From assembly GCF_004348985.1 (NCBI RefSeq), contig NZ_SMKW01000001.1, positions 124,001 through 188,000 on the forward strand: a DNA stretch of 64,000 nt, in the 5' to 3' direction. A program made the position numbers and the translations under genes. Source of the DNA: Saccharopolyspora elongata (GTDB lineage Bacteria > Actinomycetota > Actinomycetes > Mycobacteriales > Pseudonocardiaceae). Below the pieces are notes generated by a model that worked only from the letters and a program-made list of their open reading frames with translations, did not search any database and had not been told where the DNA came from. Positions 1 to 64,000 of this stretch are shown here, in pieces; position 1 is the stretch's first letter, and the number at the start of each line of letters is the position of its first letter.

Positions 1-42
1 CACCGCGAAGGCGGCCAGGTGGTCGACGTCCCGAAGGGCTGA
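1..42 (+). CDS. C-terminal end of a truncated gene
   Basis: An open frame enters the window at base 1 and stops at a TGA at 40-42. The visible tail is HREGGQVVDVPKG, which is too short to identify. A strong hairpin begins 7 bases after the stop, and the next gene is convergent, which supports a real gene end here. No function can be given. Confidence 0.5.
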   Translation, partial: HREGGQVVDVPKG

Positions 43-48
43 GCAGGG

Positions 49-90
49 GCGGGCAACCGGAGATCGGCGGGGCGATTTCCGGTTGCCCGC
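49..90 (+). terminator. Hairpin terminator after the truncated gene
   Basis: Perfect 12-bp inverted repeat, GCGGGCAACCGG at 49-60 and its complement at 79-90, with an 18-base loop that can pair further (ATCG/CGAT). It lies 7 bases after the stop codon. There is no T-tract, as is usual for actinobacterial terminators. The GGTTGCCC/GGGCAACC arm is seen again at 1766-1786. Confidence 0.6.
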
Positions 91-148
91 GTGCGTGGCG
101 TCGAATTCATGGCGGACTTCGAGACCGCCATTTCGACGTGCCGTGCGG

Positions 149-174
149 GTGGCGATTTCGCGCGAAATCGCCAC
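149..174. repeat. Family A palindrome copy 1 (TTT-CGCGCG-AAA core)
   Basis: Perfect 26-bp palindrome with the core TTTCGCGCGAAA and arms GTGGCGA/TCGCCAC. It lies in a spacer between two convergent genes. Copy 2 follows 14 bases later. The same core occurs at 51998 and in the tandem array at 36446. Confidence 0.85.
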
Positions 175-188
175 TTCTCAGGCGTGGC

Positions 189-218
189 GAACGGCGATTT
201 CGCGCGAAATCGCCGTTC
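189..218. repeat. Family A palindrome copy 2
   Basis: Perfect 30-bp palindrome with the core TTTCGCGCGAAA and outer arms GAACGGCGA/TCGCCGTTC. The outer bases differ from copy 1 but remain fully complementary. It sits 23 bases beyond the stop codon of the convergent minus-strand gene that ends at 242. Confidence 0.85.
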
Positions 219-241
219 TGGCGCGGACGACGTGACCGGCG

Positions 242-1717
242 TCAGCGGGGTTCGAGGACCAGGTGGGCGTGTTCCGCCCAGGTCGAGCCGATGTCCCAGC
301 GCGGGTCCGGTCCCGGGCCGGGTTCGCGGCGGAGGACCACGTCGATCGGGCGAGGTTCGGTCGGGGTGAAGTGGCGGTAGTTGAACTCCAGCAGCGCGCG
401 GACGAACGGCGTCGCGTCGGCCAGCCGCTGCTCGATCTGGGGCGCCAGGTAGCCGCGGTCGGAGAAGGTGTCGACGATCGCGCAGTCGCAGAAGTACGCG
501 AGGGCGCCGATCTCGCCCGGGCTGGTGACCGTGCGGTCGCCGACGAGGCGTCCGAGGTCGGTGCCGATCCGCTCGTACTCGGCCGCCGTCGCCCAGTTCG
601 TCATGATCGCCGCCTCGCGCCACGGCAGGCCGTGCTGAGCGGCGAACCAGACCTGCGCCACGAGCACCGCGCACCCGGCCAACCCCGCCAACGACCACCG
701 GGCCGCGACCGCGCCGATGCCTCCGGCCAGCAACAACGACAGCCCGATCAGGCTCGGCGCGTAGTACCAGTGGTACGGCGGAACGCCCATGAGCGTGTAG
801 ACGTAGTAGTGCGCGATCGCGCCGAGCCCGATCAGCGCCCACGGCCACAGCGGCACGGCGCGGCGGAACGCCCTCAGCACGCACGCGATCGGCAAGCACA
901 CCAGGCCGAGCACGGCCGGGATCAGCGAAACCACCACGGCCGTCGGGAAAACCCCGTGGTAGAGCTCCAGGCCGTTGCTGAAGTCCCAGTCGCCCCAGGA
1001 CTTCTGCAGCTGCTTGATCACCAGCGTGTCCGGCACGGCCGAGCCGAAGTACAGCCAGCTGAACGCGAACCACGGCACCACGATCGCCGCGGCCGCCGAT
1101 AACCAGCGCCACCAGCCGCGCCACAGGCCCGGCCGGCCGATCAGCACCACCAGGACGAACACGCCGAGGTCCAGCCGCGTCAGGGCGAGCAGCCCGGCGG
1201 CGACGCCGAACAGCACCGGCCGGCGTTGCACCGCCGCCAGCAGCAGCACGCCGAGCAGCGCCGAGGCGAGCGTCATCTCCAGGCCCACCGTCGAGAGCAC
1301 CAGCGGGTTCGCCGCCACCAGCAGCGCCCCCACAGCGCCCGTCCAACCAGGGAAACCGCTGGTCCGCGCCGCGCTGCGGAGCGACACCGCGAGCAGGACG
1401 TTGGCCAGCACGAACACCACGCCCAGCGCCACGACCGGCTGCCGCACCACCGCCGTGACCGCGGCGAGCACCAGCACGTTCAGCGGCGCGGTCGCGGAGT
1501 TCGAGACTTCGGCGCCGATCAGCCCCCAGTGGCCGTGGAACGCCAGGTTCCGGGCATAGCTCAACGTGATGTAGCTGTCGTCGATGAGTGCGCTGTGGAC
1601 GACCCAGAACAGCGCGCCGGCCACGACGCCGACCACCAGCGGCATCCAGAACGAGCCCGCGGACCGAGTCCGCTCCCGCTGCTCCTCCGCGACCGCAACT
1701 TCCGCAACGCCCACCAT
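242..1717 (-). CDS. GT-C family membrane glycosyltransferase-like protein (possibly AftB-like)
   Basis: A 491-residue protein with about nine to ten hydrophobic segments. After the first segment there is an acidic pair in the motif IDDSYITLSYARNLA (about residues 45-59), the layout of GT-C polyprenyl-phosphate-dependent transferases. Mycobacterial AftB, the terminal beta-1,2-arabinofuranosyltransferase, carries a comparable motif, but this protein is shorter (AftB is about 600 residues), so the assignment to AftB is inference. The C-terminal 100 residues look extracytoplasmic. It is divergent from the Emb-type arabinosyltransferase gene, consistent with a role in arabinan assembly at the outer face of the membrane. 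The start is an ATG at 1717. Confidence 0.75.
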   Translation of the reverse strand: MVGVAEVAVAEEQRERTRSAGSFWMPLVVGVVAGALFWVVHSALIDDSYITLSYARNLAFHGHWGLIGAEVSNSATAPLNVLVLAAVTAVVRQPVVALGVVFVLANVLLAVSLRSAARTSGFPGWTGAVGALLVAANPLVLSTVGLEMTLASALLGVLLLAAVQRRPVLFGVAAGLLALTRLDLGVFVLVVLIGRPGLWRGWWRWLSAAAAIVVPWFAFSWLYFGSAVPDTLVIKQLQKSWGDWDFSNGLELYHGVFPTAVVVSLIPAVLGLVCLPIACVLRAFRRAVPLWPWALIGLGAIAHYYVYTLMGVPPYHWYYAPSLIGLSLLLAGGIGAVAARWSLAGLAGCAVLVAQVWFAAQHGLPWREAAIMTNWATAAEYERIGTDLGRLVGDRTVTSPGEIGALAYFCDCAIVDTFSDRGYLAPQIEQRLADATPFVRALLEFNYRHFTPTEPRPIDVVLRREPGPGPDPRWDIGSTWAEHAHLVLEPR

Positions 1718-1765
1718 GTGCCCGCTCCTGTCTGTCCGACACGTGCACGCCGGAGCGGTGCGGCG

Positions 1766-1786
1766 GGTTGCCCGCCGCGGGCAACC
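1766..1786. promoter_or_regulatory. Inverted repeat in the divergent promoter spacer
   Basis: 8-bp arms GGTTGCCC (1766-1773) and GGGCAACC (1779-1786) with a 5-base loop, in the 187-base spacer between the divergent GT-C gene and emb. The same arm sequence is used in the terminator at 49-90. It could be an operator or an attenuator hairpin; which one is not determined. Confidence 0.35.
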
Positions 1787-1904
1787 TGCGCGGCGCCCCG
1801 ATCGTCAATCGGCTGGACGAATTCGGCGCGCCGCCGCCGTGCGTCGCGCGCAGCGTTGGCCAGGATTGAGCAGGCGAGGAAAAGTCCGATCTGCGAGGAG
1901 CGCG

Positions 1905-4900
1905 GTGAAGTACTTGAGCAGTCCGGCACAGCTCGATCCGCCGGCCGAGCCGCAGACCGACGGAACCGGTGCCGACCGCCCGCGGCGATCCCGCGCAGGC
2001 CTGTGGGTGGCGCACCTCCTGGCGTGCTGCATCGGCATCGTCGGGCTCGGTTGCGCGCTCGCGCTGCCGTTCGCGCCCGTCTGGGTGGATCGCACCGAGG
2101 TGAGCTGGCCGGCCGCCGAGGCCCGGTCCACCACGGCGTTCTTCGCGCCCTACCGGCCCGCGTCGTTCGACGCGTCCGTGCCGTGCCCGGTGCTGCGCGC
2201 CGCGCTCGACCGGCCGGCGCGGACGACCGTGCTGACCACCCTGCCGCCGGGCAGCGACCGCGAAGGCCTGGTCCTGACCACCCGCGACGGCAGGCCGGAG
2301 CTCGTCCTCGACCAGCACCAGGTCCCGCTGCCGCCCGGCACCTGCGAACTGTCGATCCACGCGGACTCGACGCGATCCGTGGTGACCGCGGGCGGCCGCC
2401 CGCCGATCGTGCTGCCCGGCATGGCGGCGCCGGAGATCTTCACCTTCGCCACCGACCTCGAACCCGAGGAGCTCGCCGGGATCTCGGTCACCGCGCGCAC
2501 CTTCTCCTGGTTCGACACCTCGCCGACCGACATCAAGAGCACCTTGATCACGACCACGCTGGTGCTCGCGCTCGTGTCGCTGGTCCTGCTGTTCGTCCAC
2601 GCCCCGCCCGCCCTCGGCGCGATCCGCGTGTCGCCGCTGCTCCTGCCGGTCGACGCGCTCGTCGCGGCGGTGCTGGCGGGCTGGCTGGTGATCGGGCCGC
2701 TCACGGACGACGACGGCTTCGCGATGATGACCGTCCGCAACTACGACGACGCCGGCGACATCGGCAACTACTACCGCTGGTTCAACGCCTCCGAAACGCC
2801 GTTCACGCTGGTCCAGCACCTGATGCGGTGGGTGTCGGAGGAGAGCCTCGCACCCGCCTGGCTGCGCGTGCCCAGCGCGATCGCCGGGCTGCTGACCTGG
2901 CTCGTCGTCAGCCGCGGCATCGTCCTGCCGGTGTGCCGGGGCACGCGGCGCCTGCCGTTGCACCTGCTCACCGCGGTGTTCTTCCTGGCCTGCTGGCTGC
3001 CGTTCGGGCTGGGCATCCGGCCGGAGCCGTTCGTCGCGCTGGGCACGTCCGCGCTGGTCGCGGCACTGCTGAAGATGGGCCGGACACGCGCGCCGCACTT
3101 CTGGCTGGGCGTCGCCGCGCTGATCGCCGGGCTGACGATGTCCGTCACGCCGACCGCCGTGAGCGCGCTGCTCACCGTGCTCGTGTTCACGCCGCGCATC
3201 TGGCGGGTGCTGGCGCAGCGCGGTGCCCTGCCGCGGTGGGTCAGCCTGCCCACGCGCGTCGTGCTGCTCGGCTGCGTGGGCTCGGTCGGCCTGGTGGCGA
3301 TGTTCGCCGACTCGACGCTCAACGGCGTCCGGAGCGCGACCGCGATCCACGACGAGTTCGGGCCGAGCCTCGGCTGGTACCAGGAGATCGACCGGTACGC
3401 GAACCTGCTGGGCACCAACATCTGGGGCACCGCCACCAAACGGCTGGTCGTGTTCCTCGTGGTGGCCGCCGTGCTGATCGCGGCGGCGTGCGCGATGCGC
3501 CAGGTGCACCGCTGGACCGAGCTGCCCGACCTGCCGATGGTGCTCGGCTCCGTCGTCGCGGTCCTGGTCGCGCTGTGGTTGACGCCGTCGAAGTGGACCC
3601 ACCACTTCGGGGCGCTCGCCGGGGTCGGCTCGGCGCTGCTCGCGGTGACCGTCGTGCTGCTGGGGCGGGTCGGCCGGATAGAGCGGGCCAGGCGCGAGGC
3701 GCGGCTGGTCGGCGTGTTCGGCGGGATCGCCGCGTCGGTGGCCGCGGCCCTGGCGTTCATGGGCCCGAACGTGTGGCCGATGCAGTCCGACCTGGCGATG
3801 CCGTGGTCCGACACGCCGGTCCGACCCGGCCTGCCGCTGGACAGCCCGGCGCTCTGGCTCGCCACCGGCGTGGCGGTCGGCGTGCTCGCCTTCTGCTTCG
3901 TCCGGATCCGCGCGATGCTGTCGCGACCCGCCCCCCGCGGTCTCATGTGGACGGTCATGCCGATGTCGGTGCTCGGGGCGGCCGCGCTGGCGTCGGTGGC
4001 GGTGCTGCTCGGATCGTTCATCGCCGCGCCGCAGACGATGGGCGACCGCTTCTCCATCGCGCGGATGAACTCGCAGAGCATCCGGGGCAGCGGCTGCGGG
4101 CTGGAGAACGAGATCGAGGCGCTGCCGATCGCCGCGCGGCTCGCGCCGATCGCCGGAGCCGCCGAGCTCGACGGCTTCACGTCGGCCGGTGGGCCGCCGC
4201 AAGAGCCCGACCTGCGCGAAGTGCACCCCGGCGAGCCGCTGCTGGCGAAGCGGCCCGACGACCCGAAGACCCCCGAGGGCGAGGTTGCGACGACGACGGC
4301 GAGCCAGTTCGCCTGGACCAGCACGGCGGGCGGGCCGCAGACGACCGGCTCGCTGACCTCGGCCTGGTTCGGCCTGCCCCGGCTCACCGGCGACCAGACG
4401 CTGTCCGTGTGGGTATCCGGCCGGCCCGAGCAGGGCAACTCGCTGGCCCTGGAGTTCGGCACCGCGGCGGGTCCGGTGGCGACGCGCGAGCTGCGCGATC
4501 CGCCGCCGACGGAGCTGGCGTTCGACGACCCGCGCCACGGCAGGCCGATCGACTGGCGGAACTTCCGCGGCTGGCGGCTGCTCACCGTCGAGCCCGGGCA
4601 GATCCCGGCCGGGGTCGACCGGGTCCGGGTGCACGCCGCGGACCGCACCACCGACCAGCAGGGCTGGCTGACGGTCAGCGGCCCGGCGGTGCGGGACGTG
4701 GTGCCACTGCGGCAGGCGCTCGCGGAGCGGGAACCGGTGCTGATCGACTGGCCGATGAGCTTCGTGTTCCCCTGCCTGTCCGACTACCCGCGGGTGTCGC
4801 ACGGCGTCACCGGCACCCCGCGGATGCTGATCACGCCGCCCCTCGGCGAGGGCTCGATGGCGTTCGGACCCGACATCGGCGGTGTGTTCGCCGGGGTTCC

Positions 4901-5078
4901 GATGCTCTCCCAGCGCTACGAGCTGCCCAGCCGCCTGCGCGACGCCCCCGGCAACACCTGGGGCCACGTCCTATACGCGCGCTACCCGATCGAACGCGAC
5001 GCGTACGCGACGACGCAGCACCGCGAACGCATCGGCGGCGCCGCAGGAGACCCGGCATACCCCTTCGAAGAGCACTGA
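1905..5078 (+). CDS. emb: Emb-type arabinosyltransferase
   Basis: A 1057-residue protein, close to the roughly 1090 of EmbA/B/C, which transfer arabinofuranose from decaprenyl-phosphoryl arabinose to arabinan outside the membrane. The first segment is at about residues 30-58, followed by an extracytoplasmic domain. The catalytic-loop motif TDDDGFAMMTVRNYDDAGD is at about 266-284, with NYYRWFN just after it, matching the GDDGYY...GNYYRWFN region of Emb proteins. Many membrane segments follow to about residue 700, then a large C-terminal carbohydrate-binding-type domain ending in a YARYPIERDAYATTQ stretch. The open frame begins upstream at 1584, but the GTG at 1905 with GAGGAG just before it gives the family-length protein. 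Only one emb copy is visible. Confidence 0.9.
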   Translation: MKYLSSPAQLDPPAEPQTDGTGADRPRRSRAGLWVAHLLACCIGIVGLGCALALPFAPVWVDRTEVSWPAAEARSTTAFFAPYRPASFDASVPCPVLRAALDRPARTTVLTTLPPGSDREGLVLTTRDGRPELVLDQHQVPLPPGTCELSIHADSTRSVVTAGGRPPIVLPGMAAPEIFTFATDLEPEELAGISVTARTFSWFDTSPTDIKSTLITTTLVLALVSLVLLFVHAPPALGAIRVSPLLLPVDALVAAVLAGWLVIGPLTDDDGFAMMTVRNYDDAGDIGNYYRWFNASETPFTLVQHLMRWVSEESLAPAWLRVPSAIAGLLTWLVVSRGIVLPVCRGTRRLPLHLLTAVFFLACWLPFGLGIRPEPFVALGTSALVAALLKMGRTRAPHFWLGVAALIAGLTMSVTPTAVSALLTVLVFTPRIWRVLAQRGALPRWVSLPTRVVLLGCVGSVGLVAMFADSTLNGVRSATAIHDEFGPSLGWYQEIDRYANLLGTNIWGTATKRLVVFLVVAAVLIAAACAMRQVHRWTELPDLPMVLGSVVAVLVALWLTPSKWTHHFGALAGVGSALLAVTVVLLGRVGRIERARREARLVGVFGGIAASVAAALAFMGPNVWPMQSDLAMPWSDTPVRPGLPLDSPALWLATGVAVGVLAFCFVRIRAMLSRPAPRGLMWTVMPMSVLGAAALASVAVLLGSFIAAPQTMGDRFSIARMNSQSIRGSGCGLENEIEALPIAARLAPIAGAAELDGFTSAGGPPQEPDLREVHPGEPLLAKRPDDPKTPEGEVATTTASQFAWTSTAGGPQTTGSLTSAWFGLPRLTGDQTLSVWVSGRPEQGNSLALEFGTAAGPVATRELRDPPPTELAFDDPRHGRPIDWRNFRGWRLLTVEPGQIPAGVDRVRVHAADRTTDQQGWLTVSGPAVRDVVPLRQALAEREPVLIDWPMSFVFPCLSDYPRVSHGVTGTPRMLITPPLGEGSMAFGPDIGGVFAGVPMLSQRYELPSRLRDAPGNTWGHVLYARYPIERDAYATTQHRERIGGAAGDPAYPFEEH

Positions 5079-5093
5079 CCCACGAGTCACCGT

Positions 5094-5160
5094 TTCCGCT
5101 GTTCAGGACCCGTGCGTACGTTGTGCTGCCAGAGCGACACAAAGTGCGCACGGCCCCGGA
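5094..5160. repeat. Family D long palindrome copy 1
   Basis: Imperfect palindrome about 70 bp long, starting 15 bases after the emb stop. The inner stem pairs CCGTGCGTAC...TTGTG with CACAA...GTGCGCACGG around the apex CTGCCAGAGCGA. The outer left arm is TTCCGCTGTTCAGG. Related copies lie at 28828, 40271 and 46390. Confidence 0.75.
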
Positions 5161-5502
5161 GCCGTCGATCACGATCACTCCAACGGCATCGACACCGCCC
5201 GATCGGGCGCATCGTTTCGGCGCGTCGGGCGGGGTCGGGGCCGTTACCCTGGCGGCGGTTTTCGCACCGTGATCGGCGCAGGAGCAGCGGGGGGTAGCGG
5301 TGGCGATCTCGATCTGCTCGTCTATCCGGCCGGCTGGCGGCAATTCCACCGAAGCGCCCGCGACCGGGCCGTCCGAGGCCGGAAGAACCCCCGACTACGC
5401 CGAACGTGACCACCTGATCGGGGTGGATTACCCGTTGCCGGGCAACGCCCCCGGCGCGCGGGGCGTTCCTGTTCCACGGTGGGGTTGGCGAGGGGAGTGA
5501 CC
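5161..5502 (+). other. 340-base spacer upstream of the GT2-gtrA-FAD operon
   Basis: Presumed promoter and leader region of the next operon. A 66-codon GTG frame (5300-5500) preceded by a purine run ends just before the next gene's ribosome binding site, but it has no recognisable domain and I do not call it. A short near-perfect palindrome, CGTTGCC/GGCAACG, is at 5433-5447. No promoter hexamers were assigned. Confidence 0.4.
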
Positions 5503-6516
5503 ATGGCCGACACGATGCACCAGCAGGTCCGGGTTCCGGTCCCGCAACAGCGGCGGAGAGCCACCGGCGAGGGCGCGCCGCCGCTGATCTCGTACGTGCT
5601 GCCGGTCTACAACGAGGTCGCGGGCATCAAGCGGTTCCACGACGGGCTCACCGCGGCCACCGCCACCCGGGCCGAGTTCGACTACGAGTTCGTCTACGTC
5701 AACGACGGCTCCTCGGACGGCTCGCTGGGCGTCCTGAAGGACATCGCCAAGAACGACCCTCGGGTGCGGGTGGTGGACTTCGCCCGCAACTTCGGCCACC
5801 AGATCGCCATCACCGCCGGGCTGGACCACGCGGGCGGCGACGCGGTGATCGTGATGGACACCGACCTGCAGGACCCGCCGCAGGTCAGCCTGGAGCTGAT
5901 CGACGCGTGGCTGGACGGCGCGGAGATCGTGTCCGCCCGGCGGCGCACCCGCCGCGACACGCCGTTCAAGCGCGCCACCGCGCACACCTACTACCGGGTG
6001 CTGCGGCGCTGCGCCGAGGTGGACATCCCGGTCGACACCGGCGACTTCCGGCTGCTCGACCGGCGGGCCGCCGAGGAGCTGCGGGGCTTCCGGGAGCGCA
6101 GCCGGTTCATCCGCGGCATGGTCGCGTCGATGGGCTTCGAGCAGCAGGAGGTGCTGTTCGACCGCGACGAGCGGGTGGCGGGCGAGACCAAGTACCCGAT
6201 GCGCAAGATGCTGCGGCTGGCGGCCGACGGGGTCACCAGCTTCTCCACGGTGCCGCTCAAGCTGATCACCCGTATCGGCTTCATCACCCTGGTCCTGGCG
6301 ATGCTCGGCATCGTCTACGCGGTGGCGCTGCGGCTGTTCTTCCCCGCGATCACCGTCTCCGGGTGGACCATGCTGATGGTCGCGATGCTGTTCCTCGGCG
6401 GGCTGCAGATGGTGTCGCTGGGCGTCATCGGCAGCTACGTCGGCCGGATCTACCACGAGGTGCAGCAGCGCCCCCTCTACATCGTGCGGAACGTGATATC
6501 GCATGACGAAGACTGA
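5503..6516 (+). CDS. GT2 polyprenyl-phosphate glycosyltransferase (GtrB/DPM-like)
   Basis: A 337-residue cytoplasmic-facing GT-A enzyme expected to transfer a sugar from a nucleotide donor to polyprenyl phosphate. Visible motifs are YVLPVYNE (about 30-38), YVNDGSSDGS (about 64-73) and the metal-binding MDTDLQDPPQ (about 117-126). Two C-terminal hydrophobic segments (about 250-310) are typical of bactoprenol glucosyl/mannosyl transferases. The ATG at 5503 is chosen because AGGGGAG lies 5 bases before it, in preference to an in-frame start 24 bases upstream. The end overlaps the gtrA start by 14 bases, so the genes are probably translated together. The sugar is unknown. The emb neighbourhood suggests an arabinogalactan or lipoglycan role. 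Confidence 0.85.
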   Translation: MADTMHQQVRVPVPQQRRRATGEGAPPLISYVLPVYNEVAGIKRFHDGLTAATATRAEFDYEFVYVNDGSSDGSLGVLKDIAKNDPRVRVVDFARNFGHQIAITAGLDHAGGDAVIVMDTDLQDPPQVSLELIDAWLDGAEIVSARRRTRRDTPFKRATAHTYYRVLRRCAEVDIPVDTGDFRLLDRRAAEELRGFRERSRFIRGMVASMGFEQQEVLFDRDERVAGETKYPMRKMLRLAADGVTSFSTVPLKLITRIGFITLVLAMLGIVYAVALRLFFPAITVSGWTMLMVAMLFLGGLQMVSLGVIGSYVGRIYHEVQQRPLYIVRNVISHDED

Positions 6517-6910
6517 GCACGTCGAGGCCCGCGACCGGCTGATCAGCCGGTCGCTGCTGCTGTACGCGGTGATCGGCGCGAGCGGCGTGCTGCTGGACTA
6601 CCTGCTGTTCCTGCTGCTGTTCAACGCGGCCGGGCTGCACGAGCAGCTCGCGAACGCGATCAGCACGACGGCCGGGATCACCAACAACTTCGTGCTCAAC
6701 ACGCTGTTCAACTTCCGCAAGCGGGACCGGATCGCGGTGCGGTTCCTGCGGTTCTACGCCGTCGGCGTCGCCGGGATCGCCCTGACGTTCGTGCTGCTCC
6801 AGGTGTTCTCCGGCTGGCTGGGCATCGACCCGAACCTGGTCAAGGCCGGTTCGCTGCCGGTGGTGCTGATCTTCCAGTACACGATCAACAAGAAGTGGAG
6901 CTTCGGATGA
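6503..6910 (+). CDS. GtrA-family membrane protein
   Basis: A 135-residue protein with four hydrophobic segments and the GtrA signatures RYxxIGxxG-like (LLYAVIGASGVLLDY) near the start and TNNFVLNTLFNFR (about 59-71) and NKKWSFG at the end. GtrA proteins are thought to help translocate polyprenyl-linked sugars or to anchor partners. A GtrA-like protein (Rv3789) lies in the arabinogalactan region of mycobacteria. Here it overlaps the GT2 gene upstream and shares ATGA with the FAD gene downstream, so three proteins are coupled. Confidence 0.85.
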   Translation: MTKTEHVEARDRLISRSLLLYAVIGASGVLLDYLLFLLLFNAAGLHEQLANAISTTAGITNNFVLNTLFNFRKRDRIAVRFLRFYAVGVAGIALTFVLLQVFSGWLGIDPNLVKAGSLPVVLIFQYTINKKWSFG

Positions 6911-8175
6911 GAGTGGGCATCGTCGGGGCGGGCGCGACCGGGCTGACCGCGGCGTTCGACGTGGTGAAGGCCGGGCACGACGTGACGGTGCTGGAAGCGT
7001 CGGCGGAGCTGGGCGGGCTGGCAGCGTCGATCGAGGTCGGCGGGACGCCGCTGGAACGCTTCTACCACCACAGCTTCCGTACCGACCGGGCGATGATCGA
7101 GCTCGTCGAGGAGCTCGGGCTCGGGCACCTGCTGCGCTTCCACCGGCCCAGCACCGGCGTGTACGTCGACGGGGAGCTGCACGACTTCGGCACGCCGCAG
7201 GAGATGCTGCGGTTCCCGAAGTTCTCGCTGCTGGACCGGTTCCGCTTCGGGGCGTCCTCGGCGGCGCTGAAGTTCGTCCGGAACGGACAGCGGTTCAACT
7301 CGGTGCGGGCGCTGGACTGGATGCGCCGCTGGGCCGGGCCGCGGGTCACCGAGAAGATCTGGGAACCGCTGCTGACCGGCAAGTTCGGCGGCCACGCGGA
7401 GCAGATCTCGATGGCCTGGCTGTGGGCCCGGATCCACTACCGCACCTTCGAACTCGGTTACGTGCACGGCGGTTTCGAGCGGGTGTACCGGGCGCTGCTG
7501 GACGCGGTGACCGAGCGCGGCGGGAAGGTCGAGTTCGGCAAGCCGGTCGAGACGATCCGCCAGCCCGGCGCGACGGTGCTGGTGGGCGCCCGGGACGGCA
7601 GCAGCTACGAGTTCGACCGGCTGATCGTGACGGTGCCGCAGCCGGTGTTCGCGAAGGCGGCGGGCATCGACGCCGACAACGTGCTGTGGCAGAACCAGTA
7701 CCTCGGCGCGACCTGCTTCATCCTGGAGTGCGACCGCAGCGTCATCCCGCACTACTGGCTGAACATCAACGACACCGCGTTCCCGTTCCTGGCGGTCGTC
7801 GAGCACACGAACATGGTCGACCGCAGCGAGTACGGCGGCCGGCACGTCGTGTACGTCGGCAACTACGTGCCGCGCGACGACTGGCGGTTCACCACCGACC
7901 CCGCCGAGCTGCTGGAGCGCTACATCCCGTGGCTGCGCAAGCTGAACCCGGACTTCGACCGCTCCTGGATCCTGGACTGGCACTTCTCCAAGGCGGGCTT
8001 CGCCCAGCCGATCGTGACGCCGCAGTACCGCGCCCTGATCCCGGGCCACCGAACGACGATGCCGGGAGTGACCCTGGCGACGATGTCCCAGATCTACCCC
8101 CAAGACCGAGGCCAGTCCTACGCCATCGCAATGGCCCACGAAGTAACCCGCCACCTCGGCCTCAACCACGGCTGA
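6907..8175 (+). CDS. FAD-dependent amine-oxidase-fold oxidoreductase
   Basis: A 422-residue flavoprotein. The N-terminus is a Rossmann dinucleotide motif, VGIVGAGATGLTAAF (about residues 3-17), followed by VLEASAELGGLAAS, the layout of protoporphyrinogen oxidase, amine oxidase and UDP-galactopyranose mutase relatives. No signal peptide is visible. The start ATG at 6907 overlaps the gtrA stop as ATGA, so production is coupled to a lipid-sugar synthase and a putative flippase. By analogy with DprE1, a flavoenzyme acting on decaprenyl-phosphoryl ribose, it could modify the lipid-linked sugar, but it is not a DprE1 homologue by sequence. The substrate is unknown. Confidence 0.8.
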   Translation: MRVGIVGAGATGLTAAFDVVKAGHDVTVLEASAELGGLAASIEVGGTPLERFYHHSFRTDRAMIELVEELGLGHLLRFHRPSTGVYVDGELHDFGTPQEMLRFPKFSLLDRFRFGASSAALKFVRNGQRFNSVRALDWMRRWAGPRVTEKIWEPLLTGKFGGHAEQISMAWLWARIHYRTFELGYVHGGFERVYRALLDAVTERGGKVEFGKPVETIRQPGATVLVGARDGSSYEFDRLIVTVPQPVFAKAAGIDADNVLWQNQYLGATCFILECDRSVIPHYWLNINDTAFPFLAVVEHTNMVDRSEYGGRHVVYVGNYVPRDDWRFTTDPAELLERYIPWLRKLNPDFDRSWILDWHFSKAGFAQPIVTPQYRALIPGHRTTMPGVTLATMSQIYPQDRGQSYAIAMAHEVTRHLGLNHG

Positions 8176-8273
8176 CCCGCAATCTCGCGTCACCCGGGTG
8201 GCGTCCGCCGGTGCGGCGCAAGCGTTCTGGGTCTCGAAAGCGACGACCGACGAGACCGACGCGGCTGACGAAG

Positions 8274-8307
8274 GGTGGCGCGCAGCTCGGTGGAGCTGCG
8301 CGCCACC
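8274..8307. terminator. Bidirectional hairpin terminator
   Basis: Perfect 15-bp arms (GGTGGCGCGCAGCTC at 8274-8288 and its complement at 8293-8307) around a GGTG loop, in the spacer between two convergent genes. It starts 7 bases from the phoD stop and serves either strand. Confidence 0.7.
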
Positions 8308-8313
8308 TCCGGA

Positions 8314-9900
8314 TCAGGCCTTGTTGAGGCCCGGCTTGCCGTCTTCGACCACGAACGACGCCAGGGTTTCCACCGGAGCGCCCGGCTTCGAGACGTACGG
8401 GACCACTCGGTAGTCCGCCCGCAGCTCGCCCGCCGTGAACTTCGTCCGGATGTAGCCCCGCTGGTTGTTGTACAGGCGGACGTGCGGGTTCTCCGCCAGG
8501 TAGCCCTTCTCCTTGTTCGTCAGGTTCGGCGAGCCGTCGCCGCCGCTGGTGATCGACGTGGTCGTCAGCTCCGTGCCGACGATCTTGTCGCCGTCGTGGA
8601 TGTCGTTGGCCCAGTTGGTGTGCACGTCACCGGTGAGCACCACCGGGTTCCGGGTCTTCGCCTGCTCCCAGCCCTTGATGACGCGGGTCCGCGAACCGAC
8701 GTAGCCGTCCCAGGCGTCCGGGTTGTAGGCCTTGTCCGAGCCGTTGAGGTAATCGATCTCGGCGAACATGACCTGCTGGCCGAGCACGTCCCACTTGGCG
8801 TTGGAGCGGCGCAGGCCGTGCAGCAGCCAGCGCTCCTGCTCCGCGCCGGTGAGGCTGCGCTTCGGGTCCAGCCGGGCCGGGTCCTGGGTCGGGAACTTGT
8901 CGCCGCCGACCTGGTCGTCGCGGTACTGCCGGGTGTCGAGCATGTGGAACGTCGCCAACCGTCCCCATTGGACGCGGCGGTGCAGCCGGAGGTCGATGCC
9001 GTGCGGGATCTGCGCGCGGCGCAGCGGCATGTTCTCGTAGTAGGCCTGGAAGGCGGCCTTGCGGCGCTCCAGGAAGTTCGGCTGCGGGGTCTCCGGCTTC
9101 TCGTAGACCTCGTCGGCCCAGTTGTTGTCCACCTCGTGGTCGTCCCACACCACGACCCACGGGGCCACCGCGTGCGCCTGCTGCAGGTCCGGGTCGGCCT
9201 TGTACTGGGCGTGCCGCTGGCGGTAGTTGGCCAGCGTCTCGGTCTCCGGCCCGGCGTGGTCGCGCGGGTTGCCGCCCGGCGCGACGTAGACGCCGGCCTT
9301 GTACTCGTACTGGTAGTCGCCGAGGTGCAGCACCAGGTCGGGGTGCTCCTCGGCGAGGTGCCGGTAGGCGGTGAAGTAGCCGTGCTCGTACTGCGAGCAG
9401 GACGCGAACGCCATCGACAGGCTGGTCAGCGCGCCCGGCAGCGGCGCGGTGCGGGTGCGGCCGGTCGGCGAGAGCGAGCCCTCGGCGCGGAAGCGATAGA
9501 AGTACTCGCGGTCCGGGCGCAGCCCGAAGAGCTCGACGTGCACGCTGTGCCCCAGCTCCGGCGCGGCCTGCGCCTCGCCGCGCTGCACGACGCGCTTGAA
9601 GAGCTCGTCCTCGGCGACCTCCCACTGCACCGGGAAGGTCCGGTTCGGCATGCCGCCCATGCCGTCCTCGGCCAGTGGGTTCACCGCCAGGCGGGTCCAC
9701 AGCACGACGCCGTCGGGCGCGGGATCGCCGGACGCGACACCGAGCGCGAAGACCTCGCCCCGCCGGGCGACGCCGGCACCCGGCTGCGCGACCGCCGGCA
9801 ACGCGGCCACAGTGGACAGTGCGGCGGCACCCGCCAAAGTGCCGCCGAGCAACACGCTGCGCCGCGAGACGCCGGTGGGTTCAGACAAGACGACCTCCAT
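8314..9900 (-). CDS. phoD: Alkaline phosphatase D, Tat-exported
   Basis: A 528-residue PhoD-family phosphodiesterase/phosphatase. The N-terminus has a twin-arginine signal, SRRSVLLGGTLAGAAALS (about residues 13-30), followed by an Ala-rich stretch. A PhoD N-terminal beta domain follows (FALGVASGDPAPDGVVLWTRL, interrupted here: FALGVASGD at about 50-58 and VVLWTRL at about 64-70). The metallophosphatase core has LHLGDYQYEY, WDDHEVDNNW and LTGDVHTNW, the Asp/His ligands of the Fe-Ca site. It hydrolyses extracellular phosphate esters. A candidate PHO box lies 52-73 bases upstream, so phosphate limitation probably induces it. It is a single gene flanked by a terminator. Confidence 0.93.
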   Translation of the reverse strand: MEVVLSEPTGVSRRSVLLGGTLAGAAALSTVAALPAVAQPGAGVARRGEVFALGVASGDPAPDGVVLWTRLAVNPLAEDGMGGMPNRTFPVQWEVAEDELFKRVVQRGEAQAAPELGHSVHVELFGLRPDREYFYRFRAEGSLSPTGRTRTAPLPGALTSLSMAFASCSQYEHGYFTAYRHLAEEHPDLVLHLGDYQYEYKAGVYVAPGGNPRDHAGPETETLANYRQRHAQYKADPDLQQAHAVAPWVVVWDDHEVDNNWADEVYEKPETPQPNFLERRKAAFQAYYENMPLRRAQIPHGIDLRLHRRVQWGRLATFHMLDTRQYRDDQVGGDKFPTQDPARLDPKRSLTGAEQERWLLHGLRRSNAKWDVLGQQVMFAEIDYLNGSDKAYNPDAWDGYVGSRTRVIKGWEQAKTRNPVVLTGDVHTNWANDIHDGDKIVGTELTTTSITSGGDGSPNLTNKEKGYLAENPHVRLYNNQRGYIRTKFTAGELRADYRVVPYVSKPGAPVETLASFVVEDGKPGLNKA

Positions 9901-9951
9901 CGTTCGGGAAACGCCCCAACTCTCACCCCGAACGATGAAGGCACCCTGCCC

Positions 9952-9973
9952 ACCGGGTGATCAGCAAATGAAC
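9952..9973 (-). promoter_or_regulatory. Candidate PHO box (PhoP site) of phoD
   Basis: On the minus strand two adjacent 11-base units read GTTCATTTGCT and GATCACCCGGT. They match the Streptomyces PHO-box direct repeat (GTTCACC-type units) at most positions. The site is upstream of phoD in the same orientation, which fits Pho-regulon control. Confidence 0.55.
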
Positions 9974-9983
9974 AACCAGCACC

Positions 9984-10541
9984 TCACCGCGGCAACAACG
10001 CGGCGGGATCGACGGTCAGCTGAGACGGCGACTCCAGGTACATGGTCGTCGCACTTTCGGTGACCAGGAGATAACGCTCGTCCTTGAGCTCGTACGCGGC
10101 CAGGCTGATCGGCTTTTCGAGATCGACGATCCAATAGTTGGGAATCCCCGCCTCCGCGTACTCGGCGAACTTGAGGACTCGGTCGATCCTCCCCGAACCT
10201 GGCGAAACCACCTCGACCGCCAGCACCACGTCCGAAGCCTGATACCGCGCGGGATTCTCCTTGGCCAATGCGGTCGGGACGACGACGAGATCAGGAACTC
10301 GCACAGTGGCCAAGTGCTCGAACAGCACGACTTCGACCTCAGCCAACGCAACGAAGGACTTGGGCAGCTGTGCTCGCAACTGGTAGCCGAGTTCCATCAG
10401 TGCCAACTGGTGGAAGGACACCGGCCGAGGAGTCACGTGGAGGATCCCTTCAACGAGTTCAACGCGATGGCTGTTGTCCTCGGGAAGAGCGGCCCAATCT
10501 TCCAGGGACAGTAGGTGGTCCGGCCGCGTCACAGCGCTCAT
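9984..10541 (-). CDS. Uma2-family putative endonuclease (DUF820)
   Basis: A 185-residue protein with the PD-(D/E)xK-like Uma2 fold. Motifs are HRVELVEGIL, RVPDLVVV and VLAVEVVSPGSGRIDRVLKFAEYAEAG (split: LAVEVVSPGSGRIDR, then KFAEYAEAGIPNYWIVD), with the conserved Asp, Glu and Lys in order. The ATG at 10541 is preferred to the longer frame because GAGGAG lies 8 bases upstream. Uma2 genes are common in actinobacteria and cyanobacteria with no firm role. No partner toxin or transposase is adjacent. Confidence 0.8.
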   Translation of the reverse strand: MSAVTRPDHLLSLEDWAALPEDNSHRVELVEGILHVTPRPVSFHQLALMELGYQLRAQLPKSFVALAEVEVVLFEHLATVRVPDLVVVPTALAKENPARYQASDVVLAVEVVSPGSGRIDRVLKFAEYAEAGIPNYWIVDLEKPISLAAYELKDERYLLVTESATTMYLESPSQLTVDPAALLPR

Positions 10542-10633
10542 CGCGCACTCCTCCTCAGGCCAGGTACCGGTTACTTGGCTATTGTGCCCCACTCACCCAA
10601 CAGTGTCCCCGGTCAGCGCGTTGGACCGAAATG

Positions 10634-10673
10634 CAGCGGCGCCCCCGGCCTGGTTCGGTCGGGGGCGCCGCTG
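10634..10673 (-). terminator. Terminator of the glf-glfT2-PAP2-ubiA operon
   Basis: Perfect 14-bp inverted repeat, CAGCGGCGCCCCCG at 10634-10647 and its complement at 10660-10673, with a 12-base loop. It lies 12 bases beyond the ubiA stop on the minus strand. Confidence 0.7.
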
Positions 10674-10684
10674 TATTGGTCCTC

Positions 10685-11911
10685 TTACAGGTAGAACGCC
10701 AGGAAGAGGCAGCCGGCGAGGATCACGCCGAGGACCATCAGGACCTTGTCCTTCAGGACCACTTCCTCCGGCTCCCCGGCCACGCCCTTGTCGATGTCCA
10801 CCGCGTACCGCAGGATCGCGATCACCATCGGGATGATCGAGATCAGGCCCCAGCGGGACGACTCGTCCTCCTGGATGGCGTACGCCCACAGGGCGTAGCA
10901 CATGATCGTGATCGCCGCCGCGATCGCCCACACGAACCGCAGGTACGACGGCGAGTAGGCCTTCAGCGACTTGCGGATCTTCGCGCCGGTCTCCGCCGCC
11001 AGCTTCACCTCGGCGTAGCGCTTGCCCGCCACCATGAACAGCGAGCCGAACGCGACGATCAGGTAGAACCACTGCGTGATGACCAGGTTCGCGGCGGCAC
11101 CACCGGCGATGGCGCGCAGCAGGAAGCCGGACGCCACGATGCACAGGTCGATCACCGGCTGGTGCTTCAGGCCGAAGCAGTAGCCCAGCTGCACGGCGAT
11201 GTAGACCGCCATCACCGCGAGTAGCTGCATGCTGGTCACGGCCGAGATCAGCAGCGAGCCGCCGAGCAGCAGCACGCACACCGCGTACGCGATCGGCACC
11301 GGGATCAGGCCGGCGGCGATCGGACGGTTCCGCTTGGTCGGGTGCTGCCGGTCCGCCTCGACGTCGATCGCGTCGTTGACGAAGTAGATGCCGGACGCGG
11401 CCATCGAGAACACGATGAACGCGACGACCGAGTGCCACAGCACGCCCGGGTTGAGGATCTCGCCCGCACCGAACGGCACGGCCAGCACCAGGACGTTCTT
11501 CACCCACTGCTTGGGGCGCAGTTCCTTGATCAGGCCGGTGACCAGGCCCGCCGTGGTGCCCGCCTTCGCGGTCACCTTCGCGTGGTAGGCGTCCGAGGAC
11601 TTGTCCTTGACGTCGTCGGACTTGACCGGAGCGGCCTCCAGCACCTCGTCGCCGAACTCGGCGCCGATCGTGCCGTCCGCGTCCGCCTCGACCTCGGCCA
11701 GCTTGGCCTTCGCGGCCTTGTCGGCACCGGACTCGTCCGCGTCGGACTTGTCGTCATCGGACTTGTCCGCACCGGACTCGTCGGTGCCGGGCTTCTCGGT
11801 GCCGGCCAGCACCGCGTCGCCGACGGCGGCACCGTTGCTGCCTTCCGCCTCGGCCTCGGTCGAGGCATCGGGCTTCCCGGTGTCGACCTCGGTTTCGTTC
11901 TTGTCAGCCAC
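10685..11911 (-). CDS. ubiA: Decaprenyl-phosphate phosphoribosyltransferase (UbiA family) with acidic N-terminal extension
   Basis: A 408-residue protein. From about residue 128 it is a polytopic UbiA prenyltransferase with ELRPKQWVKNVLV and the Mg/substrate motif NDAIDVEADRQHPTKRNRPI (about 178-197), as in Rv3806c. That enzyme makes decaprenyl-phosphoryl-5-phosphoribose, the precursor of the arabinose donor. The first roughly 120 residues are a low-complexity Asp/Glu/Ala/Lys/Ser region with a near repeat of DESGADKSDDD, absent from the roughly 300-residue mycobacterial enzyme. No internal start would clearly remove it. The gene overlaps the PAP2 gene by 8 bases and is last in the operon. Confidence 0.9.
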   Translation of the reverse strand: MADKNETEVDTGKPDASTEAEAEGSNGAAVGDAVLAGTEKPGTDESGADKSDDDKSDADESGADKAAKAKLAEVEADADGTIGAEFGDEVLEAAPVKSDDVKDKSSDAYHAKVTAKAGTTAGLVTGLIKELRPKQWVKNVLVLAVPFGAGEILNPGVLWHSVVAFIVFSMAASGIYFVNDAIDVEADRQHPTKRNRPIAAGLIPVPIAYAVCVLLLGGSLLISAVTSMQLLAVMAVYIAVQLGYCFGLKHQPVIDLCIVASGFLLRAIAGGAAANLVITQWFYLIVAFGSLFMVAGKRYAEVKLAAETGAKIRKSLKAYSPSYLRFVWAIAAAITIMCYALWAYAIQEDESSRWGLISIIPMVIAILRYAVDIDKGVAGEPEEVVLKDKVLMVLGVILAGCLFLAFYL

Positions 11912-12476
11912 GGTTCCTCCGCCGTCTCATGAATCGCCGCACGCCCCACGCCACGGCACCGCCGAGCGCCGAACCGGCGACCACATCGCTCGGATAATGA
12001 ACCCCCAGGACAAGCCGGCTGACCATCATCGGCGGCACCAGCACCGGGGTCAGCTTCTTGCCCGTCATCCCGCCGTAGAGCACCGCGGCGGCCGTCGTGG
12101 ACGTCGCGTGCGAGGACGGGAAGCTCAGCTTGCTCGGCGTGCCCACGAGCACCTGCACCTCGGGGTCGGCGGGCCGGCGGCGCCGCACCACCCGCTTCAC
12201 CGCGATCGACGCCGCGTGCGCGGCGGCGACCCCGGCGGCGGCGGTCAGCCACTCGCCGCGGCGCTTGCGGTCCACCAGCGCGCCGACCGCGCCGATGGCC
12301 AGCCAGCCGCCGGCGTGCTCGCCGAACAGCGACATCGCCCGCGCGGTCTTCACCACCGCCGGCTTCGCCAGCGCGCCCTGCACCTTGCGCAGCGCGACGG
12401 TCTCGGGGGTGACCGCCGCCGCCGATGCCTCTTCAGCGAGTTCTTCGGGGGCGGTCGCCGTCGTCAGCTCTGCCAC
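11904..12476 (-). CDS. PAP2-family phosphatase (Rv3807c-like)
   Basis: A 190-residue membrane phosphatase carrying all three PAP2 motifs: KRVVRRRRP, PSSHATS and SRLVLGVHYPSDV. In mycobacteria the homologue between ubiA and glfT2 is proposed to remove the 5-phosphate from decaprenyl-phosphoryl-5-phosphoribose. The gene order here is the same. The GTG at 12476, with GGAGA 5 bases upstream, keeps it clear of glfT2; a start at 12536 would overlap glfT2 by 38 bases. Confidence 0.85.
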   Translation of the reverse strand: MAELTTATAPEELAEEASAAAVTPETVALRKVQGALAKPAVVKTARAMSLFGEHAGGWLAIGAVGALVDRKRRGEWLTAAAGVAAAHAASIAVKRVVRRRRPADPEVQVLVGTPSKLSFPSSHATSTTAAAVLYGGMTGKKLTPVLVPPMMVSRLVLGVHYPSDVVAGSALGGAVAWGVRRFMRRRRNRG

Positions 12477-12498
12477 ATCGTCTCCGGGTGAGTCGGGG

Positions 12499-14460
12499 TC
12501 ACTTCTTGTCGAAGACCTGTTTCCAGGACTCCGCACTGGTCAGCTCCGGCAGCGCGGCGCGGTAGGCCGACCGCAGCCGGCCCCACTCCTGCGCCAGCCG
12601 CTTGTAGTTCGCCAGCGCGCGCAGGCCGAGCCGACGGAACTCCTCCGGGTCGCGGCGCCGGAACGCCACGCCGCTGCCGTCGGCGTTCGACACGGTCGCG
12701 CTGTCCAGGTTGCCCAGCAGGAACCACCGTGCGGCGGCAGCGGGCACGTTCAGCTGGGGCCTGTCGGAGGCCGTCTTCGTCGGCTCCTTCAGGTTGTGCA
12801 GCAGCGCCTTGGACGCGCGGGCCGCGATCACCGCCGGGTTCACCGGCGGCTTGAGCAGGCCCTCGGCCATGATCGGGTCCGCCGACGGCGGCGGGAACTC
12901 GCGGGCCGACGGCAGCGTCTTGGCGTCGTCGTAGTCCTTGCGCAGCTCGCGGACCTCCGGCAGCGCCGTGCGCAGCGTCTCGAACAGCCCGTCCGGGCCG
13001 GCCATGAAGTCCTCGATCGCCTTCTGCTGGACCGCGACCGTGGAGTACTCCATCGACAGCAGGTGCCGGAGCGTGAGCTTCAGGCCCTGCTTGACGATGT
13101 TGGACTTGACTTCCTCCGGGCTGTGCAGCGCGGCCAGGATCAGCCTGTTGCGGGTGTGGAAGTACGCGGTCCAGTCCGTGGCGTCGTTCTTGTCGGTCCA
13201 CGGCATGTGCCAGATCGCCGCGCCCGGCAGCGTCACCGTCGGGAACCCGTGCCCGCCCGCGCGCAGGGAGTACTCGGAGTCGTCGTGCTTGATGAACAGC
13301 GGCAGCGGCAGCCCGGTGCGCTCGATGACCTCGCGCGGAAACAGGCACATCCACCAGCCGTTGTAGGTGGAGTGGATGCGCTGGTGCAGCTTGGCCGTCT
13401 TGCGCAGCGTCTTCTTGGCGAAGTCGTGGTCGGTGACCGCGCCCGGCGCGGCCCGCCAGATGCCCTGCGCGAGGTCGACGACCTCGCCCATGGTGTGCAG
13501 CCGCGAGCGGGCCTGCAGGTTGAGCATCTGCCCGCCGACGATCACCGGGTTCGACGCCGCGCGCGCGAACGCGTTCGCGCGGAGCACGCCGTCGGGCTCC
13601 AGCGCGATGTCGTCGTCGATGACCATGACCTGCTCGGCGTCCGAGTTGTGCACGCCCTCGTACATGACGCGGGTGAAGCCGCCGGAGCCGCCGAGGTTGT
13701 CCTGCTCGATGACGTGCAGCTTGTCGCCGATCCGGCGGGCGGCCTCGTCGAAGCCCTCGGTGTCGCGGATCTTCTGCGGGCCCTGGTCGGCGACCACGAC
13801 GCGCTCAACGACCGCCATCACGTCCGGGTCCTCGCCCAGCGTCTGCAGGGCGAGCACGCAGTCGGCGGGCCGGATCGTGGTGGTGCCGATCAGCACCTTC
13901 TGCTTGGGCAGCGGCACGTCGGTGGTCCACGCCGCCTCGTCGATCTCCAGCGAGGCGTCGTTGGTGAACAGGTCGAACCAGATCCAGCCGCCGTCCTCGA
14001 ACGGCGTCAGCGCCACCCGGAACTCCAGCGAGGTCCAGTCCGGGCTGTCGACCGGGCTGCCCTGCAGGTGGACGCTGTCGCCGTTGGCCTTCGAGCGGTA
14101 GACGTCGAGCCGACCGGCCCCCTTGACCTTCAGCCGCAGCACGACCTCGTCGACCTTGGTCCAACGCTTCCAGTAGCTGGCCGGGAAGGCGTTGAAGTAG
14201 GAGGCCAGGGAGATCTTGCTGTTCGCGGGCACCACCAGGCGGCGGCGCGACACGACGGTCGCGGAGCTGTTCAGCGCCGTGGGCTCGTCGATGTACAGCG
14301 GGCGCACGTCCAGCGGGTCTTCGCCGCGCGGGAACACGACGCGCTGCAGCACCTGCTCGGGCGCCACGTCGGCGGTCCCGGTGCGCATCGATGTCACGTC
14401 GCTGAGCTTGCTCTCGCCCGCGGCGGCGGCACGGTCCTCTCGAGGGGTCCGGTCGGTCAC
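12499..14460 (-). CDS. glfT2: Galactofuranosyltransferase GlfT2
   Basis: A 653-residue GT2 enzyme (mycobacterial GlfT2 is 637) that polymerises the galactan of arabinogalactan using UDP-galactofuranose on the cytoplasmic side. An N-terminal beta-sandwich domain (about 50-190) precedes the GT-A domain with LIGTTTIRPADCV, the metal-binding VIDDDIAL (about 278-285) and KHDDSEYSLRAGGHG and AIWHMPW (about 390-430), which carry the second acidic pair and the metal His. A C-terminal helical region follows. It starts immediately after the glf stop, 2 bases apart, in one operon with PAP2 and ubiA downstream. Confidence 0.95.
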   Translation of the reverse strand: MTDRTPREDRAAAAGESKLSDVTSMRTGTADVAPEQVLQRVVFPRGEDPLDVRPLYIDEPTALNSSATVVSRRRLVVPANSKISLASYFNAFPASYWKRWTKVDEVVLRLKVKGAGRLDVYRSKANGDSVHLQGSPVDSPDWTSLEFRVALTPFEDGGWIWFDLFTNDASLEIDEAAWTTDVPLPKQKVLIGTTTIRPADCVLALQTLGEDPDVMAVVERVVVADQGPQKIRDTEGFDEAARRIGDKLHVIEQDNLGGSGGFTRVMYEGVHNSDAEQVMVIDDDIALEPDGVLRANAFARAASNPVIVGGQMLNLQARSRLHTMGEVVDLAQGIWRAAPGAVTDHDFAKKTLRKTAKLHQRIHSTYNGWWMCLFPREVIERTGLPLPLFIKHDDSEYSLRAGGHGFPTVTLPGAAIWHMPWTDKNDATDWTAYFHTRNRLILAALHSPEEVKSNIVKQGLKLTLRHLLSMEYSTVAVQQKAIEDFMAGPDGLFETLRTALPEVRELRKDYDDAKTLPSAREFPPPSADPIMAEGLLKPPVNPAVIAARASKALLHNLKEPTKTASDRPQLNVPAAAARWFLLGNLDSATVSNADGSGVAFRRRDPEEFRRLGLRALANYKRLAQEWGRLRSAYRAALPELTSAESWKQVFDKK

Positions 14461-14461
14461 G

Positions 14462-15936
<1,475 letters not shown>

Positions 15937-17178
15937 TTGGCACGCGCACGTGATGGGCGGGTACTGCTGGTCGCGGCGGTGATCGTCGAGGTCCTCGCGA
16001 TCTGGTTCGTGCACTGGATCGACACCCGCGGCTACATGGACACCGAGATCTACCGGCTCGGTGCCCGCGCGTGGCTGAACGGTCTCCAGGTGTACGGCGC
16101 CGACCTGACGCCGGAGACGCCGGACTACGGCACGTTGCCGTTCATCTACCCGCCGTTCGCAGCGCTGCTGTTCATCCCGCTGACCTGGCTGTCGGTGGAC
16201 GGCGCGGTGGTGCTGGTGGCGGTGCTGTCGCACATCGCGATCCTCGTCACCGCCTACTCGCTGGCCCGCTCGTCCAGCTACCTCGCGCCGCGCGCCGGGC
16301 AGGTCGCGGTGGCCACGGCGGTGCTGATGCCGTGGTTCACGCTGATCGAGCCGTCCCGCGAGACGATCAACTACGGGCAGATCAACCTGGTGCTGATGGC
16401 GCTGGTCGCGGCCGACTGCCTGCTGCCGCGCACCCGGTGGCCGCGCGGGCTGCTGGTGGGCATCGCGGCGGCGATCAAGCTCACGCCGCTGGGCTTCCTG
16501 CTGCTTTTCCTGCTGCGCCGGGACTACCGGGCGATGGCCGTGACCACTGCCACCTTCGCCGCCACCGTGCTGATCGGGTGGATCGCCGCGCCGAAGGACT
16601 CGGCCGACTGGTGGCTGGACAGGATGCTGTCCACGGGGGACTCGTTCGGCACCGTCTACGCCGGCAACCTCACGCTGCGGAGCCTGCTGGCGAAGCAGTC
16701 GCTGACCGGGTTCGAGCTGAACTCGCTGTGGCTGCTCGGTTCGGTGCTGCTGCTCGTGCTGGCGGTGCTCGGCATGCGGTACGCGCTGCGGATGGACAAC
16801 GTGCCGCTGGCGCTGGTGCTCAACGCCGTGCTGGTGCTTCTGGTTTCGCCGATCTCCTGGTCCCACCACTGGGTCTGGGCCGGGCCGGCGTTGGCGCTGC
16901 TGTTCGCGATGTCGCTGCGGCACCGCTGGCACGGCTTGCTGCTCACAGTCGGGTTTTGCGCGCTGACGGTGCTCGTCGGTCCGCAGTGGTACCTGCCGAA
17001 CACCGAGGACCGCGAGCTGGACTGGACGTTCTCGCAGCAGATCGTCGGCAACGCCTACACGCTGATCGGCATCGGTTTCCTGATCGCCGCCGCGGTCGCC
17101 CACCTCCGCTCCCGGTCGGCCCCGGGCGCCCCGCAACTTCCATTGAAATCGAAGATCCGATTTCCATTGAAACCATAG
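15937..17178 (+). CDS. GT87-family polyprenol-dependent mannosyl/arabinosyl transferase-like protein
   Basis: A 413-residue membrane protein with about ten hydrophobic segments and an acidic pair after the first (GYMDTEIYRLG, about residues 32-42). The DUF2029/GT87 hallmarks FIYPPFAALLF (about 69-79) and NYGQINLVLMAL (about 146-157) are present. The family includes PimE mannosyltransferase and other GT-C enzymes acting outside the membrane. The proposed start is TTG at 15937. The last dozen codons (ending LKSKIRFPLKP) lie inside a dispersed palindromic repeat (17136-17188), so the C-terminus has apparently been rewritten by a repeat. Confidence 0.75.
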   Translation: MARARDGRVLLVAAVIVEVLAIWFVHWIDTRGYMDTEIYRLGARAWLNGLQVYGADLTPETPDYGTLPFIYPPFAALLFIPLTWLSVDGAVVLVAVLSHIAILVTAYSLARSSSYLAPRAGQVAVATAVLMPWFTLIEPSRETINYGQINLVLMALVAADCLLPRTRWPRGLLVGIAAAIKLTPLGFLLLFLLRRDYRAMAVTTATFAATVLIGWIAAPKDSADWWLDRMLSTGDSFGTVYAGNLTLRSLLAKQSLTGFELNSLWLLGSVLLLVLAVLGMRYALRMDNVPLALVLNAVLVLLVSPISWSHHWVWAGPALALLFAMSLRHRWHGLLLTVGFCALTVLVGPQWYLPNTEDRELDWTFSQQIVGNAYTLIGIGFLIAAAVAHLRSRSAPGAPQLPLKSKIRFPLKP

Positions 17179-17188
17179 AAGTTGTCCA
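17136..17188. repeat. Family E repeat copy 1 (degenerate), overlapping a gene end
   Basis: Contains TTCCATTGAAATCGAAGAT and GATTTCCATTGAAA in imperfect dyad symmetry with AACTTC/GAAGTT outer arms. It overlaps the last codons of the GT87 gene. A perfect copy lies at 17226-17273, and both are followed by TTGTCCACA. Confidence 0.7.
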
Positions 17189-17192
17189 CACC

Positions 17193-17223
17193 CTCCGGCG
17201 TGTCGTGTCCCGACACGCCGGAG
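17193..17223 (+). terminator. GC-rich hairpin between two family E copies
   Basis: Perfect 13-bp arms, CTCCGGCGTGTCG (17193-17205) and its complement (17211-17223), with a 5-base loop, 15 bases after the GT87 stop. Likely terminator of the GT87 transcript. Confidence 0.6.
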
Positions 17224-17225
17224 TC

Positions 17226-17273
17226 CCGCAATTTCAATGGAAATCGAAGATCTGATTTCCATTGAAATTGCGG
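17226..17273. repeat. Family E palindrome copy 2
   Basis: Two perfect 20-bp arms (17226-17245 and 17254-17273, containing TTTCAATGGAAATC and its complement) around GAAGATCT. It is followed by the same TTGTCCACA sequence as copy 1. It lies 128 bases before the amidase start. Confidence 0.85.
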
Positions 17274-17400
17274 AATTTGTCCACATCGGACGGCGGAGCG
17301 ACGTCACTCGTCCAGAGCAGTTGGGGCGGCGGCTGATCGGCGCCCACCGCATACTCGCCTCGCACAGCCCCGATCACCGCGCGGAAGCGAGGTATCGCCC

Positions 17401-18444
17401 ATGCGTCTCCGGTTGAGCGTTCCGATCGCACTGCTGCTCGCCTCCACCGCACTGCCCGCCACGGCGGAGCCCCCCGAGACCACCAGCACCCGAATCGCAT
17501 TGCGCGACACGCCGCTGACCCGCGACGCGACGCGGGAGGTGCACGCCGACCGCGCTTTCGACCTGGTCGGACTGACCTGGCGCGGTCCGGCGCCGGAGCG
17601 CATCGAGGTGCGCACCCGGACCGGTTCCCACTGGACCCCGTGGACGGCGCTGGAGCCGATCGACTCGGCTCCCGACCGCGGCACCCTGCAGGGCAGCGAA
17701 CCGCTGTGGACCGGCCGCGCCGACACCGCGCAGGTGCGGGCCCGCCGGGGCGGCGTCGACGTGACCGGTGATCTGGAGCTCGTCGCGATCGACCCGGGCA
17801 CGGCACCGGCCGCGGCGCCTCGATCGAACGCTCCCGGCCAGCCGCCGGTCGTCGGCCGCGCGCAGTGGGGCGCCGACGAGGCCCAGATGACCTGGCCGCC
17901 GGAGCGCACCGAGACCAAGGCCGTCGTGGTGCACCACACCGCCGGGACCAACGACTACGGCTGCCGCGAGTCGGCCGCCATCGTGCGGGCGATCTACCGC
18001 TACCACGCCGTCGAGTTGAAGTGGGGCGACATCGGCTACCACGCGCTGGTCGACAAGTGCGGCACGATCTTCGAGGGCCGCGCGGGCGGGCTGCGCGACA
18101 CCATCGTCGGCGGGCACGCGCGGGGCTTCAACCAAGGCACGTTCGGCGTGTCGATGATGGGCAACTACGACCGCGTCGTGCCGCCCCCCGAAACCGTCGA
18201 GTCGGTCGCGGCGATCAGCGCGTGGCGGCTGGGCACGGCCCGGGTGGCCGCGGACGGCCGCACCGAGCTGATCGCGGGGCCCGCGGGCAACTCGCACTTC
18301 CCGGCCGGCGCGGCGGTCCCGCTACCGACGGTCTTCGGCCACCGCGACGTCAGCAGGACGGCCTGCCCGGGTCAGCGCGGGTACGAGCGGCTCGACGAGA
18401 TCCGCGCCCGCGCGACGGCCCTGCAACGCGACAACCGGCCCTGA
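17401..18444 (+). CDS. Secreted N-acetylmuramoyl-L-alanine amidase (PGRP-type)
   Basis: A 347-residue protein with a Sec signal peptide (MRLRLSVPIALLLASTALPA, cleavage near TAEPP). The C-terminal half is a peptidoglycan-recognition-protein/amidase_2 domain. It starts at VGRAQWGADE (about 151-160) and has VVVHHTAG (zinc His, about 177-184), IGYHALVDKCGTIFEGR and VFGHRDVSRTACPG (second zinc His and Cys, about 312-325). It cleaves the amide bond between muramic acid and the stem peptide outside the cell. The N-terminal 130 residues contain the beta-rich region seen in related actinobacterial proteins. It stands alone, convergent with the TetR gene. Confidence 0.88.
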   Translation: MRLRLSVPIALLLASTALPATAEPPETTSTRIALRDTPLTRDATREVHADRAFDLVGLTWRGPAPERIEVRTRTGSHWTPWTALEPIDSAPDRGTLQGSEPLWTGRADTAQVRARRGGVDVTGDLELVAIDPGTAPAAAPRSNAPGQPPVVGRAQWGADEAQMTWPPERTETKAVVVHHTAGTNDYGCRESAAIVRAIYRYHAVELKWGDIGYHALVDKCGTIFEGRAGGLRDTIVGGHARGFNQGTFGVSMMGNYDRVVPPPETVESVAAISAWRLGTARVAADGRTELIAGPAGNSHFPAGAAVPLPTVFGHRDVSRTACPGQRGYERLDEIRARATALQRDNRP

Positions 18445-18454
18445 CACCCGGCGC

Positions 18455-19114
18455 TCACGCGCCGCTGCTCACCGACCCGATGCCCTGCATCGCGATGTCG
18501 AAGCCGCGCCTGACCGCGGCCTGAGCCGCGTCGAACGAACCGGTCTCCGCCAGGCTGGTCACCAGCGCGCCTTGGGCCGCGCCCACCAGGGCCCCGACGA
18601 CGGCGGCGGCGCTGATCGGATCCAGCTCGTCCGGGTACGCCTGCCGCAGGGCTTCGGCCAGCCGGCTCTGCGCCGCCTGCACGTGCCGGAAATAGTGCGC
18701 CTGCAGGGCCGGAACGGTGGTGACCAGGCGGTTGCGGGTCACGGCCAGCTCCGGGTCCAGATCGAGGTTCGGCTCCGACTGCAGATCGGCGTAGCCGGTC
18801 GCGAACATCCGCAGTGTCTGCTCACCAACCCGCATGAGCACCTGACCAGGCGTTTCGTCCGGCTCGCGCTCGGCGATCAACCGGAGGGCGAGGTCCATGC
18901 GCGTCTCGAAGCCCGTGAAGAGCACGTCCTCCTTGCTGGGGAAGTAGTTGAAGAACGTCTTGGTGGACACCTCCGCGGCCGCGGCGATCTCGGCCACCGT
19001 GGTCGCGTCGTAGCCCTTGTCCCCGAACAGCCGGACCGCCGCGCGGACCAGCGCATCCCGCGTGCGCAGCTTCTTCCGCTCGCGCAATCCCACGCCATCC
19101 GCCATGGCCGGCAT
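18455..19114 (-). CDS. TetR-family repressor of the divergent P450 unit
   Basis: A 219-residue protein with an N-terminal TetR helix-turn-helix: RERKKLRTRDALVRAA, then LFGDKGYDATTVAEIA and AEVSTKTFFNYFPSKEDVL (about residues 11-65). The C-terminal domain is a variable ligand domain. It is divergent from a P450 gene with two palindromic sites in the 92-base spacer, so it probably represses that gene and itself until an inducer binds. The start could also be the ATG three codons later. Confidence 0.88.
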   Translation of the reverse strand: MPAMADGVGLRERKKLRTRDALVRAAVRLFGDKGYDATTVAEIAAAAEVSTKTFFNYFPSKEDVLFTGFETRMDLALRLIAEREPDETPGQVLMRVGEQTLRMFATGYADLQSEPNLDLDPELAVTRNRLVTTVPALQAHYFRHVQAAQSRLAEALRQAYPDELDPISAAAVVGALVGAAQGALVTSLAETGSFDAAQAAVRRGFDIAMQGIGSVSSGA

Positions 19115-19130
19115 CTTACACTCCAGAGTT

Positions 19131-19148
19131 TTTTACATTGATTGTAGT
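19131..19148. promoter_or_regulatory. TetR operator candidate 1
   Basis: TTACATTGATTGTAG (19133-19147), an imperfect dyad of the form TTACA-N5-TGTAG in an AT-rich spacer between the TetR gene and the P450 gene. It resembles the second site 34 bases away. Confidence 0.55.
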
Positions 19149-19165
19149 TTTTCCTGAAAGGTGCT

Positions 19166-19183
19166 ATTACATTGCCTGTAAAT
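19166..19183. promoter_or_regulatory. TetR operator candidate 2
   Basis: TTACATTGCCTGTAA (19167-19181), a TTACA-N5-TGTAA palindrome 25 bases before the P450 start, where a repressor would block the promoter. With site 1 the shared half-site is TTACATTG. Confidence 0.6.
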
Positions 19184-19206
19184 TTTTCTGACCGAGGGAG
19201 CACGGC

Positions 19207-20394
19207 ATGACCGAGACCTTCCCAACCCCAGTCGACATGCCCATCGCGCGCAGCACCCCCTTCGACCCGCCGGAAGAGCTGCTGCGGCTGGGCGAAGAGC
19301 GGCAAGTCAGGCCGCTGGCGTTCCCGGACGGCCACGTCGGCTGGCTGGTGACCGGCCACGTCGCGGCCCGCGCCGTGCTCGCCGACCCGCGCTTCAGCGT
19401 TCGACCGGAACTCCGGCGCCTCCCGTTCCCCCACCCGGCCTCGGAGCAGCAGCCGATGCCGGGCGTGTTTCTGCGGATGGACCCGCCGCAGCACACCCGC
19501 TTCCGCAGGCTGCTCACCGGCCAGTTCACCGTGCGGCGGATGAAGCAGCTGGAGCCGCGGATCCAGCAGATCACCGACGCCTGCCTGGACGACATGGCCC
19601 GGACCGGCCCGCCGGTCGACCTCGTGCAGACCTTCGCCCTGCCGATCCCGTCACTCGTGATCTGCGAACTGCTCGGCGTCCCCTACGCAGACCGGGAGCG
19701 GTTCCAAACCGTCACGCGCACCCTCGTGTCGGTGGAGGTGAGCGACGAGGAGTACCACCAGGCCTGGCGCGATATCGCCGACTACCTCGGCGAACTCGTC
19801 CGGGCCAAGCAGGCCGATCCGACGGACGACCTGCTCGGCGGCCTCGCGGGCAGCACCGAGGTGACCGACGAAGAACTGACGGGCATCGCAACCTTGCTGC
19901 TGCTCGCCGGCCACGAGACGACCGCGAACATGCTGTCGCTCGGCACGTACGCCCTGCTGCGCCACCCGGATCAGCGCGCCGCGCTGACCGCCGACCCGTC
20001 GCGCGTCGACGGCGCGGTCGAGGAACTGCTGCGCCACCTCTCGATCATCGGGATGCTCACCCGGACCGCGTTGGAGGACGTCGAGCTCGAAGGTCAGCGC
20101 ATCGAGGCGGGCGATTCGGTGGTGATCTCGGTGTCGGCCGCCAACCGGGCGCCGGAGCTGTTCGACGATCCGAACGCCTTGGACGTCGGCCGGGCCGCCG
20201 GTCGGCACCTCGCGTTCGGGCACGGCGTCCACCAGTGCCTCGGGCAGCAACTGGCCCGGATCGAGATGCGGATCGCGTACGCGTCGCTGTTCAAGCGGTT
20301 CCCGGCGCTACGGGCAGCGGTGCCACCGGAGGACGTTCCGGCCCGCGACGACATGTTGATCCACGGCCTGCACAGCCTGCCGGTCACCTGGTGA
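19207..20394 (+). CDS. Cytochrome P450 (CYP105-like)
   Basis: A 395-residue soluble bacterial P450. The I-helix motif is LLLAGHETTANM (about residues 231-242), ExxR sits in the region EELLRHLS, and the heme-binding loop FGHGVHQCLGQQLA (about 337-350) carries the axial Cys. The N-terminal FxxxPxxLLRLGEE pattern and overall length resemble CYP105 enzymes, which oxidise diverse xenobiotics and antibiotics. The ferredoxin gene follows after 13 bases and presumably supplies electrons. A TetR operator sits just upstream, so expression is probably substrate-inducible. Confidence 0.93.
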   Translation: MTETFPTPVDMPIARSTPFDPPEELLRLGEERQVRPLAFPDGHVGWLVTGHVAARAVLADPRFSVRPELRRLPFPHPASEQQPMPGVFLRMDPPQHTRFRRLLTGQFTVRRMKQLEPRIQQITDACLDDMARTGPPVDLVQTFALPIPSLVICELLGVPYADRERFQTVTRTLVSVEVSDEEYHQAWRDIADYLGELVRAKQADPTDDLLGGLAGSTEVTDEELTGIATLLLLAGHETTANMLSLGTYALLRHPDQRAALTADPSRVDGAVEELLRHLSIIGMLTRTALEDVELEGQRIEAGDSVVISVSAANRAPELFDDPNALDVGRAAGRHLAFGHGVHQCLGQQLARIEMRIAYASLFKRFPALRAAVPPEDVPARDDMLIHGLHSLPVTW

Positions 20395-20407
20395 GGAGCC
20401 GAGCCTG

Positions 20408-20599
20408 ATGCGAATCGAAATCGACCGGGACCGCTGCGTCGGGGCCGGAATGTGCGCCCTGGCCGCGCCGAGCGTGTTCGACCAGAACGAAGAGGACGGC
20501 CTGGTGCTGCTCGTCGATGCCGAGCCGCCGGAAGAGGCCCGCGAATCGGTGCGCACTGCCGCGGTCACTTGCCCGTCCGGGGCCGTCGCCGTGTCGTGA
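20408..20599 (+). CDS. [3Fe-4S] ferredoxin partner of the P450
   Basis: A 63-residue ferredoxin with Cys at positions 10, 16 and 55 (DRCVGAGMCALAAPSVF and TCPSGAV). The position that would hold the fourth ligand in a [4Fe-4S] protein is Ala13, so the cluster is predicted as [3Fe-4S], the type that donates electrons to CYP105-like P450s. It is in an operon with the P450 gene. No reductase is nearby. Confidence 0.93.
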   Translation: MRIEIDRDRCVGAGMCALAAPSVFDQNEEDGLVLLVDAEPPEEARESVRTAAVTCPSGAVAVS

Positions 20600-20600
20600 G

Positions 20601-20635
20601 TGGTGGTTCCGGTATGAACCGGAGCGTCACCACCA
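20601..20635. terminator. Convergent hairpin after the ferredoxin gene
   Basis: TCCGGT-ATGA-ACCGGA stem-loop extended by TGGTGGT/ACCACCA across a 5-base bulge. It begins 2 bases after the ferredoxin stop and overlaps the last codons of the convergent HAD gene. Confidence 0.4.
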
Positions 20636-21442
20636 GCGGTCGAGGACGTGCGCCACGCCGTCTTCGGCGTTGGTGGCGGTGGTGACCTCGTCGGCCACCG
20701 CCAGGGCCTCCTTGTGGGCGTTGCGCATCGCCACGCCGTGGCCCGCCCACTCCAGCATCGGCACGTCGTTGGGCATGTCGCCGAAGGCGATCACGTCCTC
20801 CTGGGCCACGCCGAGCTTCCCGGCCACCGCCGCCAGCCCGGTCGCCTTGTCCACGCCCGGCGCCGACAGCTCGATCAGGCCCGCCGTGGTCGAGTAGGTC
20901 AGCTGCAGCTGCGAGCCCAGCACCTCGCCCGCCGCCGCGGCCATCTCCGCGCTGGTCATGTGCTTGTGCAGGACCAGCAGCTTCACCGCCGGCTTGCCGG
21001 TCAGCTCGTCGGTGCCGGCCACTCGGATGTCCGAATTCGGCCACGCCCGGCGGAAGTCCACCTCGGCGAGGAACTGCTCGTGCGGCCGGTCCCGCGCCCC
21101 GTCGGTGGTCCGCTCCACCGCGAAGGCGCAGCCCGGCAGCTCGTGCCGCAGCTCGCGGGCGACGTCGTGCAGCAGCATCGGGTCGATCACATGGCTTTGC
21201 AGCACCCGGTCGGCGGCCGCGTCGTAGAGCACCGCGCCGTTCGCGCACACCGTCACCCCGGACACGCCCAGGCCTTCGACCACCGTCGGCACCCAGCGCG
21301 GCGGACGCCCCGTGACCAGGACGAACGGCGTTCCCGACGCCACCACCCGCTGCACCGTCCGCGCGGTTCGCGGGCTCACCCGCTCCATCGGGTCGAGCAG
21401 GGTTCCGTCCACGTCGGATGCCACCAGGCCAGGTTTGCGCAC
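20627..21442 (-). CDS. HAD-superfamily Cof-type phosphatase
   Basis: A 271-residue protein of the Cof/IIB HAD group. The nucleophile motif is SDVDGTLLD (Asp10 and Asp12), then VLVTGRPP (motif II), KLLVLHK, and the C-terminal VIAFGDMPNDVPML metal-binding motif. Such enzymes dephosphorylate sugar phosphates or cofactors such as FMN; the substrate is unknown. The frame is open far upstream, but the GTG at 21442 gives the normal length and has AGGA about 8 bases before it. Confidence 0.88.
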   Translation of the reverse strand: MRKPGLVASDVDGTLLDPMERVSPRTARTVQRVVASGTPFVLVTGRPPRWVPTVVEGLGVSGVTVCANGAVLYDAAADRVLQSHVIDPMLLHDVARELRHELPGCAFAVERTTDGARDRPHEQFLAEVDFRRAWPNSDIRVAGTDELTGKPAVKLLVLHKHMTSAEMAAAAGEVLGSQLQLTYSTTAGLIELSAPGVDKATGLAAVAGKLGVAQEDVIAFGDMPNDVPMLEWAGHGVAMRNAHKEALAVADEVTTATNAEDGVAHVLDRWW

Positions 21443-21568
21443 GACGCCATCCTGCCTGGTCCCGGTCGCCGCCCGGGAGTCGAGGACCCGCCGCCGCGAC
21501 CCGGGCCACGTTTCCGCATCACCTGATCGGGTCGATAAGGGCCGGGCGGTACCAGTACGGTCGACGGC

Positions 21569-22441
21569 GTGCGAGTTGGGATCGTGATTTTGCCCGAACA
21601 CCGGTGGTGGGCCGCCGAGCCGCTGTGGCGGATGGCCGAGGAGTACGGCTTCGCCCACGCGTGGACCTACGACCACCTCGGTTGGCGGTCCCTTGTGGAC
21701 AAGCCGTGGTTCGACGCGGTTCCGACGCTGACCGCGGCCGCCACGGTCACCTCGACGATCCGGCTGGGCACCCTGGTCGCGTCGCCGAACTTCCGGCACC
21801 CCGCGCACTTCGCGCGGGAGCTGACCGCGCTGGACGACATCGCCGACGGCCGCCTCACCCTGGGCATCGGCGCCGGTGGCGTCGGCTTCGACGCGCACGT
21901 GCTGGGCCGCCCGGAGCTGACCGCCGGGCAGCGCGTCGACCGGTTCACCGAGTTCGTCGAGCTGCTCGACCAGATCCTCACCCGCGACTGCACCGATCAC
22001 TCCGGCGAGTACTACACGGCCGTCCAGGCCCACCGGGCGCCCGGCTGCGTGCAGCTGCCCCGGGTGCCGTTCGTGGTCGCCGCCAACGGGCCGCGGTCGA
22101 TGCGGCTGGCGGCCCGGTACGGCCAGGGCTGGGTGACCACCGGACGGGAGGCCGACGACCCGGAGGCCTGGTGGCGGTCGGTCGGGGAGCTGTCGCTGCG
22201 GTTCGCCGAGGTGCTCGCCGAGCAGGGCCGGGACCCGGCGAAGGTCGACCGGTACCTGCAGGTGGACGCCGGTCCGGTCTACTCGATGTCCAGTGTGGAC
22301 CACTTCCGGGACGTGGTCGGCCGGGCCACCGAACTCGGCTTCACCGACGTCATCACGCATTGGCCGCGGGCCGACGAGCCCTACGCGGGCAAGGAGTCCA
22401 CCGTCGAGGAGATCGCCTCGGAGGTCCTCCCCGAGCTGTGA
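21569..22441 (+). CDS. LLM-class (F420-dependent type) oxidoreductase
   Basis: A 290-residue luciferase-like monooxygenase-family protein. It has FAHAWTYDHLGWRS near the start, RLGTLVASPNFRHPAHFARE and GRLTLGIGAGGVGFDA, the F420/FMN pocket motifs, and PFVVAANGPRSMRLAARYGQGWVTTG later. Actinobacterial members usually use F420. The substrate is unknown. The GTG at 21569 has no clear Shine-Dalgarno sequence, so the mRNA may be leaderless. It is divergent from the HAD gene. Confidence 0.85.
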   Translation: MRVGIVILPEHRWWAAEPLWRMAEEYGFAHAWTYDHLGWRSLVDKPWFDAVPTLTAAATVTSTIRLGTLVASPNFRHPAHFARELTALDDIADGRLTLGIGAGGVGFDAHVLGRPELTAGQRVDRFTEFVELLDQILTRDCTDHSGEYYTAVQAHRAPGCVQLPRVPFVVAANGPRSMRLAARYGQGWVTTGREADDPEAWWRSVGELSLRFAEVLAEQGRDPAKVDRYLQVDAGPVYSMSSVDHFRDVVGRATELGFTDVITHWPRADEPYAGKESTVEEIASEVLPEL

Positions 22442-22448
22442 CCTCCCC

Positions 22449-22544
22449 GTGACAACCCGAGCACGGACTCCGCACCGGCTAGGAGCGCTGCGGTTCAACC
22501 TTGGCGTCAGCTACGCCGAGGTCAAGGAGATCTGGCAGGAGTGA
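22449..22544 (+). CDS. Possible 31-codon remnant or small ORF
   Basis: A GTG frame starting 8 bases after the oxidoreductase stop encodes a short product ending in LGVSYAEVKEIWQE and stops exactly where the convergent regulator gene ends. The tail looks like a helix-rich protein end, but I do not recognise it. It could be a gene fragment or chance. Confidence 0.2.
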   Translation: MTTRARTPHRLGALRFNLGVSYAEVKEIWQE

Positions 22545-23135
22545 TCAAGCCTCGCCGCGGGGCGACGTCTGCAGCGTCGCCCCGACCGCGAGGAACTCCG
22601 CGGGCTCGCCGCCGAGCGCCGAGAGCCGGTGCGGGACCCGGGAGCTGAAGCTGACGCTGTCGCCGGCCCGCAGGGTCGTCGTCCCCTGGTCGAACTCGAC
22701 GTGCAGCCGCCCGCTGAGCACGTAGAGCCAGTCGTGGCCCTCGTGCCGGACCGGCCGCACTCCCTCGCTGGACGGCGAAATCCGGTAGCGGGCGGCGTAG
22801 AGCCCCGGGATCACCGCGCGCGGCGTCAGCACCTGCAGGGCCATGCCGTCGGTGTCGACCGTCGGCGCCTCATCGCCGCGCAACACCATCACGGCCGGCC
22901 CCGGCTTGTTGTCGGTGAACAGCTCGGACAGCCCGACGCCCAGCGCGGTCGCCAGCTGGGCCAGCACATCCAGGGACGGTGTCGCGTCGCCGCGCTCCAC
23001 GTTCCCCAGCAGCGCCACGCCCAGGCCGGCCCGCTCCGCCAGGTCCGCCTGGTCCAGCCCGCGCGCCGCCCGCAACCGGCGGATCCGGTCGCCGAGACCG
23101 GCCAGGGCGCGGGCCTGTGAAGAGGTGTCCGACAC
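22545..23135 (-). CDS. XRE-family regulator with C-terminal cupin domain
   Basis: A 196-residue protein. The N-terminal helix-turn-helix (about 14-70) reads IRRLRAARGLDQADLAERAG and LLGNVERGDATPSLDVLAQL. The C-terminal cupin (about 105-190) has HEGHDWLYVLSGRLHVEF and LRAGDSVSFSSRVPHRL, the usual pattern of small-molecule-responsive XRE-cupin regulators of amino acid or polyamine metabolism. The GTG at 23135 was chosen because the HTH begins 14 residues later. It is divergent from the nuclease-like gene, and its own target is not evident. Confidence 0.85.
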   Translation of the reverse strand: MSDTSSQARALAGLGDRIRRLRAARGLDQADLAERAGLGVALLGNVERGDATPSLDVLAQLATALGVGLSELFTDNKPGPAVMVLRGDEAPTVDTDGMALQVLTPRAVIPGLYAARYRISPSSEGVRPVRHEGHDWLYVLSGRLHVEFDQGTTTLRAGDSVSFSSRVPHRLSALGGEPAEFLAVGATLQTSPRGEA

Positions 23136-23231
23136 GCCCCCACCATAAGTCGGGTACCGGGGGCTCGCCGTGATCGCAGGTGTGCCCCCGGCGGTCGCCG
23201 GGTAGGCCTTGCGCGGCAGGAGGTGGTGACG

Positions 23232-23867
23232 ATGTCGGCGGAGAACGTCGTGCAACGCCTGCTGGACGAGGCGGGCACCACCTACGCCGCCCAGGCCGGG
23301 ATCTCGCTGGCGAACAAGCCCGCCCCGCTGTACCGGCTGCTGGTGCTGGCGGTGCTGATGTCCACCCGGATCAAGGCCGAGCTGGCGGTGTCGGCCGCGC
23401 GGGAACTCGCGGAATTCGGGACGCCGCAGAAGATGTGCGACGCGACCTGGCAGCAACGCGTCGACGCGCTCGACCGCGGGCACTACGCACGGTACGACGA
23501 GAGCACCGCGACGGCGCTCGGCAAGGGCGCGCAGCTGCTGATCGACCGGTACCACGGGGATCTCCGGCGGATCCAGGCGAAAGCGGACGGAGACATCGAC
23601 GTGCTGCAGGAGAAGCTCATCGAGCTGCCACGGCTCGGCCCGGTGGGTGCGGACATCTTCTGCCGCGAGGTGCAGCTGGTGTGGCCGGAACTCCGGCCGT
23701 TCTTCGACAAGAAGGCGCTGGCGGGTGCGGAGAAACTGGGCCTGCCGACCGATCCGGACGAGCTCGCGGAGCTCGTCGAAGGGCACGAACTCGCCCGCCT
23801 GGCGGCGGCCCTGGTGCGGGCCACGCTGGACCGCGGCCTCGCCGCGGAAATCACCAAGGCCGCATGA
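23232..23867 (+). CDS. HhH-GPD (endonuclease III-like) protein
   Basis: A 211-residue all-helical protein of the HhH-GPD fold. A helix-hairpin-helix motif, LPRLGPVGADIFCREV, lies at about residues 136-151, and VLMSTRIKAELAVSAARELA near the N-terminus corresponds to the family's first helices (LSxQT/xT region). The C-terminal four-Cys iron-sulfur cluster of EndoIII is absent and the usual catalytic Lys is not obvious, so base-excision activity is uncertain. AGGAGG precedes the ATG at 23232. The gene ends against two family B palindromes shared with convergent serS. Confidence 0.75.
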   Translation: MSAENVVQRLLDEAGTTYAAQAGISLANKPAPLYRLLVLAVLMSTRIKAELAVSAARELAEFGTPQKMCDATWQQRVDALDRGHYARYDESTATALGKGAQLLIDRYHGDLRRIQAKADGDIDVLQEKLIELPRLGPVGADIFCREVQLVWPELRPFFDKKALAGAEKLGLPTDPDELAELVEGHELARLAAALVRATLDRGLAAEITKAA

Positions 23868-23887
23868 CGCCGCTGGTCACCGGTTTC

Positions 23888-23909
23888 CGCAGTTTCAATT
23901 GAAACTGCG
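23888..23909. repeat. Family B palindrome copy 1 (TTT-CAATTG-AAA core)
   Basis: Perfect 22-bp palindrome CGCAGTTTCAA/TTGAAACTGCG, 20 bases after the nuclease-like gene stop, between convergent genes. Copy 2 is only 7 bases further on. Confidence 0.85.
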
Positions 23910-23916
23910 CACCAGA

Positions 23917-23962
23917 CACGGGCAGGGCCGCAGTTTCAATTGAAACTGCGGCCCTGCCCGTG
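23917..23962. repeat. Family B palindrome copy 2, a perfect 46-bp palindrome
   Basis: Every base from 23917 to 23962 pairs: outer arm CACGGGCAGGGCC, then GCAGTTTCAA, then the complement. There is no spacer at the centre (AATT). The core equals copy 1, but the outer 12-13 bases are unrelated. It ends 5 bases before the serS stop. Confidence 0.9.
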
Positions 23963-23967
23963 GTCGA

Positions 23968-25230
23968 TCACTTGGGTTCGAGGACCTCTCGGCCGCCGAG
24001 GAACGGGCGCAGCGCCTCGGGCACTCGCACCGAACCGTCCGGCTGCTGGTGGTTCTCCAGGATCGCGACGATCCAGCGGGTCGTCGCCAGCGTGCCGTTG
24101 AGGGTGGCCGCGATCTGCGGACGGCCGTCCTCGTCGCGGTAGCGGGTGTTCAGCCGCCGCGCCTGGAACGTGGTGCAGTTCGACGTCGAGGTCAGCTCGC
24201 GGTACGTCTGCTGGCTCGGCACCCACGCCTCGCAGTCGAACTTGCGGGCCGCGCTGGCACCGAGATCCCCCGCCGCCGTGTCGATCACCCGGTAGGGCAC
24301 CTCGATCTTGGCGAGCATCTCCTCTTCCCACGCCAGCAGCCGCTCGTGCTCATCGCGGGCCTCGTCCTCCCGGCAGTAGACGAACATCTCCAGCTTGTTG
24401 AACTGGTGCACGCGGATGATGCCGCGGGTGTCCCGGCCGTAGGACCCGGCCTCCCGGCGGAAGCACGTCGACCAGCCCGCGTAGCGCAGCGGCCCGGCGG
24501 AGAAGTCCACGATCTCGCCCGCGTGGTAGCCGGCCAGCGGGACCTCGGAGGTGCCGACCAGGTAGAGGTCGTCCTCCTCCAGCCGGTACACCTCGGTGGC
24601 GTGGGCGCCGAGGAACCCGGTGCCCTCCATGATCTCCGGGCGCACCAGCACCGGCGGCACGACCAGCGTGAACCCGGCGGCGGCGGCCTGCGCGGCGGCC
24701 ATGTTCAGCAGCGCCAGCTCCAGCTGGGCGCCGATGCCGGTCAGGAAGTAGAACCGGGCGCCCGCGACCTTCGCGCCGCGCTCCATGTCGAAGGCGCCGA
24801 TCGCGGTGCCCAGCTCGACGTGGTCCTTGATCTCGAAGTCGAACTCCCGCGGCACGCCGACGTGCTTGAGCACGGCGTAGTCGTCCTCGCCGCCCGGCGG
24901 CACATCGGGCTCGACGATGTTGGAGACGGCCCGCTGGGCCCGCAGCAGCTCCTCGTCGCCGGCCGACTGCTCAGCCTCGGCCTCCTTGACCTGGGCGGCG
25001 AGCTCCTTGGCGCGGGCGAGCAGGGCGTCGCGCTCCTCGCCCTTGGCCTTGCCGACCTGCTTGCCGAGCTGCTTCTGCTCCGCGCGCAGGTTGTCCGCCC
25101 GGGACACCGCGGACCTGCGACGCTCGTCGGCGGACAGCAGCGCATCCACCAGGGACGCGTCCTCTCCTCGCGCGCGCTGCGAAGCGCGCACCGCTTCCGG
25201 ATCATCGCGTAGCGTCTTCAGGTCGATCAC
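23968..25230 (-). CDS. serS: Seryl-tRNA synthetase
   Basis: A 420-residue class II synthetase that charges tRNA-Ser. An N-terminal coiled-coil arm (about 25-105, rich in Lys/Glu/Ala heptads) precedes the catalytic core. Motif 1 lies around [22 protein letters not shown] binds ATP/Ser. Motif 2 is [20 protein letters not shown] (about 256-275), and motif 3 is [16 protein letters not shown] with the invariant Arg (about 379-394). Length and order are standard. It is a single gene followed by family B palindromes. Confidence 0.97.
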
Positions 25231-25316
25231 AGCTGGTCAGCGTAGTCCGCACCGTCGACCTACCGACCCGCAGGGTGCGCTCAACGCCGTCGCCTGCGCG
25301 CGGGCGCACGCGCCGC

Positions 25317-25441
25317 CCAATTTTAGGCAAAACCGGAAACCCGGCCCCGCGAGGCGCGGGCCGAGCGGAGCCCCGGTTTCAGGCAAGACCTGGAGACCGT
25401 TTTGTCCCGGTTTGGGCGGTTCCAATTTTAGGCAAAATCGG
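25317..25441. repeat. Family C palindromes, three copies (TTT-TAGGCA-AAA core)
   Basis: Copies at 25317-25336 (CCAATTTTAGGCAAAACCGG), 25373-25392 (degenerate, CCGGTTTCAGGCAAGACCTG) and 25422-25441 (CCAATTTTAGGCAAAATCGG). Each can form an AT-rich stem capped by AGGC. They fill the 227-base spacer between the serS start and the end of the downstream-facing synthase gene; the nearest copy begins 17 bases beyond its stop. Confidence 0.8.
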
Positions 25442-25457
25442 AAGCCCCCGGGTGGTG

Positions 25458-26627
25458 TCAGGCGGTGCCGGGGATGCGGTGCGGGACGAAGGCCGCGCCG
25501 TCGTCGGTGATCAGGCCCGCCGTCTCGCGGATGCCCAGGCCGGCCGAGGAGTCGCCGACCACCCAGGCGCCGAGGGCCGGGCGCATCCCGTCGAACTCCG
25601 GCAGCGGGTCGAACGCCTGGTAGACGTAGCCCTCCTCGCCGTACACGCCGCTCGTCTCGGTCTCCCAGCCCGGCGCGACGACCTGGATGTTGTTGCCCTC
25701 GCGGCCCAGGCGCGGCTTGCGCACGTACTCCGTCAGCAGCCCGGGCTGGTCCAGGAACGTCGGCAGCAGGTTCGGGTGCCCCGGGTGCATCTCCCACAGG
25801 ATCGCCAGCAGCGCCTTGTTGGACAGCAGCATCTTCCACAGCGGTTCGACCCACTGCGTGGCCGGCAGCGTCTTGACGGCGTGCTTGCCGAAGTCGTCGT
25901 CGACCATCCACTCCCAGGGGTAGATCTTGACGATGGAGTTCATCGGCGCTTCTTCGAGGTCGACGAAGCGCTCCAGCAGGCTGTCCCAGCCGATCTCCTC
26001 GATGGGCAGGCCGACGGTGTCCAGCCCGGCCTCCGCGGCGGTCTCCTGCAGGTAGGCCGCGGTGATGTTGTCCTCACCGGTGACGTCGGCGGACGACCAG
26101 GTGAAGTGCGCCTCGTTGGTGGCCAGCTGCTCCTTGATCTCGCCCCAGCGCTCGACGAGCTTCTCGTGGATGGAGTTCCACTGGTCGTCGCCCTCGTGGC
26201 ACTCGGTCAGCCAGTGCCACTGCACGACCGCCGCCTCCAGCAGCGACGTCGGGGTGTCGGCGTTGTACTCCAGCAGCTTCGCCGGGCCGGTGCCGTCGTA
26301 GCGCAGGTCGAACCGGCCGTACAGGTGCGGGTCGTGGCGCTTCCAGGACTCGGCGATGTGCGGCCAGACCCACTCCGGGATGCCGAAGTCCTTGTAGCGC
26401 TCGGTGGTGACGACGTGGTCGACGGCGTCCAGGCACATCGAGTGCAGCAGCTCGACGTCCGCCTCCAGCGAGAGCACCTCGTCGAGGCTGAACTCGTAGT
26501 GCACGCCCTCGTCCCAGTAGGGCCGGGCCGTGCCGTCGGCCGCGCGCGCGGGGGTGCCGAAGACGAGGCCGAGCTCCTCGACCTTGGCCTGCCAGTCCGG
26601 TCGTCGTGCCGTGGTCCTGCGCCGCAC
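25458..26627 (-). CDS. Glutathionylspermidine synthase-like ATP-grasp protein (YgiC-like)
   Basis: A 389-residue protein of the glutathionylspermidine synthase C-terminal ATP-grasp family. Features are YWDEGVHYEFSLDEV, GRFDLRYDGTGPAKLLEYNADTPTSLLE (split: RFDLRYDG, LLEYNADTPTSLLE, about 125-150), KIYPWEWM, and AWVVGDSSAGLGIRE near the end. It is likely an ATP-dependent amide ligase. True glutathionylspermidine is not expected in actinomycetes, so the substrate is unknown. It follows a small membrane-anchored partner gene by 3 bases, like the enterobacterial ygiB-ygiC pair. The start is a GTG. Confidence 0.8.
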   Translation of the reverse strand: MRRRTTARRPDWQAKVEELGLVFGTPARAADGTARPYWDEGVHYEFSLDEVLSLEADVELLHSMCLDAVDHVVTTERYKDFGIPEWVWPHIAESWKRHDPHLYGRFDLRYDGTGPAKLLEYNADTPTSLLEAAVVQWHWLTECHEGDDQWNSIHEKLVERWGEIKEQLATNEAHFTWSSADVTGEDNITAAYLQETAAEAGLDTVGLPIEEIGWDSLLERFVDLEEAPMNSIVKIYPWEWMVDDDFGKHAVKTLPATQWVEPLWKMLLSNKALLAILWEMHPGHPNLLPTFLDQPGLLTEYVRKPRLGREGNNIQVVAPGWETETSGVYGEEGYVYQAFDPLPEFDGMRPALGAWVVGDSSAGLGIRETAGLITDDGAAFVPHRIPGTA

Positions 26628-26630
26628 TCG

Positions 26631-27329
26631 TCAGCTCCCGCTACTGCCGCTCTTGTTGTTGATGCCGAACCCACCGCGCTGGATGGTCTTGCCCTTGCTG
26701 TCCTTGATCGTCGAGCCAGACGGCTTGGTGAACGACGACCCGGAAGCGGGCGAGCCGACCGGCGGGGCCGACACACCGGCAGGCGTGTAGGCGTACCGGT
26801 AGGAGCTGTGCTGCCCGCTGGGAATCGTGGTGCCGGGCAGGAAGATCGGCATGAAGAACATGCCGCCGCTGTGGTAGCCGCCGTGGGAGGACACGTAGTT
26901 CTCGTCGCAGAACTGGTCCTGGTCGCGGACGCCAGGCTGGCCCGACTGGTCCGTGGCGCAGTACTCCTGGGACGCGTTGGCCTCGTTGCTGATCTCCGAC
27001 GCGGAGTACATCGCGGCCACCAGCGCCACGACGCCGACCGTCGCGCCGCCGCCGATCATGATGCGGCGCCGCTTCTTCGTCTTCGCCTCCGCTGCCGCTA
27101 GATCGGCGCGGTGCTGCTCCTCGCGGCGCTTCTCCGCGGCGATGCGGGCGCGCTGCTCCGCCAACGTCGGTTCGCGCGGCGTCGTGCTCTCGTCCTGGTA
27201 CCGGATCCGGCCGCGCCCCGCCGCGTCGGGCGACACCGGTTGCTCCGGTTGCTCCGGGTTGTCCGGGGTGTTCCCCCCGCCCCACTGCTGCCGGTCGTCG
27301 TCTGCCACTGGCTTGCCATCTTCCGTCAT
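26631..27329 (-). CDS. Membrane-anchored protein resembling YgiB (DUF1190-like)
   Basis: A 232-residue protein with an N-terminal charged cytoplasmic region rich in Pro, Gln and Glu (about 1-90) and one membrane segment, IMIGGGATVGVVALVAAMYS (about 91-110). The extracytoplasmic region has CATDQSGQPGVRDQDQFC, a Gly/His/Met stretch (SGGMFFMPIFLPG), and a Ser/Gly-rich tail containing QRGGFGINN. YgiB of enterobacteria likewise has Cys residues, a FWMPLM-type segment and a terminal RGGFG motif, and lies beside ygiC. The relation is inferred from these motifs and from context, not from an alignment. Confidence 0.65.
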   Translation of the reverse strand: MTEDGKPVADDDRQQWGGGNTPDNPEQPEQPVSPDAAGRGRIRYQDESTTPREPTLAEQRARIAAEKRREEQHRADLAAAEAKTKKRRRIMIGGGATVGVVALVAAMYSASEISNEANASQEYCATDQSGQPGVRDQDQFCDENYVSSHGGYHSGGMFFMPIFLPGTTIPSGQHSSYRYAYTPAGVSAPPVGSPASGSSFTKPSGSTIKDSKGKTIQRGGFGINNKSGSSGS

Positions 27330-27446
27330 AGCCCCACTCCCGAACGCAACATTACCTACCGTGGCGACGTGTCCGGCAACGAATCGGTTCCGAACATCTG
27401 CGATGGCGCCGCGCACGCCGCCACGCGGCGAGGCATCATGTGATCG

Positions 27447-28448
27447 ATGGCAGCGCCCGATTCCCCTCCCAGACCAGGCCGGAACAAGCCCAACACCCGG
27501 CTCGTGATGATCTCGGCTGCCATCGGCGCCCTCCTGATCCTGGTGGTCAGCGCGGCGCTGAACTGGCCTACCGGCGGCGGACCCGGCGTCGGCGGGTCCG
27601 GCAGGATCGGCTCGGCACCGGCGCCAGAGGTGGTCTTCGAGGCCGCCGCGGGCGACTGCCTGAACTGGACCGAGCCCGACGCCGCCGACATCCGCAAGGT
27701 CACCTGCAACGAGCCCCACCTCTTCCAGGTCACCGGCAGCGCGGAGCTGGGCCAGGAGTTCGGCCCCGACGCCCCGTTCCCGGGGACCGAGCAGTGGCAG
27801 CAGCTCAAGCAGCAGCACTGCACCGAGGTGTCGAAGCAGTTCCTGTCGAACCGGTTCGACCCGCACGGCAGGTTCAACGTGGGCGCGTTCACCCCGAGTG
27901 AGGAGGGCTGGGGCAACGCCGACCGGACGCTGCACTGCGGGATCCAGCAGCCCGGGCCGTCCGGCAAGCTCTACCCGATCACCGGCAGCGCGGCGAACAC
28001 GGACCAGTCCAACGTCTACCCGGTCGGCCGCTGCCTGGGCATCAACGGCACCGCCGTGTGGGACCCGGTGGACTGCGCCCGGCCGCACGCGGTGGAGATC
28101 ACCGGCCTGGTCGACCTGGGCGAGCAGTTCCCCGGCGGCTACCCGGAGGAGAAGCCGCAGGACGACTTCCTGGTGACCAGGTGCGAGGAGCTGACCGGCC
28201 AGTACGCGGGCGGCCCGACCGTCGCCAAGGACAAGGGCCTGATCGTCTACTGGGACACGCTGGCGCCGGAGAGCTGGGAAGCCGGATCGCGGCAGGTCAA
28301 CTGCAAGGTCAGCGCGCAGCTGCCGGACGGCAGCGGGCTCGCGCCGGTGACCGGCGGCGTCAAGGGGCAGGTGCAGGTCGGCAAGGAACCGGCGCCGAAG
28401 GACACCGCGCCGATTGAGCCGGGCGTGCCCGCGACCGAACCCCGCTGA
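27447..28448 (+). CDS. Septum-formation-family membrane protein
   Basis: A 333-residue protein with one N-terminal membrane segment (LVMISAAIGALLILVVSAAL, about 19-38) and two extracytoplasmic repeats. Each has paired Cys residues in a GDCLNW...VTCNEPHLFQV or GRCLGI...VDCARPHAVEI pattern, as in actinobacterial septum-formation (PF13845-type) proteins. The C-terminus is Pro-rich. A role at the division site is suggested only by the family name. It is divergent from the YgiB-like gene across 117 bases. The ATG at 27447 has no clear Shine-Dalgarno sequence. Confidence 0.75.
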   Translation: MAAPDSPPRPGRNKPNTRLVMISAAIGALLILVVSAALNWPTGGGPGVGGSGRIGSAPAPEVVFEAAAGDCLNWTEPDAADIRKVTCNEPHLFQVTGSAELGQEFGPDAPFPGTEQWQQLKQQHCTEVSKQFLSNRFDPHGRFNVGAFTPSEEGWGNADRTLHCGIQQPGPSGKLYPITGSAANTDQSNVYPVGRCLGINGTAVWDPVDCARPHAVEITGLVDLGEQFPGGYPEEKPQDDFLVTRCEELTGQYAGGPTVAKDKGLIVYWDTLAPESWEAGSRQVNCKVSAQLPDGSGLAPVTGGVKGQVQVGKEPAPKDTAPIEPGVPATEPR

Positions 28449-28473
28449 CGCCCGAGTGCGGTAGAACGGGGTC

Positions 28474-28824
28474 ATGCCGGTGGAGATGACCCGCGTTCGG
28501 TTCGAGGAGCTCGTGGGCGACGCCCTCGACCTGCTGCCCGCGGAGTTCGCGGCGGCGATGAACAACGTCGTGGTGCTGGTGGAGGACGCCAACCCCGAGG
28601 ACCCGTCGCTGCTCGGGCTGTACGAGGGCATCGCGCTGACGGAGCGGGACAGCACCTACAGCGGCGTGCTGCCGGACCGGATCACGATCTATCGCGAACC
28701 CCTGCTGGACATGTGCGCGGACGAGGAAGAAGTGGTCGACGAAGTGGCCGTGACGGTGGTGCACGAGATCGCGCACCACTTCGGCATCGACGACGAAAAG
28801 CTCCACGCCCTCGGCTGGGGCTGA
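28474..28824 (+). CDS. Small zincin-type metallopeptidase (Zincin_1 family)
   Basis: A 116-residue protein with the metzincin-like motif HEIAHHFGIDDEKLH (about residues 95-109), giving two zinc His, a catalytic Glu and a third Asp/His ligand. It begins with a FEELVGDALDLLPAEF helix typical of this small actinobacterial family, and YRGVLPD-like region appears as YSGVLPDRITIYREPL. The substrate is unknown. An in-frame ATG four codons later is an alternative start. A family D palindrome begins 3 bases after the stop. Confidence 0.85.
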   Translation: MPVEMTRVRFEELVGDALDLLPAEFAAAMNNVVVLVEDANPEDPSLLGLYEGIALTERDSTYSGVLPDRITIYREPLLDMCADEEEVVDEVAVTVVHEIAHHFGIDDEKLHALGWG

Positions 28825-28827
28825 CCG

Positions 28828-28904
28828 TTCCGCCTGGTCAGATGCCGTGCGCATTTTGTGCTGCCATGGCGACACTAAACGCGCACGGCACCTGAGCAGC
28901 GGAA
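28828..28904. repeat. Family D long palindrome copy 2
   Basis: 77-bp imperfect palindrome in a convergent spacer, 3 bases after the zincin stop. Outer arms TTCCGCCTGGTCAG and CTGAGCAGCGGAA, inner arms GCCGTGCGCATTTTGTG and CACTAAACGCGCACGGC, apex CTGCCATGGCGA. Confidence 0.8.
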
Positions 28905-28920
28905 ACGCTTCGTCCGTTGA

Positions 28921-29568
28921 TCAGGGCGTGTCGAGGCCGTCCCAGGAGAGGCAGCGCCAGCCCGTCCGGGCGTCGGGGTCGGCTTCGAGGACGATCACGC
29001 CCGTGTTCGGCAGGTACCTCGCGTTGGCATGGGCGCCGTCGACGTTCGCCGCCAGGGCGCACGCCGCGAGCCTCAGCATCGCGCCGTGGCTGACCAGCGC
29101 CACCGCGCCGTCACCCGCTCCGTCGATGGCGCTGCGAGCCCCGTCGACGAACCGGGTCACCGCCTCGCGGCCGGTTTCCCCGCCGGGCATCGGCACGTCG
29201 AGCCGCCCGGCATGCCAGCTCTCGTAGACGTCGCCGAAGATCTGCAGCGCCTCCGGGTCGCCGCGGCCTTCCAGCTCGCCGACGTAGACCTCGTGCGTTC
29301 CGTCGACGACCTCGAGCGGCAGCCGGTGCCGCTGCGCCAAGGGCTGCGCCGTCTGCTGCGCGCGCACCGCGCGGCTCGCGTGCACCGAGACGATCTTCTC
29401 GTCGGCAAGCCGCTCGGCGAGCCGGGCCGCCTGCTGCTGGCCCAGCTCGGTCAGGCCGGGGCCCGGCGGCAGCGTGTCGAGCAGGTGCGCCACGTTGGCC
29501 GGGGTTTGCCCGTGGCGGGCGAGGATCAGGCGCAATCCGGTCGGCGCTTCCAGCAGCAACTCGGTCAT
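28921..29568 (-). CDS. Histidine phosphatase (phosphoglycerate mutase-like)
   Basis: A 215-residue protein of the histidine phosphatase superfamily. The phospho-His motif is LARHGQTPAN (about residues 16-25), with LTELGQQQAARLA, SRAVRAQQTA, and VSHGAML with the second His (about 160-166). The substrate is unknown; relatives include sugar-phosphate and Mtb GpgP-type phosphatases. The ATG overlaps the pheA stop (ATGA), so the genes are translationally coupled. Confidence 0.88.
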   Translation of the reverse strand: MTELLLEAPTGLRLILARHGQTPANVAHLLDTLPPGPGLTELGQQQAARLAERLADEKIVSVHASRAVRAQQTAQPLAQRHRLPLEVVDGTHEVYVGELEGRGDPEALQIFGDVYESWHAGRLDVPMPGGETGREAVTRFVDGARSAIDGAGDGAVALVSHGAMLRLAACALAANVDGAHANARYLPNTGVIVLEADPDARTGWRCLSWDGLDTP

Positions 29569-30488
29569 GCCAACCGCCCCGCCCGGACGTCGTCGAGCCA
29601 CTTCGCCGCGACTTCGAACGCCTGCTCCGAGGCCGACGGGCGGACGCCGGCCGGCGAGCGGTCCGCCTTCGGGTAGGACCCGAGGAACCAGACGGTGCTG
29701 CAGCGGCGGTGCAGCGCGGTCAGCGCGTCGCCGATCCGGGCGTCCGCGACGTGCCCGTCGAAGTCGAGGAAGAACCGGTACTCGCCGAACCGCTCGCGCA
29801 GCGGCCGGGACTCGATGCGGCTGAGGTTGATGCCGCGCAGCGACAGCTCGGCCAGCATGTCGGCCAGCGTGCCGACCTCGTCGCTGATCACCGCGCACAC
29901 CGACGTGCGGTCCGCGCCGGTGGGCTCCGGCAGCGCGCCGGGGCGGCGGACCAGTAGGAAGCGGGTGACCGCGTCGCGCACGTCGGCGATGCCGCCTGCG
30001 AGCCGCACCAGCGACGGGTAGTGCTCGATGGCCACCGGCGCGGAGATCGCCGCGTCGAACTCGCCGGCCGCTGCCGCGGCCGCCCCTGCTGCGGTGGAAC
30101 TGGCGGCGTGGACGCTGGCGCCCGGCAGGTTCTCGGCCAGCCAGCCGCGGACCTGCGCGAGCGCATGCGGGTGGCTCGCGACGGTGCCGATCTCGGACAG
30201 CGCGATGCCGGGCCGGGCCAGCAGGTCGAACTGCACCGGCAGCACGGCCTCTTGCACCGCGACCAGCGGATCGTCGGTGGTCAGCGCGTCCAGCGTGGCC
30301 GGCACCGAGCCTTCGACCGAGTTCTCCACCGGCACCCCGGCGGCCAGCACGTCGCCGGCGCGCACTGCGGCCAGCGCCAGCGGCACGGTCTCGAAGGGCA
30401 CGAGTTCGGCGTCGAAACCACCGGTCAACTGCCGGGTGGCCTGTTCGGTGAAGGTGCCCGGCGGGCCGAGATACGCGATTTGTGGCAC
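29565..30488 (-). CDS. pheA: Prephenate dehydratase
   Basis: A 307-residue enzyme that converts prephenate to phenylpyruvate in phenylalanine synthesis. The catalytic domain (1-180) shows YLGPPGTFTEQA, VPVENSVEGSV, SHPHALAQVRGWL and a TRFLLV motif with the essential Thr (about 178-183). The C-terminal ACT domain (about 195-275) with GINLSRIESRPLRERFGEYR binds phenylalanine for feedback control. The start is a GTG. It is first in a two-gene unit with the phosphatase. Confidence 0.95.
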   Translation of the reverse strand: MPQIAYLGPPGTFTEQATRQLTGGFDAELVPFETVPLALAAVRAGDVLAAGVPVENSVEGSVPATLDALTTDDPLVAVQEAVLPVQFDLLARPGIALSEIGTVASHPHALAQVRGWLAENLPGASVHAASSTAAGAAAAAAGEFDAAISAPVAIEHYPSLVRLAGGIADVRDAVTRFLLVRRPGALPEPTGADRTSVCAVISDEVGTLADMLAELSLRGINLSRIESRPLRERFGEYRFFLDFDGHVADARIGDALTALHRRCSTVWFLGSYPKADRSPAGVRPSASEQAFEVAAKWLDDVRAGRLA

Positions 30489-30717
30489 CCGCCCAGACTA
30501 AGAGGAGACGCCCCCGGCACGCGGGCAGGTTCCGATGGCGCAACCGCAGCCCCCGTAAGCCGGGCCCCGCGATCGTCCGAATGCGCGGCCGGATTGCGTC
30601 GGTCTTCCGAGTCCCGCGGCACCCGTGGCATCCGGCGGGCCGGGCGCGCGGCGAATCGGCGCCAGGTGTGACCTACCCGATGCCACCGCGCCGCGCATTC
30701 CTGCGATGCTGTGGGGC

Positions 30718-31317
30718 GTGACCGCAGATTCGGGGCGCTCAGCGGATGGAGCGAAGCCGGAGCTGCAGCTCGTCCTCTGCGCGCTGGACGAGCCGCTGGC
30801 CGCCGCCTGGCACGACATCGCCGACAGCCGAGCCGGCCTCTCCGTTCACCAGGGATCGGTCCTTGACCTGCAGGTCGACGCGGTGGTGAGCCCGGCGAAC
30901 TCCTACGGCTGGATGCGCGGCGGCATCGACGCGGTGTACGCCCGCACCTTCCCCGAGGTGGAGGAGCAGGTCCGCAGCGCGGTGCTGGCCTACCACGGCG
31001 GCGAGCTGCCGGTCGGCGAGGCGTTGCTGGTGCCCACCGGCGCCCCGAACCCGATCTGGCTGATCAGCGCTCCCACCATGCGGGAACCCGGCGAGAGGCT
31101 GCCCGCCGACACGGTGCACCCGTACCTCGCGGCGCGGGCCGTGCTTCGGCTCTGGGCGAGCGGGGTCCTGGAGAACGGAACGCCGGTCCGGCACGTGGCC
31201 CGGTCCGTCGCGATGCCCGGCCTGGGCACCGGCGTCGGCGGGGTGTCGCCGGAGCTATGCGCGCGGCAGGTCGCCGCGGCGTGGGACGAGGTCTTCGCCC
31301 GCGTCGAGCAGCTCTGA
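30718..31317 (+). CDS. Macro-domain-like protein
   Basis: About 199 residues. The segment LQVDAVVSPANSYGWMRGGIDAVYARTFP (split: VDAVVSPANSYG, MRGGIDAVYARTF) matches the ADP-ribose-binding loop of macro domains, and PTGAPNPIWLISAPTMREPG and SVAMPGLGTGVGGVSPE match the later beta strand and glycine loop. The group resembles phage-tail or ADP-ribose-phosphatase macro proteins. The start is uncertain: GTG at 30718 or ATG at 30706. The preceding 230 bases hold no gene I can support. Confidence 0.75.
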   Translation: MTADSGRSADGAKPELQLVLCALDEPLAAAWHDIADSRAGLSVHQGSVLDLQVDAVVSPANSYGWMRGGIDAVYARTFPEVEEQVRSAVLAYHGGELPVGEALLVPTGAPNPIWLISAPTMREPGERLPADTVHPYLAARAVLRLWASGVLENGTPVRHVARSVAMPGLGTGVGGVSPELCARQVAAAWDEVFARVEQL

Positions 31318-31421
31318 CGAGCCACTCCCGCGCGGTTCGCCCGGCGGTGCGGACGAGCAGGCGGACCCGGATCCGAGTGAGTACCGTCGGGCGCACCGGC
31401 CGACCACCCAGGAGGTCCCAG

Positions 31422-31934
31422 ATGCTCATTCGCCGTTTGGCCCGGCCGATGCTGGCCGCGATCTTCATCTACGGCGGGATCGGCGCGTTGCGCGATGCGC
31501 CGAGCCACGCGAAGGCCGCCGCGCCGCTGTTGGAGAAGACGACGGCACCGCTCAAGGACTCGCTTCCCGAGCACTTCCCGACCGATCCGGAAACGCTGGT
31601 GCGCATCGACGGGGCGGTGAAGATCGGCGCCGGGACCCTGCTGGCGATCGGCAGGTTCCCCCGGCTGGCCGCGCTGCTGCTCGCCGGGAGCGTCGTGCCC
31701 ACGACGCTGGCCGCACACGCGTTCTGGGAGATCGACGACCCGCAGGAACGCACCAACCAGCAGATCCACTTCCTCAAGAACGTCGGGCTGCTCGGCGGGC
31801 TGCTGATCACCGCGGTCGACACCGGCGGCAAGCCGTCCGTCGGCTACCGCGCGAAGCGCCGCGCGCGCAAGGTCTCCGCGCACACCCACCAGACCGTCGG
31901 CGCGATCAAGGGCGTGAAGAAGGTCAAGAAGTAG
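31422..31934 (+). CDS. DoxX-family membrane protein
   Basis: A 170-residue protein with about four hydrophobic segments: RPMLAAIFIYGGIGALRD at the start, VKIGAGTLLAIGRFPRLAAL, then LKNVGLLGGLLITAVDTGG. This is the DoxX/DoxD-like layout. The tail is Lys/Arg-rich (GAIKGVKKVKK), probably cytoplasmic. GGAGG lies 6 bases before the ATG at 31422. Mycobacterial DoxX works in redox defence with SseA and SodA, but no such partner is here. Confidence 0.8.
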   Translation: MLIRRLARPMLAAIFIYGGIGALRDAPSHAKAAAPLLEKTTAPLKDSLPEHFPTDPETLVRIDGAVKIGAGTLLAIGRFPRLAALLLAGSVVPTTLAAHAFWEIDDPQERTNQQIHFLKNVGLLGGLLITAVDTGGKPSVGYRAKRRARKVSAHTHQTVGAIKGVKKVKK

Positions 31935-32004
31935 CCGCGAATTCCCGGTTTGTCAGGCAACCCTCAGCTCACCACTCGCCGAGCACGTACGTAGCGTGGG
32001 GTGT

Positions 32005-32646
32005 GTGCCAGTGAGGGTCCTGCTAGTCGATGATCATGAGGTGGTCCGGCGCGGACTTCGCGACCTGCTGGACACCGAGGACGACGTGGAGATCGTGGCG
32101 GAGGCCGGCGGCGTCGGCGAAGCCCTGGTGCGCGCGCAGGCGACCGGGCCGGACGTCGCGGTCATCGACATGCGGCTGCCCGACGGCGACGGCCTGGAGC
32201 TGTGCCGCAAGCTGCGCGCCCTGCCCGAGCCGCCGTACTGCCTCGTGCTCACCGCCTTCGACGACGAGAGCGCGCTGGTCGGCGCGATCAACGCCGGGGC
32301 GTCCGGCTACCTGCTGAAGCAGGTGCGCGGGCAGGACCTGGTCAACGCGGTGCGCGAGGTCGCGGCCGGGCGGTCGCTGCTGGACCCGGTCACCACCGGC
32401 CGGGTGCTGGACAGGCTGCGCAAGTCCACCAGCCCCGAACCGGACGAGCTCGCGGCGCTGACCGAGCGGGAGCGCAAGGTGCTGGAGCTGATCGGCGAGG
32501 GGCTGACGAACCGGCAGATCGCCGAGCGGCTGTTCCTGGCGGAGAAGACGGTGAAGAACTACGTGACCTCGGTGCTGGCGAAGCTCGGCATGGAGCGCCG
32601 CACCCAGGCCGCGGCCTGGGTCGCCCGACGCCAGGGCCAGAGCTGA
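32005..32646 (+). CDS. NarL/DevR-type response regulator
   Basis: About 213 residues. The receiver domain has the acidic pair VDDHEVVRRG at the start, the phospho-acceptor Asp in VAVIDMRLPDGDG (about residue 53), Thr in VLTAFDD and Lys in YLLKQVRG. The C-terminal LuxR-type HTH is LTERERKVLELIGEGLTNRQ and KTVKNYVTSVLAKLGM (about 150-205). The form KTVKNYV is that of DevR/DosR-like proteins. A compatible NarL-family kinase lies at 35122-36279 and may be its partner. The start could be GTG at 31996, 32005 or 32011. Confidence 0.9.
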   Translation: MPVRVLLVDDHEVVRRGLRDLLDTEDDVEIVAEAGGVGEALVRAQATGPDVAVIDMRLPDGDGLELCRKLRALPEPPYCLVLTAFDDESALVGAINAGASGYLLKQVRGQDLVNAVREVAAGRSLLDPVTTGRVLDRLRKSTSPEPDELAALTERERKVLELIGEGLTNRQIAERLFLAEKTVKNYVTSVLAKLGMERRTQAAAWVARRQGQS

Positions 32647-32696
32647 CCGCGGAAGGCGAGCACGCGCGGCTGTGGGCCGCGCCCGGCGGTTCGCAG

Positions 32697-33455
32697 GTGG
32701 AGCTGCTGGCCGCCCGCTTCGAGCGCTTCGCCTTCGACCGGCACAGCCACGAGCAACTCGCCGTCGGCGTCATCGAGCAGGGCGCGGAGGGGCTGCACAT
32801 GGCCGGCGGCAAGGTGGTGATCCCGGCCGGGCAGCTGGTCGTCCTGAACCCGGGTCAGGTGCACACCGGCTTCGCCGCCGACGAATCCGGCTGGCGGTAC
32901 CGGATGTTCTACTTCGACACGGCGATGGTCGCCGAACTGGCCCGCGAGCACCTCGGCACCGGTGACGTCTGGTTCCCCGACACCGCTGTGCGGGACGCCG
33001 CGCTGTTCGACCGGCTGCGCCGCGTTCACCGGGAACAGGAGCACGCCGACGACCCACTGACCGCGGAGTCCCTGCTGCTCGGCGGCCTGGGCGCGGTGTT
33101 GCACCGGCACGCCCGCACCGGGCGGGCGGCCTCCCCCGCGTCCGCCGGGCGTCGCGGCCCGGCGCTGGCCCGGCAGCTGCTGCACGACAGGTGGACCGAG
33201 CCCGTCACCGTGGCGGAGCTCAGCGCCGCCGCGGGCATGCCGCGGGCCTCGCTCATCACCGCCTTCCGCCGGGAGTACGGGCTGCCGCCGCACGCCTACC
33301 TGCTGCGGCTGCGCGCCAACCGCGCCCGCCGGCTGCTGCTGGCCGGGCAGCGGCCTGCGGAGGTCGCCGCCGCTACGGGCTTCGCCGATCAGGCCCACCT
33401 GACCCGCGTCTGCAAGCGGTACTTCGGGGTCACGCCCGGCGCGATCCGCCCCTGA
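32697..33455 (+). CDS. AraC-family transcriptional regulator
   Basis: About 252 residues. An N-terminal cupin-like sensor domain (HSHEQLAVGVIEQG, then PAGQLVVLNPGQVHTG) is followed by a C-terminal double HTH (VTVAELSAAAGMPRASLITAF and PAEVAAATGFADQAHLTRVC, about 160-245). The frame is open upstream through the end of the response regulator gene, and the codons just before the GTG at 32697 also look coding, so the true start may be a CTG near 32643 that overlaps the regulator stop. The lactate permease follows 74 bases downstream and may be its target. Confidence 0.82.
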   Translation: MELLAARFERFAFDRHSHEQLAVGVIEQGAEGLHMAGGKVVIPAGQLVVLNPGQVHTGFAADESGWRYRMFYFDTAMVAELAREHLGTGDVWFPDTAVRDAALFDRLRRVHREQEHADDPLTAESLLLGGLGAVLHRHARTGRAASPASAGRRGPALARQLLHDRWTEPVTVAELSAAAGMPRASLITAFRREYGLPPHAYLLRLRANRARRLLLAGQRPAEVAAATGFADQAHLTRVCKRYFGVTPGAIRP

Positions 33456-33529
33456 ACTTTCGTTCAAGACCGCCGCCGATCGCGCCGCGAGGCTGGGTCC
33501 GAGCCGGGTGCGGAGCGAAAGGCGGAACG

Positions 33530-34963
33530 ATGGTGTGGGCGATGGCGGTGTCCCCGCTCGTCATGGTGCTGGGAATGATCACGGTGCTGCGCCGGCCGGC
33601 GCACTGGGCGGCGGTCGCGGGCGCCGTGCTGGCCGCGCTGCTGACCTGGTGGCTGCCGGACTTCGCGCTGCCGGACGACGCGCTGACCGACGGGGCCGGC
33701 GGGGCCGGCCTGCTGGTGCTCAACGCCGCCGCGGTCATGCTGCCCGGCGTCTACCTCAGCCAGGTGCTCACCCGCCGGGGCGTGCACCGATCGCTGCAGG
33801 AATGGGTGCGTGGGCTGCCGCTGCCCGGCCCCGCGAAGATCGCCCTCGTGGTGGCGGGCATCGCCCCCACGGTGGAAGCGCTCACCGGATTCGGGGTGTC
33901 CCTGCTGGTCACCGTGCCGGTACTGCTCGCCCTCGCGCCGCCCGCGACCGCGCTGCGGCAGGCCATGCTCGGCATGAACATCATGCCGTGGGGCACTCTC
34001 GGGCTCGCGACCGTCATCGGCGCCGCGCTCGCGGGCACGGATGCGGCAGTCCTGGGCACCGCCACCGCGGTCACCAGCTGCCTGGTCTTCCCGCTGGTCA
34101 CCGCGTGGGCGGCGCTGCTGGCCCGCCCGCAGCGCCGGCTCCGCGCCGCCATCGCGGCGGTGCTCGCGGGCGGGTCGCTGTCGCTCGGTTTGCTGGGGCT
34201 CAACCTGGCGGGCGTGGTCCAGCCGGCGGGCGTGCTGGCCGGGCTGCTGACCACGGCGATCGGGCTGGTAGTGTGCGCGGTTCGCCGCACCGAGCCGGGC
34301 GGTCGGCTGCTGCCGCCGCGGGCGGTCCTGCAGGCCTACGGCCTCGTCCTCGGCGGCATCGCCCTCACCCGCGCGGCGACGGCGGCCGGAGTTCCTCCCC
34401 TTGAGCTGCACGCGGGCAACGCGAGCTTCGCGCTGCTGTCCTCGCCGTGCCTCCCGCTGCTGGCCGCCGCCCTGCTGCTGGACCGCGGCCGCCCGCACGC
34501 CCCGGATGCCCGCGCCGCGCTGGCTCGCGTCGGACGTCCGCTGCTGGCCCTGACCGGTTTCGTCGTGCTCGGCCGGCTGATGGCGGACAGCGGCATGATC
34601 GAGCAGCTGGGCGCGGCGGTCGCCACGGCGCCACCGCTGGTCATCGCGCTGGCCGCGCCCGCGCTCGGCATGCTCAGCGGCTTCCTCACCGGCTCCAACG
34701 TCGGCGGCAACGCGCTGATGATGCCGCTGCAGGAGCAGCTCGCCCCGAGCGGCCTGGACGTGTGGTTCGCGGCCCTGCAGAACAGCGCTGCGGGCCACGC
34801 TGTGTTCACCTCGTTGCCGATGATCATGCTGGTCCTGGCCGTGGCGAGCGACCGCGCGAAGGGTGCGGGCGTCGCGGAGCACGCCCTGCTGCGCTTCGGC
34901 CTGCGGGTGGCGGTCGCGGTGTACGCGGCCCTGGCAGTGACGGCGGTGGCCCTGGTCGCGTGA
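33530..34963 (+). CDS. lldP: L-lactate permease family transporter
   Basis: A 477-residue protein with about twelve hydrophobic segments, slightly shorter than the roughly 550 of E. coli LldP. Family motifs include AGIAPTVEALTGFGVSLLVT (about 108-127, the conserved EAxxGFG), NIMPWGTLGLATVIG, GFLTGSNVGGNALMMPLQ and LQNSAAGHAVFTSLP (conserved QxSxG). It probably imports lactate or glycolate by proton symport. An AraC regulator precedes it in the same direction. No lactate dehydrogenase is adjacent. Confidence 0.85.
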   Translation: MVWAMAVSPLVMVLGMITVLRRPAHWAAVAGAVLAALLTWWLPDFALPDDALTDGAGGAGLLVLNAAAVMLPGVYLSQVLTRRGVHRSLQEWVRGLPLPGPAKIALVVAGIAPTVEALTGFGVSLLVTVPVLLALAPPATALRQAMLGMNIMPWGTLGLATVIGAALAGTDAAVLGTATAVTSCLVFPLVTAWAALLARPQRRLRAAIAAVLAGGSLSLGLLGLNLAGVVQPAGVLAGLLTTAIGLVVCAVRRTEPGGRLLPPRAVLQAYGLVLGGIALTRAATAAGVPPLELHAGNASFALLSSPCLPLLAAALLLDRGRPHAPDARAALARVGRPLLALTGFVVLGRLMADSGMIEQLGAAVATAPPLVIALAAPALGMLSGFLTGSNVGGNALMMPLQEQLAPSGLDVWFAALQNSAAGHAVFTSLPMIMLVLAVASDRAKGAGVAEHALLRFGLRVAVAVYAALAVTAVALVA

Positions 34964-35003
34964 CTGCTGCTCGCCTGACGGACCCCCGAAGCGGAGGCGC
35001 GCG

Positions 35004-35117
<114 letters not shown>

Positions 35118-35121
35118 CGCC

Positions 35122-36279
35122 TCAGGGGGCCGCCGTCAGCGGTACCTCCCAGGTGACCGTGGTGCCGCTGTCCGGCGAGGACGTGACCACGCAGCGGCCG
35201 CCCGCCGCGACCGCGCGCTCTTCGAGGTTGCGCAGGCCGCGCTTGCTCACGTCGCGGGGAATTCCGCAGCCGTCGTCCACCACCTGCAGCAACAGCCCCG
35301 ATTCCGAGCGCCGCACCCGCACCAGCACGGTTTTCGCGCCGGCGTGCCGGACCACGTTGGACAGCGCTTCGCGGAGCGCGGCCCGGGCGTGGTCGGCCAC
35401 CGGCACCGGCACGTCGCTGAGGTCGCCTTCGATCTCCAACCGCGGCGGCCAGCCCAGCAGTTCCCCGGCGATCTGCACCTCGGAACGCATCGAATCGTCG
35501 AGCGCGGGCGCGTGCGCCGGGTCCTCCGGGTCCGCCGAGCGCAGCGTGCGGGCGGTGGCGCGGACCTCGGCGATCGCCTGGTCGATCTGCTCCATCGTCT
35601 CGGACAGGCGGGCGGCGTCGGCGGTGTCGAGGCGGCCGGACAGCCGCCGCTCCAGGACCTCCAGCTGCACGCCGGTGGCGTAGAGCCGCTGGACGATCAC
35701 GTCGTGCAGGTCGCGGGCGATGCGCTCCCGCTCCTGGTAGACGGCGATGCGCTGGCGCGCCGTGGAGCCCTCCGCGAGCACCAGCGCGAGCCCGGCCTGC
35801 GCGGCGAACGAGGTCAGCACGTCCACCGCGACCCGGGTGAAGGTGCTGGCGCCGCGCCGCCGGTACACGGCGAGCGCGCCGAGCCGCCGCTCGCGGGTGC
35901 CGAACGGCGCGACCGCGAACGGGCCGTAAACCCGCAGCGCAGCGGGGACGTAAGGGGCGGTGAGCGGATCGTCGATCAGGTCGTCGACGACGACCGGCAC
36001 GCCGCTGCGGGCGACCCGCGCCGCGGCCGAACGCGACGAGAGGACGGTGCCGACCGGGTCGCCGAGCGGGCCGGTCGCGGTGGGCGCGCCGTAGGCGGCC
36101 TCGACGGTCAGGCGGCCGTCGTCGGCTCGCACGGTGACGACGCCGAGGTCGGCCTCCGCGAGTTCGGCGGCGCGGCGGACAACCAGTGGGAGGACGGCCT
36201 CCGGATCTTCGGCGGACAGCGCCAGCCGGGTGATCTCGGTGGACGCCGCCAGCATGCGCTTGGCGAGGGTGGAATCCAT
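35122..36279 (-). CDS. GAF-domain sensor histidine kinase, NarL/DevS class
   Basis: A 385-residue cytoplasmic kinase. A GAF domain (about 25-170) is followed by the HisKA_3 dimerisation motif ERERIARDLHDVIVQRLYA, with the phosphorylated His at about 196, and a HATPase with NVVRHAGAKTV (N box), VVDDGCGIP and RGLRNLEERAVAAGG. Such kinases pair with NarL-type regulators, and one is 2.5 kb upstream on the other strand. The frame stays open to 36774 through a tandem repeat array, but ATG 36279 (or GTG 36288, with GGGAG 10 bases before it) gives a normal GAF N-terminus. Its position beside the cyd genes suggests redox or oxygen sensing. Confidence 0.87.
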   Translation of the reverse strand: MDSTLAKRMLAASTEITRLALSAEDPEAVLPLVVRRAAELAEADLGVVTVRADDGRLTVEAAYGAPTATGPLGDPVGTVLSSRSAAARVARSGVPVVVDDLIDDPLTAPYVPAALRVYGPFAVAPFGTRERRLGALAVYRRRGASTFTRVAVDVLTSFAAQAGLALVLAEGSTARQRIAVYQERERIARDLHDVIVQRLYATGVQLEVLERRLSGRLDTADAARLSETMEQIDQAIAEVRATARTLRSADPEDPAHAPALDDSMRSEVQIAGELLGWPPRLEIEGDLSDVPVPVADHARAALREALSNVVRHAGAKTVLVRVRRSESGLLLQVVDDGCGIPRDVSKRGLRNLEERAVAAGGRCVVTSSPDSGTTVTWEVPLTAAP

Positions 36280-36445
36280 GTCATGCACGAGGCTATAGCT
36301 CCCGCGAGTGCGAAGGCGGGTCCGGACGACGCAGGTCACAGCCCATCCGCGGCCCAGCCCCGGCCGTCGCGGCGACCCCGCAGGCCCGGAGCCGTGAGCG
36401 CACCGGCTTGGTGCGGAGGCTGTTCGGGACGTTGCTCTGCGCGCT

Positions 36446-36676
36446 GGTTTCGCGCGAAAACGGCGTTTGCCACACCTGCCGGACGACGGTTTCGCGCGAA
36501 AACGGCGCTCGCCACGCCCGCCAGACGACGGTTTCGCGCGAAAACGGCGCTCGCCACGCCCGCCAGACGACGGTTTCGCGCGAAAACGGCGCTCGCCACG
36601 CCCGCCAGACGACGGTTTCGCGCGAAAACGGCGCTCGCCACACCTGCCAGACGACGGTTTCGCGCGAAAACGGCGC
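36446..36676. repeat. Six-copy 42-bp tandem array of family A cores
   Basis: GGTTTCGCGCGAAAACGGCG recurs at 36446, 36488, 36530, 36572, 36614 and 36656, exactly 42 bases apart, with the linker CTCGCCACGCCCGCCAGACGAC nearly constant in the middle units (read CTCGCCACGCC, then CGCCAGACGAC). It occupies the 533-base spacer between the kinase start and the cydDC end. Because 42 is divisible by 3, frames stay open through it on both strands, giving spurious 14-residue repeats. I see no gene in this spacer. Confidence 0.9.
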
Positions 36677-36812
36677 CCCGTGCCGCGCGACCGCCCCGCG
36701 GCTTCGACACGTCGAAGACGGAGGTCCGCCGCTACCGAGTCCCTGCGCCATCGCAGCCAGAACAGCCTCTGCAACGCCCAACGCGCTCACGGCTCCGAAG
36801 CTCGCGCGGCGG

Positions 36813-39800
36813 TCACGGGAGGGCGCCTTCGCGCTGGGCCTCGCGGACGACCGCGATCTCGCCGGCCTCGACGCGCAGGACGATGTCCGCGTGGTCGGTC
36901 TCCGACCAGCGGTGCGTCACGTGGATGACGGTGCGGTCGCGCAGCGCGTGGCGCAGGCGGGCGAGCAGCGCCTCCGCGGTCGGCACGTCCAGGTGCGCGG
37001 TCGGCTCGTCGAGCAGCACCAGCTCCGCGTCCGCGGCCAGCAGGGCCCGGGCCAGTGCGAGGCGCTGTGCCTCGCCGCCCGACATCGCCGTGCCGCCGCT
37101 GCCGACCATCACGTCCAGCCGCTCCTCCCAGCCCGGCAGCCCCGCCACCCGGAGCGCCTCGCCGAGCTCTCGGTCGTCCGCCTCCGGCGCGGCGAGCCGC
37201 AGGTTCTCCCGGATCGTCGTCGACACCAGCTGCGGCTCCTGCGGGCACCATGCGACCTTCCGCGGCACCTGCACGTCGCCCCGCTCGGCCTCCAGGAATC
37301 CCAGCAGCAGCGCCAAGATCGTGGACTTCCCGCCGCCGGACGGCCCGACCACCGCGACGTGCGCCCCGGCGGGCACCCGCAAGTCCGCGCCCCGCAAGGC
37401 GATTCCGCCCGAACCCGGCCACCGGACATCGACGCCGGTCAGCTCGACACCGGACCGTGCCGCCGGATCAGCGGCGCCTCGCCCCGAATCGGCAGGGGCA
37501 TCACCACCGCCCGCCACCGGATCAGCGGAGACAGATCCGCTGCCCGAGCCGACCGCCAGCAGCGGCGCCAGACGCGCTTGCGCTGCGCGCAACGACTTCC
37601 ACTGCTGCGCAGCGGGCGGCAGCAACGCGACGGCTTCAGCCGCGGCGAGCGGCACCAGCCCGAGCAGCGGAGCAAGCTCCGGCGCCAACCGGCCTTCGGC
37701 CACCGCCGCCGCCCCGAACCAAGCTCCGCCGAGCACCGCGATCCCGACGAGGAGCGTGTTCACGGCCGTCGCTGCGCCCGCGCCGAAGGCGGCTCGGCGG
37801 GCACGAGCAGCGAGGCGCTCGTCGGCGGCGGCCAGTACGGCGCGACGCTCCTGGTGCGCGCCGAAGGCGATCAGTTCCGCCGAGCCGTCGAGCAGCGCGA
37901 GGACGCGAGCCGCGACGCGCCGGCGCCCTTCCGCCACGGCAGCGGTCGCGCGGCGCTCCGCGGCGAGCGCAGCAAGCGGACTCGCGACGAAGGCGACGAG
38001 CAGCGCAGCTGCGAGCACCGCACCCGCTTCGGGGAGCACCAGCGTTTGGAGCACCACCGCAGCGACCACGACGACCGCCGCGACCAGCGGCGGGAGGATC
38101 ACGCGCGGCTCCAGGTCGCGGACGGAGTCGACATCGTCGACGAGGCGCGCGACGCCCTCGCCGCGGCGGAGCCCGGCGGTGCGCACCGGCCCGAGTCGCA
38201 CGAGGGCATCCCACAGCTGCCGCCGGAGGCGGCCGGAGAGCCGGAAGGCGGCGTCATGCGTGACGAGCCGCTCCGCGTAGCGGAGCACCGAGCGCGACAG
38301 CGCGAAGGTGCGCACGCCCACGACCGCGACGGAGAGCGTGAGGATCGGCGGCTGCTGCGAAGCGCGGGCGATCAGCCAGGCCGACGTCGCGGTCAGCGCG
38401 AGGCCGGAGAGCAGCGAGAGCGCGCCGAGGCCGACGCCGAGGAGCGTTCGCGGCGTGATCAGGTCGCGGATGCGACCGGTCGCCGCCGGCAGGTCGGGCG
38501 GGGCGGCCGGAAGGGCCGCGGTGGCCGCTTCGGGTTCGGCTTCGGCCGCCTCCGGGCGGTGGCTGGCGAGCACGACCGTCGCGCCCGCTTCGGCGGCGCG
38601 GCGGACTGCCTCGTTGACCTGGTGGGCCGTCGCTGCGTCCAGGTGCGCGGTCGGCTCGTCGAGCAGCAGGATCTTCGCGTCGCCGCGCAGCCTCAGCAGG
38701 GCGCGTGCCACCGCGACCCGTTGACGCTCCCCTGTGGACAGTTCGTCGATGCGGCGGTCGCGGAGGTGGGCGGCGGCCGCGGCGGCGAGCGCTTCGCCGA
38801 CGTGCGCCGTCAGGTCGGGTTGGTCGGCGGTGGCGACGGTGAGCTCATCGGCGACGGTGCCGCCGGTGAACGTCGGGCGCTGCGGCACCCACGCGATGCG
38901 GCGACGCCACTCGGCCGGGTCCAGCTCGGCGATGTCCACGCCGTCGCAGGTGATCGTGCCGCTTTCCAGAGCGGCGAAGCCGAGCAGCACCGACATCGTC
39001 GTCGACTTGCCGCTGCCGCTCGGCCCGATCCCGTCGAAGCCCTCCAGCCGCACGATCTCGCCGGGCCGCGCCACGAAACTCAGGCCGTCCGGCGCGAACC
39101 CGTCCCGCCGCCGCACCCGCAACCCGGCCACCTGCACCTTCGCCGGCCCGTCGGAGCGAACGGACCGTTCACGCCGATAGGCGAGGTCAACGGTCCGTTC
39201 GCTCGAACCCAACCCACTCGACGCGAACGGGCCGCGCGAGGTGAACGGACCGTTCGCCTCGTCTAGCGATGCGGAGGTGGCGTTCGCCTCGCCGCGCGAA
39301 GCGCCGCCGCTCACGATCTCGTCGACCCGGCGGACGGCTTCGACGCCGTCTTCGCTGGCGTGGTGCGCCGCTCCGGCCGCGCGCAGCGGCAGGTAGCACT
39401 CCGGCGCGAGGATCAGCACCAACAGGCCCGTCGCCAGGTCGAGGTCGCCGGAGACCAGCCGCAGGCCGATGCCGACCGCCACCATCGCCACCGACAGCGA
39501 CGACAACAGCTCCAGGACCAGCGCTGAGAGGAAGGCGATGCGCAGCGTCGCGATCGTGGTGCGGCGGTGCGAGTCGCTGACGCGGCGGACGACCTCGCCC
39601 TGCGCTCGCGCCCGCCCGAACGCCGTCAGCACCGGCAGCGCCCGGATCAGCTCCAGCAGTTGCCCGGACAGCCGCTGCACCGCATCGGCGGCGCGCGAGG
39701 TGCGCTGCTCGGTGTACTTGCCGACGAGCCACGCGAACAGCGGGATCAGCGGCACGGTGATCACGATGACCAGCGCGGAAACCCAGTCGGAGAACAGGAT

Positions 39801-40253
39801 CCAGGCCCCCACCAGCGGCGGCACCACCGCCGCGGTCACCAGCGCGGGCAGGTACTTGGTGAAGTACGCGTCGAGCGCGTCGAGGCCCTTGGTGGCGAGC
39901 GCGGTCAGCTCGGCCGGGCCGCGCCGGTGGATCCACTCCGGGCCCCGCCGCAGCGCGGAATCCAGCAGCAGGCCGCGCAGCTCCTCCTTCGCGCCCGCCG
40001 CCGCCCGGGCGGACACCGACTCGGTCGCCCAGCCCAGCGCGGCCCGCGCCACCACCGCACCGGCGAGCACCACGAGGTGGTCGCCGATCTCCTCCGGCGA
40101 GGCGGCGCTGGTCACCACGGCCGCGAGCGCGCTGCCCAACGCCCAGGCCTGCACGATCAGCGCGGCCGCGTTGCCGACGGAGAGCAGCCCGGCCACGACG
40201 AGCGCGCGCCGGGCCGACCCCGAAAGCCGAGGCAGAGCTCCCAGCGGACCCAT
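36813..40253 (-). CDS. cydDC: Fused CydD-CydC thiol/heme ABC exporter
   Basis: A 1146-residue protein equal to CydD plus CydC joined. Each half has six membrane segments and an ATPase. The first Walker A is GPSGSGKST (about 408-416) with signature LSTGERQRVAVARALL (about 505-520); the second is GPSGGGKST (about 965-973) with MSGGEAQRLALARALL (about 1055-1070). The exporter moves cysteine/glutathione or heme to the periplasm and is needed to assemble cytochrome bd, whose genes lie upstream on the same strand. The linker at about residues 330-366 is encoded by palindromic repeats and looks inserted. The fused form occurs in several actinobacteria. Confidence 0.93.
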   Translation of the reverse strand: MGPLGALPRLSGSARRALVVAGLLSVGNAAALIVQAWALGSALAAVVTSAASPEEIGDHLVVLAGAVVARAALGWATESVSARAAAGAKEELRGLLLDSALRRGPEWIHRRGPAELTALATKGLDALDAYFTKYLPALVTAAVVPPLVGAWILFSDWVSALVIVITVPLIPLFAWLVGKYTEQRTSRAADAVQRLSGQLLELIRALPVLTAFGRARAQGEVVRRVSDSHRRTTIATLRIAFLSALVLELLSSLSVAMVAVGIGLRLVSGDLDLATGLLVLILAPECYLPLRAAGAAHHASEDGVEAVRRVDEIVSGGASRGEANATSASLDEANGPFTSRGPFASSGLGSSERTVDLAYRRERSVRSDGPAKVQVAGLRVRRRDGFAPDGLSFVARPGEIVRLEGFDGIGPSGSGKSTTMSVLLGFAALESGTITCDGVDIAELDPAEWRRRIAWVPQRPTFTGGTVADELTVATADQPDLTAHVGEALAAAAAAHLRDRRIDELSTGERQRVAVARALLRLRGDAKILLLDEPTAHLDAATAHQVNEAVRRAAEAGATVVLASHRPEAAEAEPEAATAALPAAPPDLPAATGRIRDLITPRTLLGVGLGALSLLSGLALTATSAWLIARASQQPPILTLSVAVVGVRTFALSRSVLRYAERLVTHDAAFRLSGRLRRQLWDALVRLGPVRTAGLRRGEGVARLVDDVDSVRDLEPRVILPPLVAAVVVVAAVVLQTLVLPEAGAVLAAALLVAFVASPLAALAAERRATAAVAEGRRRVAARVLALLDGSAELIAFGAHQERRAVLAAADERLAARARRAAFGAGAATAVNTLLVGIAVLGGAWFGAAAVAEGRLAPELAPLLGLVPLAAAEAVALLPPAAQQWKSLRAAQARLAPLLAVGSGSGSVSADPVAGGGDAPADSGRGAADPAARSGVELTGVDVRWPGSGGIALRGADLRVPAGAHVAVVGPSGGGKSTILALLLGFLEAERGDVQVPRKVAWCPQEPQLVSTTIRENLRLAAPEADDRELGEALRVAGLPGWEERLDVMVGSGGTAMSGGEAQRLALARALLAADAELVLLDEPTAHLDVPTAEALLARLRHALRDRTVIHVTHRWSETDHADIVLRVEAGEIAVVREAQREGALP
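39155..39256. repeat. Family F GAACGGNCCGTTC palindromes inside cydDC
   Basis: GCGAACGGACCGTTCACGC (39155-39173), CAACGGTCCGTTCG (39188-39201), CGAACGGGCCGCGCG (39223-39237, half-decayed) and GTGAACGGACCGTTCGC (39241-39257). They encode the Ser/Gly/Arg-rich linker between the first transmembrane and ATPase domains, so a repeat cluster has been accommodated in frame. Confidence 0.7.
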
Positions 40254-40270
40254 TACGAACTCCTAGTCGA

Positions 40271-40346
40271 ATCGCCAGGTCACGGGCCGTGCGTACTTTC
40301 TGCCGCTATGGCAACACAAAGCACGCACGGGACCTGACCAGCGGAA
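40271..40346. repeat. Family D long palindrome copy 3
   Basis: About 76 bp between cydB and cydDC, beginning 3 bases after the cydB stop on the minus strand. On the plus strand, inner arms GGCCGTGCGTACTTT and AAAGCACGCACGG, outer right arm GACCTGACCAGCGGAA, apex CCGCTATGGCAA. It may attenuate transcription between cydB and cydDC. Confidence 0.78.
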
Positions 40347-40349
40347 CCG

Positions 40350-41363
40350 TCAGGCACTGGGCACGTGCACCGGCGGGATGTGCTTGGTGCCGATGCGCTT
40401 GCGGAACACCCAGTACGTCCAGCCCTGGTAGATCAGCACCGCCGGGGTGCCGAAGGCCGCGACCCAGGTGATCACCGTCAGCGTGTACGGGCTGGACGCG
40501 GTGTCCGCGATGGACAACGACCACGCCGGGTCCAAAGTGGACGGAATCACGTTCGGCCACAGCGCGCCGAACAGGGTCACCACCACGCCGGCCAGCGCCA
40601 CGCCCTGCAGCGCGAACGCCTGGCCGTCCCGCCACTGGTACAGCCGGGCCAGTCCGGCCAGCGCCGCGACCAGCGCGATCACCAGCGGCACCCAGGTCCA
40701 GGTCTCGCCCTCCCGGAGCTGCGCGATGAACACCAGCGCGATCACCGGCAGCAGCAGCGGCACCCCGGCCATCAGCGCGAACCGCCGCGCCCGCTCCCGG
40801 ATCTCACCCTCGGTCTTGAGCGACAGGAACACCGCGCCGTGCAGCAGCGAGAACCCGCACACCGCGAGCGCGCCGATCACGTTCGGCAGCGTGAAGATCG
40901 TCCACCAGCCGCCGACCCGGTCGCCGTTGGCGTCCAGCGGCAGCCCGAAGACGCTCGCGGACAGCACCAGCCCCACGATCAGCGGAGAGATCCACGAGGC
41001 GAGCACGATCACCACGTCCCAGGTGCGCCGCCAGCGGGCGGTGTCCACCTTGCCGCGGTACTCGAACGCCACGCCCCGCCCGATCAGCGCCAGCAGCAGC
41101 ACCAGCAGCGGCAGGTAGGCCGTGCTCAACAGGGACGCGTACCAGCCGGGGAAGGCAGCGAAGGTCGCGCCGATCGCGACGATCAACCAGACCTCGTTGC
41201 CGTCCCAGACCGGGCCGATCGTGTTGATCAGCACCCGCCGTTCCTCGTTGCGGCGGCCCAGCACCGGCAGCAGCATGCCGACGCCGAAGTCGAAGCCCTC
41301 CAGGAACAGGTAGCCCAGCCACAGCAGGGCGATCACGCAGAACCAGAAGGTGGGCAGATCCAT
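40350..41363 (-). CDS. cydB: Cytochrome bd oxidase subunit II
   Basis: A 337-residue membrane protein with about eight to nine segments. CydB features are FWFCVIALLWLGYLFLEGFDFGVGM (split: WFCVIALLWLGYLFLEG, FDFGVGMLLP, residues 6-33), GPVWDGNEVWL (about 50-60), GRGVAFEYRGK and WISPLIVGLV. With CydA it forms the high-affinity quinol oxidase that reduces oxygen at low tension. It is 15 bases downstream of cydA. A family D palindrome separates it from cydDC. Confidence 0.96.
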   Translation of the reverse strand: MDLPTFWFCVIALLWLGYLFLEGFDFGVGMLLPVLGRRNEERRVLINTIGPVWDGNEVWLIVAIGATFAAFPGWYASLLSTAYLPLLVLLLALIGRGVAFEYRGKVDTARWRRTWDVVIVLASWISPLIVGLVLSASVFGLPLDANGDRVGGWWTIFTLPNVIGALAVCGFSLLHGAVFLSLKTEGEIRERARRFALMAGVPLLLPVIALVFIAQLREGETWTWVPLVIALVAALAGLARLYQWRDGQAFALQGVALAGVVVTLFGALWPNVIPSTLDPAWSLSIADTASSPYTLTVITWVAAFGTPAVLIYQGWTYWVFRKRIGTKHIPPVHVPSA

Positions 41364-41378
41364 CGCAGGTGCAGCCTC

Positions 41379-42884
41379 TCAGTACGCGAAGGACAGGGCT
41401 TCGTCGTCGGACTTCTCCTCGCCCTCCGGCGGTTTCGGCGGCATCACCCCGTCGAAGCCACCGCGCACGTAGCGGACGATCAGGAAGATCTCCACGATCG
41501 CGAGCACCCCGTACAGCGCAGTCAGGGCGATCACCGAGGTCAGCAACTCGCCGGGGGACACCCCCGAGGACACGGCCGACGCGGTGAACATCCACACGCC
41601 GTCGACGCCGGACGGATCGGGGTTGGGCACCACCACGAACGGCTGGCGGCCCATCTCGGTGAACACCCAGCCGGCGATGTTGCCGAGGAACGGCAGCGCG
41701 ATGCTCAGCACCGCCAGCGGCGCCCACCACTTGCCCGGCGGGAACTTCCGCTTGCGGGTCAACCAGAGCACGAACACCGCGCCGAGCGCGGCCAGGCCGC
41801 CGAAGCCGATCATGAACCGGAAGCCCCAGTAGGTCACCGGCAGGTTCGGCGTGTAGTCGATCGGCTGCCCGGCGAACGAGCCCAGCCGCGGGTCGTCCGG
41901 GTAGTGCGTGCCGTACTTGGCCTGGTACTCCGGGATCAGCGCCTGCACGCCCTTGACCTCGCTGGAGAAGTCGCCTTCGGCGAGGTAGGACAGGATGTAG
42001 GGCACCGTGATGCTCTTGACGTTCTCGCAGTCGGGCCGGCTGACGTCGCCGATCGCGAAGATCGAGAAGCTTGCGGGTGCCTCGCTGTGGCACAGCGCCT
42101 CCGCGGACGCCATCTTCATGGGCTGCTGCTGGAACATCAGCTTGCCCTGGATGTCACCGGAGATCGCCAGCCCGGCGAAGGCGATCACCGCGACCCACGC
42201 GCCCAGCCGCAGCGAGCCGTGCCAGGCGCGGCGGTCCTCGTCGTCCGGGGCGGACTTGCGGTGGTGGCGGGCGATCTGCCAGGCGGCGATGCCGATCAGG
42301 AACGAGCCGGCGACCGCGAAGCAGCCGAACACGGTGTGCGGGAACGCGGCGAGCACGGTGTTGTTGGCCAGCACCTCCCAGATCGAGGTCAGCCGGGGCC
42401 GGCCGTCGACCATCTCGATGCCGACCGGGTGCTGCATCCACGAGTTGGCGGCCAGGATGAAGTACGCGGACAGCACGGTGGCCAGCGAGAACGCCCAGGC
42501 GCAGGCCAGGTGCACGCCCTTGGACAGCCGGTCCCAGCCGAAGATCCACAGGCCGAGGAAGGTCGACTCGACGAAGAACGCGAGCAGGCCCTCCATGGCC
42601 AGCGGCGCGCCGAAGACGTCGCCGACGAAGCGCGAGTAGGAGCTCCAGGCCATGCCGAACTGGAACTCCTGCACGATGCCGGTGACCACGCCCATGGCGA
42701 AGTTGATCAGCATCAACTTGCCCCAGAACTTGGTCATCTTCAGGTAGCGCTGCTTGCCGGTGCGGTACCAAGCGGTCTGCATGCCGGCGACCAGGATCGC
42801 CAGCCCGATGGTCAGCGGCACCATCAGGAAGTGGTAGACGGTAGTGATCCCGAACTGCCATCGGGCGATGTCGAGCAGATCCAC
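41379..42884 (-). CDS. cydA: Cytochrome bd oxidase subunit I
   Basis: A 501-residue protein carrying the hemes. ARWQFGITTVYHFLMVPLTI (residues 6-25) contains the His ligand, and GVVTGIVQEFQFGMAW has the conserved Glu and Met region. The periplasmic Q-loop is in the short form, with no long insertion: QALIPEYQAKYG then FMIGFGG. GRQPFVV and a charged tail with EGEEKSDDEALSFAY follow. The GTG at 42884 is chosen because the conserved N-terminus starts six residues later. It is first of cydA-cydB, followed by cydDC on the same strand. Confidence 0.96.
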   Translation of the reverse strand: MDLLDIARWQFGITTVYHFLMVPLTIGLAILVAGMQTAWYRTGKQRYLKMTKFWGKLMLINFAMGVVTGIVQEFQFGMAWSSYSRFVGDVFGAPLAMEGLLAFFVESTFLGLWIFGWDRLSKGVHLACAWAFSLATVLSAYFILAANSWMQHPVGIEMVDGRPRLTSIWEVLANNTVLAAFPHTVFGCFAVAGSFLIGIAAWQIARHHRKSAPDDEDRRAWHGSLRLGAWVAVIAFAGLAISGDIQGKLMFQQQPMKMASAEALCHSEAPASFSIFAIGDVSRPDCENVKSITVPYILSYLAEGDFSSEVKGVQALIPEYQAKYGTHYPDDPRLGSFAGQPIDYTPNLPVTYWGFRFMIGFGGLAALGAVFVLWLTRKRKFPPGKWWAPLAVLSIALPFLGNIAGWVFTEMGRQPFVVVPNPDPSGVDGVWMFTASAVSSGVSPGELLTSVIALTALYGVLAIVEIFLIVRYVRGGFDGVMPPKPPEGEEKSDDEALSFAY

Positions 42885-42964
42885 GGCTCCACCCTGCCGC
42901 CCTGTACTGCGAATGCGCAGAGGCAAGGGCCCTATCTCGCCCGGTCGAGAGTCCTGTCCTGGAC

Positions 42965-43033
42965 GGGACCTTGGTCCCGGTCACGCAGAGCAGCCGAAGT
43001 CACCGGATCGATTACTTGTACCAAGCGATCCGG
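42965..43033. promoter_or_regulatory. Two inverted repeats upstream of cydA
   Basis: GGGACCTTGGTCCC (42965-42978) and CCGGATCG/CGATCCGG (43003-43010 and 43026-43033, 15-base spacer) lie in the 219-base divergent spacer between cydA and the ECF sigma gene. They are possible operators for oxygen or redox control of cyd. They do not match the Rex consensus. Confidence 0.35.
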
Positions 43034-43068
43034 CGACGCGAAAGACCTCTGCGTGAACACGCCGACCG

Positions 43069-43095
43069 AAAACCGTTCCGGCCGTCCGTGCGTCT
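43069..43095 (+). promoter_or_regulatory. Possible ECF-type promoter of the sigma operon
   Basis: AAAACC (about 43069) and CGTCT (43091) are spaced about 16 bases apart just before the sigma factor gene, resembling the AAC/CGTC elements of ECF promoters. This would mean autoregulation. The match is short and unproven. Confidence 0.3.
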
Positions 43096-43103
43096 AGAGG
43101 TGT

Positions 43104-43643
43104 GTGCGCGATCAAGACCGGGAAGACGAGCGGTTGCTCAGGCGGGTCGCTCGTGGCGACCGGGGCGCCTTCGACGAGCTCTACGGGCGCAACGCGGGCT
43201 GGCTGGCGGTCCGGCTGCGCCGCCGCTGCGGCGATCCCGAACTGGCCGCCGAGGTGCTGCAGGACTGCTTCCTGACGGCGTGGCGCTCGGCGGCCGGATT
43301 CGACCCGTCGCGCAGCGCCGCCGGCTGGCTGTGGACCATCGCGACGAGCCGGCTGATCGACGCGCACCGCCGCCACAACGTCCGCATCCAGCCCGTCGGG
43401 GAGCCGGTCGATTCGGCGATCACCGCGGAATCCGCGGAGGACGAGGTGCTGGCCCGGGCCTTCAGCCCCGAGCTGGCCGGCGCCCTGCACCGGCTCTCCC
43501 CCGAGCTCCGGGCGGTCCTGCAGGCCACCGTGCTCGACGGCCGGACCGTGCGGGAGACCTCCGAGCTGCTCGGAATTCCCGAGGGCACGGTCAAGACCCG
43601 CGCGCGCAAAGCCCGCCACATCCTGAAGGAGGCACTCGCATGA
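43104..43643 (+). CDS. ECF sigma-70 family RNA polymerase sigma factor
   Basis: A 179-residue two-domain ECF sigma factor. Region 2 has AFDELYGRNAGWLAVRL and EVLQDCFLTAWRS (about 22-60) with GWLWTIATSRLIDAHRR. Region 4 has LSPELRAVLQATVLDGRTVR and LLGIPEGTVKTRARKARHIL (about 130-175). The start is a GTG. Its end overlaps the anti-sigma gene start by ATGA, and a dedicated ABC transporter follows, so the sigma factor probably senses an envelope stress or compound the transporter handles. Confidence 0.93.
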   Translation: MRDQDREDERLLRRVARGDRGAFDELYGRNAGWLAVRLRRRCGDPELAAEVLQDCFLTAWRSAAGFDPSRSAAGWLWTIATSRLIDAHRRHNVRIQPVGEPVDSAITAESAEDEVLARAFSPELAGALHRLSPELRAVLQATVLDGRTVRETSELLGIPEGTVKTRARKARHILKEALA

Positions 43644-44443
43644 CGCACGAGCACTTCCCCGCGTCCACCCTGCGTGCCTACGCCGCGGGTCTGCTGCCGG
43701 AGGCGGACGAGGTGGAGGATCACGCCCTCGACTGCGCCGCCTGCCGACGGCTGATCAACGACGCGGCGTCCGGCGATCCGGTGGTGGTGCAGGCGCAGGC
43801 CGGCCTCGTCACGCTCCCCCCGCAGTTCCCCCGGCCGAGCCGGTGGCGCCGGCTGTGGGTGCTGCTCAACGCCGCCCCCGCGGTGCGCGGCGCCTGGCTG
43901 TTCGCCGTGCTCGTCGCGCTGGCCTGCGCCATCGGGATGGACCTGCTCAGCATCGGAGAACCCGGCGGCTGGTGGTCGCAGCACGGGTCCGCGCTGCTGC
44001 TGATCGCGCCGATCCTGCCCGTCGCCGGGGTTGCGCTGTGCTTCGGCCGGCTGGGCGACCCGGCCTACGAGATCACCGCGGGCACCGCGCTGGGCGGGCT
44101 GCCGCTGGTCCTCTGGCGCACCCTGTCGATCCTGCTCACCACCGTGCCGGCGAGCGCGGTGATCGGCGCGATCACCGGTCGGACGTCGATCGTCGGCTGG
44201 CTGCTGCCGTGCCTGGCGCTGACCGGCCTGACCCTGGCGCTCGGTTCGCGGTTCCGGCTCGAACCGGTGGCGGCCGCGGTCGCCACCGCCTGGCTGGTGC
44301 TCGCCGGCGGCCCGCTGGTCGGCGACCAGGTACCGGTGCTGCTCGACCGGCCGCTGCCGCTGCTGTGGTCGTCGCTGATCGTGCTGTCCGCCGCAGTGCT
44401 CTACCTCCGCCGCACGAACTTCCAGCACACGTCGAGGAGCTGA
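43640..44443 (+). CDS. Zinc-finger anti-sigma factor fused to a six-segment membrane domain
   Basis: A 267-residue protein. The N-terminal anti-sigma zinc motif is H-x3-C-x2-C in EDHALDCAACRRLI (about residues 27-40) after a THEHFPASTLRAYAAGLLPE helix. About six hydrophobic segments (about 80-255) follow, unlike the usual single segment of a ZAS protein, and the domain resembles a permease-type membrane bundle. It presumably holds the upstream sigma factor and may sense through the membrane or work with the ABC genes 4 bases downstream. Confidence 0.82.
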   Translation: MTHEHFPASTLRAYAAGLLPEADEVEDHALDCAACRRLINDAASGDPVVVQAQAGLVTLPPQFPRPSRWRRLWVLLNAAPAVRGAWLFAVLVALACAIGMDLLSIGEPGGWWSQHGSALLLIAPILPVAGVALCFGRLGDPAYEITAGTALGGLPLVLWRTLSILLTTVPASAVIGAITGRTSIVGWLLPCLALTGLTLALGSRFRLEPVAAAVATAWLVLAGGPLVGDQVPVLLDRPLPLLWSSLIVLSAAVLYLRRTNFQHTSRS

Positions 44444-44446
44444 ACA

Positions 44447-45172
44447 GTGACCGCCATCGAGATCCAGGACCTGGCCGTGCGATTCGGCCGCCGCCGCGCG
44501 CTCGACGCGATCACCGCGGACTTCGGCACCGGCGTGCACGGCCTGCTCGGGCCCAACGGTGCCGGGAAGTCGACCTTGATCCGGGTGCTGGCCACGCTGA
44601 CCGCGCCCTCCGGCGGCTCGGTCCGGCTGCTCGGCCACCCGCCGGCCGGCGCCGACCTGCGCCCGCTGCGGCGCGAAATCGGCTACCTACCACAGGAATT
44701 CGGCTGGTACCCGAGGTTCACCGCGCGCGAGTTCGTGGAGCACTTCGGGTGGTTGAAGGAGGTCCCGGCCGCGGAGCTGATGCCGGCCGTGGACCGGGCG
44801 CTGCGGCGCGTCGGGCTCGGCGACCGCGCCGACGAGAAGCTGAAGCGCCTCTCCGGCGGGATGCGGCGCCGCGTCGGCATCGCGCAGGCCATCGTCAACG
44901 ATCCCGGGCTCCTGCTGCTCGACGAGCCGACCGCCGGGCTCGATCCCGAGCAGCAGGACGAATTCCGCGAGCTGCTGCGGGAGCTCGGGCGAGATCGGTG
45001 CGTCGTGCTCGCCACGCACCTCATGAGCGATGCGAAGGCGTGCGATCAGGTGCTGGTGCTGGACGCGGGACGGCCGGTCTTCCGGGGGACACCGGCGGAG
45101 CTGGCCGACGGCGGCGATCTGGCGGACGGCTACCGCGCGGTGCTGGGCGCGAGCCGGGCGGGTGCGGCATGA
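44447..45172 (+). CDS. ABC transporter ATP-binding protein
   Basis: A 241-residue ATPase: Walker A GPNGAGKST (about 35-43), Q-loop GYLPQEFGWYP, signature LSGGMRRRVGIAQAI (about 131-145), Walker B LLLLDEPTAGLDPEQ and switch His in LATHLM. It is of the type exporting antibiotics or lipids with a separate permease. It shares ATGA with the next gene, the probable permease, and is in one operon with the sigma and anti-sigma genes. Confidence 0.93.
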   Translation: MTAIEIQDLAVRFGRRRALDAITADFGTGVHGLLGPNGAGKSTLIRVLATLTAPSGGSVRLLGHPPAGADLRPLRREIGYLPQEFGWYPRFTAREFVEHFGWLKEVPAAELMPAVDRALRRVGLGDRADEKLKRLSGGMRRRVGIAQAIVNDPGLLLLDEPTAGLDPEQQDEFRELLRELGRDRCVVLATHLMSDAKACDQVLVLDAGRPVFRGTPAELADGGDLADGYRAVLGASRAGAA

Positions 45173-46383
45173 ACAAGAGGGTCTTCGGGAACGAGTTCTA
45201 CCGCGGCGCCGCGGGCCCGCTCGCGATGACGATGCTGATATCGCTGGTCGCGGCACTGTTCCTGCAACCGTGGTGGGCGGGCAGCTGGAACGAACTGGTC
45301 GTGGTCGTGCGCAGCGGTCAGATCTTCACCTGGCCGTTGGTGGCGACTGCCGGTGCATGGGCCGCGAGCAGGGAGAATCGGCGCGGCACCGAGGAACTCC
45401 TGGCGACCCTGCCCCGGCCGGGTTGGCAGCCGTTCCTCGTGTCGTGGGCGGCGCTCACGCTGGGCGCGGCGCTCGGCATCGCGACGGCGTGGGGAATCGC
45501 GGCGACCTTCGTCTTCCTGATCGCCACCGGTAGCGGTACCGACTGGATCGCGGCGCTGCTGGTCTGCGTCCCCGCGCACGGCGCGGCAGCCGCGTTCGGC
45601 ATGGTGCTGGGCCGGCTCATCCGGTGGCGGCTGGTCGTCCTGCTGACCCCGGCGTTGGCACTTCTGGTGTACACGGCGGCCAGCTGGGCGAGTTGGATGT
45701 CGGGTTGCGACGCGCTGTTCACGATCCTTCTCTCCGCACAGGTCTCCAACGGGTCGATGTACGCGGTCCCGTCGAGCGCGCTGCAGGCGATGTGGTTCGC
45801 GGCGATCGCGGCGAGCTTCCTCGTCCTGGCCGTGTCGCGTCGACGGTGGCTCGTGCTGGTGCCAGTGGCGCTGGTCGCCGAGCTGACACTGCTGATCGCG
45901 TCGGTCCCGCCGAACCGGCACGTGGTCACCGATCCGGTGGCGATGCAGGAGGTGTGCACGACGCGCGGGCCGACGATCTGCGTCGCGCGCTACGAGTCGC
46001 ACGTGCTCGACGAGCTCGCCGAACTCGGCCAGCCGATGCTGGAGAAGCTCCGCGGCATCCCGGGTGCTCCAGAGGAGTTGCGGTTCCGCAGCTCGGAAAA
46101 CCCGGATCTGCCCGCGTACCATTACGCCACGACCGCCACCGGGCGGTTCGCGGATCCCGTGCAGGAGCGCGGACAGCTGGCGGCCATGCTGACGGGCACG
46201 GTCCCGACCTGCGACGGCGAACCCTTCGACCGGGCTTTCAAGGCCGCGCAGTCGTGGTTGCTCGACGACGCGGAAGGCGCGACGCAGCTGCTCGGGAAGA
46301 CCCCGGATCGCGAATGGGTGACCGCCTATTTCGCGGCACGCGTCGATTGCGACACCGATGCGACGTGGGCGCTGCTGGATTAG
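45169..46383 (+). CDS. ABC-transporter-associated membrane protein with a large C-terminal soluble domain
   Basis: A 404-residue protein with six hydrophobic segments in the first 240 residues (starting LAMTMLISLVAALFL, with GTEELLATLPRPGWQPF after segment 2, a pattern of ABC-2-type permeases). A roughly 150-residue C-terminal domain follows, beginning after LLIASVPPN, with Cys residues in VCTTRGPTICVARY and a C-terminal CDGEP/DCDTD pair, suggesting disulfides outside the cell. It overlaps the ATPase gene as ATGA, so it is its likely partner. The substrate is unknown. A family D palindrome follows the stop. Confidence 0.78.
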   Translation: MNKRVFGNEFYRGAAGPLAMTMLISLVAALFLQPWWAGSWNELVVVVRSGQIFTWPLVATAGAWAASRENRRGTEELLATLPRPGWQPFLVSWAALTLGAALGIATAWGIAATFVFLIATGSGTDWIAALLVCVPAHGAAAAFGMVLGRLIRWRLVVLLTPALALLVYTAASWASWMSGCDALFTILLSAQVSNGSMYAVPSSALQAMWFAAIAASFLVLAVSRRRWLVLVPVALVAELTLLIASVPPNRHVVTDPVAMQEVCTTRGPTICVARYESHVLDELAELGQPMLEKLRGIPGAPEELRFRSSENPDLPAYHYATTATGRFADPVQERGQLAAMLTGTVPTCDGEPFDRAFKAAQSWLLDDAEGATQLLGKTPDREWVTAYFAARVDCDTDATWALLD

Positions 46384-46389
46384 CGAACG

Positions 46390-46464
46390 TTCCGGCCGGT
46401 AGGCACTCGTGCGCGTTTTGGATCGCTATGGCACTCCAAACCACGCACGAGCCCTGACCAGCGC
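46390..46464. repeat. Family D long palindrome copy 4
   Basis: 75 bp starting 7 bases after the ABC membrane gene stop. Inner arms CTCGTGCGCGTTTTGGA and TCCAAACCACGCACGAG, apex TCGCTATGGCAC, outer right arm CCCTGACCAGCGCAA. The second stem TTTTGGA/TCCAAA differs from copy 2 (TTTTGTG/CACTAAA) on both sides, a paired change. Confidence 0.78.
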
Positions 46465-46555
46465 AAACCGAACCTCAACGAAAAACCGATTCTGATCGGC
46501 CGGAGAACACCCGATTCCGGCCGGTGCCTCCGCACGCCTGGAAAGGGGCCTGTCC

Positions 46556-48112
46556 GTGACGTTGACCCATCCCGGAAAAGCCGTGCAGCCTAAAGGAATC
46601 GTCCGGGAACCGTTGTTCCCGCTGGCGGTGCGGCCGGTTCTGCTGATCGCCGCGGCCGTCGCGATCGCGTTGCTGCTGACCAGCCCGCGTTACGGCTACT
46701 TCGCCGACGAGCTCTACTTCATCGCGGCGGGGCACCACCTCGCCTGGGGCTACGCCGACCAGCCGCCGCTGATCCCGCTGATAGCGTCCACTTTAGACAC
46801 TTTGTTCCCGGGTTCGCTGGTGGCGCTGCGGATTCCGCCGATGCTGGTCACCGCCGCCGGAGTCGTCGTGACGGCGCTGATCGCGCGCGAGCTGGGCGGC
46901 GACCGCCGCGCGCAGGTGCTCGCCGCCGGGGCCTGGGCGGTCACCGTGCAGTTCGCCAGCGCCGGGCACCTGCTCGCGACCTGGTCGTTCGATCCGTTCC
47001 TGTGGACGGTGATCTGCTGGCTGGTGGTGCGCTGGACGCGCTGCCGCCGGGATCACCTGCTGCTGTGGGCGGGCGTGATCACCGCGGTCGCACTGCAGGT
47101 CAAGTTCCTGATCCCGGTGTGGTGGCTCTGCGTCGGCGTCGCCGCCCTCGCGACCGGACCGCGCGAGCTGCTGCGCCGCCCGATGCTCTGGTGCGGGGCG
47201 GGTTTCGCCGCGCTCACCATGGTTCCGACGCTGCTCTGGCAGCACGCCCACGGCTGGCCGCAGCTGCGCATGCCCGCCGCGATCGCCGCCGAGAACTGGT
47301 ACGGCTGGCTGTTCCTCCCGACTGCCGTCGCCTGCGCGGGCCTCGTCGGTGGGGCTGCGGCCTGCTACGGCTCGTGGCGGCTCCTGCGCTCGCCGAACCT
47401 GCACCCGTACCGCTACCTGGGCTGGGCCGCCGTCGGGACCACGGCGATCTTCCTCCTCGCGGACGGCCGCCCCTACTACGTCGCAGGCCTGTTCGGCCTG
47501 CTCTACGCCGTTGCCGCAGTGGAGGCCCCGAAGTTCCCGGGCTGGCTCACCGGTACGGCTTTCGCGGTCTCCGCTTGCCTGGCGCTGGCCGCGCTGCCGG
47601 TGCTCCCGGTGTCGTCGATCCAGCGGTTCGACACGTTCGGCCGGGGCAGCATCGGCTGGCCGCAGCTGACCTCTGCCGTGGCCGACGCCTACCACCGCGC
47701 TCCCCCGCGGACCGCCGTCATCACCCACGACTACTGGTCGGCCGGCGCCCTGCACCACTACGGGAGCGCGGCCGGGATTCCCGAGGCGTACAGCGGAAGC
47801 CGGGGATTCTGGTACCTCGGCCGCCCGCCGGAGGACACCGAGCACGTGGTGTACCTGGGCGGCACCCGCGATTACCTGCTCCGGTCCTTCCGCGATGTCC
47901 GCCCTATGACCACAGTGGACACCCCGCTCGACACCTACTACGAGGGCACCACGATCTGGCTCGCCAGCGGGCCGCGACGGCCGTGGGCCGAGCTGTGGCC
48001 GCAGTTCCGGCGCATGGGCATCTTCGACGGCACCACCGGCAGCGGCACCGAACTCCCCGGAGCTCAGACGACCAGCGCGTTCACCGCGGCGACCGCGGCC
48101 GTGCCGTCGTAG
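46556..48112 (+). CDS. GT39/PMT_2-like membrane glycosyltransferase
   Basis: A 518-residue GT-C protein with about eleven hydrophobic segments. The catalytic acidic pair is in SPRYGYFADELYFIAAGHHL (about 43-62), followed by WGYADQPPLIPLIA (about 64-77), the ArnT/PMT signature. A soluble C-terminal domain (about 380-500) is extracytoplasmic. It probably transfers a sugar from a polyprenyl phosphate donor; donor and acceptor are unknown. The GTG start follows GGGGCC. The 3' end overlaps the convergent MocR gene by 49 bases. Confidence 0.82.
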   Translation: MTLTHPGKAVQPKGIVREPLFPLAVRPVLLIAAAVAIALLLTSPRYGYFADELYFIAAGHHLAWGYADQPPLIPLIASTLDTLFPGSLVALRIPPMLVTAAGVVVTALIARELGGDRRAQVLAAGAWAVTVQFASAGHLLATWSFDPFLWTVICWLVVRWTRCRRDHLLLWAGVITAVALQVKFLIPVWWLCVGVAALATGPRELLRRPMLWCGAGFAALTMVPTLLWQHAHGWPQLRMPAAIAAENWYGWLFLPTAVACAGLVGGAAACYGSWRLLRSPNLHPYRYLGWAAVGTTAIFLLADGRPYYVAGLFGLLYAVAAVEAPKFPGWLTGTAFAVSACLALAALPVLPVSSIQRFDTFGRGSIGWPQLTSAVADAYHRAPPRTAVITHDYWSAGALHHYGSAAGIPEAYSGSRGFWYLGRPPEDTEHVVYLGGTRDYLLRSFRDVRPMTTVDTPLDTYYEGTTIWLASGPRRPWAELWPQFRRMGIFDGTTGSGTELPGAQTTSAFTAATAAVPS

Positions 48113-49500
48113 GAACGCCACGCCTCCGCCATCCGGCGCACCGCCTCGGCGAGCTCGTCCGGCGGGTAGTGAAACGGGATGCGCAGGCAGCGTTCGCTGC
48201 GCCGCTGCGGATCCAGCGACTGACCTGGCAGCACCGCGACGCCGAACCGCAGCGCGTGCTGGGCGAAGGCGCTCGCGTCGCCGTAGGGCAGCGTGGCCCA
48301 GAGCGTCTGCCCGCCGGCAGGCACCCGGAACGTCCACGGCAGGTTCGCGTCGAGTTCGGCGCAGAGGCGGTCGCGCCGGGCGCGGAGTTCGGCGATCCGC
48401 CGCTCGCGCACCTCGTCCAGCCGCGGCAGCAGCGCGGCGGCCAGCCACTGGTCCAGCACCGGGCCGCCGAGATCGTGCACCGCCCGGAGCCGCGCCAGCC
48501 TCGTGATCAGCGGCTCGGGCGCGCGCACCCAGCCGACCCGCAGGCCGCCCCAGACCAGCTTGCTCAGCGATCCCACGTTGATGACCGCCGAGCCGTCCAG
48601 CGGCTCCGGGGCCGCGTCGTCGAGGTCGAGCTCGGCCAGCACCTCGTCGTCGATCAGCGGGACGCCGTGCCGCTCGCAGGTCTCCGCCAGCCGGCGGCGC
48701 TGCAACGACGGCAGCAGTTCGCCGGTCGGGTTGTGGAAGGCGGAGATCACGTACGCCAGTGCCGGACGATCCGCCACCGCGCGCAGGTAACCAGCCAGGT
48801 CCAGCCCATCGTCGGCGCGGACCGCGCGGATCCGGGCGCCGGCCTCCTGCGAGAGCTCGAACGAACCCGGATAGGTCGGGGCGGCGAGCAGCACCTCGTC
48901 GCCGGGCGCCACGAGCAGCCTGATCAGCAGCGAAAGGGCTTGCTGCGCCCCGTTCACGACGAGGATCTGCTCGGCGCGGGTCGGCACACCGCGCTGCGCG
49001 TAGCGGTCGGCGATCGCCTGCCGCAGCTCGGGAACGCCGGCCGGGTGGTAGCCCATGTCGGGGCCGATGGCGGCGAGCCGGCCGGTCACCGCGGGCAGCA
49101 GCTCGGCGAGTTCGGGTGGCGGCAGCAGCGGGCTCGCGCACGTCAGCTGGATCGCGCCGTCCGCGGGTTCGAGCAGGTGCAGGTACATCGGGCCGACCGA
49201 CTCGACGGCGGCGGTGCGGGCGGCGGTGAGCCACGCCGACGTGACCCGGGTCCCGCTGCCCTGGCGGCGTTCGAGCCGCCCTTCCTCGCGGAGCGTCCGG
49301 TAGGCGGCCACGACGGTGTTGCGGCCGACCGCGAGTGCGCCGGCGAGCGCGCGGTCGGGCGGCAGCACGGTGTCCGGCGGCAGGCTGCCGTCTTCGATCA
49401 GCTGCCGCAGCCGCACCGCGAGCAGCTCGTGCAGCGCGCCGCGCTGCGCGGACCAGCGGCCGAGCAATCCCACGACGCGATCCAGCGAAATTGGTTCCAT
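48064..49500 (-). CDS. MocR-type GntR regulator with aminotransferase domain
   Basis: A 478-residue PLP-binding regulator. An N-terminal GntR winged helix (about 20-90: LAVRLRQLIEDGSLPPDTVL and GRNTVVAAYRTLREEGRLE) is joined to a class I aminotransferase-like domain with AFHNPTGELLP and the PLP-lysine motif NVGSLSKLVWGGLRVGW (about 325-341). PdxR and GabR have this layout. It is divergent from a PLP-dependent gamma-family gene across 64 bases with a dyad at its own start codon, so it probably controls that gene and itself. Confidence 0.9.
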   Translation of the reverse strand: MEPISLDRVVGLLGRWSAQRGALHELLAVRLRQLIEDGSLPPDTVLPPDRALAGALAVGRNTVVAAYRTLREEGRLERRQGSGTRVTSAWLTAARTAAVESVGPMYLHLLEPADGAIQLTCASPLLPPPELAELLPAVTGRLAAIGPDMGYHPAGVPELRQAIADRYAQRGVPTRAEQILVVNGAQQALSLLIRLLVAPGDEVLLAAPTYPGSFELSQEAGARIRAVRADDGLDLAGYLRAVADRPALAYVISAFHNPTGELLPSLQRRRLAETCERHGVPLIDDEVLAELDLDDAAPEPLDGSAVINVGSLSKLVWGGLRVGWVRAPEPLITRLARLRAVHDLGGPVLDQWLAAALLPRLDEVRERRIAELRARRDRLCAELDANLPWTFRVPAGGQTLWATLPYGDASAFAQHALRFGVAVLPGQSLDPQRRSERCLRIPFHYPPDELAEAVRRMAEAWRSYDGTAAVAAVNALVV

Positions 49501-49512
49501 CGAGGAACCAAT
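49490..49512. promoter_or_regulatory. MocR operator candidate
   Basis: ATTGGTTCC (49490-49498) and GGAACCAAT (49504-49512) form a 9-bp dyad around the MocR start codon. A further ATTGG at 49521 could be a third half-site, in keeping with the multiple half-sites MocR proteins bind. Confidence 0.5.
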
Positions 49513-49564
49513 CTACCCGCATTGGCGCTTCCCGCGGACCGCCGCCGCGGGAAGCCTTGTTCCC

Positions 49565-50725
49565 ATGACCCACTTGAACACCCGCTGCGTCCACGTCAAG
49601 ACCCCGGAGGCCCCCGAGGGGCGGCCGCTGACCGCGCCGCTCTACCAGACCTCCGGCTTCGCCTTCGCCGACCCCGCGGTCTTCGCCGACGGCATGGCGA
49701 ACCCCGACGGCGCGCCGGTCTACTCGCGGATTGGCAACCCGACCGTGCGGGCGCTGGAGGACACCGTCGCCGAGCTGGAGGGCGGGCAGGCCGGCTTCGC
49801 GACCGGCTCCGGCATGGGCGCGATCAACTCGGTGCTGCTGACGCTGCTGAGCAGTGGCGACCACGTGATCGCCCAGCGCAGCCTCTACGGCGGCACGTTC
49901 GCGTCGTTCGAGAACCTCGCGCACCGCTGGGGAATCGAGGTCAGCTACGCGTCGGGCCCGGCGGAGGCGCGGCAGGCGCTGCGGCCGAACACCAAGCTGC
50001 TCTACGCCGAGACGATCTCGAACCCGATGGTGGAGGTCGCCGACCTGCCCGGGATGTTCGCGGTGGGCCGCGAGGCGGGCCTGATCAACGTCGTGGACAA
50101 CACCTTCGCCACCCCGCTGCTGTGCCGCCCGATCGAGCAAGGCGCGGACGTCGTCGTGCACTCGACGACGAAGTACCTCGGCGGCCACTCCGACGTGCTG
50201 GGCGGGGTCGCGGTGTTCGCGGACGCCGACCTGCACCGGGAGCTCTGGCCGGAGCTGGTGGAGATCGGCGCGTCGGCGGATCCGTTCGCGGCGTGGCTGA
50301 CGCTGCGCGGCGTGCAGACCCTCGCGCTGCGGATGCGCCAGCACTGCGCGAGCGCCCAGTTCATCGCCGAACGGCTCGCCGGGCACCCGGCGGTGCGCGC
50401 CGTGCACTACCCGGGCCTGCCGTCGCACCCCAGCCACGAGCTGGCGCGGAAGCTGCTGACCGGCAACGGCGGCGTGCTGACCTTCGACCTGGGCAGCAGG
50501 GCGGCCGGGCTGGCCTTCGTGCAGGCGATCCGGGTGGCATCGCTCGGCCCGTCGCTGGGCGGCGTCGAGACGCTGGTGCTGCACCCGGCCAGCACCTCGC
50601 ACCGCCAGCTCACCGACGAGCAGCTGCGCGCGGTCGGCATCGGCGAAGGCGTCCTCCGCGTCTCGATCGGCATCGAAGACCCCGACGACATCTGGGCCGA
50701 CTTCGACCAGGCCCTGCCCAGGTGA
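49565..50725 (+). CDS. Cystathionine gamma-synthase/methionine gamma-lyase family PLP enzyme
   Basis: A 386-residue Cys/Met-metabolism enzyme. It has PLYQTSGFAFADP, YSRIGNPTVRALED (about 57-70), TGSGMGAINSVLL, YGGTF, VVDNTFATP (Asp binding PLP) and the Schiff-base lysine in HSTTKYLGGHSDVLGG (about 199-214). Sequence alone does not separate gamma-synthase, O-acylhomoserine sulfhydrylase and methionine gamma-lyase. The divergent MocR regulator suggests inducible use, as in amino-acid catabolism. The ATG is at 49565. Confidence 0.88.
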   Translation: MTHLNTRCVHVKTPEAPEGRPLTAPLYQTSGFAFADPAVFADGMANPDGAPVYSRIGNPTVRALEDTVAELEGGQAGFATGSGMGAINSVLLTLLSSGDHVIAQRSLYGGTFASFENLAHRWGIEVSYASGPAEARQALRPNTKLLYAETISNPMVEVADLPGMFAVGREAGLINVVDNTFATPLLCRPIEQGADVVVHSTTKYLGGHSDVLGGVAVFADADLHRELWPELVEIGASADPFAAWLTLRGVQTLALRMRQHCASAQFIAERLAGHPAVRAVHYPGLPSHPSHELARKLLTGNGGVLTFDLGSRAAGLAFVQAIRVASLGPSLGGVETLVLHPASTSHRQLTDEQLRAVGIGEGVLRVSIGIEDPDDIWADFDQALPR

Positions 50726-50754
50726 GGGCGTCCCGCACCGGGTGCGGGACGCCC
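50726..50754. terminator. Bidirectional hairpin terminator
   Basis: 14-bp arms GGGCGTCCCGCACC and GGTGCGGGACGCCC around a single G, directly after the gamma-family enzyme stop and 4 bases before the convergent reductase stop. Confidence 0.7.
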
Positions 50755-50758
50755 CCGG

Positions 50759-51625
50759 TCACCACCCGGCCGGGCGGAAGTCGGCGGCGTGGTCGCGGGC
50801 CCACTCGGCGAAGCCGCGGGCCCGGCCGGTGACCGGCTCGGCCGTCGGCATCGCCGCGCTCGCGTCGAACTCCGCGGCCTCCGCCGGATCCTGCGCCGCG
50901 CCGGAGTAGTCCTCGAAGCCGAGCAGGAAGTCCGCGTTCGCCGCCGCGAACCCGCCCTGCGCGAGGTAGAGCTCCCGCGCGCGCTCCCGGCCGATCACCT
51001 CGAAGCGGATCTCGCGGCCGATGGCGTCCCCGATGGCCCGGACCTGCTCGCGGTAGGTGAGCAGGTCCGGGCCGTTCACGTCGTAGGCCCGGCCCGCGTG
51101 CCCGTCCGACAGCAGCGCGGCGGCGGCGACCTCGGCGATGTCCAGTTCGTGCGTCGGGTACCAGGCGACGTCGGGGTTCGGATCGCGCACCACGCCCTCG
51201 GCCCGGATCGACGGGCCCCACAGCGCCAGCTTGTTCATCGCGAACTCGCCGGGCCGGACGTGCGTCCACTCCAGGCCGGAGTCCTGCACGGCCCGCTCGA
51301 CCGGCAGGTGGAAGTCGGTGTCGAAACCGCCGGTCACGGCGCCGGAGGACAGCACCACGATGCGCCGCACCCCGGCGCGCTTCGCGGCATCGACCACGTC
51401 GCGCGCGGTCTGCGGCACGGGGAACAGGAAGAGCCGGTCGACGCCGCGGAGCGCCGCGTCCAGGGTGTCCGGCGCGGCGAGGTCGCCCAGGGCGGCCTGC
51501 ACCCCGGCGGGGAACTCGGCGCGCGGATCGCGCGTCAGCGCACGCACCTGCTCGCCCTCCGCTGCCACCAGCCGCAGCACGTTGCGGCCGACGTTCCCGG
51601 TCGCGCCGGTGATCAGGATGGTCAT
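50759..51625 (-). CDS. NmrA/SDR-type NAD(P)-binding reductase
   Basis: A 288-residue atypical SDR. The N-terminus is the NAD(P) motif ILITGATGNVGRNVLRLV (residues 3-20) with ALTRDPRAEFP, and LSSGAVTGG follows. There is no YxxxK catalytic pair in the usual place, as in NmrA-like sensors and NAD(P)H:quinone reductases. The substrate is unknown. GAGAGG lies 5-6 bases before the ATG at 51625, which sets the start although the frame is open to 51838. A dyad lies about 90 bases upstream. Confidence 0.83.
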   Translation of the reverse strand: MTILITGATGNVGRNVLRLVAAEGEQVRALTRDPRAEFPAGVQAALGDLAAPDTLDAALRGVDRLFLFPVPQTARDVVDAAKRAGVRRIVVLSSGAVTGGFDTDFHLPVERAVQDSGLEWTHVRPGEFAMNKLALWGPSIRAEGVVRDPNPDVAWYPTHELDIAEVAAAALLSDGHAGRAYDVNGPDLLTYREQVRAIGDAIGREIRFEVIGRERARELYLAQGGFAAANADFLLGFEDYSGAAQDPAEAAEFDASAAMPTAEPVTGRARGFAEWARDHAADFRPAGW

Positions 51626-51713
51626 GACGTCCTCTCGACGATTGCTTGCGGGGAGGGCCTCGAGCGCTCGACGACGCTCCATCTCTACCGGGCGATCACC
51701 CCGTAAGCAAACA

Positions 51714-51728
51714 TGAACACGACGTTCA
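51714..51728. promoter_or_regulatory. Dyad upstream of the reductase gene
   Basis: TGAACACGACGTTCA, 5-bp arms with a 5-base centre in a locally AT-rich promoter-like region. A possible TetR or PadR-type operator; the regulator is not in this window. Confidence 0.35.
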
Positions 51729-51834
51729 CATACGCTTCTGAACTGCGAAAATGTCACCTGATCAAGATCATCTAAAGGCCTGCATTTCGGCGCCGGAAAC
51801 ACCCGTTGACCAGCCGCGACCGAAATACGGACTC

Positions 51835-51902
51835 CCAATTTTAGGCAAAATTGGAATTTCCACCGTCACCGCAGCGGGGTTCCCAATTTTAGGCAAAATC
51901 GG
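51835..51902. repeat. Family C palindromes, two copies
   Basis: CCAATTTTAGGCAAAATTGG (51835-51854, perfect 8-bp arms) and CCAATTTTAGGCAAAATCGG (51883-51902), in the 487-base spacer downstream of iclR. Decayed pieces follow near 51929 and 52080 (TTGGGCAAGATCGG). A family A palindrome is in the same spacer. Confidence 0.82.
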
Positions 51903-51997
51903 AGCCCTGATGACGAGGCTCGGAGCGCTCCAATTTCACGGTCGTTTCCTGATGGTGCGCGGACACGCGTGGGACGTGGGCGTCCGGGGTGCAGAGC

Positions 51998-52019
51998 GGC
52001 GGTTTCGCGCGAAACCGCC
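51998..52019. repeat. Family A palindrome copy 3
   Basis: Perfect 22-bp palindrome GGCGGTTTCGC/GCGAAACCGCC. Compared with copies 1 and 2 the base pair outside TTT/AAA has changed from A-T to G-C on both sides, so pairing is kept. It lies 94 bases beyond the iclR stop. Confidence 0.85.
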
Positions 52020-52112
52020 ACTGCCTGTCAGGGTCGGGCGCATTCGGGACGAGCCACTCGGAGCCCTCCGAAACGGCCCCTTGGGCAAGATCGGACGACG
52101 CCGCGCCCGGGC

Positions 52113-52805
52113 TCAGCGCAGGGCTTCGGCGACCGCCTCGGCCGTTTCCAGCACCAGCGGCCCGATCTCCTCCGGCGCCAACGGCTGCAGGGCCACCACG
52201 CCGACGCTGGCGCGCAGCCCCGGCACTCCGCGCACCGGCGCGGCCACCGCGAACGCGCCCGGCTGCAGGTCGCCGCTGCTGGCGATCCACGCCGGCCCGC
52301 CCGGCGGCAGGTCCACGGCCCGACCGGCCGCGCCGCGCTGCACCGGATGACGACTGCCGACCCGGTACGACACGTGGTAGCTGGTCCACGACGGCTCGAC
52401 GACCGCCACGGCCTGCGCCTCGCTGCCGTCGGCCACGGTCAGGTGCACCGTCGCGCCGACCTTCTCCGCCAACGCCCGCAAGGCGGGCAGCGATGCGATG
52501 CGCAGCTGCGGCAGCACCCGCCCGGCCAGCCACAGCACGCCGAGCCCGAGCCGCACCTTCGAACCCTCGCGGCGCACCAGGCCGCGGCTCTGCAGCGGCC
52601 CGAGCAGCCGGTACACGGCCGCGCGACTGACGCCGACGGTCGCCGCCAGGTCGCTGATGGTGGGCGCTTCGCTCTCCGCGTCCGCCACGGCTTGCAGCAG
52701 GCTGAGCCCGCGATCGAGCGTCAGCGAGCTCTCCTTGGTGCCTGGCTGGGCGTCGCGCGGCAGGCCCATCGGGCCGCGAATCGGCTCGGGGCTGGGTTGG
52801 GCCAT
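52113..52805 (-). CDS. IclR-family regulator
   Basis: A 230-residue protein. The N-terminal winged helix (about 25-85) shows LTLDRGLSLLQAVADAE, PTISDLAATVGVSRAAVYRL and LQSRGLVRREG. The C-terminal effector domain has VGATVHLTVADGSEAQAVAV and an acid- and Gly-rich loop. IclR proteins often sense aromatic or acyl-acid intermediates. It is the last gene of the fahA operon, 4 bases after fahA, so it likely regulates tyrosine/homogentisate breakdown. Confidence 0.9.
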   Translation of the reverse strand: MAQPSPEPIRGPMGLPRDAQPGTKESSLTLDRGLSLLQAVADAESEAPTISDLAATVGVSRAAVYRLLGPLQSRGLVRREGSKVRLGLGVLWLAGRVLPQLRIASLPALRALAEKVGATVHLTVADGSEAQAVAVVEPSWTSYHVSYRVGSRHPVQRGAAGRAVDLPPGGPAWIASSGDLQPGAFAVAAPVRGVPGLRASVGVVALQPLAPEEIGPLVLETAEAVAEALR

Positions 52806-52809
52806 CGCG

Positions 52810-54015
52810 TCACCTCCGAGCCGCGGCCAGCACCGTGCCGGTCACCTCGCCGAGCCCGATCACCGAACCGTCGGGCCCCGGCGCGCTGCCACTCAGTGTC
52901 ACCCGGTCCCCGTCCTGGAGGAAGGTCCGCTGCTCGCCGTCCTGCAGCGTGATCGGCTCCGCTCCGCCCCAGGTCAGCTCCAGCAGGCAGCCCCGCTGGT
53001 CGCGCTCGGGCCCGGACACGGTCCCGGACGCGAACAGGTCGCCGGGACGCACCGGCGCGCCGTTCACGGTCATGTGCGCCAGCTGCTGCGCGGGCGACCA
53101 GCTCATGTGCTCGAACCGCGGCGAGGCCAGCAGCGTCTCGTTGCAGCGCACCTCCAGCCGCAGGTCCAGCCCCCACGGCTCCTTCTCGACGAGGTAGGGC
53201 TGCAGCGCGTGCGCCGGTTCCGGAGTCCGCACCCTGGCCTGTTCGAAGGCCTCCAGCGGCGTGATCCACCCGGCGACGGAGGTGGCGAACGACTTGGCCA
53301 GGAACGGCCCCAGCGGCTTGGACTCCCAGGCTTGGATGTCCCGCGCCGACCAGTCGTTGACCAGCGCCAGCCCGAACACGTGCTCGGCGAAGTCCGAAGT
53401 GGACACCCGGGCCGCCGGCTCGCCGCCGCAGACGAACCCGACCTCCGCCTCGAAGTCGAGCCGCCGGGTCGGGCCGAACGCGGGCTGCAGGTCGCCGGCG
53501 GCCTTGCGCTGCCCGCTCGGGCGGTGGATGTCGGTGCCGGAGACGTACACGGTGCCCGCGCGGCCGTGGTAGCCCACCGGCAGGTGCGACCAGTTCTCCG
53601 GCAGCGGCTCGGCGGTGCGCCGGAAGATGCGGCTGACGTTCTCGGCGTGGTGCCGCGACGAGAAGAAGTCGACGTAGTCGCCGACCGCGAACGGCAGCAC
53701 CAGGGTGTGCCAGTCGGTGCGCACCAGGCTCGCGCCCGCCGGCGCCCGATCGGCCGCGACGAGCTCGCTGAGCCGCTCCCGCAGCTCCCGCCAGCGGTCG
53801 CGGCCCGCGGCCAGCAGCGGATCGAGCGAGTCGCCGGAGACCAGCTCGGCGAGTCGAGGACCGAGTTCCCCGGCGATGCCGCGCAGCAGCAGCGCGTGCC
53901 GCCCGACCCGCACCGCGATGCCCGGACCGCTGCCGGTCACCAGCACCCCGTAGGGCAGCGTCTGCGGGCCGAACGGCTTGTCCGGGGCGAACTCGGGATC
54001 CTCGATCCAGGTCAA
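52810..54015 (-). CDS. fahA: Fumarylacetoacetase
   Basis: A 401-residue hydrolase of the last step of tyrosine/homogentisate degradation, giving fumarate and acetoacetate. The N-terminal domain begins TWIEDPEFAPDKPFGPQTLP. The catalytic FAH domain has VGDYVDFFSSRHHAENV (His/Asp), YHGRAGTVYVSGTDI, DFEAEVGFVCGG (metal Glu), LVNDWSARDIQAWE and SGTVSGP. It starts at a TTG (54015) overlapping the upstream gene's stop as TTGA, which removes the long spurious frame. No homogentisate dioxygenase gene is in view. Confidence 0.92.
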   Translation of the reverse strand: MTWIEDPEFAPDKPFGPQTLPYGVLVTGSGPGIAVRVGRHALLLRGIAGELGPRLAELVSGDSLDPLLAAGRDRWRELRERLSELVAADRAPAGASLVRTDWHTLVLPFAVGDYVDFFSSRHHAENVSRIFRRTAEPLPENWSHLPVGYHGRAGTVYVSGTDIHRPSGQRKAAGDLQPAFGPTRRLDFEAEVGFVCGGEPAARVSTSDFAEHVFGLALVNDWSARDIQAWESKPLGPFLAKSFATSVAGWITPLEAFEQARVRTPEPAHALQPYLVEKEPWGLDLRLEVRCNETLLASPRFEHMSWSPAQQLAHMTVNGAPVRPGDLFASGTVSGPERDQRGCLLELTWGGAEPITLQDGEQRTFLQDGDRVTLSGSAPGPDGSVIGLGEVTGTVLAAARR

Positions 54016-54887
54016 AGCAGTCCCAATCCTTCGAGTTCGGCGACGGGGTCCTGCAACGAGCACGAGCCGTAGGAGGCGAAGACGTCGCGCACCGCGTTGG
54101 CCGCGTCGTCGGACAGGGCGCGCGCCTCCTCGGCCAGCGCCGCGCCGTCGGTGCTGGCCAGCGCCGCCCGGACGTCCTTGCCGGACAGCGAGCGCGCGGT
54201 GGCGACCAGGACGTTGAGGAAGCCGTGGTGGGTGAACCCGGTCTCCTGGTCGGTGCCGCGCACCGCGGTGTGCAGCCCGGTGGTGGCCTTGAACGGGACG
54301 TCGAGGGTGCCCGCCACCGCGAGGAAGTCGGTGACCACGTCGATGGACGGCACCGATTCGGCGGTCTGCCCGCCGCAGCGCAGCTTGGGCCAGCAGCCGT
54401 GCTCGGCGACCCGCCGGATGCCGTCCAGCCAGCCGTCGCCGCCGCGTCTCGGCTCGACCACCCGGATGATGTCCTCCGGCACGAACTCCGACACGCGCTC
54501 CAGCCAGATGTCGTCGACGTCGGACGGCGCGGGCATCTCGACCATCCGCAGCGCCAGCAGCTCCTGCCGGCCCTCGATGATCGACAGGGCCTTGGGCACG
54601 CCGCCGAGCCCGGTGTCGCACACCAGCGAGAGCGGCACCGGCGACGCCGGCTTCACCTTCGCCAGTTCGGTGATCAGCTCGGCCAGCCGGGACGCCTTGC
54701 ACAGCATCGGCCCGAGCAGACCTGTGAACGCGCCGCCGCGCGCCTCGAGGTGGTCGGCCACCGCCTGCGGCACTTCGGCGGTCCCCGGCGGGAACAGCGC
54801 CGCGTCGTCAACCAATCGGGCGAACAGGGGCGGGATGCCGCGCGGACCGGGCGCGCGAAGCTCAACAGCGCTTGACACGGCTGACAC
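54012..54887 (-). CDS. Conserved protein linked to fumarylacetoacetase, function unknown
   Basis: About 291 residues with no recognised domain. It begins ELRAPGPRGIPPLFARLVDDA and includes DDAALFPPGTAEVPQAVADH, LCKASRLAELI, WPKLRCGGQTAESVP and VPFKATTGLHTAVRG followed by HHGFLNVLVA. The pattern of alternating strand-like and helix-like stretches could be a TIM-barrel-type fold; that is a guess. It is translationally coupled to fahA (TTGA overlap), so a role in the same pathway is likely. The start is uncertain: GTG 54887 or the ATG 54914. Confidence 0.6.
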   Translation of the reverse strand: MSAVSSAVELRAPGPRGIPPLFARLVDDAALFPPGTAEVPQAVADHLEARGGAFTGLLGPMLCKASRLAELITELAKVKPASPVPLSLVCDTGLGGVPKALSIIEGRQELLALRMVEMPAPSDVDDIWLERVSEFVPEDIIRVVEPRRGGDGWLDGIRRVAEHGCWPKLRCGGQTAESVPSIDVVTDFLAVAGTLDVPFKATTGLHTAVRGTDQETGFTHHGFLNVLVATARSLSGKDVRAALASTDGAALAEEARALSDDAANAVRDVFASYGSCSLQDPVAELEGLGLL

Positions 54888-55145
54888 GCTAATGCCGTAC
54901 CGGCCAGTGAACAAAGGTGCCCGATAAACGGACGTCGGGCGGGGTCATGTAGGCCTCCCTCGCCTGGTTTGGACATCATCATCCTCCCTGGTCCGACGGC
55001 GCTCGCACCGCCCCTGGGGGCACTACTCCGGTTGCCGCCCCACGGGGACGTTCCAGCTGGTACTAAGAGGATGCGCGGGCGGTGGGGCCGCTTCGGCGAC
55101 CGCGCGGCGCCCGATGAGGCGACTTCCCCACGCGACACATTTAAG

Positions 55146-55159
55146 TTAGGCTTGCCTAA
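55146..55159. promoter_or_regulatory. Iron box (IdeR/DmdR-type) before the DUF2470 gene
   Basis: TTAGGCTTGCCTAA, a perfect 6-bp dyad within TTAAGTTAGGCTTGCCTAAG, matching the core of the DtxR/IdeR operator (TTAGGTTAGGCTAACCTAA). It ends 14 bases before the GTG start, where repressor binding would block transcription or initiation under iron excess. The remainder of the 286-base spacer shows nothing I can name. Confidence 0.75.
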
Positions 55160-55173
55160 GTTGGAGGTGAGCA

Positions 55174-55953
55174 GTGGGTGAGACGACCATTCGCCGGCCC
55201 GCGACGCCGAGCGCTGCCGAACGTGCCAGGAGCATCGCCAAGCGCGGCGGCCGCGCAGCGCTCCTGCCGGCCGACGAGAACTCGGCGCGCATCGCGCCGT
55301 TGCTGCACCACGTGCACGCCGATGGCTCCGCGACCGTCCTGCTGGCGGACGAGCACCCGCTGATCGCCGCCGCCTGGCAAGCGCCGCGCGCCGAACTGGC
55401 CGCGGTCCTGGAACTCACCGACCCGACGCCGGTCCGGCTGCGCGAACCGGTGCGCGGACTGCTGTGGCTGACCGGCTGGGTGCGGCTGCTCGACGGCGCG
55501 GAGGCCCACGACGCCGTGCTCTCGGTCGCCGACGAGCGCCCAGACCCGCGGCTGCTCGACGCCGGGCACGGCGCGAGCGTCCTGCGGCTGGAATCCGCGT
55601 CGCTGGTGCTGGCGGATTCGGAGGGCACCGGCTCGGTGGACCCCGCGGATTTCCAGGCCGCCACGCCGGATCCGTTCTGCATGCAGGAAGACGCGTGGCT
55701 GCGGCACCTGGAGCTGTCGCACCGCGACGTCGTCGGGCTGCTCGCCCGGCACCTGCCGGAGAAGCTGCGCGGCGGGCACATCCGCCCGCTCGGACTGGAC
55801 AAGTACGGCCTGCGGCTGCGGGTGGAGTCGGCCGACGGTGACCACGACGTGCGGCTGGCGTTCTCCCACCCGGTCAGCACGACCGAGCACCTCGGCGTGG
55901 AGCTCCGCCGCCTCGTCGGCTGCCCGTTCCTCGCCCAGCAACGCCAGGGCTGA
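55174..55953 (+). CDS. DUF2470 (HugZ-like C-terminal domain) protein, iron-regulated
   Basis: A 259-residue protein. The N-terminal half (about 20-150) is a split-barrel-type region. The C-terminal half (about 155-255) has the DUF2470 pattern FQAATPDPFCMQEDAWLRHL, HRDVVGLLARHLPEKLRGGH, and LDKYGLRLRVESADGDHDVRL then FSHPVSTTEHL. Related HugZ-type proteins bind or degrade heme. With the iron box 14 bases upstream, a role in heme or iron acquisition is likely. GGAGG precedes the GTG by 6 bases. Confidence 0.8.
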   Translation: MGETTIRRPATPSAAERARSIAKRGGRAALLPADENSARIAPLLHHVHADGSATVLLADEHPLIAAAWQAPRAELAAVLELTDPTPVRLREPVRGLLWLTGWVRLLDGAEAHDAVLSVADERPDPRLLDAGHGASVLRLESASLVLADSEGTGSVDPADFQAATPDPFCMQEDAWLRHLELSHRDVVGLLARHLPEKLRGGHIRPLGLDKYGLRLRVESADGDHDVRLAFSHPVSTTEHLGVELRRLVGCPFLAQQRQG

Positions 55954-55988
55954 CGTCTTCCGCACCTCGGAACTTCGCTCTCGGACTA

Positions 55989-56010
55989 CCCGATTTTGCC
56001 TAAAATCGGG
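55989..56010. repeat. Family C palindrome, reverse orientation
   Basis: CCCGATTTTGCCTAAAATCGGG, perfect 9-bp arms and loop GCCT, the complement of the usual AGGC loop. It lies 36 bases after the DUF2470 gene stop in a convergent spacer. Confidence 0.85.
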
Positions 56011-56031
56011 AGCGTCTCCACCGACTTCCGA

Positions 56032-56062
56032 GGCGCCCGATTTTAGGCAAAATCGGAGCGCC
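56032..56062. repeat. Family C palindrome, forward orientation
   Basis: CCGATTTTAGGCAAAATCGG (56037-56056) with a GGCGC/GCGCC outer extension across one bulged A. With the previous copy it forms a head-to-head pair, one per convergent gene end. Confidence 0.85.
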
Positions 56063-56144
56063 TCATCGCTCCCGGCGCAGCGGCAGGCGGGTTCAGCTGC
56101 GGCAATCGGGCCGGCGAAAGCTCGACCTAACGTCAGGTAGCTGG

Positions 56145-56504
56145 TCAGTCGTCGGGGCAGCGTTCGGAGTTCTCGGGGGTCAGGCGCTGGATGCGGCCGT
56201 CGCGGAAACGCAGCGGCTCGGCGCCCGGGCCCACCAGCATCGCCTCCTCCACCGCCGCATCGCGGGTGATCACCCAGAGGAACGCGCGCGCCACGATCGC
56301 CGATTGGCCGGGCCGTCGCCCGTCGGTGAACCGCACCAGCAGCCCGCCCGGATCGCTGTGCCGCACCTCGACCAGGACACCGTCCCGGATGCCGAACAGA
56401 TCGGCCGAGCCGAGCGGCCCGTCGAGCACGTCGAAGCGGCGCAGCGCCTGCAGCACGCGCACCGCGCGTTCGGTGTCCGCCGCGCCCCACACGAACACGT
56501 CCAT
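56145..56504 (-). CDS. Small hypothetical protein
   Basis: A 119-residue protein beginning MDVFVWGAADTERAVRVLQA and rich in alternating strand and helix, with no membrane segment, no signal and no recognised motif. It ends in a charged tail with Cys (ENSERCPDD). It is divergent from the CPBP protease gene across 111 bases and convergent with the DUF2470 gene. The ATG at 56504 starts the compact domain; the open frame extends far upstream only because of base composition. Confidence 0.6.
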   Translation of the reverse strand: MDVFVWGAADTERAVRVLQALRRFDVLDGPLGSADLFGIRDGVLVEVRHSDPGGLLVRFTDGRRPGQSAIVARAFLWVITRDAAVEEAMLVGPGAEPLRFRDGRIQRLTPENSERCPDD

Positions 56505-56615
56505 GCCGATCCGACGCGGCAGGGGCGGTGACCAGTTCCGCACGCGTTTTCCCGGTATTTCCAGACCTTCGAGCGCCCGGCCGGCGGCGTCACCGATCCG
56601 GGTACGGTTCGACGC

Positions 56616-57425
56616 GTGAGCACCCTGCGCGCATGGCTGACCCCGACCCGGCCCGGCGAGCCCGCGACGATCGCGGACCGGTCGGAGCGCAGGGCGATCA
56701 TCATCGAGCTGTTCGTGGTCTTCACCGTGACACTCGGGCTCTCCGGCGTGCAGAGCCTGCTGTCGCTGCTGGACGCCCTGCTGCGCCCCGAACCGCTGGC
56801 CGACCAGCACGCCGCGATCAACGTGCCACAGGCGGAGCTCGGGCTGCTCGACATGCTCGCGCAGCTGACGAACGTGCTGCGGCTGTGCGCCTGGGGCGGC
56901 TTGGGGCTGTACCTGCTGTGGCGCGGCGGGATGGCGCTGCGGCAGGTGGGCCTGGACCGCTCCCGCCCCGGGCGGGACTTCGCGGGCGGGCTGGGCCTCG
57001 CGGCCCTGATCGGCATCCCCGGGCTTGGCCTGTACCTCGTCGCGCACTCCCTGGGCCTCGCCCTGACCGTCCAACCCTCCACTTTGGACGCGGCGTGGTG
57101 GCGCGCGCCGGTGCTGACGCTGGCCGCTTTCGGCAACTCCTTCGCCGAAGAGGCCCTGGTGGTGGCCTACCTGCTGACCCGGCTGCGGCAGCTGGGCTGG
57201 TCGGAGAACCGGGCGCTGTGGGTTTCGGCGGTGCTGCGCGGCAGTTACCACCTGTACCAGGGCTTCGGCGGCTTCGTCGGCAACGTCGTGATGGGCCTGG
57301 TCTACGGCCGCGCCTGGCAGCGCACGAACCGGCTGTGGCCGCTGGTCGTCGGCCACGCGCTGATCGACGTGGTGGCCTTCGTCGGCTACGCCGCCCTGCG
57401 CGGCCGCGTCGGCTGGCTGCCCTGA
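56616..57425 (+). CDS. CPBP-family intramembrane metalloprotease
   Basis: A 269-residue protein with about seven hydrophobic segments and the CPBP/Rce1 motifs: EE in SFAEEALVVAYLL (about 172-184), RGSYHLYQG (motif 2 with His, about 209-217) and GHALIDVVAFVG (motif 3, about 249-260). These glutamate-type proteases act inside the membrane, in bacteria often in immunity or protein-sorting roles; the substrate is unknown. The start is a GTG. A family C palindrome lies 21 bases after the stop. Confidence 0.88.
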   Translation: MSTLRAWLTPTRPGEPATIADRSERRAIIIELFVVFTVTLGLSGVQSLLSLLDALLRPEPLADQHAAINVPQAELGLLDMLAQLTNVLRLCAWGGLGLYLLWRGGMALRQVGLDRSRPGRDFAGGLGLAALIGIPGLGLYLVAHSLGLALTVQPSTLDAAWWRAPVLTLAAFGNSFAEEALVVAYLLTRLRQLGWSENRALWVSAVLRGSYHLYQGFGGFVGNVVMGLVYGRAWQRTNRLWPLVVGHALIDVVAFVGYAALRGRVGWLP

Positions 57426-57446
57426 CCGGGTTCGCCGCGAGGGTTT

Positions 57447-57466
57447 CCAATTTCAGGCAAAATCAG
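57447..57466. repeat. Family C palindrome, degenerate copy
   Basis: CCAATTTCAGGCAAAATCAG, two changes from consensus, 21 bases after the CPBP protease stop. Confidence 0.7.
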
Positions 57467-57537
57467 AAGCCCACTAGCCGACGAATCGATCGTCCATTTC
57501 GCGCAACGATCCGATGGTCGATCGGGCTTTTTGGTTA

Positions 57538-57555
57538 ATGATTGATCGAAATCAT
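57538..57555. promoter_or_regulatory. Dyad upstream of arginine deiminase
   Basis: ATGATT-GATCGA-AATCAT, 6-bp arms in an AT-rich stretch 46 bases before the arcA start. Possible operator, ArgR- or Crp-like, not assigned. Confidence 0.4.
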
Positions 57556-57600
57556 CGTCGATGACGGACGTTTCCGTTAGTCGCGGTTAGGCTGCTCATC

Positions 57601-58803
57601 GTGAGCGAACCACACGTCCAGAGCGAGGTCGGCCCGCTGCACGCGGTGCTGCTGCACCGGCCGGGCACGGAGCTGAAGCGGCTCACGCCGCGCAACAGCG
57701 ACCAACTCCTGTTCGACGCGATCCCGTGGGTCGATCGCGCCCAGGAGGAGCACGACGCGTTCGCCGAGGTGCTCCGCAACCGGGGCGTCGAGGTGCTGCT
57801 GCTGCGCGACCTGCTCACCGAGGCGCTGCGCGACACCCGCGCTCGGGCCGCGGCCGTGCTCGCTGGCGTGGACGAGCTCAGAGTGGGCACGGAGATCGCC
57901 GACACGCTGCGCTCGCATCTGTCCAGCGTGGACGATTCCGCGCTGGCCGGGATCCTCATCGCGGGCATGACGTTCGAGGAGCTGCCCGCCGCGGAGGGCG
58001 AGTCCCTGGTGCGCCGGATGCACCACCCGCACGACTTCGCCATCGACCCGCTGCCGAACCTGCTGTTCACCCGGGACTCGTCGGTGTGGATCGGCGACCG
58101 GGTCGCGATCGCGGCCCTCGCGATGCCGGCGCGCCGCCGCGAATCCGCGCTCACCGACCTGATCTACGCCTACCACCCGCGGTTCTCGCACTCCACCCGC
58201 GCCTACGGCGCGCACTCCGCGCCCGTCGAGGGCGGCGACGTGCTGCTGCTCGCGCCGGGCGTGGTGGCCATCGGCGTCGGCGAGCGCACCACGCCCGCCG
58301 GCGCGGAGTCGCTCGCCCGCTCGCTGTTCGCCGACGACCTGGCGCACACCGTGCTGGCCGTGCCGATCGAGCAGGCCCGGGCCTCGATGCACCTGGACAC
58401 GGTGTGCACGATGGTCGACCGCGACGCCGTGGTGATGTACCCGGCGATCCAGCACTCGCTGGAGGCCTTCGCGCTGCGCCCGCTGGACGGCGAGCTGAAG
58501 GTGTCCGGCCCGACCCCGTTCCTGACCGCCGCGGCGGAGGCGATGGGCATCGACCACCTGCGGGCGATCGACACCGGCCTGGACCCGGTGACCGCGGAAC
58601 GCGAGCAGTGGGAGGACGGCAACAACACGCTCGCCGTGGCGCCCGGCGTGGTGGTGGCCTACGAGCGCAACGCCGAGACCAACGCGCGGCTCGAGGACGC
58701 CGGGATCGAAGTGCTGCGGATCAGCGGTTCCGAACTCGGTTCCGGCCGGGGCGGGCCGCGGTGCATGTCCTGCCCCATCACCCGCGCCCAGCTGAATCCA
58801 TGA
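57601..58803 (+). CDS. arcA: Arginine deiminase
   Basis: A 400-residue enzyme hydrolysing arginine to citrulline and ammonia. Motifs are [15 protein letters not shown]-like start ([14 protein letters not shown]), [15 protein letters not shown] (about 151-165), [20 protein letters not shown] (catalytic His/Asp, about 263-274), [10 protein letters not shown] and the catalytic Cys in RCMSCPI (about 387-393). It stands alone: no carbamate kinase or ornithine carbamoyltransferase is adjacent. The GTG start lacks a clear Shine-Dalgarno sequence and may be leaderless. Confidence 0.96.
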
Positions 58804-58978
58804 ACTCGGCCGATCCCCATTCCATCACTTGATCGAGTGACGAATGAAGGGCGCTCCAACCGGAAAAGCCGATCACTGTCGCCCTTCGCCGAACAATAGC
58901 CACTCGAATTGGTGACACGACGCGAAACATTCACCACCAGCAGCAACGACAGCGCCACCACCAGCCAAAATGGCACAG

Positions 58979-59066
58979 GTTTGGCTTGGCTAATTTATCT
59001 GAGGATTGCCTTGGCTAAAACGCGACCCAGCCAAGGTTAACCATAGGATTATTAGGTTTACCTGAA
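58979..59066 (+). promoter_or_regulatory. Cluster of iron boxes upstream of ferritin
   Basis: Imperfect IdeR-type boxes: TTTGGCTTGGCTAATTTAT (58979-58997, 13 of 19 positions by hand count), TTGCCTTGGCTAAAA (59006-59020), CCAAGGTTAACCATAGG (59031-59047) and ATTAGGTTTACCTGAA (59051-59066). The array ends 35 bases before the ferritin ATG. In mycobacteria tandem IdeR boxes activate bfrB. A weak GAAGGGCG/CGCCCTTC hairpin at 58846-58887 may end arcA. Confidence 0.6.
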
Positions 59067-59101
59067 ATGTATCTGGACTCATTCCAGAGTATATTGAGGG
59101 C

Positions 59102-59662
59102 ATGGCTGTCACCGCGAAGAAGATTCAGCACAAGGAATCCCGTTTCGAGCACCTGCTGCAGGAACAGGTGCGCAATGAATTCACCGCCTCGCAGCAGTAC
59201 ATCGCCGTCGCGGTCTGGTTCGACAACGAGGACCTGCCGCGGCTGGCCGCGCACTTCTACCGGCAGGCGCTGGAAGAGCGCAACCACGCGATGATGATCG
59301 TCCAGTACCTGATGGACAACAACGTCAAGCCGGTCATCCCGGCCATCGAGCAGGTGCGCAACGACTTCACCGAGACCCGCGAGCTCGTCGCGCTCGCCCT
59401 GGAGCAGGAGCGCGAGGTCACCCGCGAGATCGAAACGCTGGCCAAGACCGCCCGCGAGGAGGGCGACTACCTCGGCGAGCAGTTCATGCAGTGGTTCCTG
59501 AAGGAGCAGGTCGAGGAGGTCGCCTCGATGTCGACGCTGCTGAACGTGGTCGACCGCTCCAAGGGCAACCTCTTCGACGTGGAGAACTACCTGGCCCGCG
59601 AAACGGTCGGCGACGAAGGCGTCGACGCGCCGGCACCCCGGACCGCCGGCGGCTCCCTCTGA
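59102..59662 (+). CDS. Ferritin (BfrB-like)
   Basis: A 186-residue four-helix ferritin storing iron. Ferroxidase ligands are visible: Glu in NEFTASQQYIAVAVWF (helix A), ALEERNHAMMIVQYL (E-x2-H, helix B) and EQFMQWFLKEQVEEVASM (helix D). It lacks the Met heme ligand expected of heme bacterioferritin. Length and the C-terminal tail match actinobacterial BfrB. The upstream cluster of iron boxes implies activation at high iron. Confidence 0.93.
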   Translation: MAVTAKKIQHKESRFEHLLQEQVRNEFTASQQYIAVAVWFDNEDLPRLAAHFYRQALEERNHAMMIVQYLMDNNVKPVIPAIEQVRNDFTETRELVALALEQEREVTREIETLAKTAREEGDYLGEQFMQWFLKEQVEEVASMSTLLNVVDRSKGNLFDVENYLARETVGDEGVDAPAPRTAGGSL

Positions 59663-59671
59663 GCCCTCGCG

Positions 59672-60169
59672 CTACCCGCCGGGCGAATTCGGTTCGGTGG
59701 CGGGGTTCTGGGACGACGTCGGGTTCGGCTTGGAGGTCTGCGACGCCGAGGTCGTCGGGTCCGGCTCGGAGGTCGTCGTCAGCAGGACCTCCGGCGGCAG
59801 CGGCTTCCTGGTCGGCGGGGTCGTGAGGCTCGGCAGCTGCGGCGGCTGGCCCGGCTGCTGTTGCACCGGCGGCGGGGCCGGAGGCTGGTGCGTCGGTTGC
59901 AGCGGCGCGGTAGAGCCCAGGTTCGGCTCCGGTTGTACGACGGGCGGCACCGCCGGCTGCACCGGCTCGCCCGCTTGGTGACCGATCAGCGCGATCCCGC
60001 CGCCGACCAGCAGCGTCGCGGCGAGCGCGCTGCCCGTCGCGGCCAGCACCCCGTTGCGCTGCCTGCGGCGACGCGCTCCGGCCACCAGCGACCACTCGGC
60101 GCCGGTTCGCACCGGGATGTCCAGCCGGTCGTCCCGGAGGACCCGCTGCAGCTCGTCCTCCAGATCCAT
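59672..60169 (-). CDS. Membrane-anchored Pro/Thr-rich protein coupled to a sigma factor
   Basis: A 165-residue protein with an N-terminal cytoplasmic part (MDLEDELQRVLRDDRLDI, with GARRRRQRN) and one membrane segment (VLAATGSALAATLLVGGGIALIG, split: VLAATGSALAATLL, VGGGIALIG, about 41-63). A long extracytoplasmic Pro/Gln/Thr/Ser tail has PPAPPPVQQQPGQPP. Its ATG overlaps the sigma gene stop as TGATG, and GGAGGAGG lies just upstream. The topology suggests an anti-sigma factor for that sigma, but there is no zinc motif. Confidence 0.7.
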   Translation of the reverse strand: MDLEDELQRVLRDDRLDIPVRTGAEWSLVAGARRRRQRNGVLAATGSALAATLLVGGGIALIGHQAGEPVQPAVPPVVQPEPNLGSTAPLQPTHQPPAPPPVQQQPGQPPQLPSLTTPPTRKPLPPEVLLTTTSEPDPTTSASQTSKPNPTSSQNPATEPNSPGG

Positions 60170-60669
60170 CACGCGTCACCTCCTCCCACCAGCGGCCCGA
60201 GCCGCTTGCGCAACGTCGCCATCGCCTTGCTGGCCTGGCTCTTCACCGTTCCGCAGCTGATGCCGAGCGTGTCGGCTATCTCCAGCTCGGAAAGCCCCTC
60301 GTAGTAACGAAGCACGACCACCGCGCGTTGCCTCGGCGGCAGAGATCGCAGCGCGACCCACAGCGGCTCGTGCTCCAGGCGATCCTGCTGGATGGCTGCG
60401 GGGATGTCCGGGAAATCCGCGAGCAGCGTTTCCCGGCGCGTCCGCCGCCACCGGCTGACGTGCGTGTTCGCCATCGCCTTGCGCACGTAGGCGGTGGGGT
60501 CCGCGCAGTTCCGGCTGATCTTCGACCAGCGGGCGCCGACCTTCTCCAGCACGGTCTGCACCAGGTCCGCGGCATCGTGCGGGTTACCGGTCAGGGCGTG
60601 GCCATAGCGCATCAGCCCGGGTAGTGCTACCCGGACGAACTCCGCGAAATCGTCCTCTGCCGCCGCCAT
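60169..60669 (-). CDS. SigE-family RNA polymerase sigma factor
   Basis: A 166-residue ECF-type factor. Region 2: LPGLMRYGHALTGNPHDAAD, VQTVLEKVGARW and DPTAYVRKAMANTHVSRWRR (about 15-75). Region 4: LPPRQRAVVVLRYYEGLSEL and DTLGISCGTVKSQASKAMATL (about 108-155). This is the actinobacterial SigE-like subgroup. The ATG at 60669 begins the conserved part. It is followed by an overlapping membrane protein gene that may regulate it. Confidence 0.93.
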   Translation of the reverse strand: MAAAEDDFAEFVRVALPGLMRYGHALTGNPHDAADLVQTVLEKVGARWSKISRNCADPTAYVRKAMANTHVSRWRRTRRETLLADFPDIPAAIQQDRLEHEPLWVALRSLPPRQRAVVVLRYYEGLSELEIADTLGISCGTVKSQASKAMATLRKRLGPLVGGGDA

Positions 60670-60792
60670 GTCCCCCCGACGTGCCCGCCCGCGATAGACA
60701 CCGGACGCCTCGGTGGCGGTCGGCACTGCCGGCAGGTGCGCGGTCAACCCTCCACCCCCTAAACGTCGGGTATCGCCAGGGATGACACGCCG

Positions 60793-60826
60793 CAACGCGC
60801 CGATCGGTTGCCCGACCGGCGCGTTG
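60793..60826 (-). terminator. Hairpin terminator after the imine-reductase-like gene
   Basis: CAACGCGCC (60793-60801) and GGCGCGTTG (60818-60826), with inner CGGT/ACCG pairing, 38 bases beyond the gene end on the minus strand and upstream of the sigma promoter. Confidence 0.55.
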
Positions 60827-60858
60827 ATCACCCGTTCGGTCCAACGACAATGGTGGAC

Positions 60859-60876
60859 CAGTTTCAATTGAAACTG
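60859..60876. repeat. Family B palindrome copy 3, containing a stop codon
   Basis: CAGTTTCAATTGAAACTG, a perfect 18-bp palindrome. On the minus strand the imine-reductase-like gene reads into it and ends SFN-stop, the TGA lying in the palindrome's centre. Confidence 0.85.
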
Positions 60877-61766
60877 CGAGCAGCACCGGGTTCGGGCTTC
60901 CGGAGCAGCTCGACCAGCGCCGAGATGCTGTGCTCGCCGTGGCCCTCGGCGACCGCCCGGCGCAGCAGGTCGTTCATCGGCTCGCGCCAGCTGACGTCGA
61001 TGTTCGCCGCCGCCAGCTCGTCGTCGTGGGCGCTGCCCGCGTAGAACAGGCCGACCGTCGAGGACGGGTCGCTGTAGTCGCCGGCGTCGATCTCCGCCGC
61101 GAACTTCGGCAGCACCGAGCCGATCATCTCCAGCCACTTGACGGTGTAGGGCACCAGCTCGCTCGCGGGCGTCCCGCGCTTCGCGACCAGGGCCGCGCCC
61201 TCGAAGAAGCCGAGGAGGGCGGGCAACAGCGTGGCGCCGACCGCCATCTCGTACAGCGCGGCGAGATCCACGTCGTCACCGAGGTACCGGGTGTCGCCGC
61301 CGAGCTCCCGCAGGGTCTGCTCGTACTCGTCGAAGACGGCCTTGTCGCCGCTGTAGTACAGCAGCGTGTCCGGCTTCGCGACCGCTTCGGGGACGTTCTT
61401 CACGGCGCCGTCCAGGAAGCGGGCGCCGTTGCCGGTCGCCCACTCCGCCATTTCCCGGGCGCCGCTGGGAGTTCCGCTGTTCAGCGTGATCAGGGTGCGG
61501 CCGGCCAGCTCGCCGGCGGCGGGCGCCAGGGCCTCCAGCGTGGCGTCGTAGGTGGTCAGGCAGGCGATGATCAGCGGGCCGGCGGTGACCGCGTCCGCTA
61601 TCGATCCGGCGTGCGCTGCGCCCTCGGCGACCAACGGCGCGGCCTTCTCCGGGCTGCGGTTCCACACCGTCGTCGGGTGCCCGGCGGCCAGGAACGCCTT
61701 GGCCAGCGCCGCCCCCATGTTCCCCAGCCCGAGGACGGTCACCGCCGTGCGCTTGCCACCGGTCAT
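60864..61766 (-). CDS. Imine-reductase-like NADPH-dependent dehydrogenase
   Basis: A 300-residue protein of the 6-phosphogluconate/beta-hydroxyacid dehydrogenase fold. The N-terminal Rossmann domain has VTVLGLGNMGAALAKAFLAA, TTVWNRSPEKA (NADPH-type) and a SGTPSGAREM loop. The helical C-terminal domain ends HSISALVELLRKPEPGAA, the form of imine reductases. It may reduce cyclic imines or related carbonyl compounds. The start is the ATG at 61766 with GGAG 8 bases before it. The last codons lie in a family B palindrome. The divergent HxlR gene probably regulates it. Confidence 0.83.
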   Translation of the reverse strand: MTGGKRTAVTVLGLGNMGAALAKAFLAAGHPTTVWNRSPEKAAPLVAEGAAHAGSIADAVTAGPLIIACLTTYDATLEALAPAAGELAGRTLITLNSGTPSGAREMAEWATGNGARFLDGAVKNVPEAVAKPDTLLYYSGDKAVFDEYEQTLRELGGDTRYLGDDVDLAALYEMAVGATLLPALLGFFEGAALVAKRGTPASELVPYTVKWLEMIGSVLPKFAAEIDAGDYSDPSSTVGLFYAGSAHDDELAAANIDVSWREPMNDLLRRAVAEGHGEHSISALVELLRKPEPGAARSFN

Positions 61767-61852
61767 GTTCGTGCTCCAGTTCAAAGTCGGCTCTTTCGAG
61801 GTCGATCGCGTTGACGCGTTCGATCCTCGCGACATGGCTGCACTTTGATCAA

Positions 61853-61875
61853 GTACCGACTATTTTGTCGGGTAC
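61853..61875. promoter_or_regulatory. HxlR operator candidate
   Basis: GTACCGAC-TATTTT-GTCGGGTAC, a near-perfect dyad with one extra G, in the 136-base divergent spacer 28 bases before the HxlR ATG. HxlR-family regulators commonly bind such GTAC-ended dyads. Confidence 0.6.
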
Positions 61876-61902
61876 TGAACTTTTTGCCAGTGGGAGCCCG
61901 GG

Positions 61903-62238
61903 ATGAAGCGGAACAAGTACACCTGCGGACTGGATGCCGCCATCGACGTGATGGGCGGCAAGTGGAAGTGCCTGATCCTGTGGGAGCTGGCCTTCGCGAC
62001 GCGGCGCTTGGGCGAGCTGCGGCGCGCGATCCCGGACATCAGCGAGCGGGTGCTGATCCTGCAGCTCAAGGAGATGGTGGCGAGCGGCCTGGTGCACCGC
62101 GAGATGTACCACCAGGTGCCGCCGAAGGTGGAGTACTCGCTGACGGAGTTCGGCCGGTCGCTCATCGAGGCGCTGATGCCGCTCGGGGAATGGGGCGAGC
62201 AGAACATGGCTCGCATCGAGGCGATTCCCCGCGGCTAG
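61903..62238 (+). CDS. HxlR-family transcriptional regulator
   Basis: A 111-residue single-domain winged helix. The family features are the N-terminal Cys (YTCGLDAAIDVMGGKW), CLILWEL, LGELRRAIPDISERVLILQL (recognition helix) and GLVHREMYHQVPPKVEYSLT (wing). Such regulators sense electrophiles or aldehydes through the N-terminal Cys. It is divergent from the imine-reductase-like gene with a dyad between them, so that gene is the likely target. Confidence 0.93.
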   Translation: MKRNKYTCGLDAAIDVMGGKWKCLILWELAFATRRLGELRRAIPDISERVLILQLKEMVASGLVHREMYHQVPPKVEYSLTEFGRSLIEALMPLGEWGEQNMARIEAIPRG

Positions 62239-62282
62239 GGGGAAATTCCAGCGGCCGACACATCGGTCCACTGTGGAGCCAA

Positions 62283-62312
62283 GTCGGGCGGTTCCGGCCG
62301 GAACCGCCCGAC
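62283..62312. terminator. Perfect 30-bp GC palindrome between convergent genes
   Basis: GTCGGGCGGTTCCGG and its complement with no spacer, 45 bases after the HxlR stop and 8 bases before the SEC-C gene stop. It acts on both strands. It lacks the AT core of families A to C. Confidence 0.65.
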
Positions 62313-62319
62313 ACCGGGC

Positions 62320-63270
62320 TCAGCGGATGGTGACCTGGCGGCCGCGGAGGCCGTCGCGGGCGCGCCGCTCCGCCGCGTTCAGCGGCTCCGAGTCGAGCGA
62401 GCCGAGGGCATCGGCCAGCCGGCGCCCGAGCTCCGCGGCGGGCTCGTCCCACTCGCGCGCGTGCTTCTCGCGGTCGAGGTCCCACACCGGCACAAGCAGG
62501 CCGTGCGCGCGGAACGATCCCGCGTACTTGCTGTCCTCGCCGAGCGCCAGCTCGCCGCGGGCGGACAGCCGCGCCAGCGCCGCCAGCAGCTGCTCCTCGG
62601 GCTCCGGGCGCACCCAGCGCAGGTGGGCCTTCTCGCCCGCGTCGACCCAGTACGCGGATTCCACGCCTTCGGCGGTCAGCCGGTCGGTGGGCATGATCGC
62701 CGCGTTCGCCCGCTCCAGGGACAGCGCGACCTCGCCCGTCGGCTCCACGTCGCCGGGCAGCCACCAGGCGAAGTCCTCGTGCAGCTCGACCTCCAGCGGC
62801 GCGGCGGGGTCGAGCAGGTCCTGCAAGCGGGCGGGAATGGTGCCGGGCTCGGCCGTCTCCGGCCCCACCACCGACAGCGACTCGCCGATCTCGGCGGTCT
62901 GCACCCACTCGACGGCCCGCGCGAGATCCCGGCTGATATCACCGGAGTGGGTCTGCACCTGCAGCCCGATGAAGGACTTGTCGTCGTTGCGCCGCAGCGC
63001 CGCGGCGGCCATCGGCAGCACGGTCGCGAGCGTGACCTCGCCCTTGTCGCGCAGCGGCAGCTTCGCCGTCGCCGACGGGACGAACTCGCGCAGCGCGACC
63101 AGCTCGCATTCCGCGGCCAAGCCCTCGAACGGCCTGGTCACGATCACGTCGGCGGCACCGCCCGCGGCGCCGTGGCAAGCCTTGTAGCGCTTCCCCGAAC
63201 CGCACGGGCAGGGCTGGCGCGGCTTGATCCCGGTGTCCGCCTGGGGCTTGGGTGCGGTTCGCTTCGACAC
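62320..63270 (-). CDS. SEC-C motif protein (DUF5926-like)
   Basis: A 316-residue protein with an N-terminal SEC-C zinc motif CPCGSGKRYKACHG (about residues 21-34), the type found at the end of SecA and in many unlinked proteins. A roughly 280-residue actinobacterial domain follows, with RPFEGLAAECELVALREFVP, ATVLPMAAAALRR and LHEDFAWWLPGDVEPTGEV (split: ELHEDFAWWLPGD). The function is unknown. The start is a GTG. It is next to a glycerophosphodiesterase gene on the same strand. Confidence 0.85.
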   Translation of the reverse strand: MSKRTAPKPQADTGIKPRQPCPCGSGKRYKACHGAAGGAADVIVTRPFEGLAAECELVALREFVPSATAKLPLRDKGEVTLATVLPMAAAALRRNDDKSFIGLQVQTHSGDISRDLARAVEWVQTAEIGESLSVVGPETAEPGTIPARLQDLLDPAAPLEVELHEDFAWWLPGDVEPTGEVALSLERANAAIMPTDRLTAEGVESAYWVDAGEKAHLRWVRPEPEEQLLAALARLSARGELALGEDSKYAGSFRAHGLLVPVWDLDREKHAREWDEPAAELGRRLADALGSLDSEPLNAAERRARDGLRGRQVTIR

Positions 63271-63291
63271 TGCAGATCCCCTCGCTCATGG

Positions 63292-64000
63292 TCACTTCGC
63301 CGTGACGCTACCGAACTGCACGAGACCCGATTCAGCCAGGTGGAAGCGGGTGGACGCGGGCGCATTGGTGGCCACGAAGCGCACTCCGGAGCGGGCGCAC
63401 AGCTCGATGTCCGCGGGGTCGTCGACGGTCCAGCAGTACGTGTCACGGCCGAGCGCGGCGGCGCGCGCGACGAATCCCGGGTCCTCGCGCAGCAGGCGGA
63501 TGCCCGGCCCGGCGAGGTCCGCCCACGGCGGGAGCACGCCGGAGCGCAACGGGCCGCGGAACCGGTCGAACAGCAGGACCGTCGGCACGCCCGGCGCGGC
63601 CTCGTGGAACCGGCGCACCGCGGACTGCGCGAACGACATCATCAGCACCGGCGAGTTCTCCCGATCCGCCGGCGTCGCCAGGCCGTGCCGGGCCAGCAGC
63701 GCGACCAGCTTGCGCTCCACCAGCCCGCCGTAGCGCACCGGGTGCTTGGTCTCGATGAACAGCCGGACCGGGCGCGAGTTGTCCCGCAGCAGGCCGAGGA
63801 GTTCGTCGAGCAGCAGCACGCCGTGCTCGGGCTCCGCGGCCGGGCCGCGCACCAGGTCGTCCGCCGACCGGGGCGGTTCCTGGTGCCAGCCACCGAAGTC
63901 CACTTCGGACATCGCGGCGACGGTGAGCTCGCTGACCACACCGCGGCCGCTGGAGGTCCGGTCGATGCGCCGGTCGTGCACGCACACCAGGTGGCCGTCC
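63292..64000 (-). CDS. Glycerophosphodiester phosphodiesterase, N-terminus outside the window
   Basis: About 236 residues are visible; the beginning lies beyond base 64000. At the window edge it reads HLVCVHDRRIDRTSSGRG, the GDPD substrate and metal loop (usually HD...RTT.G), followed by LLDELLGLL, LFIETKHPVRYGG (metal Glu and Lys), VLMMSFAQSAVRRF and a YCWTVDDPADIELCARSGV strand with FVATNAP. It hydrolyses deacylated phospholipids to glycerol 3-phosphate. It probably runs with the SEC-C gene 21 bases downstream. Confidence 0.9.
   Translation of the reverse strand, partial: DGHLVCVHDRRIDRTSSGRGVVSELTVAAMSEVDFGGWHQEPPRSADDLVRGPAAEPEHGVLLLDELLGLLRDNSRPVRLFIETKHPVRYGGLVERKLVALLARHGLATPADRENSPVLMMSFAQSAVRRFHEAAPGVPTVLLFDRFRGPLRSGVLPPWADLAGPGIRLLREDPGFVARAAALGRDTYCWTVDDPADIELCARSGVRFVATNAPASTRFHLAESGLVQFGSVTAK

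Follow-up and report, generated by a model that had tools for sequence, protein, structure and literature searches.

A tandem array of six palindromic cores between cydDC and a sensor kinase gene of Saccharopolyspora elongata probably arose by local tandem amplification of one member of a family of small palindromic repeats that occupy intergenic DNA genome-wide. The family is dispersed through the genome, is built mainly of doublets with a frozen core and variable linkers, and lies between genes and away from divergent gaps. Its occupancy differs in a sister species, and the tandem units of the array are near-identical. The array was studied within a 64-kb stretch of DNA (64,000 nucleotides; hereafter the window), in which the following features were located.

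36446..36676, no strand: tandem array of six palindromic cores TTTCGCGCGAAA with a 42-bp period (TRF and pattern scan)
36443..36464, no strand: array motif 1, differing from the extended motif once, on the outer (left) flank (flank listing)
36485-36506, 36527-36548, 36569-36590, 36611-36632 and 36653-36674, no strand: array motifs 2 to 6, fitting GNCGN-TTTCGCGCGAAA-NCGNC (flank listing)
36387..36428, plus strand: left arm of an imperfect inverted repeat around the array, distinct from the TIR-like word at other copies (inverted-repeat search)
36757..36797, minus strand: right arm of the same imperfect inverted repeat (inverted-repeat search)
36813..40196, minus strand: predicted cydDC fusion, ABC transporter, with its stop side toward the array (start at 40196 from our home-made gene caller; the ORF list gives 36813-40253)
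35122..36279, minus strand: predicted GAF-HisKA_3-HATPase sensor kinase with an ATG start at 36279 (domains and gene calls)
36286..36340, minus strand: conserved block ahead of the kinase, candidate promoter or short N-terminal extension (alignment by eye; TGTGACCTGCGTCGTC at 36325-36340 and GGGAGCTATAGCCTCGTG at 36286-36303)
151..214, no strand: family member, core pair (156, 198) 42 bp apart, perfect palindromes with convergent genes on either side (scan of the window)
51998..52019, no strand: family member, single core at 52003 (scan of the window)

TRF described the array as 5.5 copies of period 42 with 96% matches and 0% indels, and its score of 413 was the highest of the 14 TRF rows in the window (the runner-up scored 95). 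Exact copies of the 12-mer TTTCGCGCGAAA start at 36448, 36490, 36532, 36574, 36616 and 36658, so the six tandem units of exact 42-bp period that a sequence-only reading of this DNA had described are confirmed by two routes. With up to one mismatch allowed, the window holds nine copies of the 12-mer; 100 shuffled versions averaged 0.16 copies and never exceeded 1. Gene and domain calls also bear out the location given by that reading, between the cydDC stop and the kinase gene with both genes on the minus strand; the name cydDC was assigned on the predicted domains of the gene and on its neighbours, which are annotated as cytochrome bd subunits I and II. The linker between the cores had been called constant, which holds for linkers 2, 3 and 4, identical to each other, but not for linkers 1 and 5, which deviate. 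This pattern fits a history in which the inner units were duplicated last and, together with a core-free locus in the sister species, it supports the proposed amplification of a repeat unit. The count of six units may have been collapsed or misjudged, since the assembly is fragmented into 277 contigs.

The exact core is present 341 times in the whole genome, while its reversed control is absent. Detailed analyses were carried out on a sample of 1,547,351 bp (~15% of the genome) from contigs chosen because they were known to hold cores; the 100 cores of this sample represent about twice the genome-average density, though context tests should be less affected. These 100 exact cores fall into 51 clusters (12 single, 34 double, 3 triple, one of five and one of six), the largest of which is the array at 36446-36676 and the commonest form of which is the doublet (34/51). 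Core spacings below 300 bp are 40 bp (1), 41 bp (15), 42 bp (32) and 103 bp (1). Around the 12-mer we derived an extended motif, GNCGN-TTTCGCGCGAAA-NCGNC, in which 18 positions are near-frozen among sites that had been picked for the exact 12-mer, and which is joined to its neighbour by variable linkers. Perfect matches to the 18 positions number 90 in the sample, with a further 8, 6 and 5 sites at one, two and three mismatches, compared with 0, 0, 0 and 1 for the reversed motif at zero to three mismatches; beyond three mismatches the counts lie close to background (23 and 202 vs 19 and 148 for the reversed motif). Linkers retain some resemblance, with a mean best identity of 0.556 vs 0.363 for shuffled sequence (same-length comparisons, 39 clusters). 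None of the 12 single cores has a partner within three mismatches, and for three of them the best neighbour (7/18 mismatches) lies at exactly 41 or 42 bp, which suggests that some single cores may be pairs with one half decayed.

Outside the 12-mer, positions 2, 3 and 5 are almost fixed and positions 1 and 4 are free across the 100 cores. Complementary pairs are above expectation at both free positions (53 vs 29.7 at position 1 and 55 vs 35.7 at position 4, of 100), yet mismatches at position 1 are frequent: G.A in 27 of 100 cores and T.C, the same mismatch on the opposite strand, in 8 more. The array core is mismatched at this position (G.A on the plus strand; U.C on the transcribed strand). 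When one long REPIN-type hairpin was compared with two separate hairpins among 40 pairs, position 1 covaried under every pairing scheme tested and position 4 only within core 1, which favours neither form. As to a replication-direction bias, asymmetric cores on the window's own contig (C110) by eye nearly all point in the same direction, and those on other contigs are mixed.

Other palindromes are present in the same DNA. A second family, resembling ATTTTGCCTAAAAT and including some one-mismatch copies, occurs in the window at 51838/51886, 55993/56040, 25320/25425 and 57450, forms pairs 47-48 bp apart in two places, and has 35 exact copies in the 1.55 Mb sample. A third palindromic word, GAACGGNCCGTTC, has 39 copies in the sample, with window copies at 39158 and 39243 within cydDC; similar words occupy the cydDC-kinase spacer of S. 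shandongensis (L031). Four canonical parS sites lie beside parB on the window's own contig (G000:C110:296214-299136), about 110-170 kb away, which places the window probably near the replication origin.

A search with CydDC returned 21 loci, nine of them titled Saccharopolyspora, with S. shandongensis the nearest (93%). Exact cores are lacking at 15 of the 16 loci examined (L031-L046), one of which (L036) ends short of the spacer. S. soli (L039) has two exact cores, both before cydDC and outside the cydDC-kinase spacer. Inspected by eye, the spacer itself contains a pair of variant palindromes 42 bp apart in S. soli, one single-mismatch core in S. spinosa (L032), and no core but a different palindrome word in S. 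shandongensis. Contig C110 is collinear with an S. shandongensis contig at ~95% identity. Over the collinear stretch, three of the eight S. elongata clusters are common to both species by position and five, including the array and one at C110:176003, are not, and S. shandongensis has no cluster of its own. The shared cluster at 102066 has one core in S. shandongensis vs two in S. elongata, and the shared pair at 240279 has changed in its linker and at position 1 with its fixed positions unchanged. In the four of these five unshared spacers that were inspected (124156, 213631, 221019 and the array), the entire spacer differs between the species, and neither a clean empty site nor a target-site duplication was seen. 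At G081:C58:60476-60615, the S. shandongensis cydDC gene has roughly 120-126 additional bases relative to the window, partly repeating neighbouring sequence. An inverted duplication in a relative (L155) was set aside as an apparent assembly problem.

Across 22 Saccharopolyspora genomes the core count ranges from 0 to 341, with at least one core in 16, and follows genome size (rho 0.87, using rounded sizes). In a scan of 220 Pseudonocardiaceae genomes the 12-mer was found in 38, and 17 genomes, from five genera, have at least 10 copies. In a scan of 296 genomes from the phylum, for which no other member of Pseudonocardiaceae was drawn, the S. elongata genome alone had more than three cores. The sequence around the core varies between lineages. 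One genome of another genus (G026) has long-stem copies of the form GGTTACCCGG-core-CCGGGTAACC in pairs 26 bp apart, and one Saccharopolyspora (G017) has two TCGAA-core-TTCGA-like pairs 38 bp apart. Pairs in another genus are 42-43 bp apart with an unrelated linker, and other members have pairs at 52-73 bp.

Many clusters have an inward-facing word resembling GTCGTTTCAGAATGG, whose start lies mostly 46-60 bp outside the motif. At up to four mismatches, 20 of 59 clusters have such a TIR-like end to the left and 15 have one to the right (2 and 0 for the opposite-orientation control); at up to five mismatches, 14 have one on both sides (single-side control 3 and 1 at that threshold). Eight framed elements with cores inside are 170-179 or 127-128 bp long. 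The exact word GTCGTTTCAGAATGG occurs six times in the genome, and 14 of 47 TIR-like words (up to three mismatches; our sample plus the S. shandongensis contig) lie away from any core. The flanks of the array have no GTCGTTTCAGAATGG-like ends. A candidate autonomous element with the same ends was rejected, as the TIR-like pairs found enclose no called gene, apart from one pair that spans two separate elements. A core-free element of 223 bp with similar inverted ends was seen at G000:C22:140449-140672.

Gene context was taken from our home-made gene caller for the 59 clusters found at up to three mismatches. These comprise 31 in tandem gaps, 23 in convergent gaps, 2 in divergent gaps, 2 within genes and 1 at an edge, so that 56 of 59 lie between called genes; all exact cores in the sample are outside called genes, and the two intragenic sites are weak sites with inexact cores, one of them a canonical parS. 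Relative to all gaps of at least 60 bp in the sample (450 tandem, 161 convergent and 233 divergent), clusters are depleted in divergent gaps (Fisher p 1.1e-5) and enriched in convergent gaps (p 2.5e-4). In tandem gaps, 27 of 31 clusters are closer to the upstream stop (median 48 vs 202 bp). Leaving out the 50 or 100 bp nearest to starts preserves this bias (p 8e-5 and 6e-4); leaving out 150-200 bp weakens it to p ~0.07, with fewer clusters remaining (21 and 16). Convergent gaps show no preference for stop codons (KS p 0.71). Promoter avoidance may therefore be enough to explain the placement, given a reach of 150-200 bp, and a role at 3' ends is possible, though the placement does not need one.

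The sequence-only reading had offered an insulating terminator array as one explanation. A function as a transcription terminator or insulator separating cydDC and the kinase would suit the family's avoidance of divergent gaps and its nearness to upstream stops in tandem gaps, which stays at p <0.001 under the shorter start exclusions, and family members with perfect pairing give stable predicted folds (-12.7 and -14.7 kcal/mol, z -2.7 and -3.1). We nevertheless consider this function unlikely for the array, whose cores carry the position-1 mismatch and are no more stable when folded than shuffled sequence (-6.0 kcal/mol with z -0.02, z 0.40 for the other strand and z -0.28 for two units together); the same is true of the whole transcribed strand from 36812 to 36430 (z +1.01). 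The region 36200-36900 has no terminator-like site of the kind formed by a GC-rich hairpin and a U-tract. On this and the folding results a canonical terminator was rejected; the window has no Rfam match at gathering thresholds. The indifference to stops in convergent gaps and the weakening of the tandem bias under the longer exclusions also count against a terminator. The same reading had left room for a repeat-bearing kinase N-terminus, noting correctly that the kinase frame stays open through the array: the nearest in-frame stop is 510 nt above the kinase ATG, with a start codon 495 nt upstream, and an extended protein would carry 14-residue repeats. That the array is coding is nonetheless extremely improbable. 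Seven related species (L031, L032, L033, L035, L038, L039 and L040; partly by eye) keep a MDSTLAKRMLAAST-type kinase start and the adjoining block, and have an in-frame stop 78-294 nt upstream of that start, so the open frame across the array follows incidentally from its period being a multiple of three; a further locus, L034, had no kinase start match and is outside this comparison. The relatives' spacers lack the array, the array lies upstream of the conserved pre-kinase block, and in the window the stretch from 60 to 495 nt above the kinase ATG holds no start codon. The coding explanation was rejected on the relatives' in-frame stops close above the conserved start. The two pre-kinase blocks within 36286-36340 (minus strand) are near-identical and constantly spaced in the seven related species, and this kinase-proximal region is retained where the array is missing. 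It would be a promoter or else encode a conserved N-terminal extension of 20 residues starting at a GTG 60 nt upstream.

Two further explanations concern the protein that acts on the cores, and were examined through the families PF01797 and PF17762. The doublets, tandem arrays and unidirectional or convergent placement match REP/REPIN descriptions in the available text of PMC3116915 and PMC3733652, and would be expected of a genuine REP/REPIN family moved by a RAYT (Y1 tyrosine transposase). The raw Y1 count also correlates with core count across the genus (rho 0.64, p 0.0013), but the correlation is lost once genome size is removed (partial rank r 0.10, p 0.67), and RAYT/Y1 was rejected as the driver. 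A Y1 match is missing from four of the 11 Saccharopolyspora that have 25 or more cores, the S. elongata genome has four partial matches, two of them with in-frame stops, and no exact core was found in the 23 Y1 loci examined (of 51 matches in 81 genomes). A GTAG/CTAC tag is near only 1 of 100 cores, and CGTC stands at one end of 21, at both ends of 2 and at neither end of 77. Mobilisation by a RAYT is accordingly highly doubtful. Somewhat better placed, though still rather unlikely, is the proposal that the cores are sites of a sequence-specific double-strand DNA-binding protein (nucleoid-associated or Noc/ParB-like), for which the array would be a strong putative binding cluster; the sequence-only reading had likewise named a protein-binding array among its options. 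Base identity is near-fixed at positions 2, 3 and 5 and free at 1 and 4, the frequent G.A and T.C mismatches at position 1 indicate that strict pairing is not maintained, only the 12-mer is constant across genera with unlike stems and spacings, and the core, RTTTC-GCGC-GAAAY, has the form of a parS/Noc site. However, HTH_ParB has a single match in the S. elongata genome, as in 21 of the 22 Saccharopolyspora (G010 has none), whatever the core count, and a canonical parS is present in 4 copies within 3 kb beside parB. With no second ParB-HTH gene and a normal parS, a ParB/Noc-like partner was rejected. The confinement of exact cores in the sample to sequence outside called genes also counts against a binding protein, and spacings of 26, 38, 41-43 and 52-73 bp across lineages rule out a single helical phasing.

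We therefore favour local amplification of a dispersed repeat. The basic unit would be the doublet, two 22-bp palindromes GNCGN-TTTCGCGCGAAA-NCGNC placed 41 or 42 bp apart, in some cases framed by GTCGTTTCAGAATGG-like inverted ends into a MITE-like element of ~170-179 bp. We infer that the doublet is mobile but non-autonomous and is spread, as REPINs or BIMEs are, by a core-recognising protein; slippage or unequal crossing-over would then have raised the 42-bp unit to six copies between cydDC and the kinase. The Y1 and HTH_ParB tests yielded no mobilising gene for the family. A hidden mobiliser flanked by clusters was also rejected: judged by eye, the genes lying between close clusters resemble those for enzymes, membrane proteins and regulators, and none was recognised as a transposase. 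The frozen core could also reflect selection on a binding site. The array most likely does nothing specific for cydDC or the kinase, and may be tolerated because it has a stop codon on one side and, on the other, a promoter-like block that is still intact. More tentatively, the 12-bp palindrome might be the recognition site of an undescribed Pseudonocardiaceae protein, either a doublet-mobilising enzyme or a chromosome-wide DNA-binding protein. The palindrome would then have been recruited into unrelated stems and linkers in several genera, and within the sampled part of the genome its largest site would be the six-unit array.

parS is GTTTCACGTGAAAC, and parS and the Noc site share the form RTTTC-NNNN-GAAAY, which the Saccharopolyspora core has in common with them. 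The available text of PMC7383237 gives positions 1 and 6 as the only ones at which parS and the Noc site differ from each other. The Saccharopolyspora core departs from both in its GCGC centre, in its intergenic and paired sites, and in having no second ParB-HTH gene to go with it. Like bacterial MITEs, some members have inverted TIR-like ends on both sides (the 14 of 59 clusters, with elements of 170-179 or 127-128 bp); unlike them, the array under study has no TIR-like ends, the four inspected unshared spacers showed no target-site duplication, and no parent transposase came to light. CGTC-tagged REPs are similar in their stem of 8-9 bp, loop of 4-5 bp, dimers and unidirectional or convergent placement, and have no dedicated transposase known according to the available text of PMC3733652, where they are reported in five phyla that do not include Actinobacteria. 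They differ in that CGTC is at an end of only 23 of 100 Saccharopolyspora cores, and in their placement within <20 bp of convergent stops (PMC3733652, same text), for which the Saccharopolyspora family has no such preference. The closest parallel is with the REPINs and REP doublets of Pseudomonas and E. coli, which in the available text of PMC3116915 are likewise palindromic, intergenic and mainly fixed-spacing doublets, with conserved ends, a variable spacer and occasional evenly spaced tandem arrays. By this analogy the Saccharopolyspora family probably works like REP/REPIN, though we do not file it as a member given the scarcity of the GTAG/CTAC and CGTC tags and the outcome of the RAYT tests. 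Searches of an open-access library brought up no paper that, judging by title or abstract opening, describes the family, and the 12-mer TTTCGCGCGAAA appeared there only in a mammalian E2F paper. REP-like doublets are tied to RAYT transposases or to no known enzyme and come mostly from Proteobacteria, as far as the available texts of PMC3733652 and PMC3116915 cover them. Set beside these, an abundant actinomycete doublet family with a frozen core, no RAYT link and differing occupancy in sister species offers a clean system for finding the missing enzyme or binding protein, and the length of its array could double as a strain marker.
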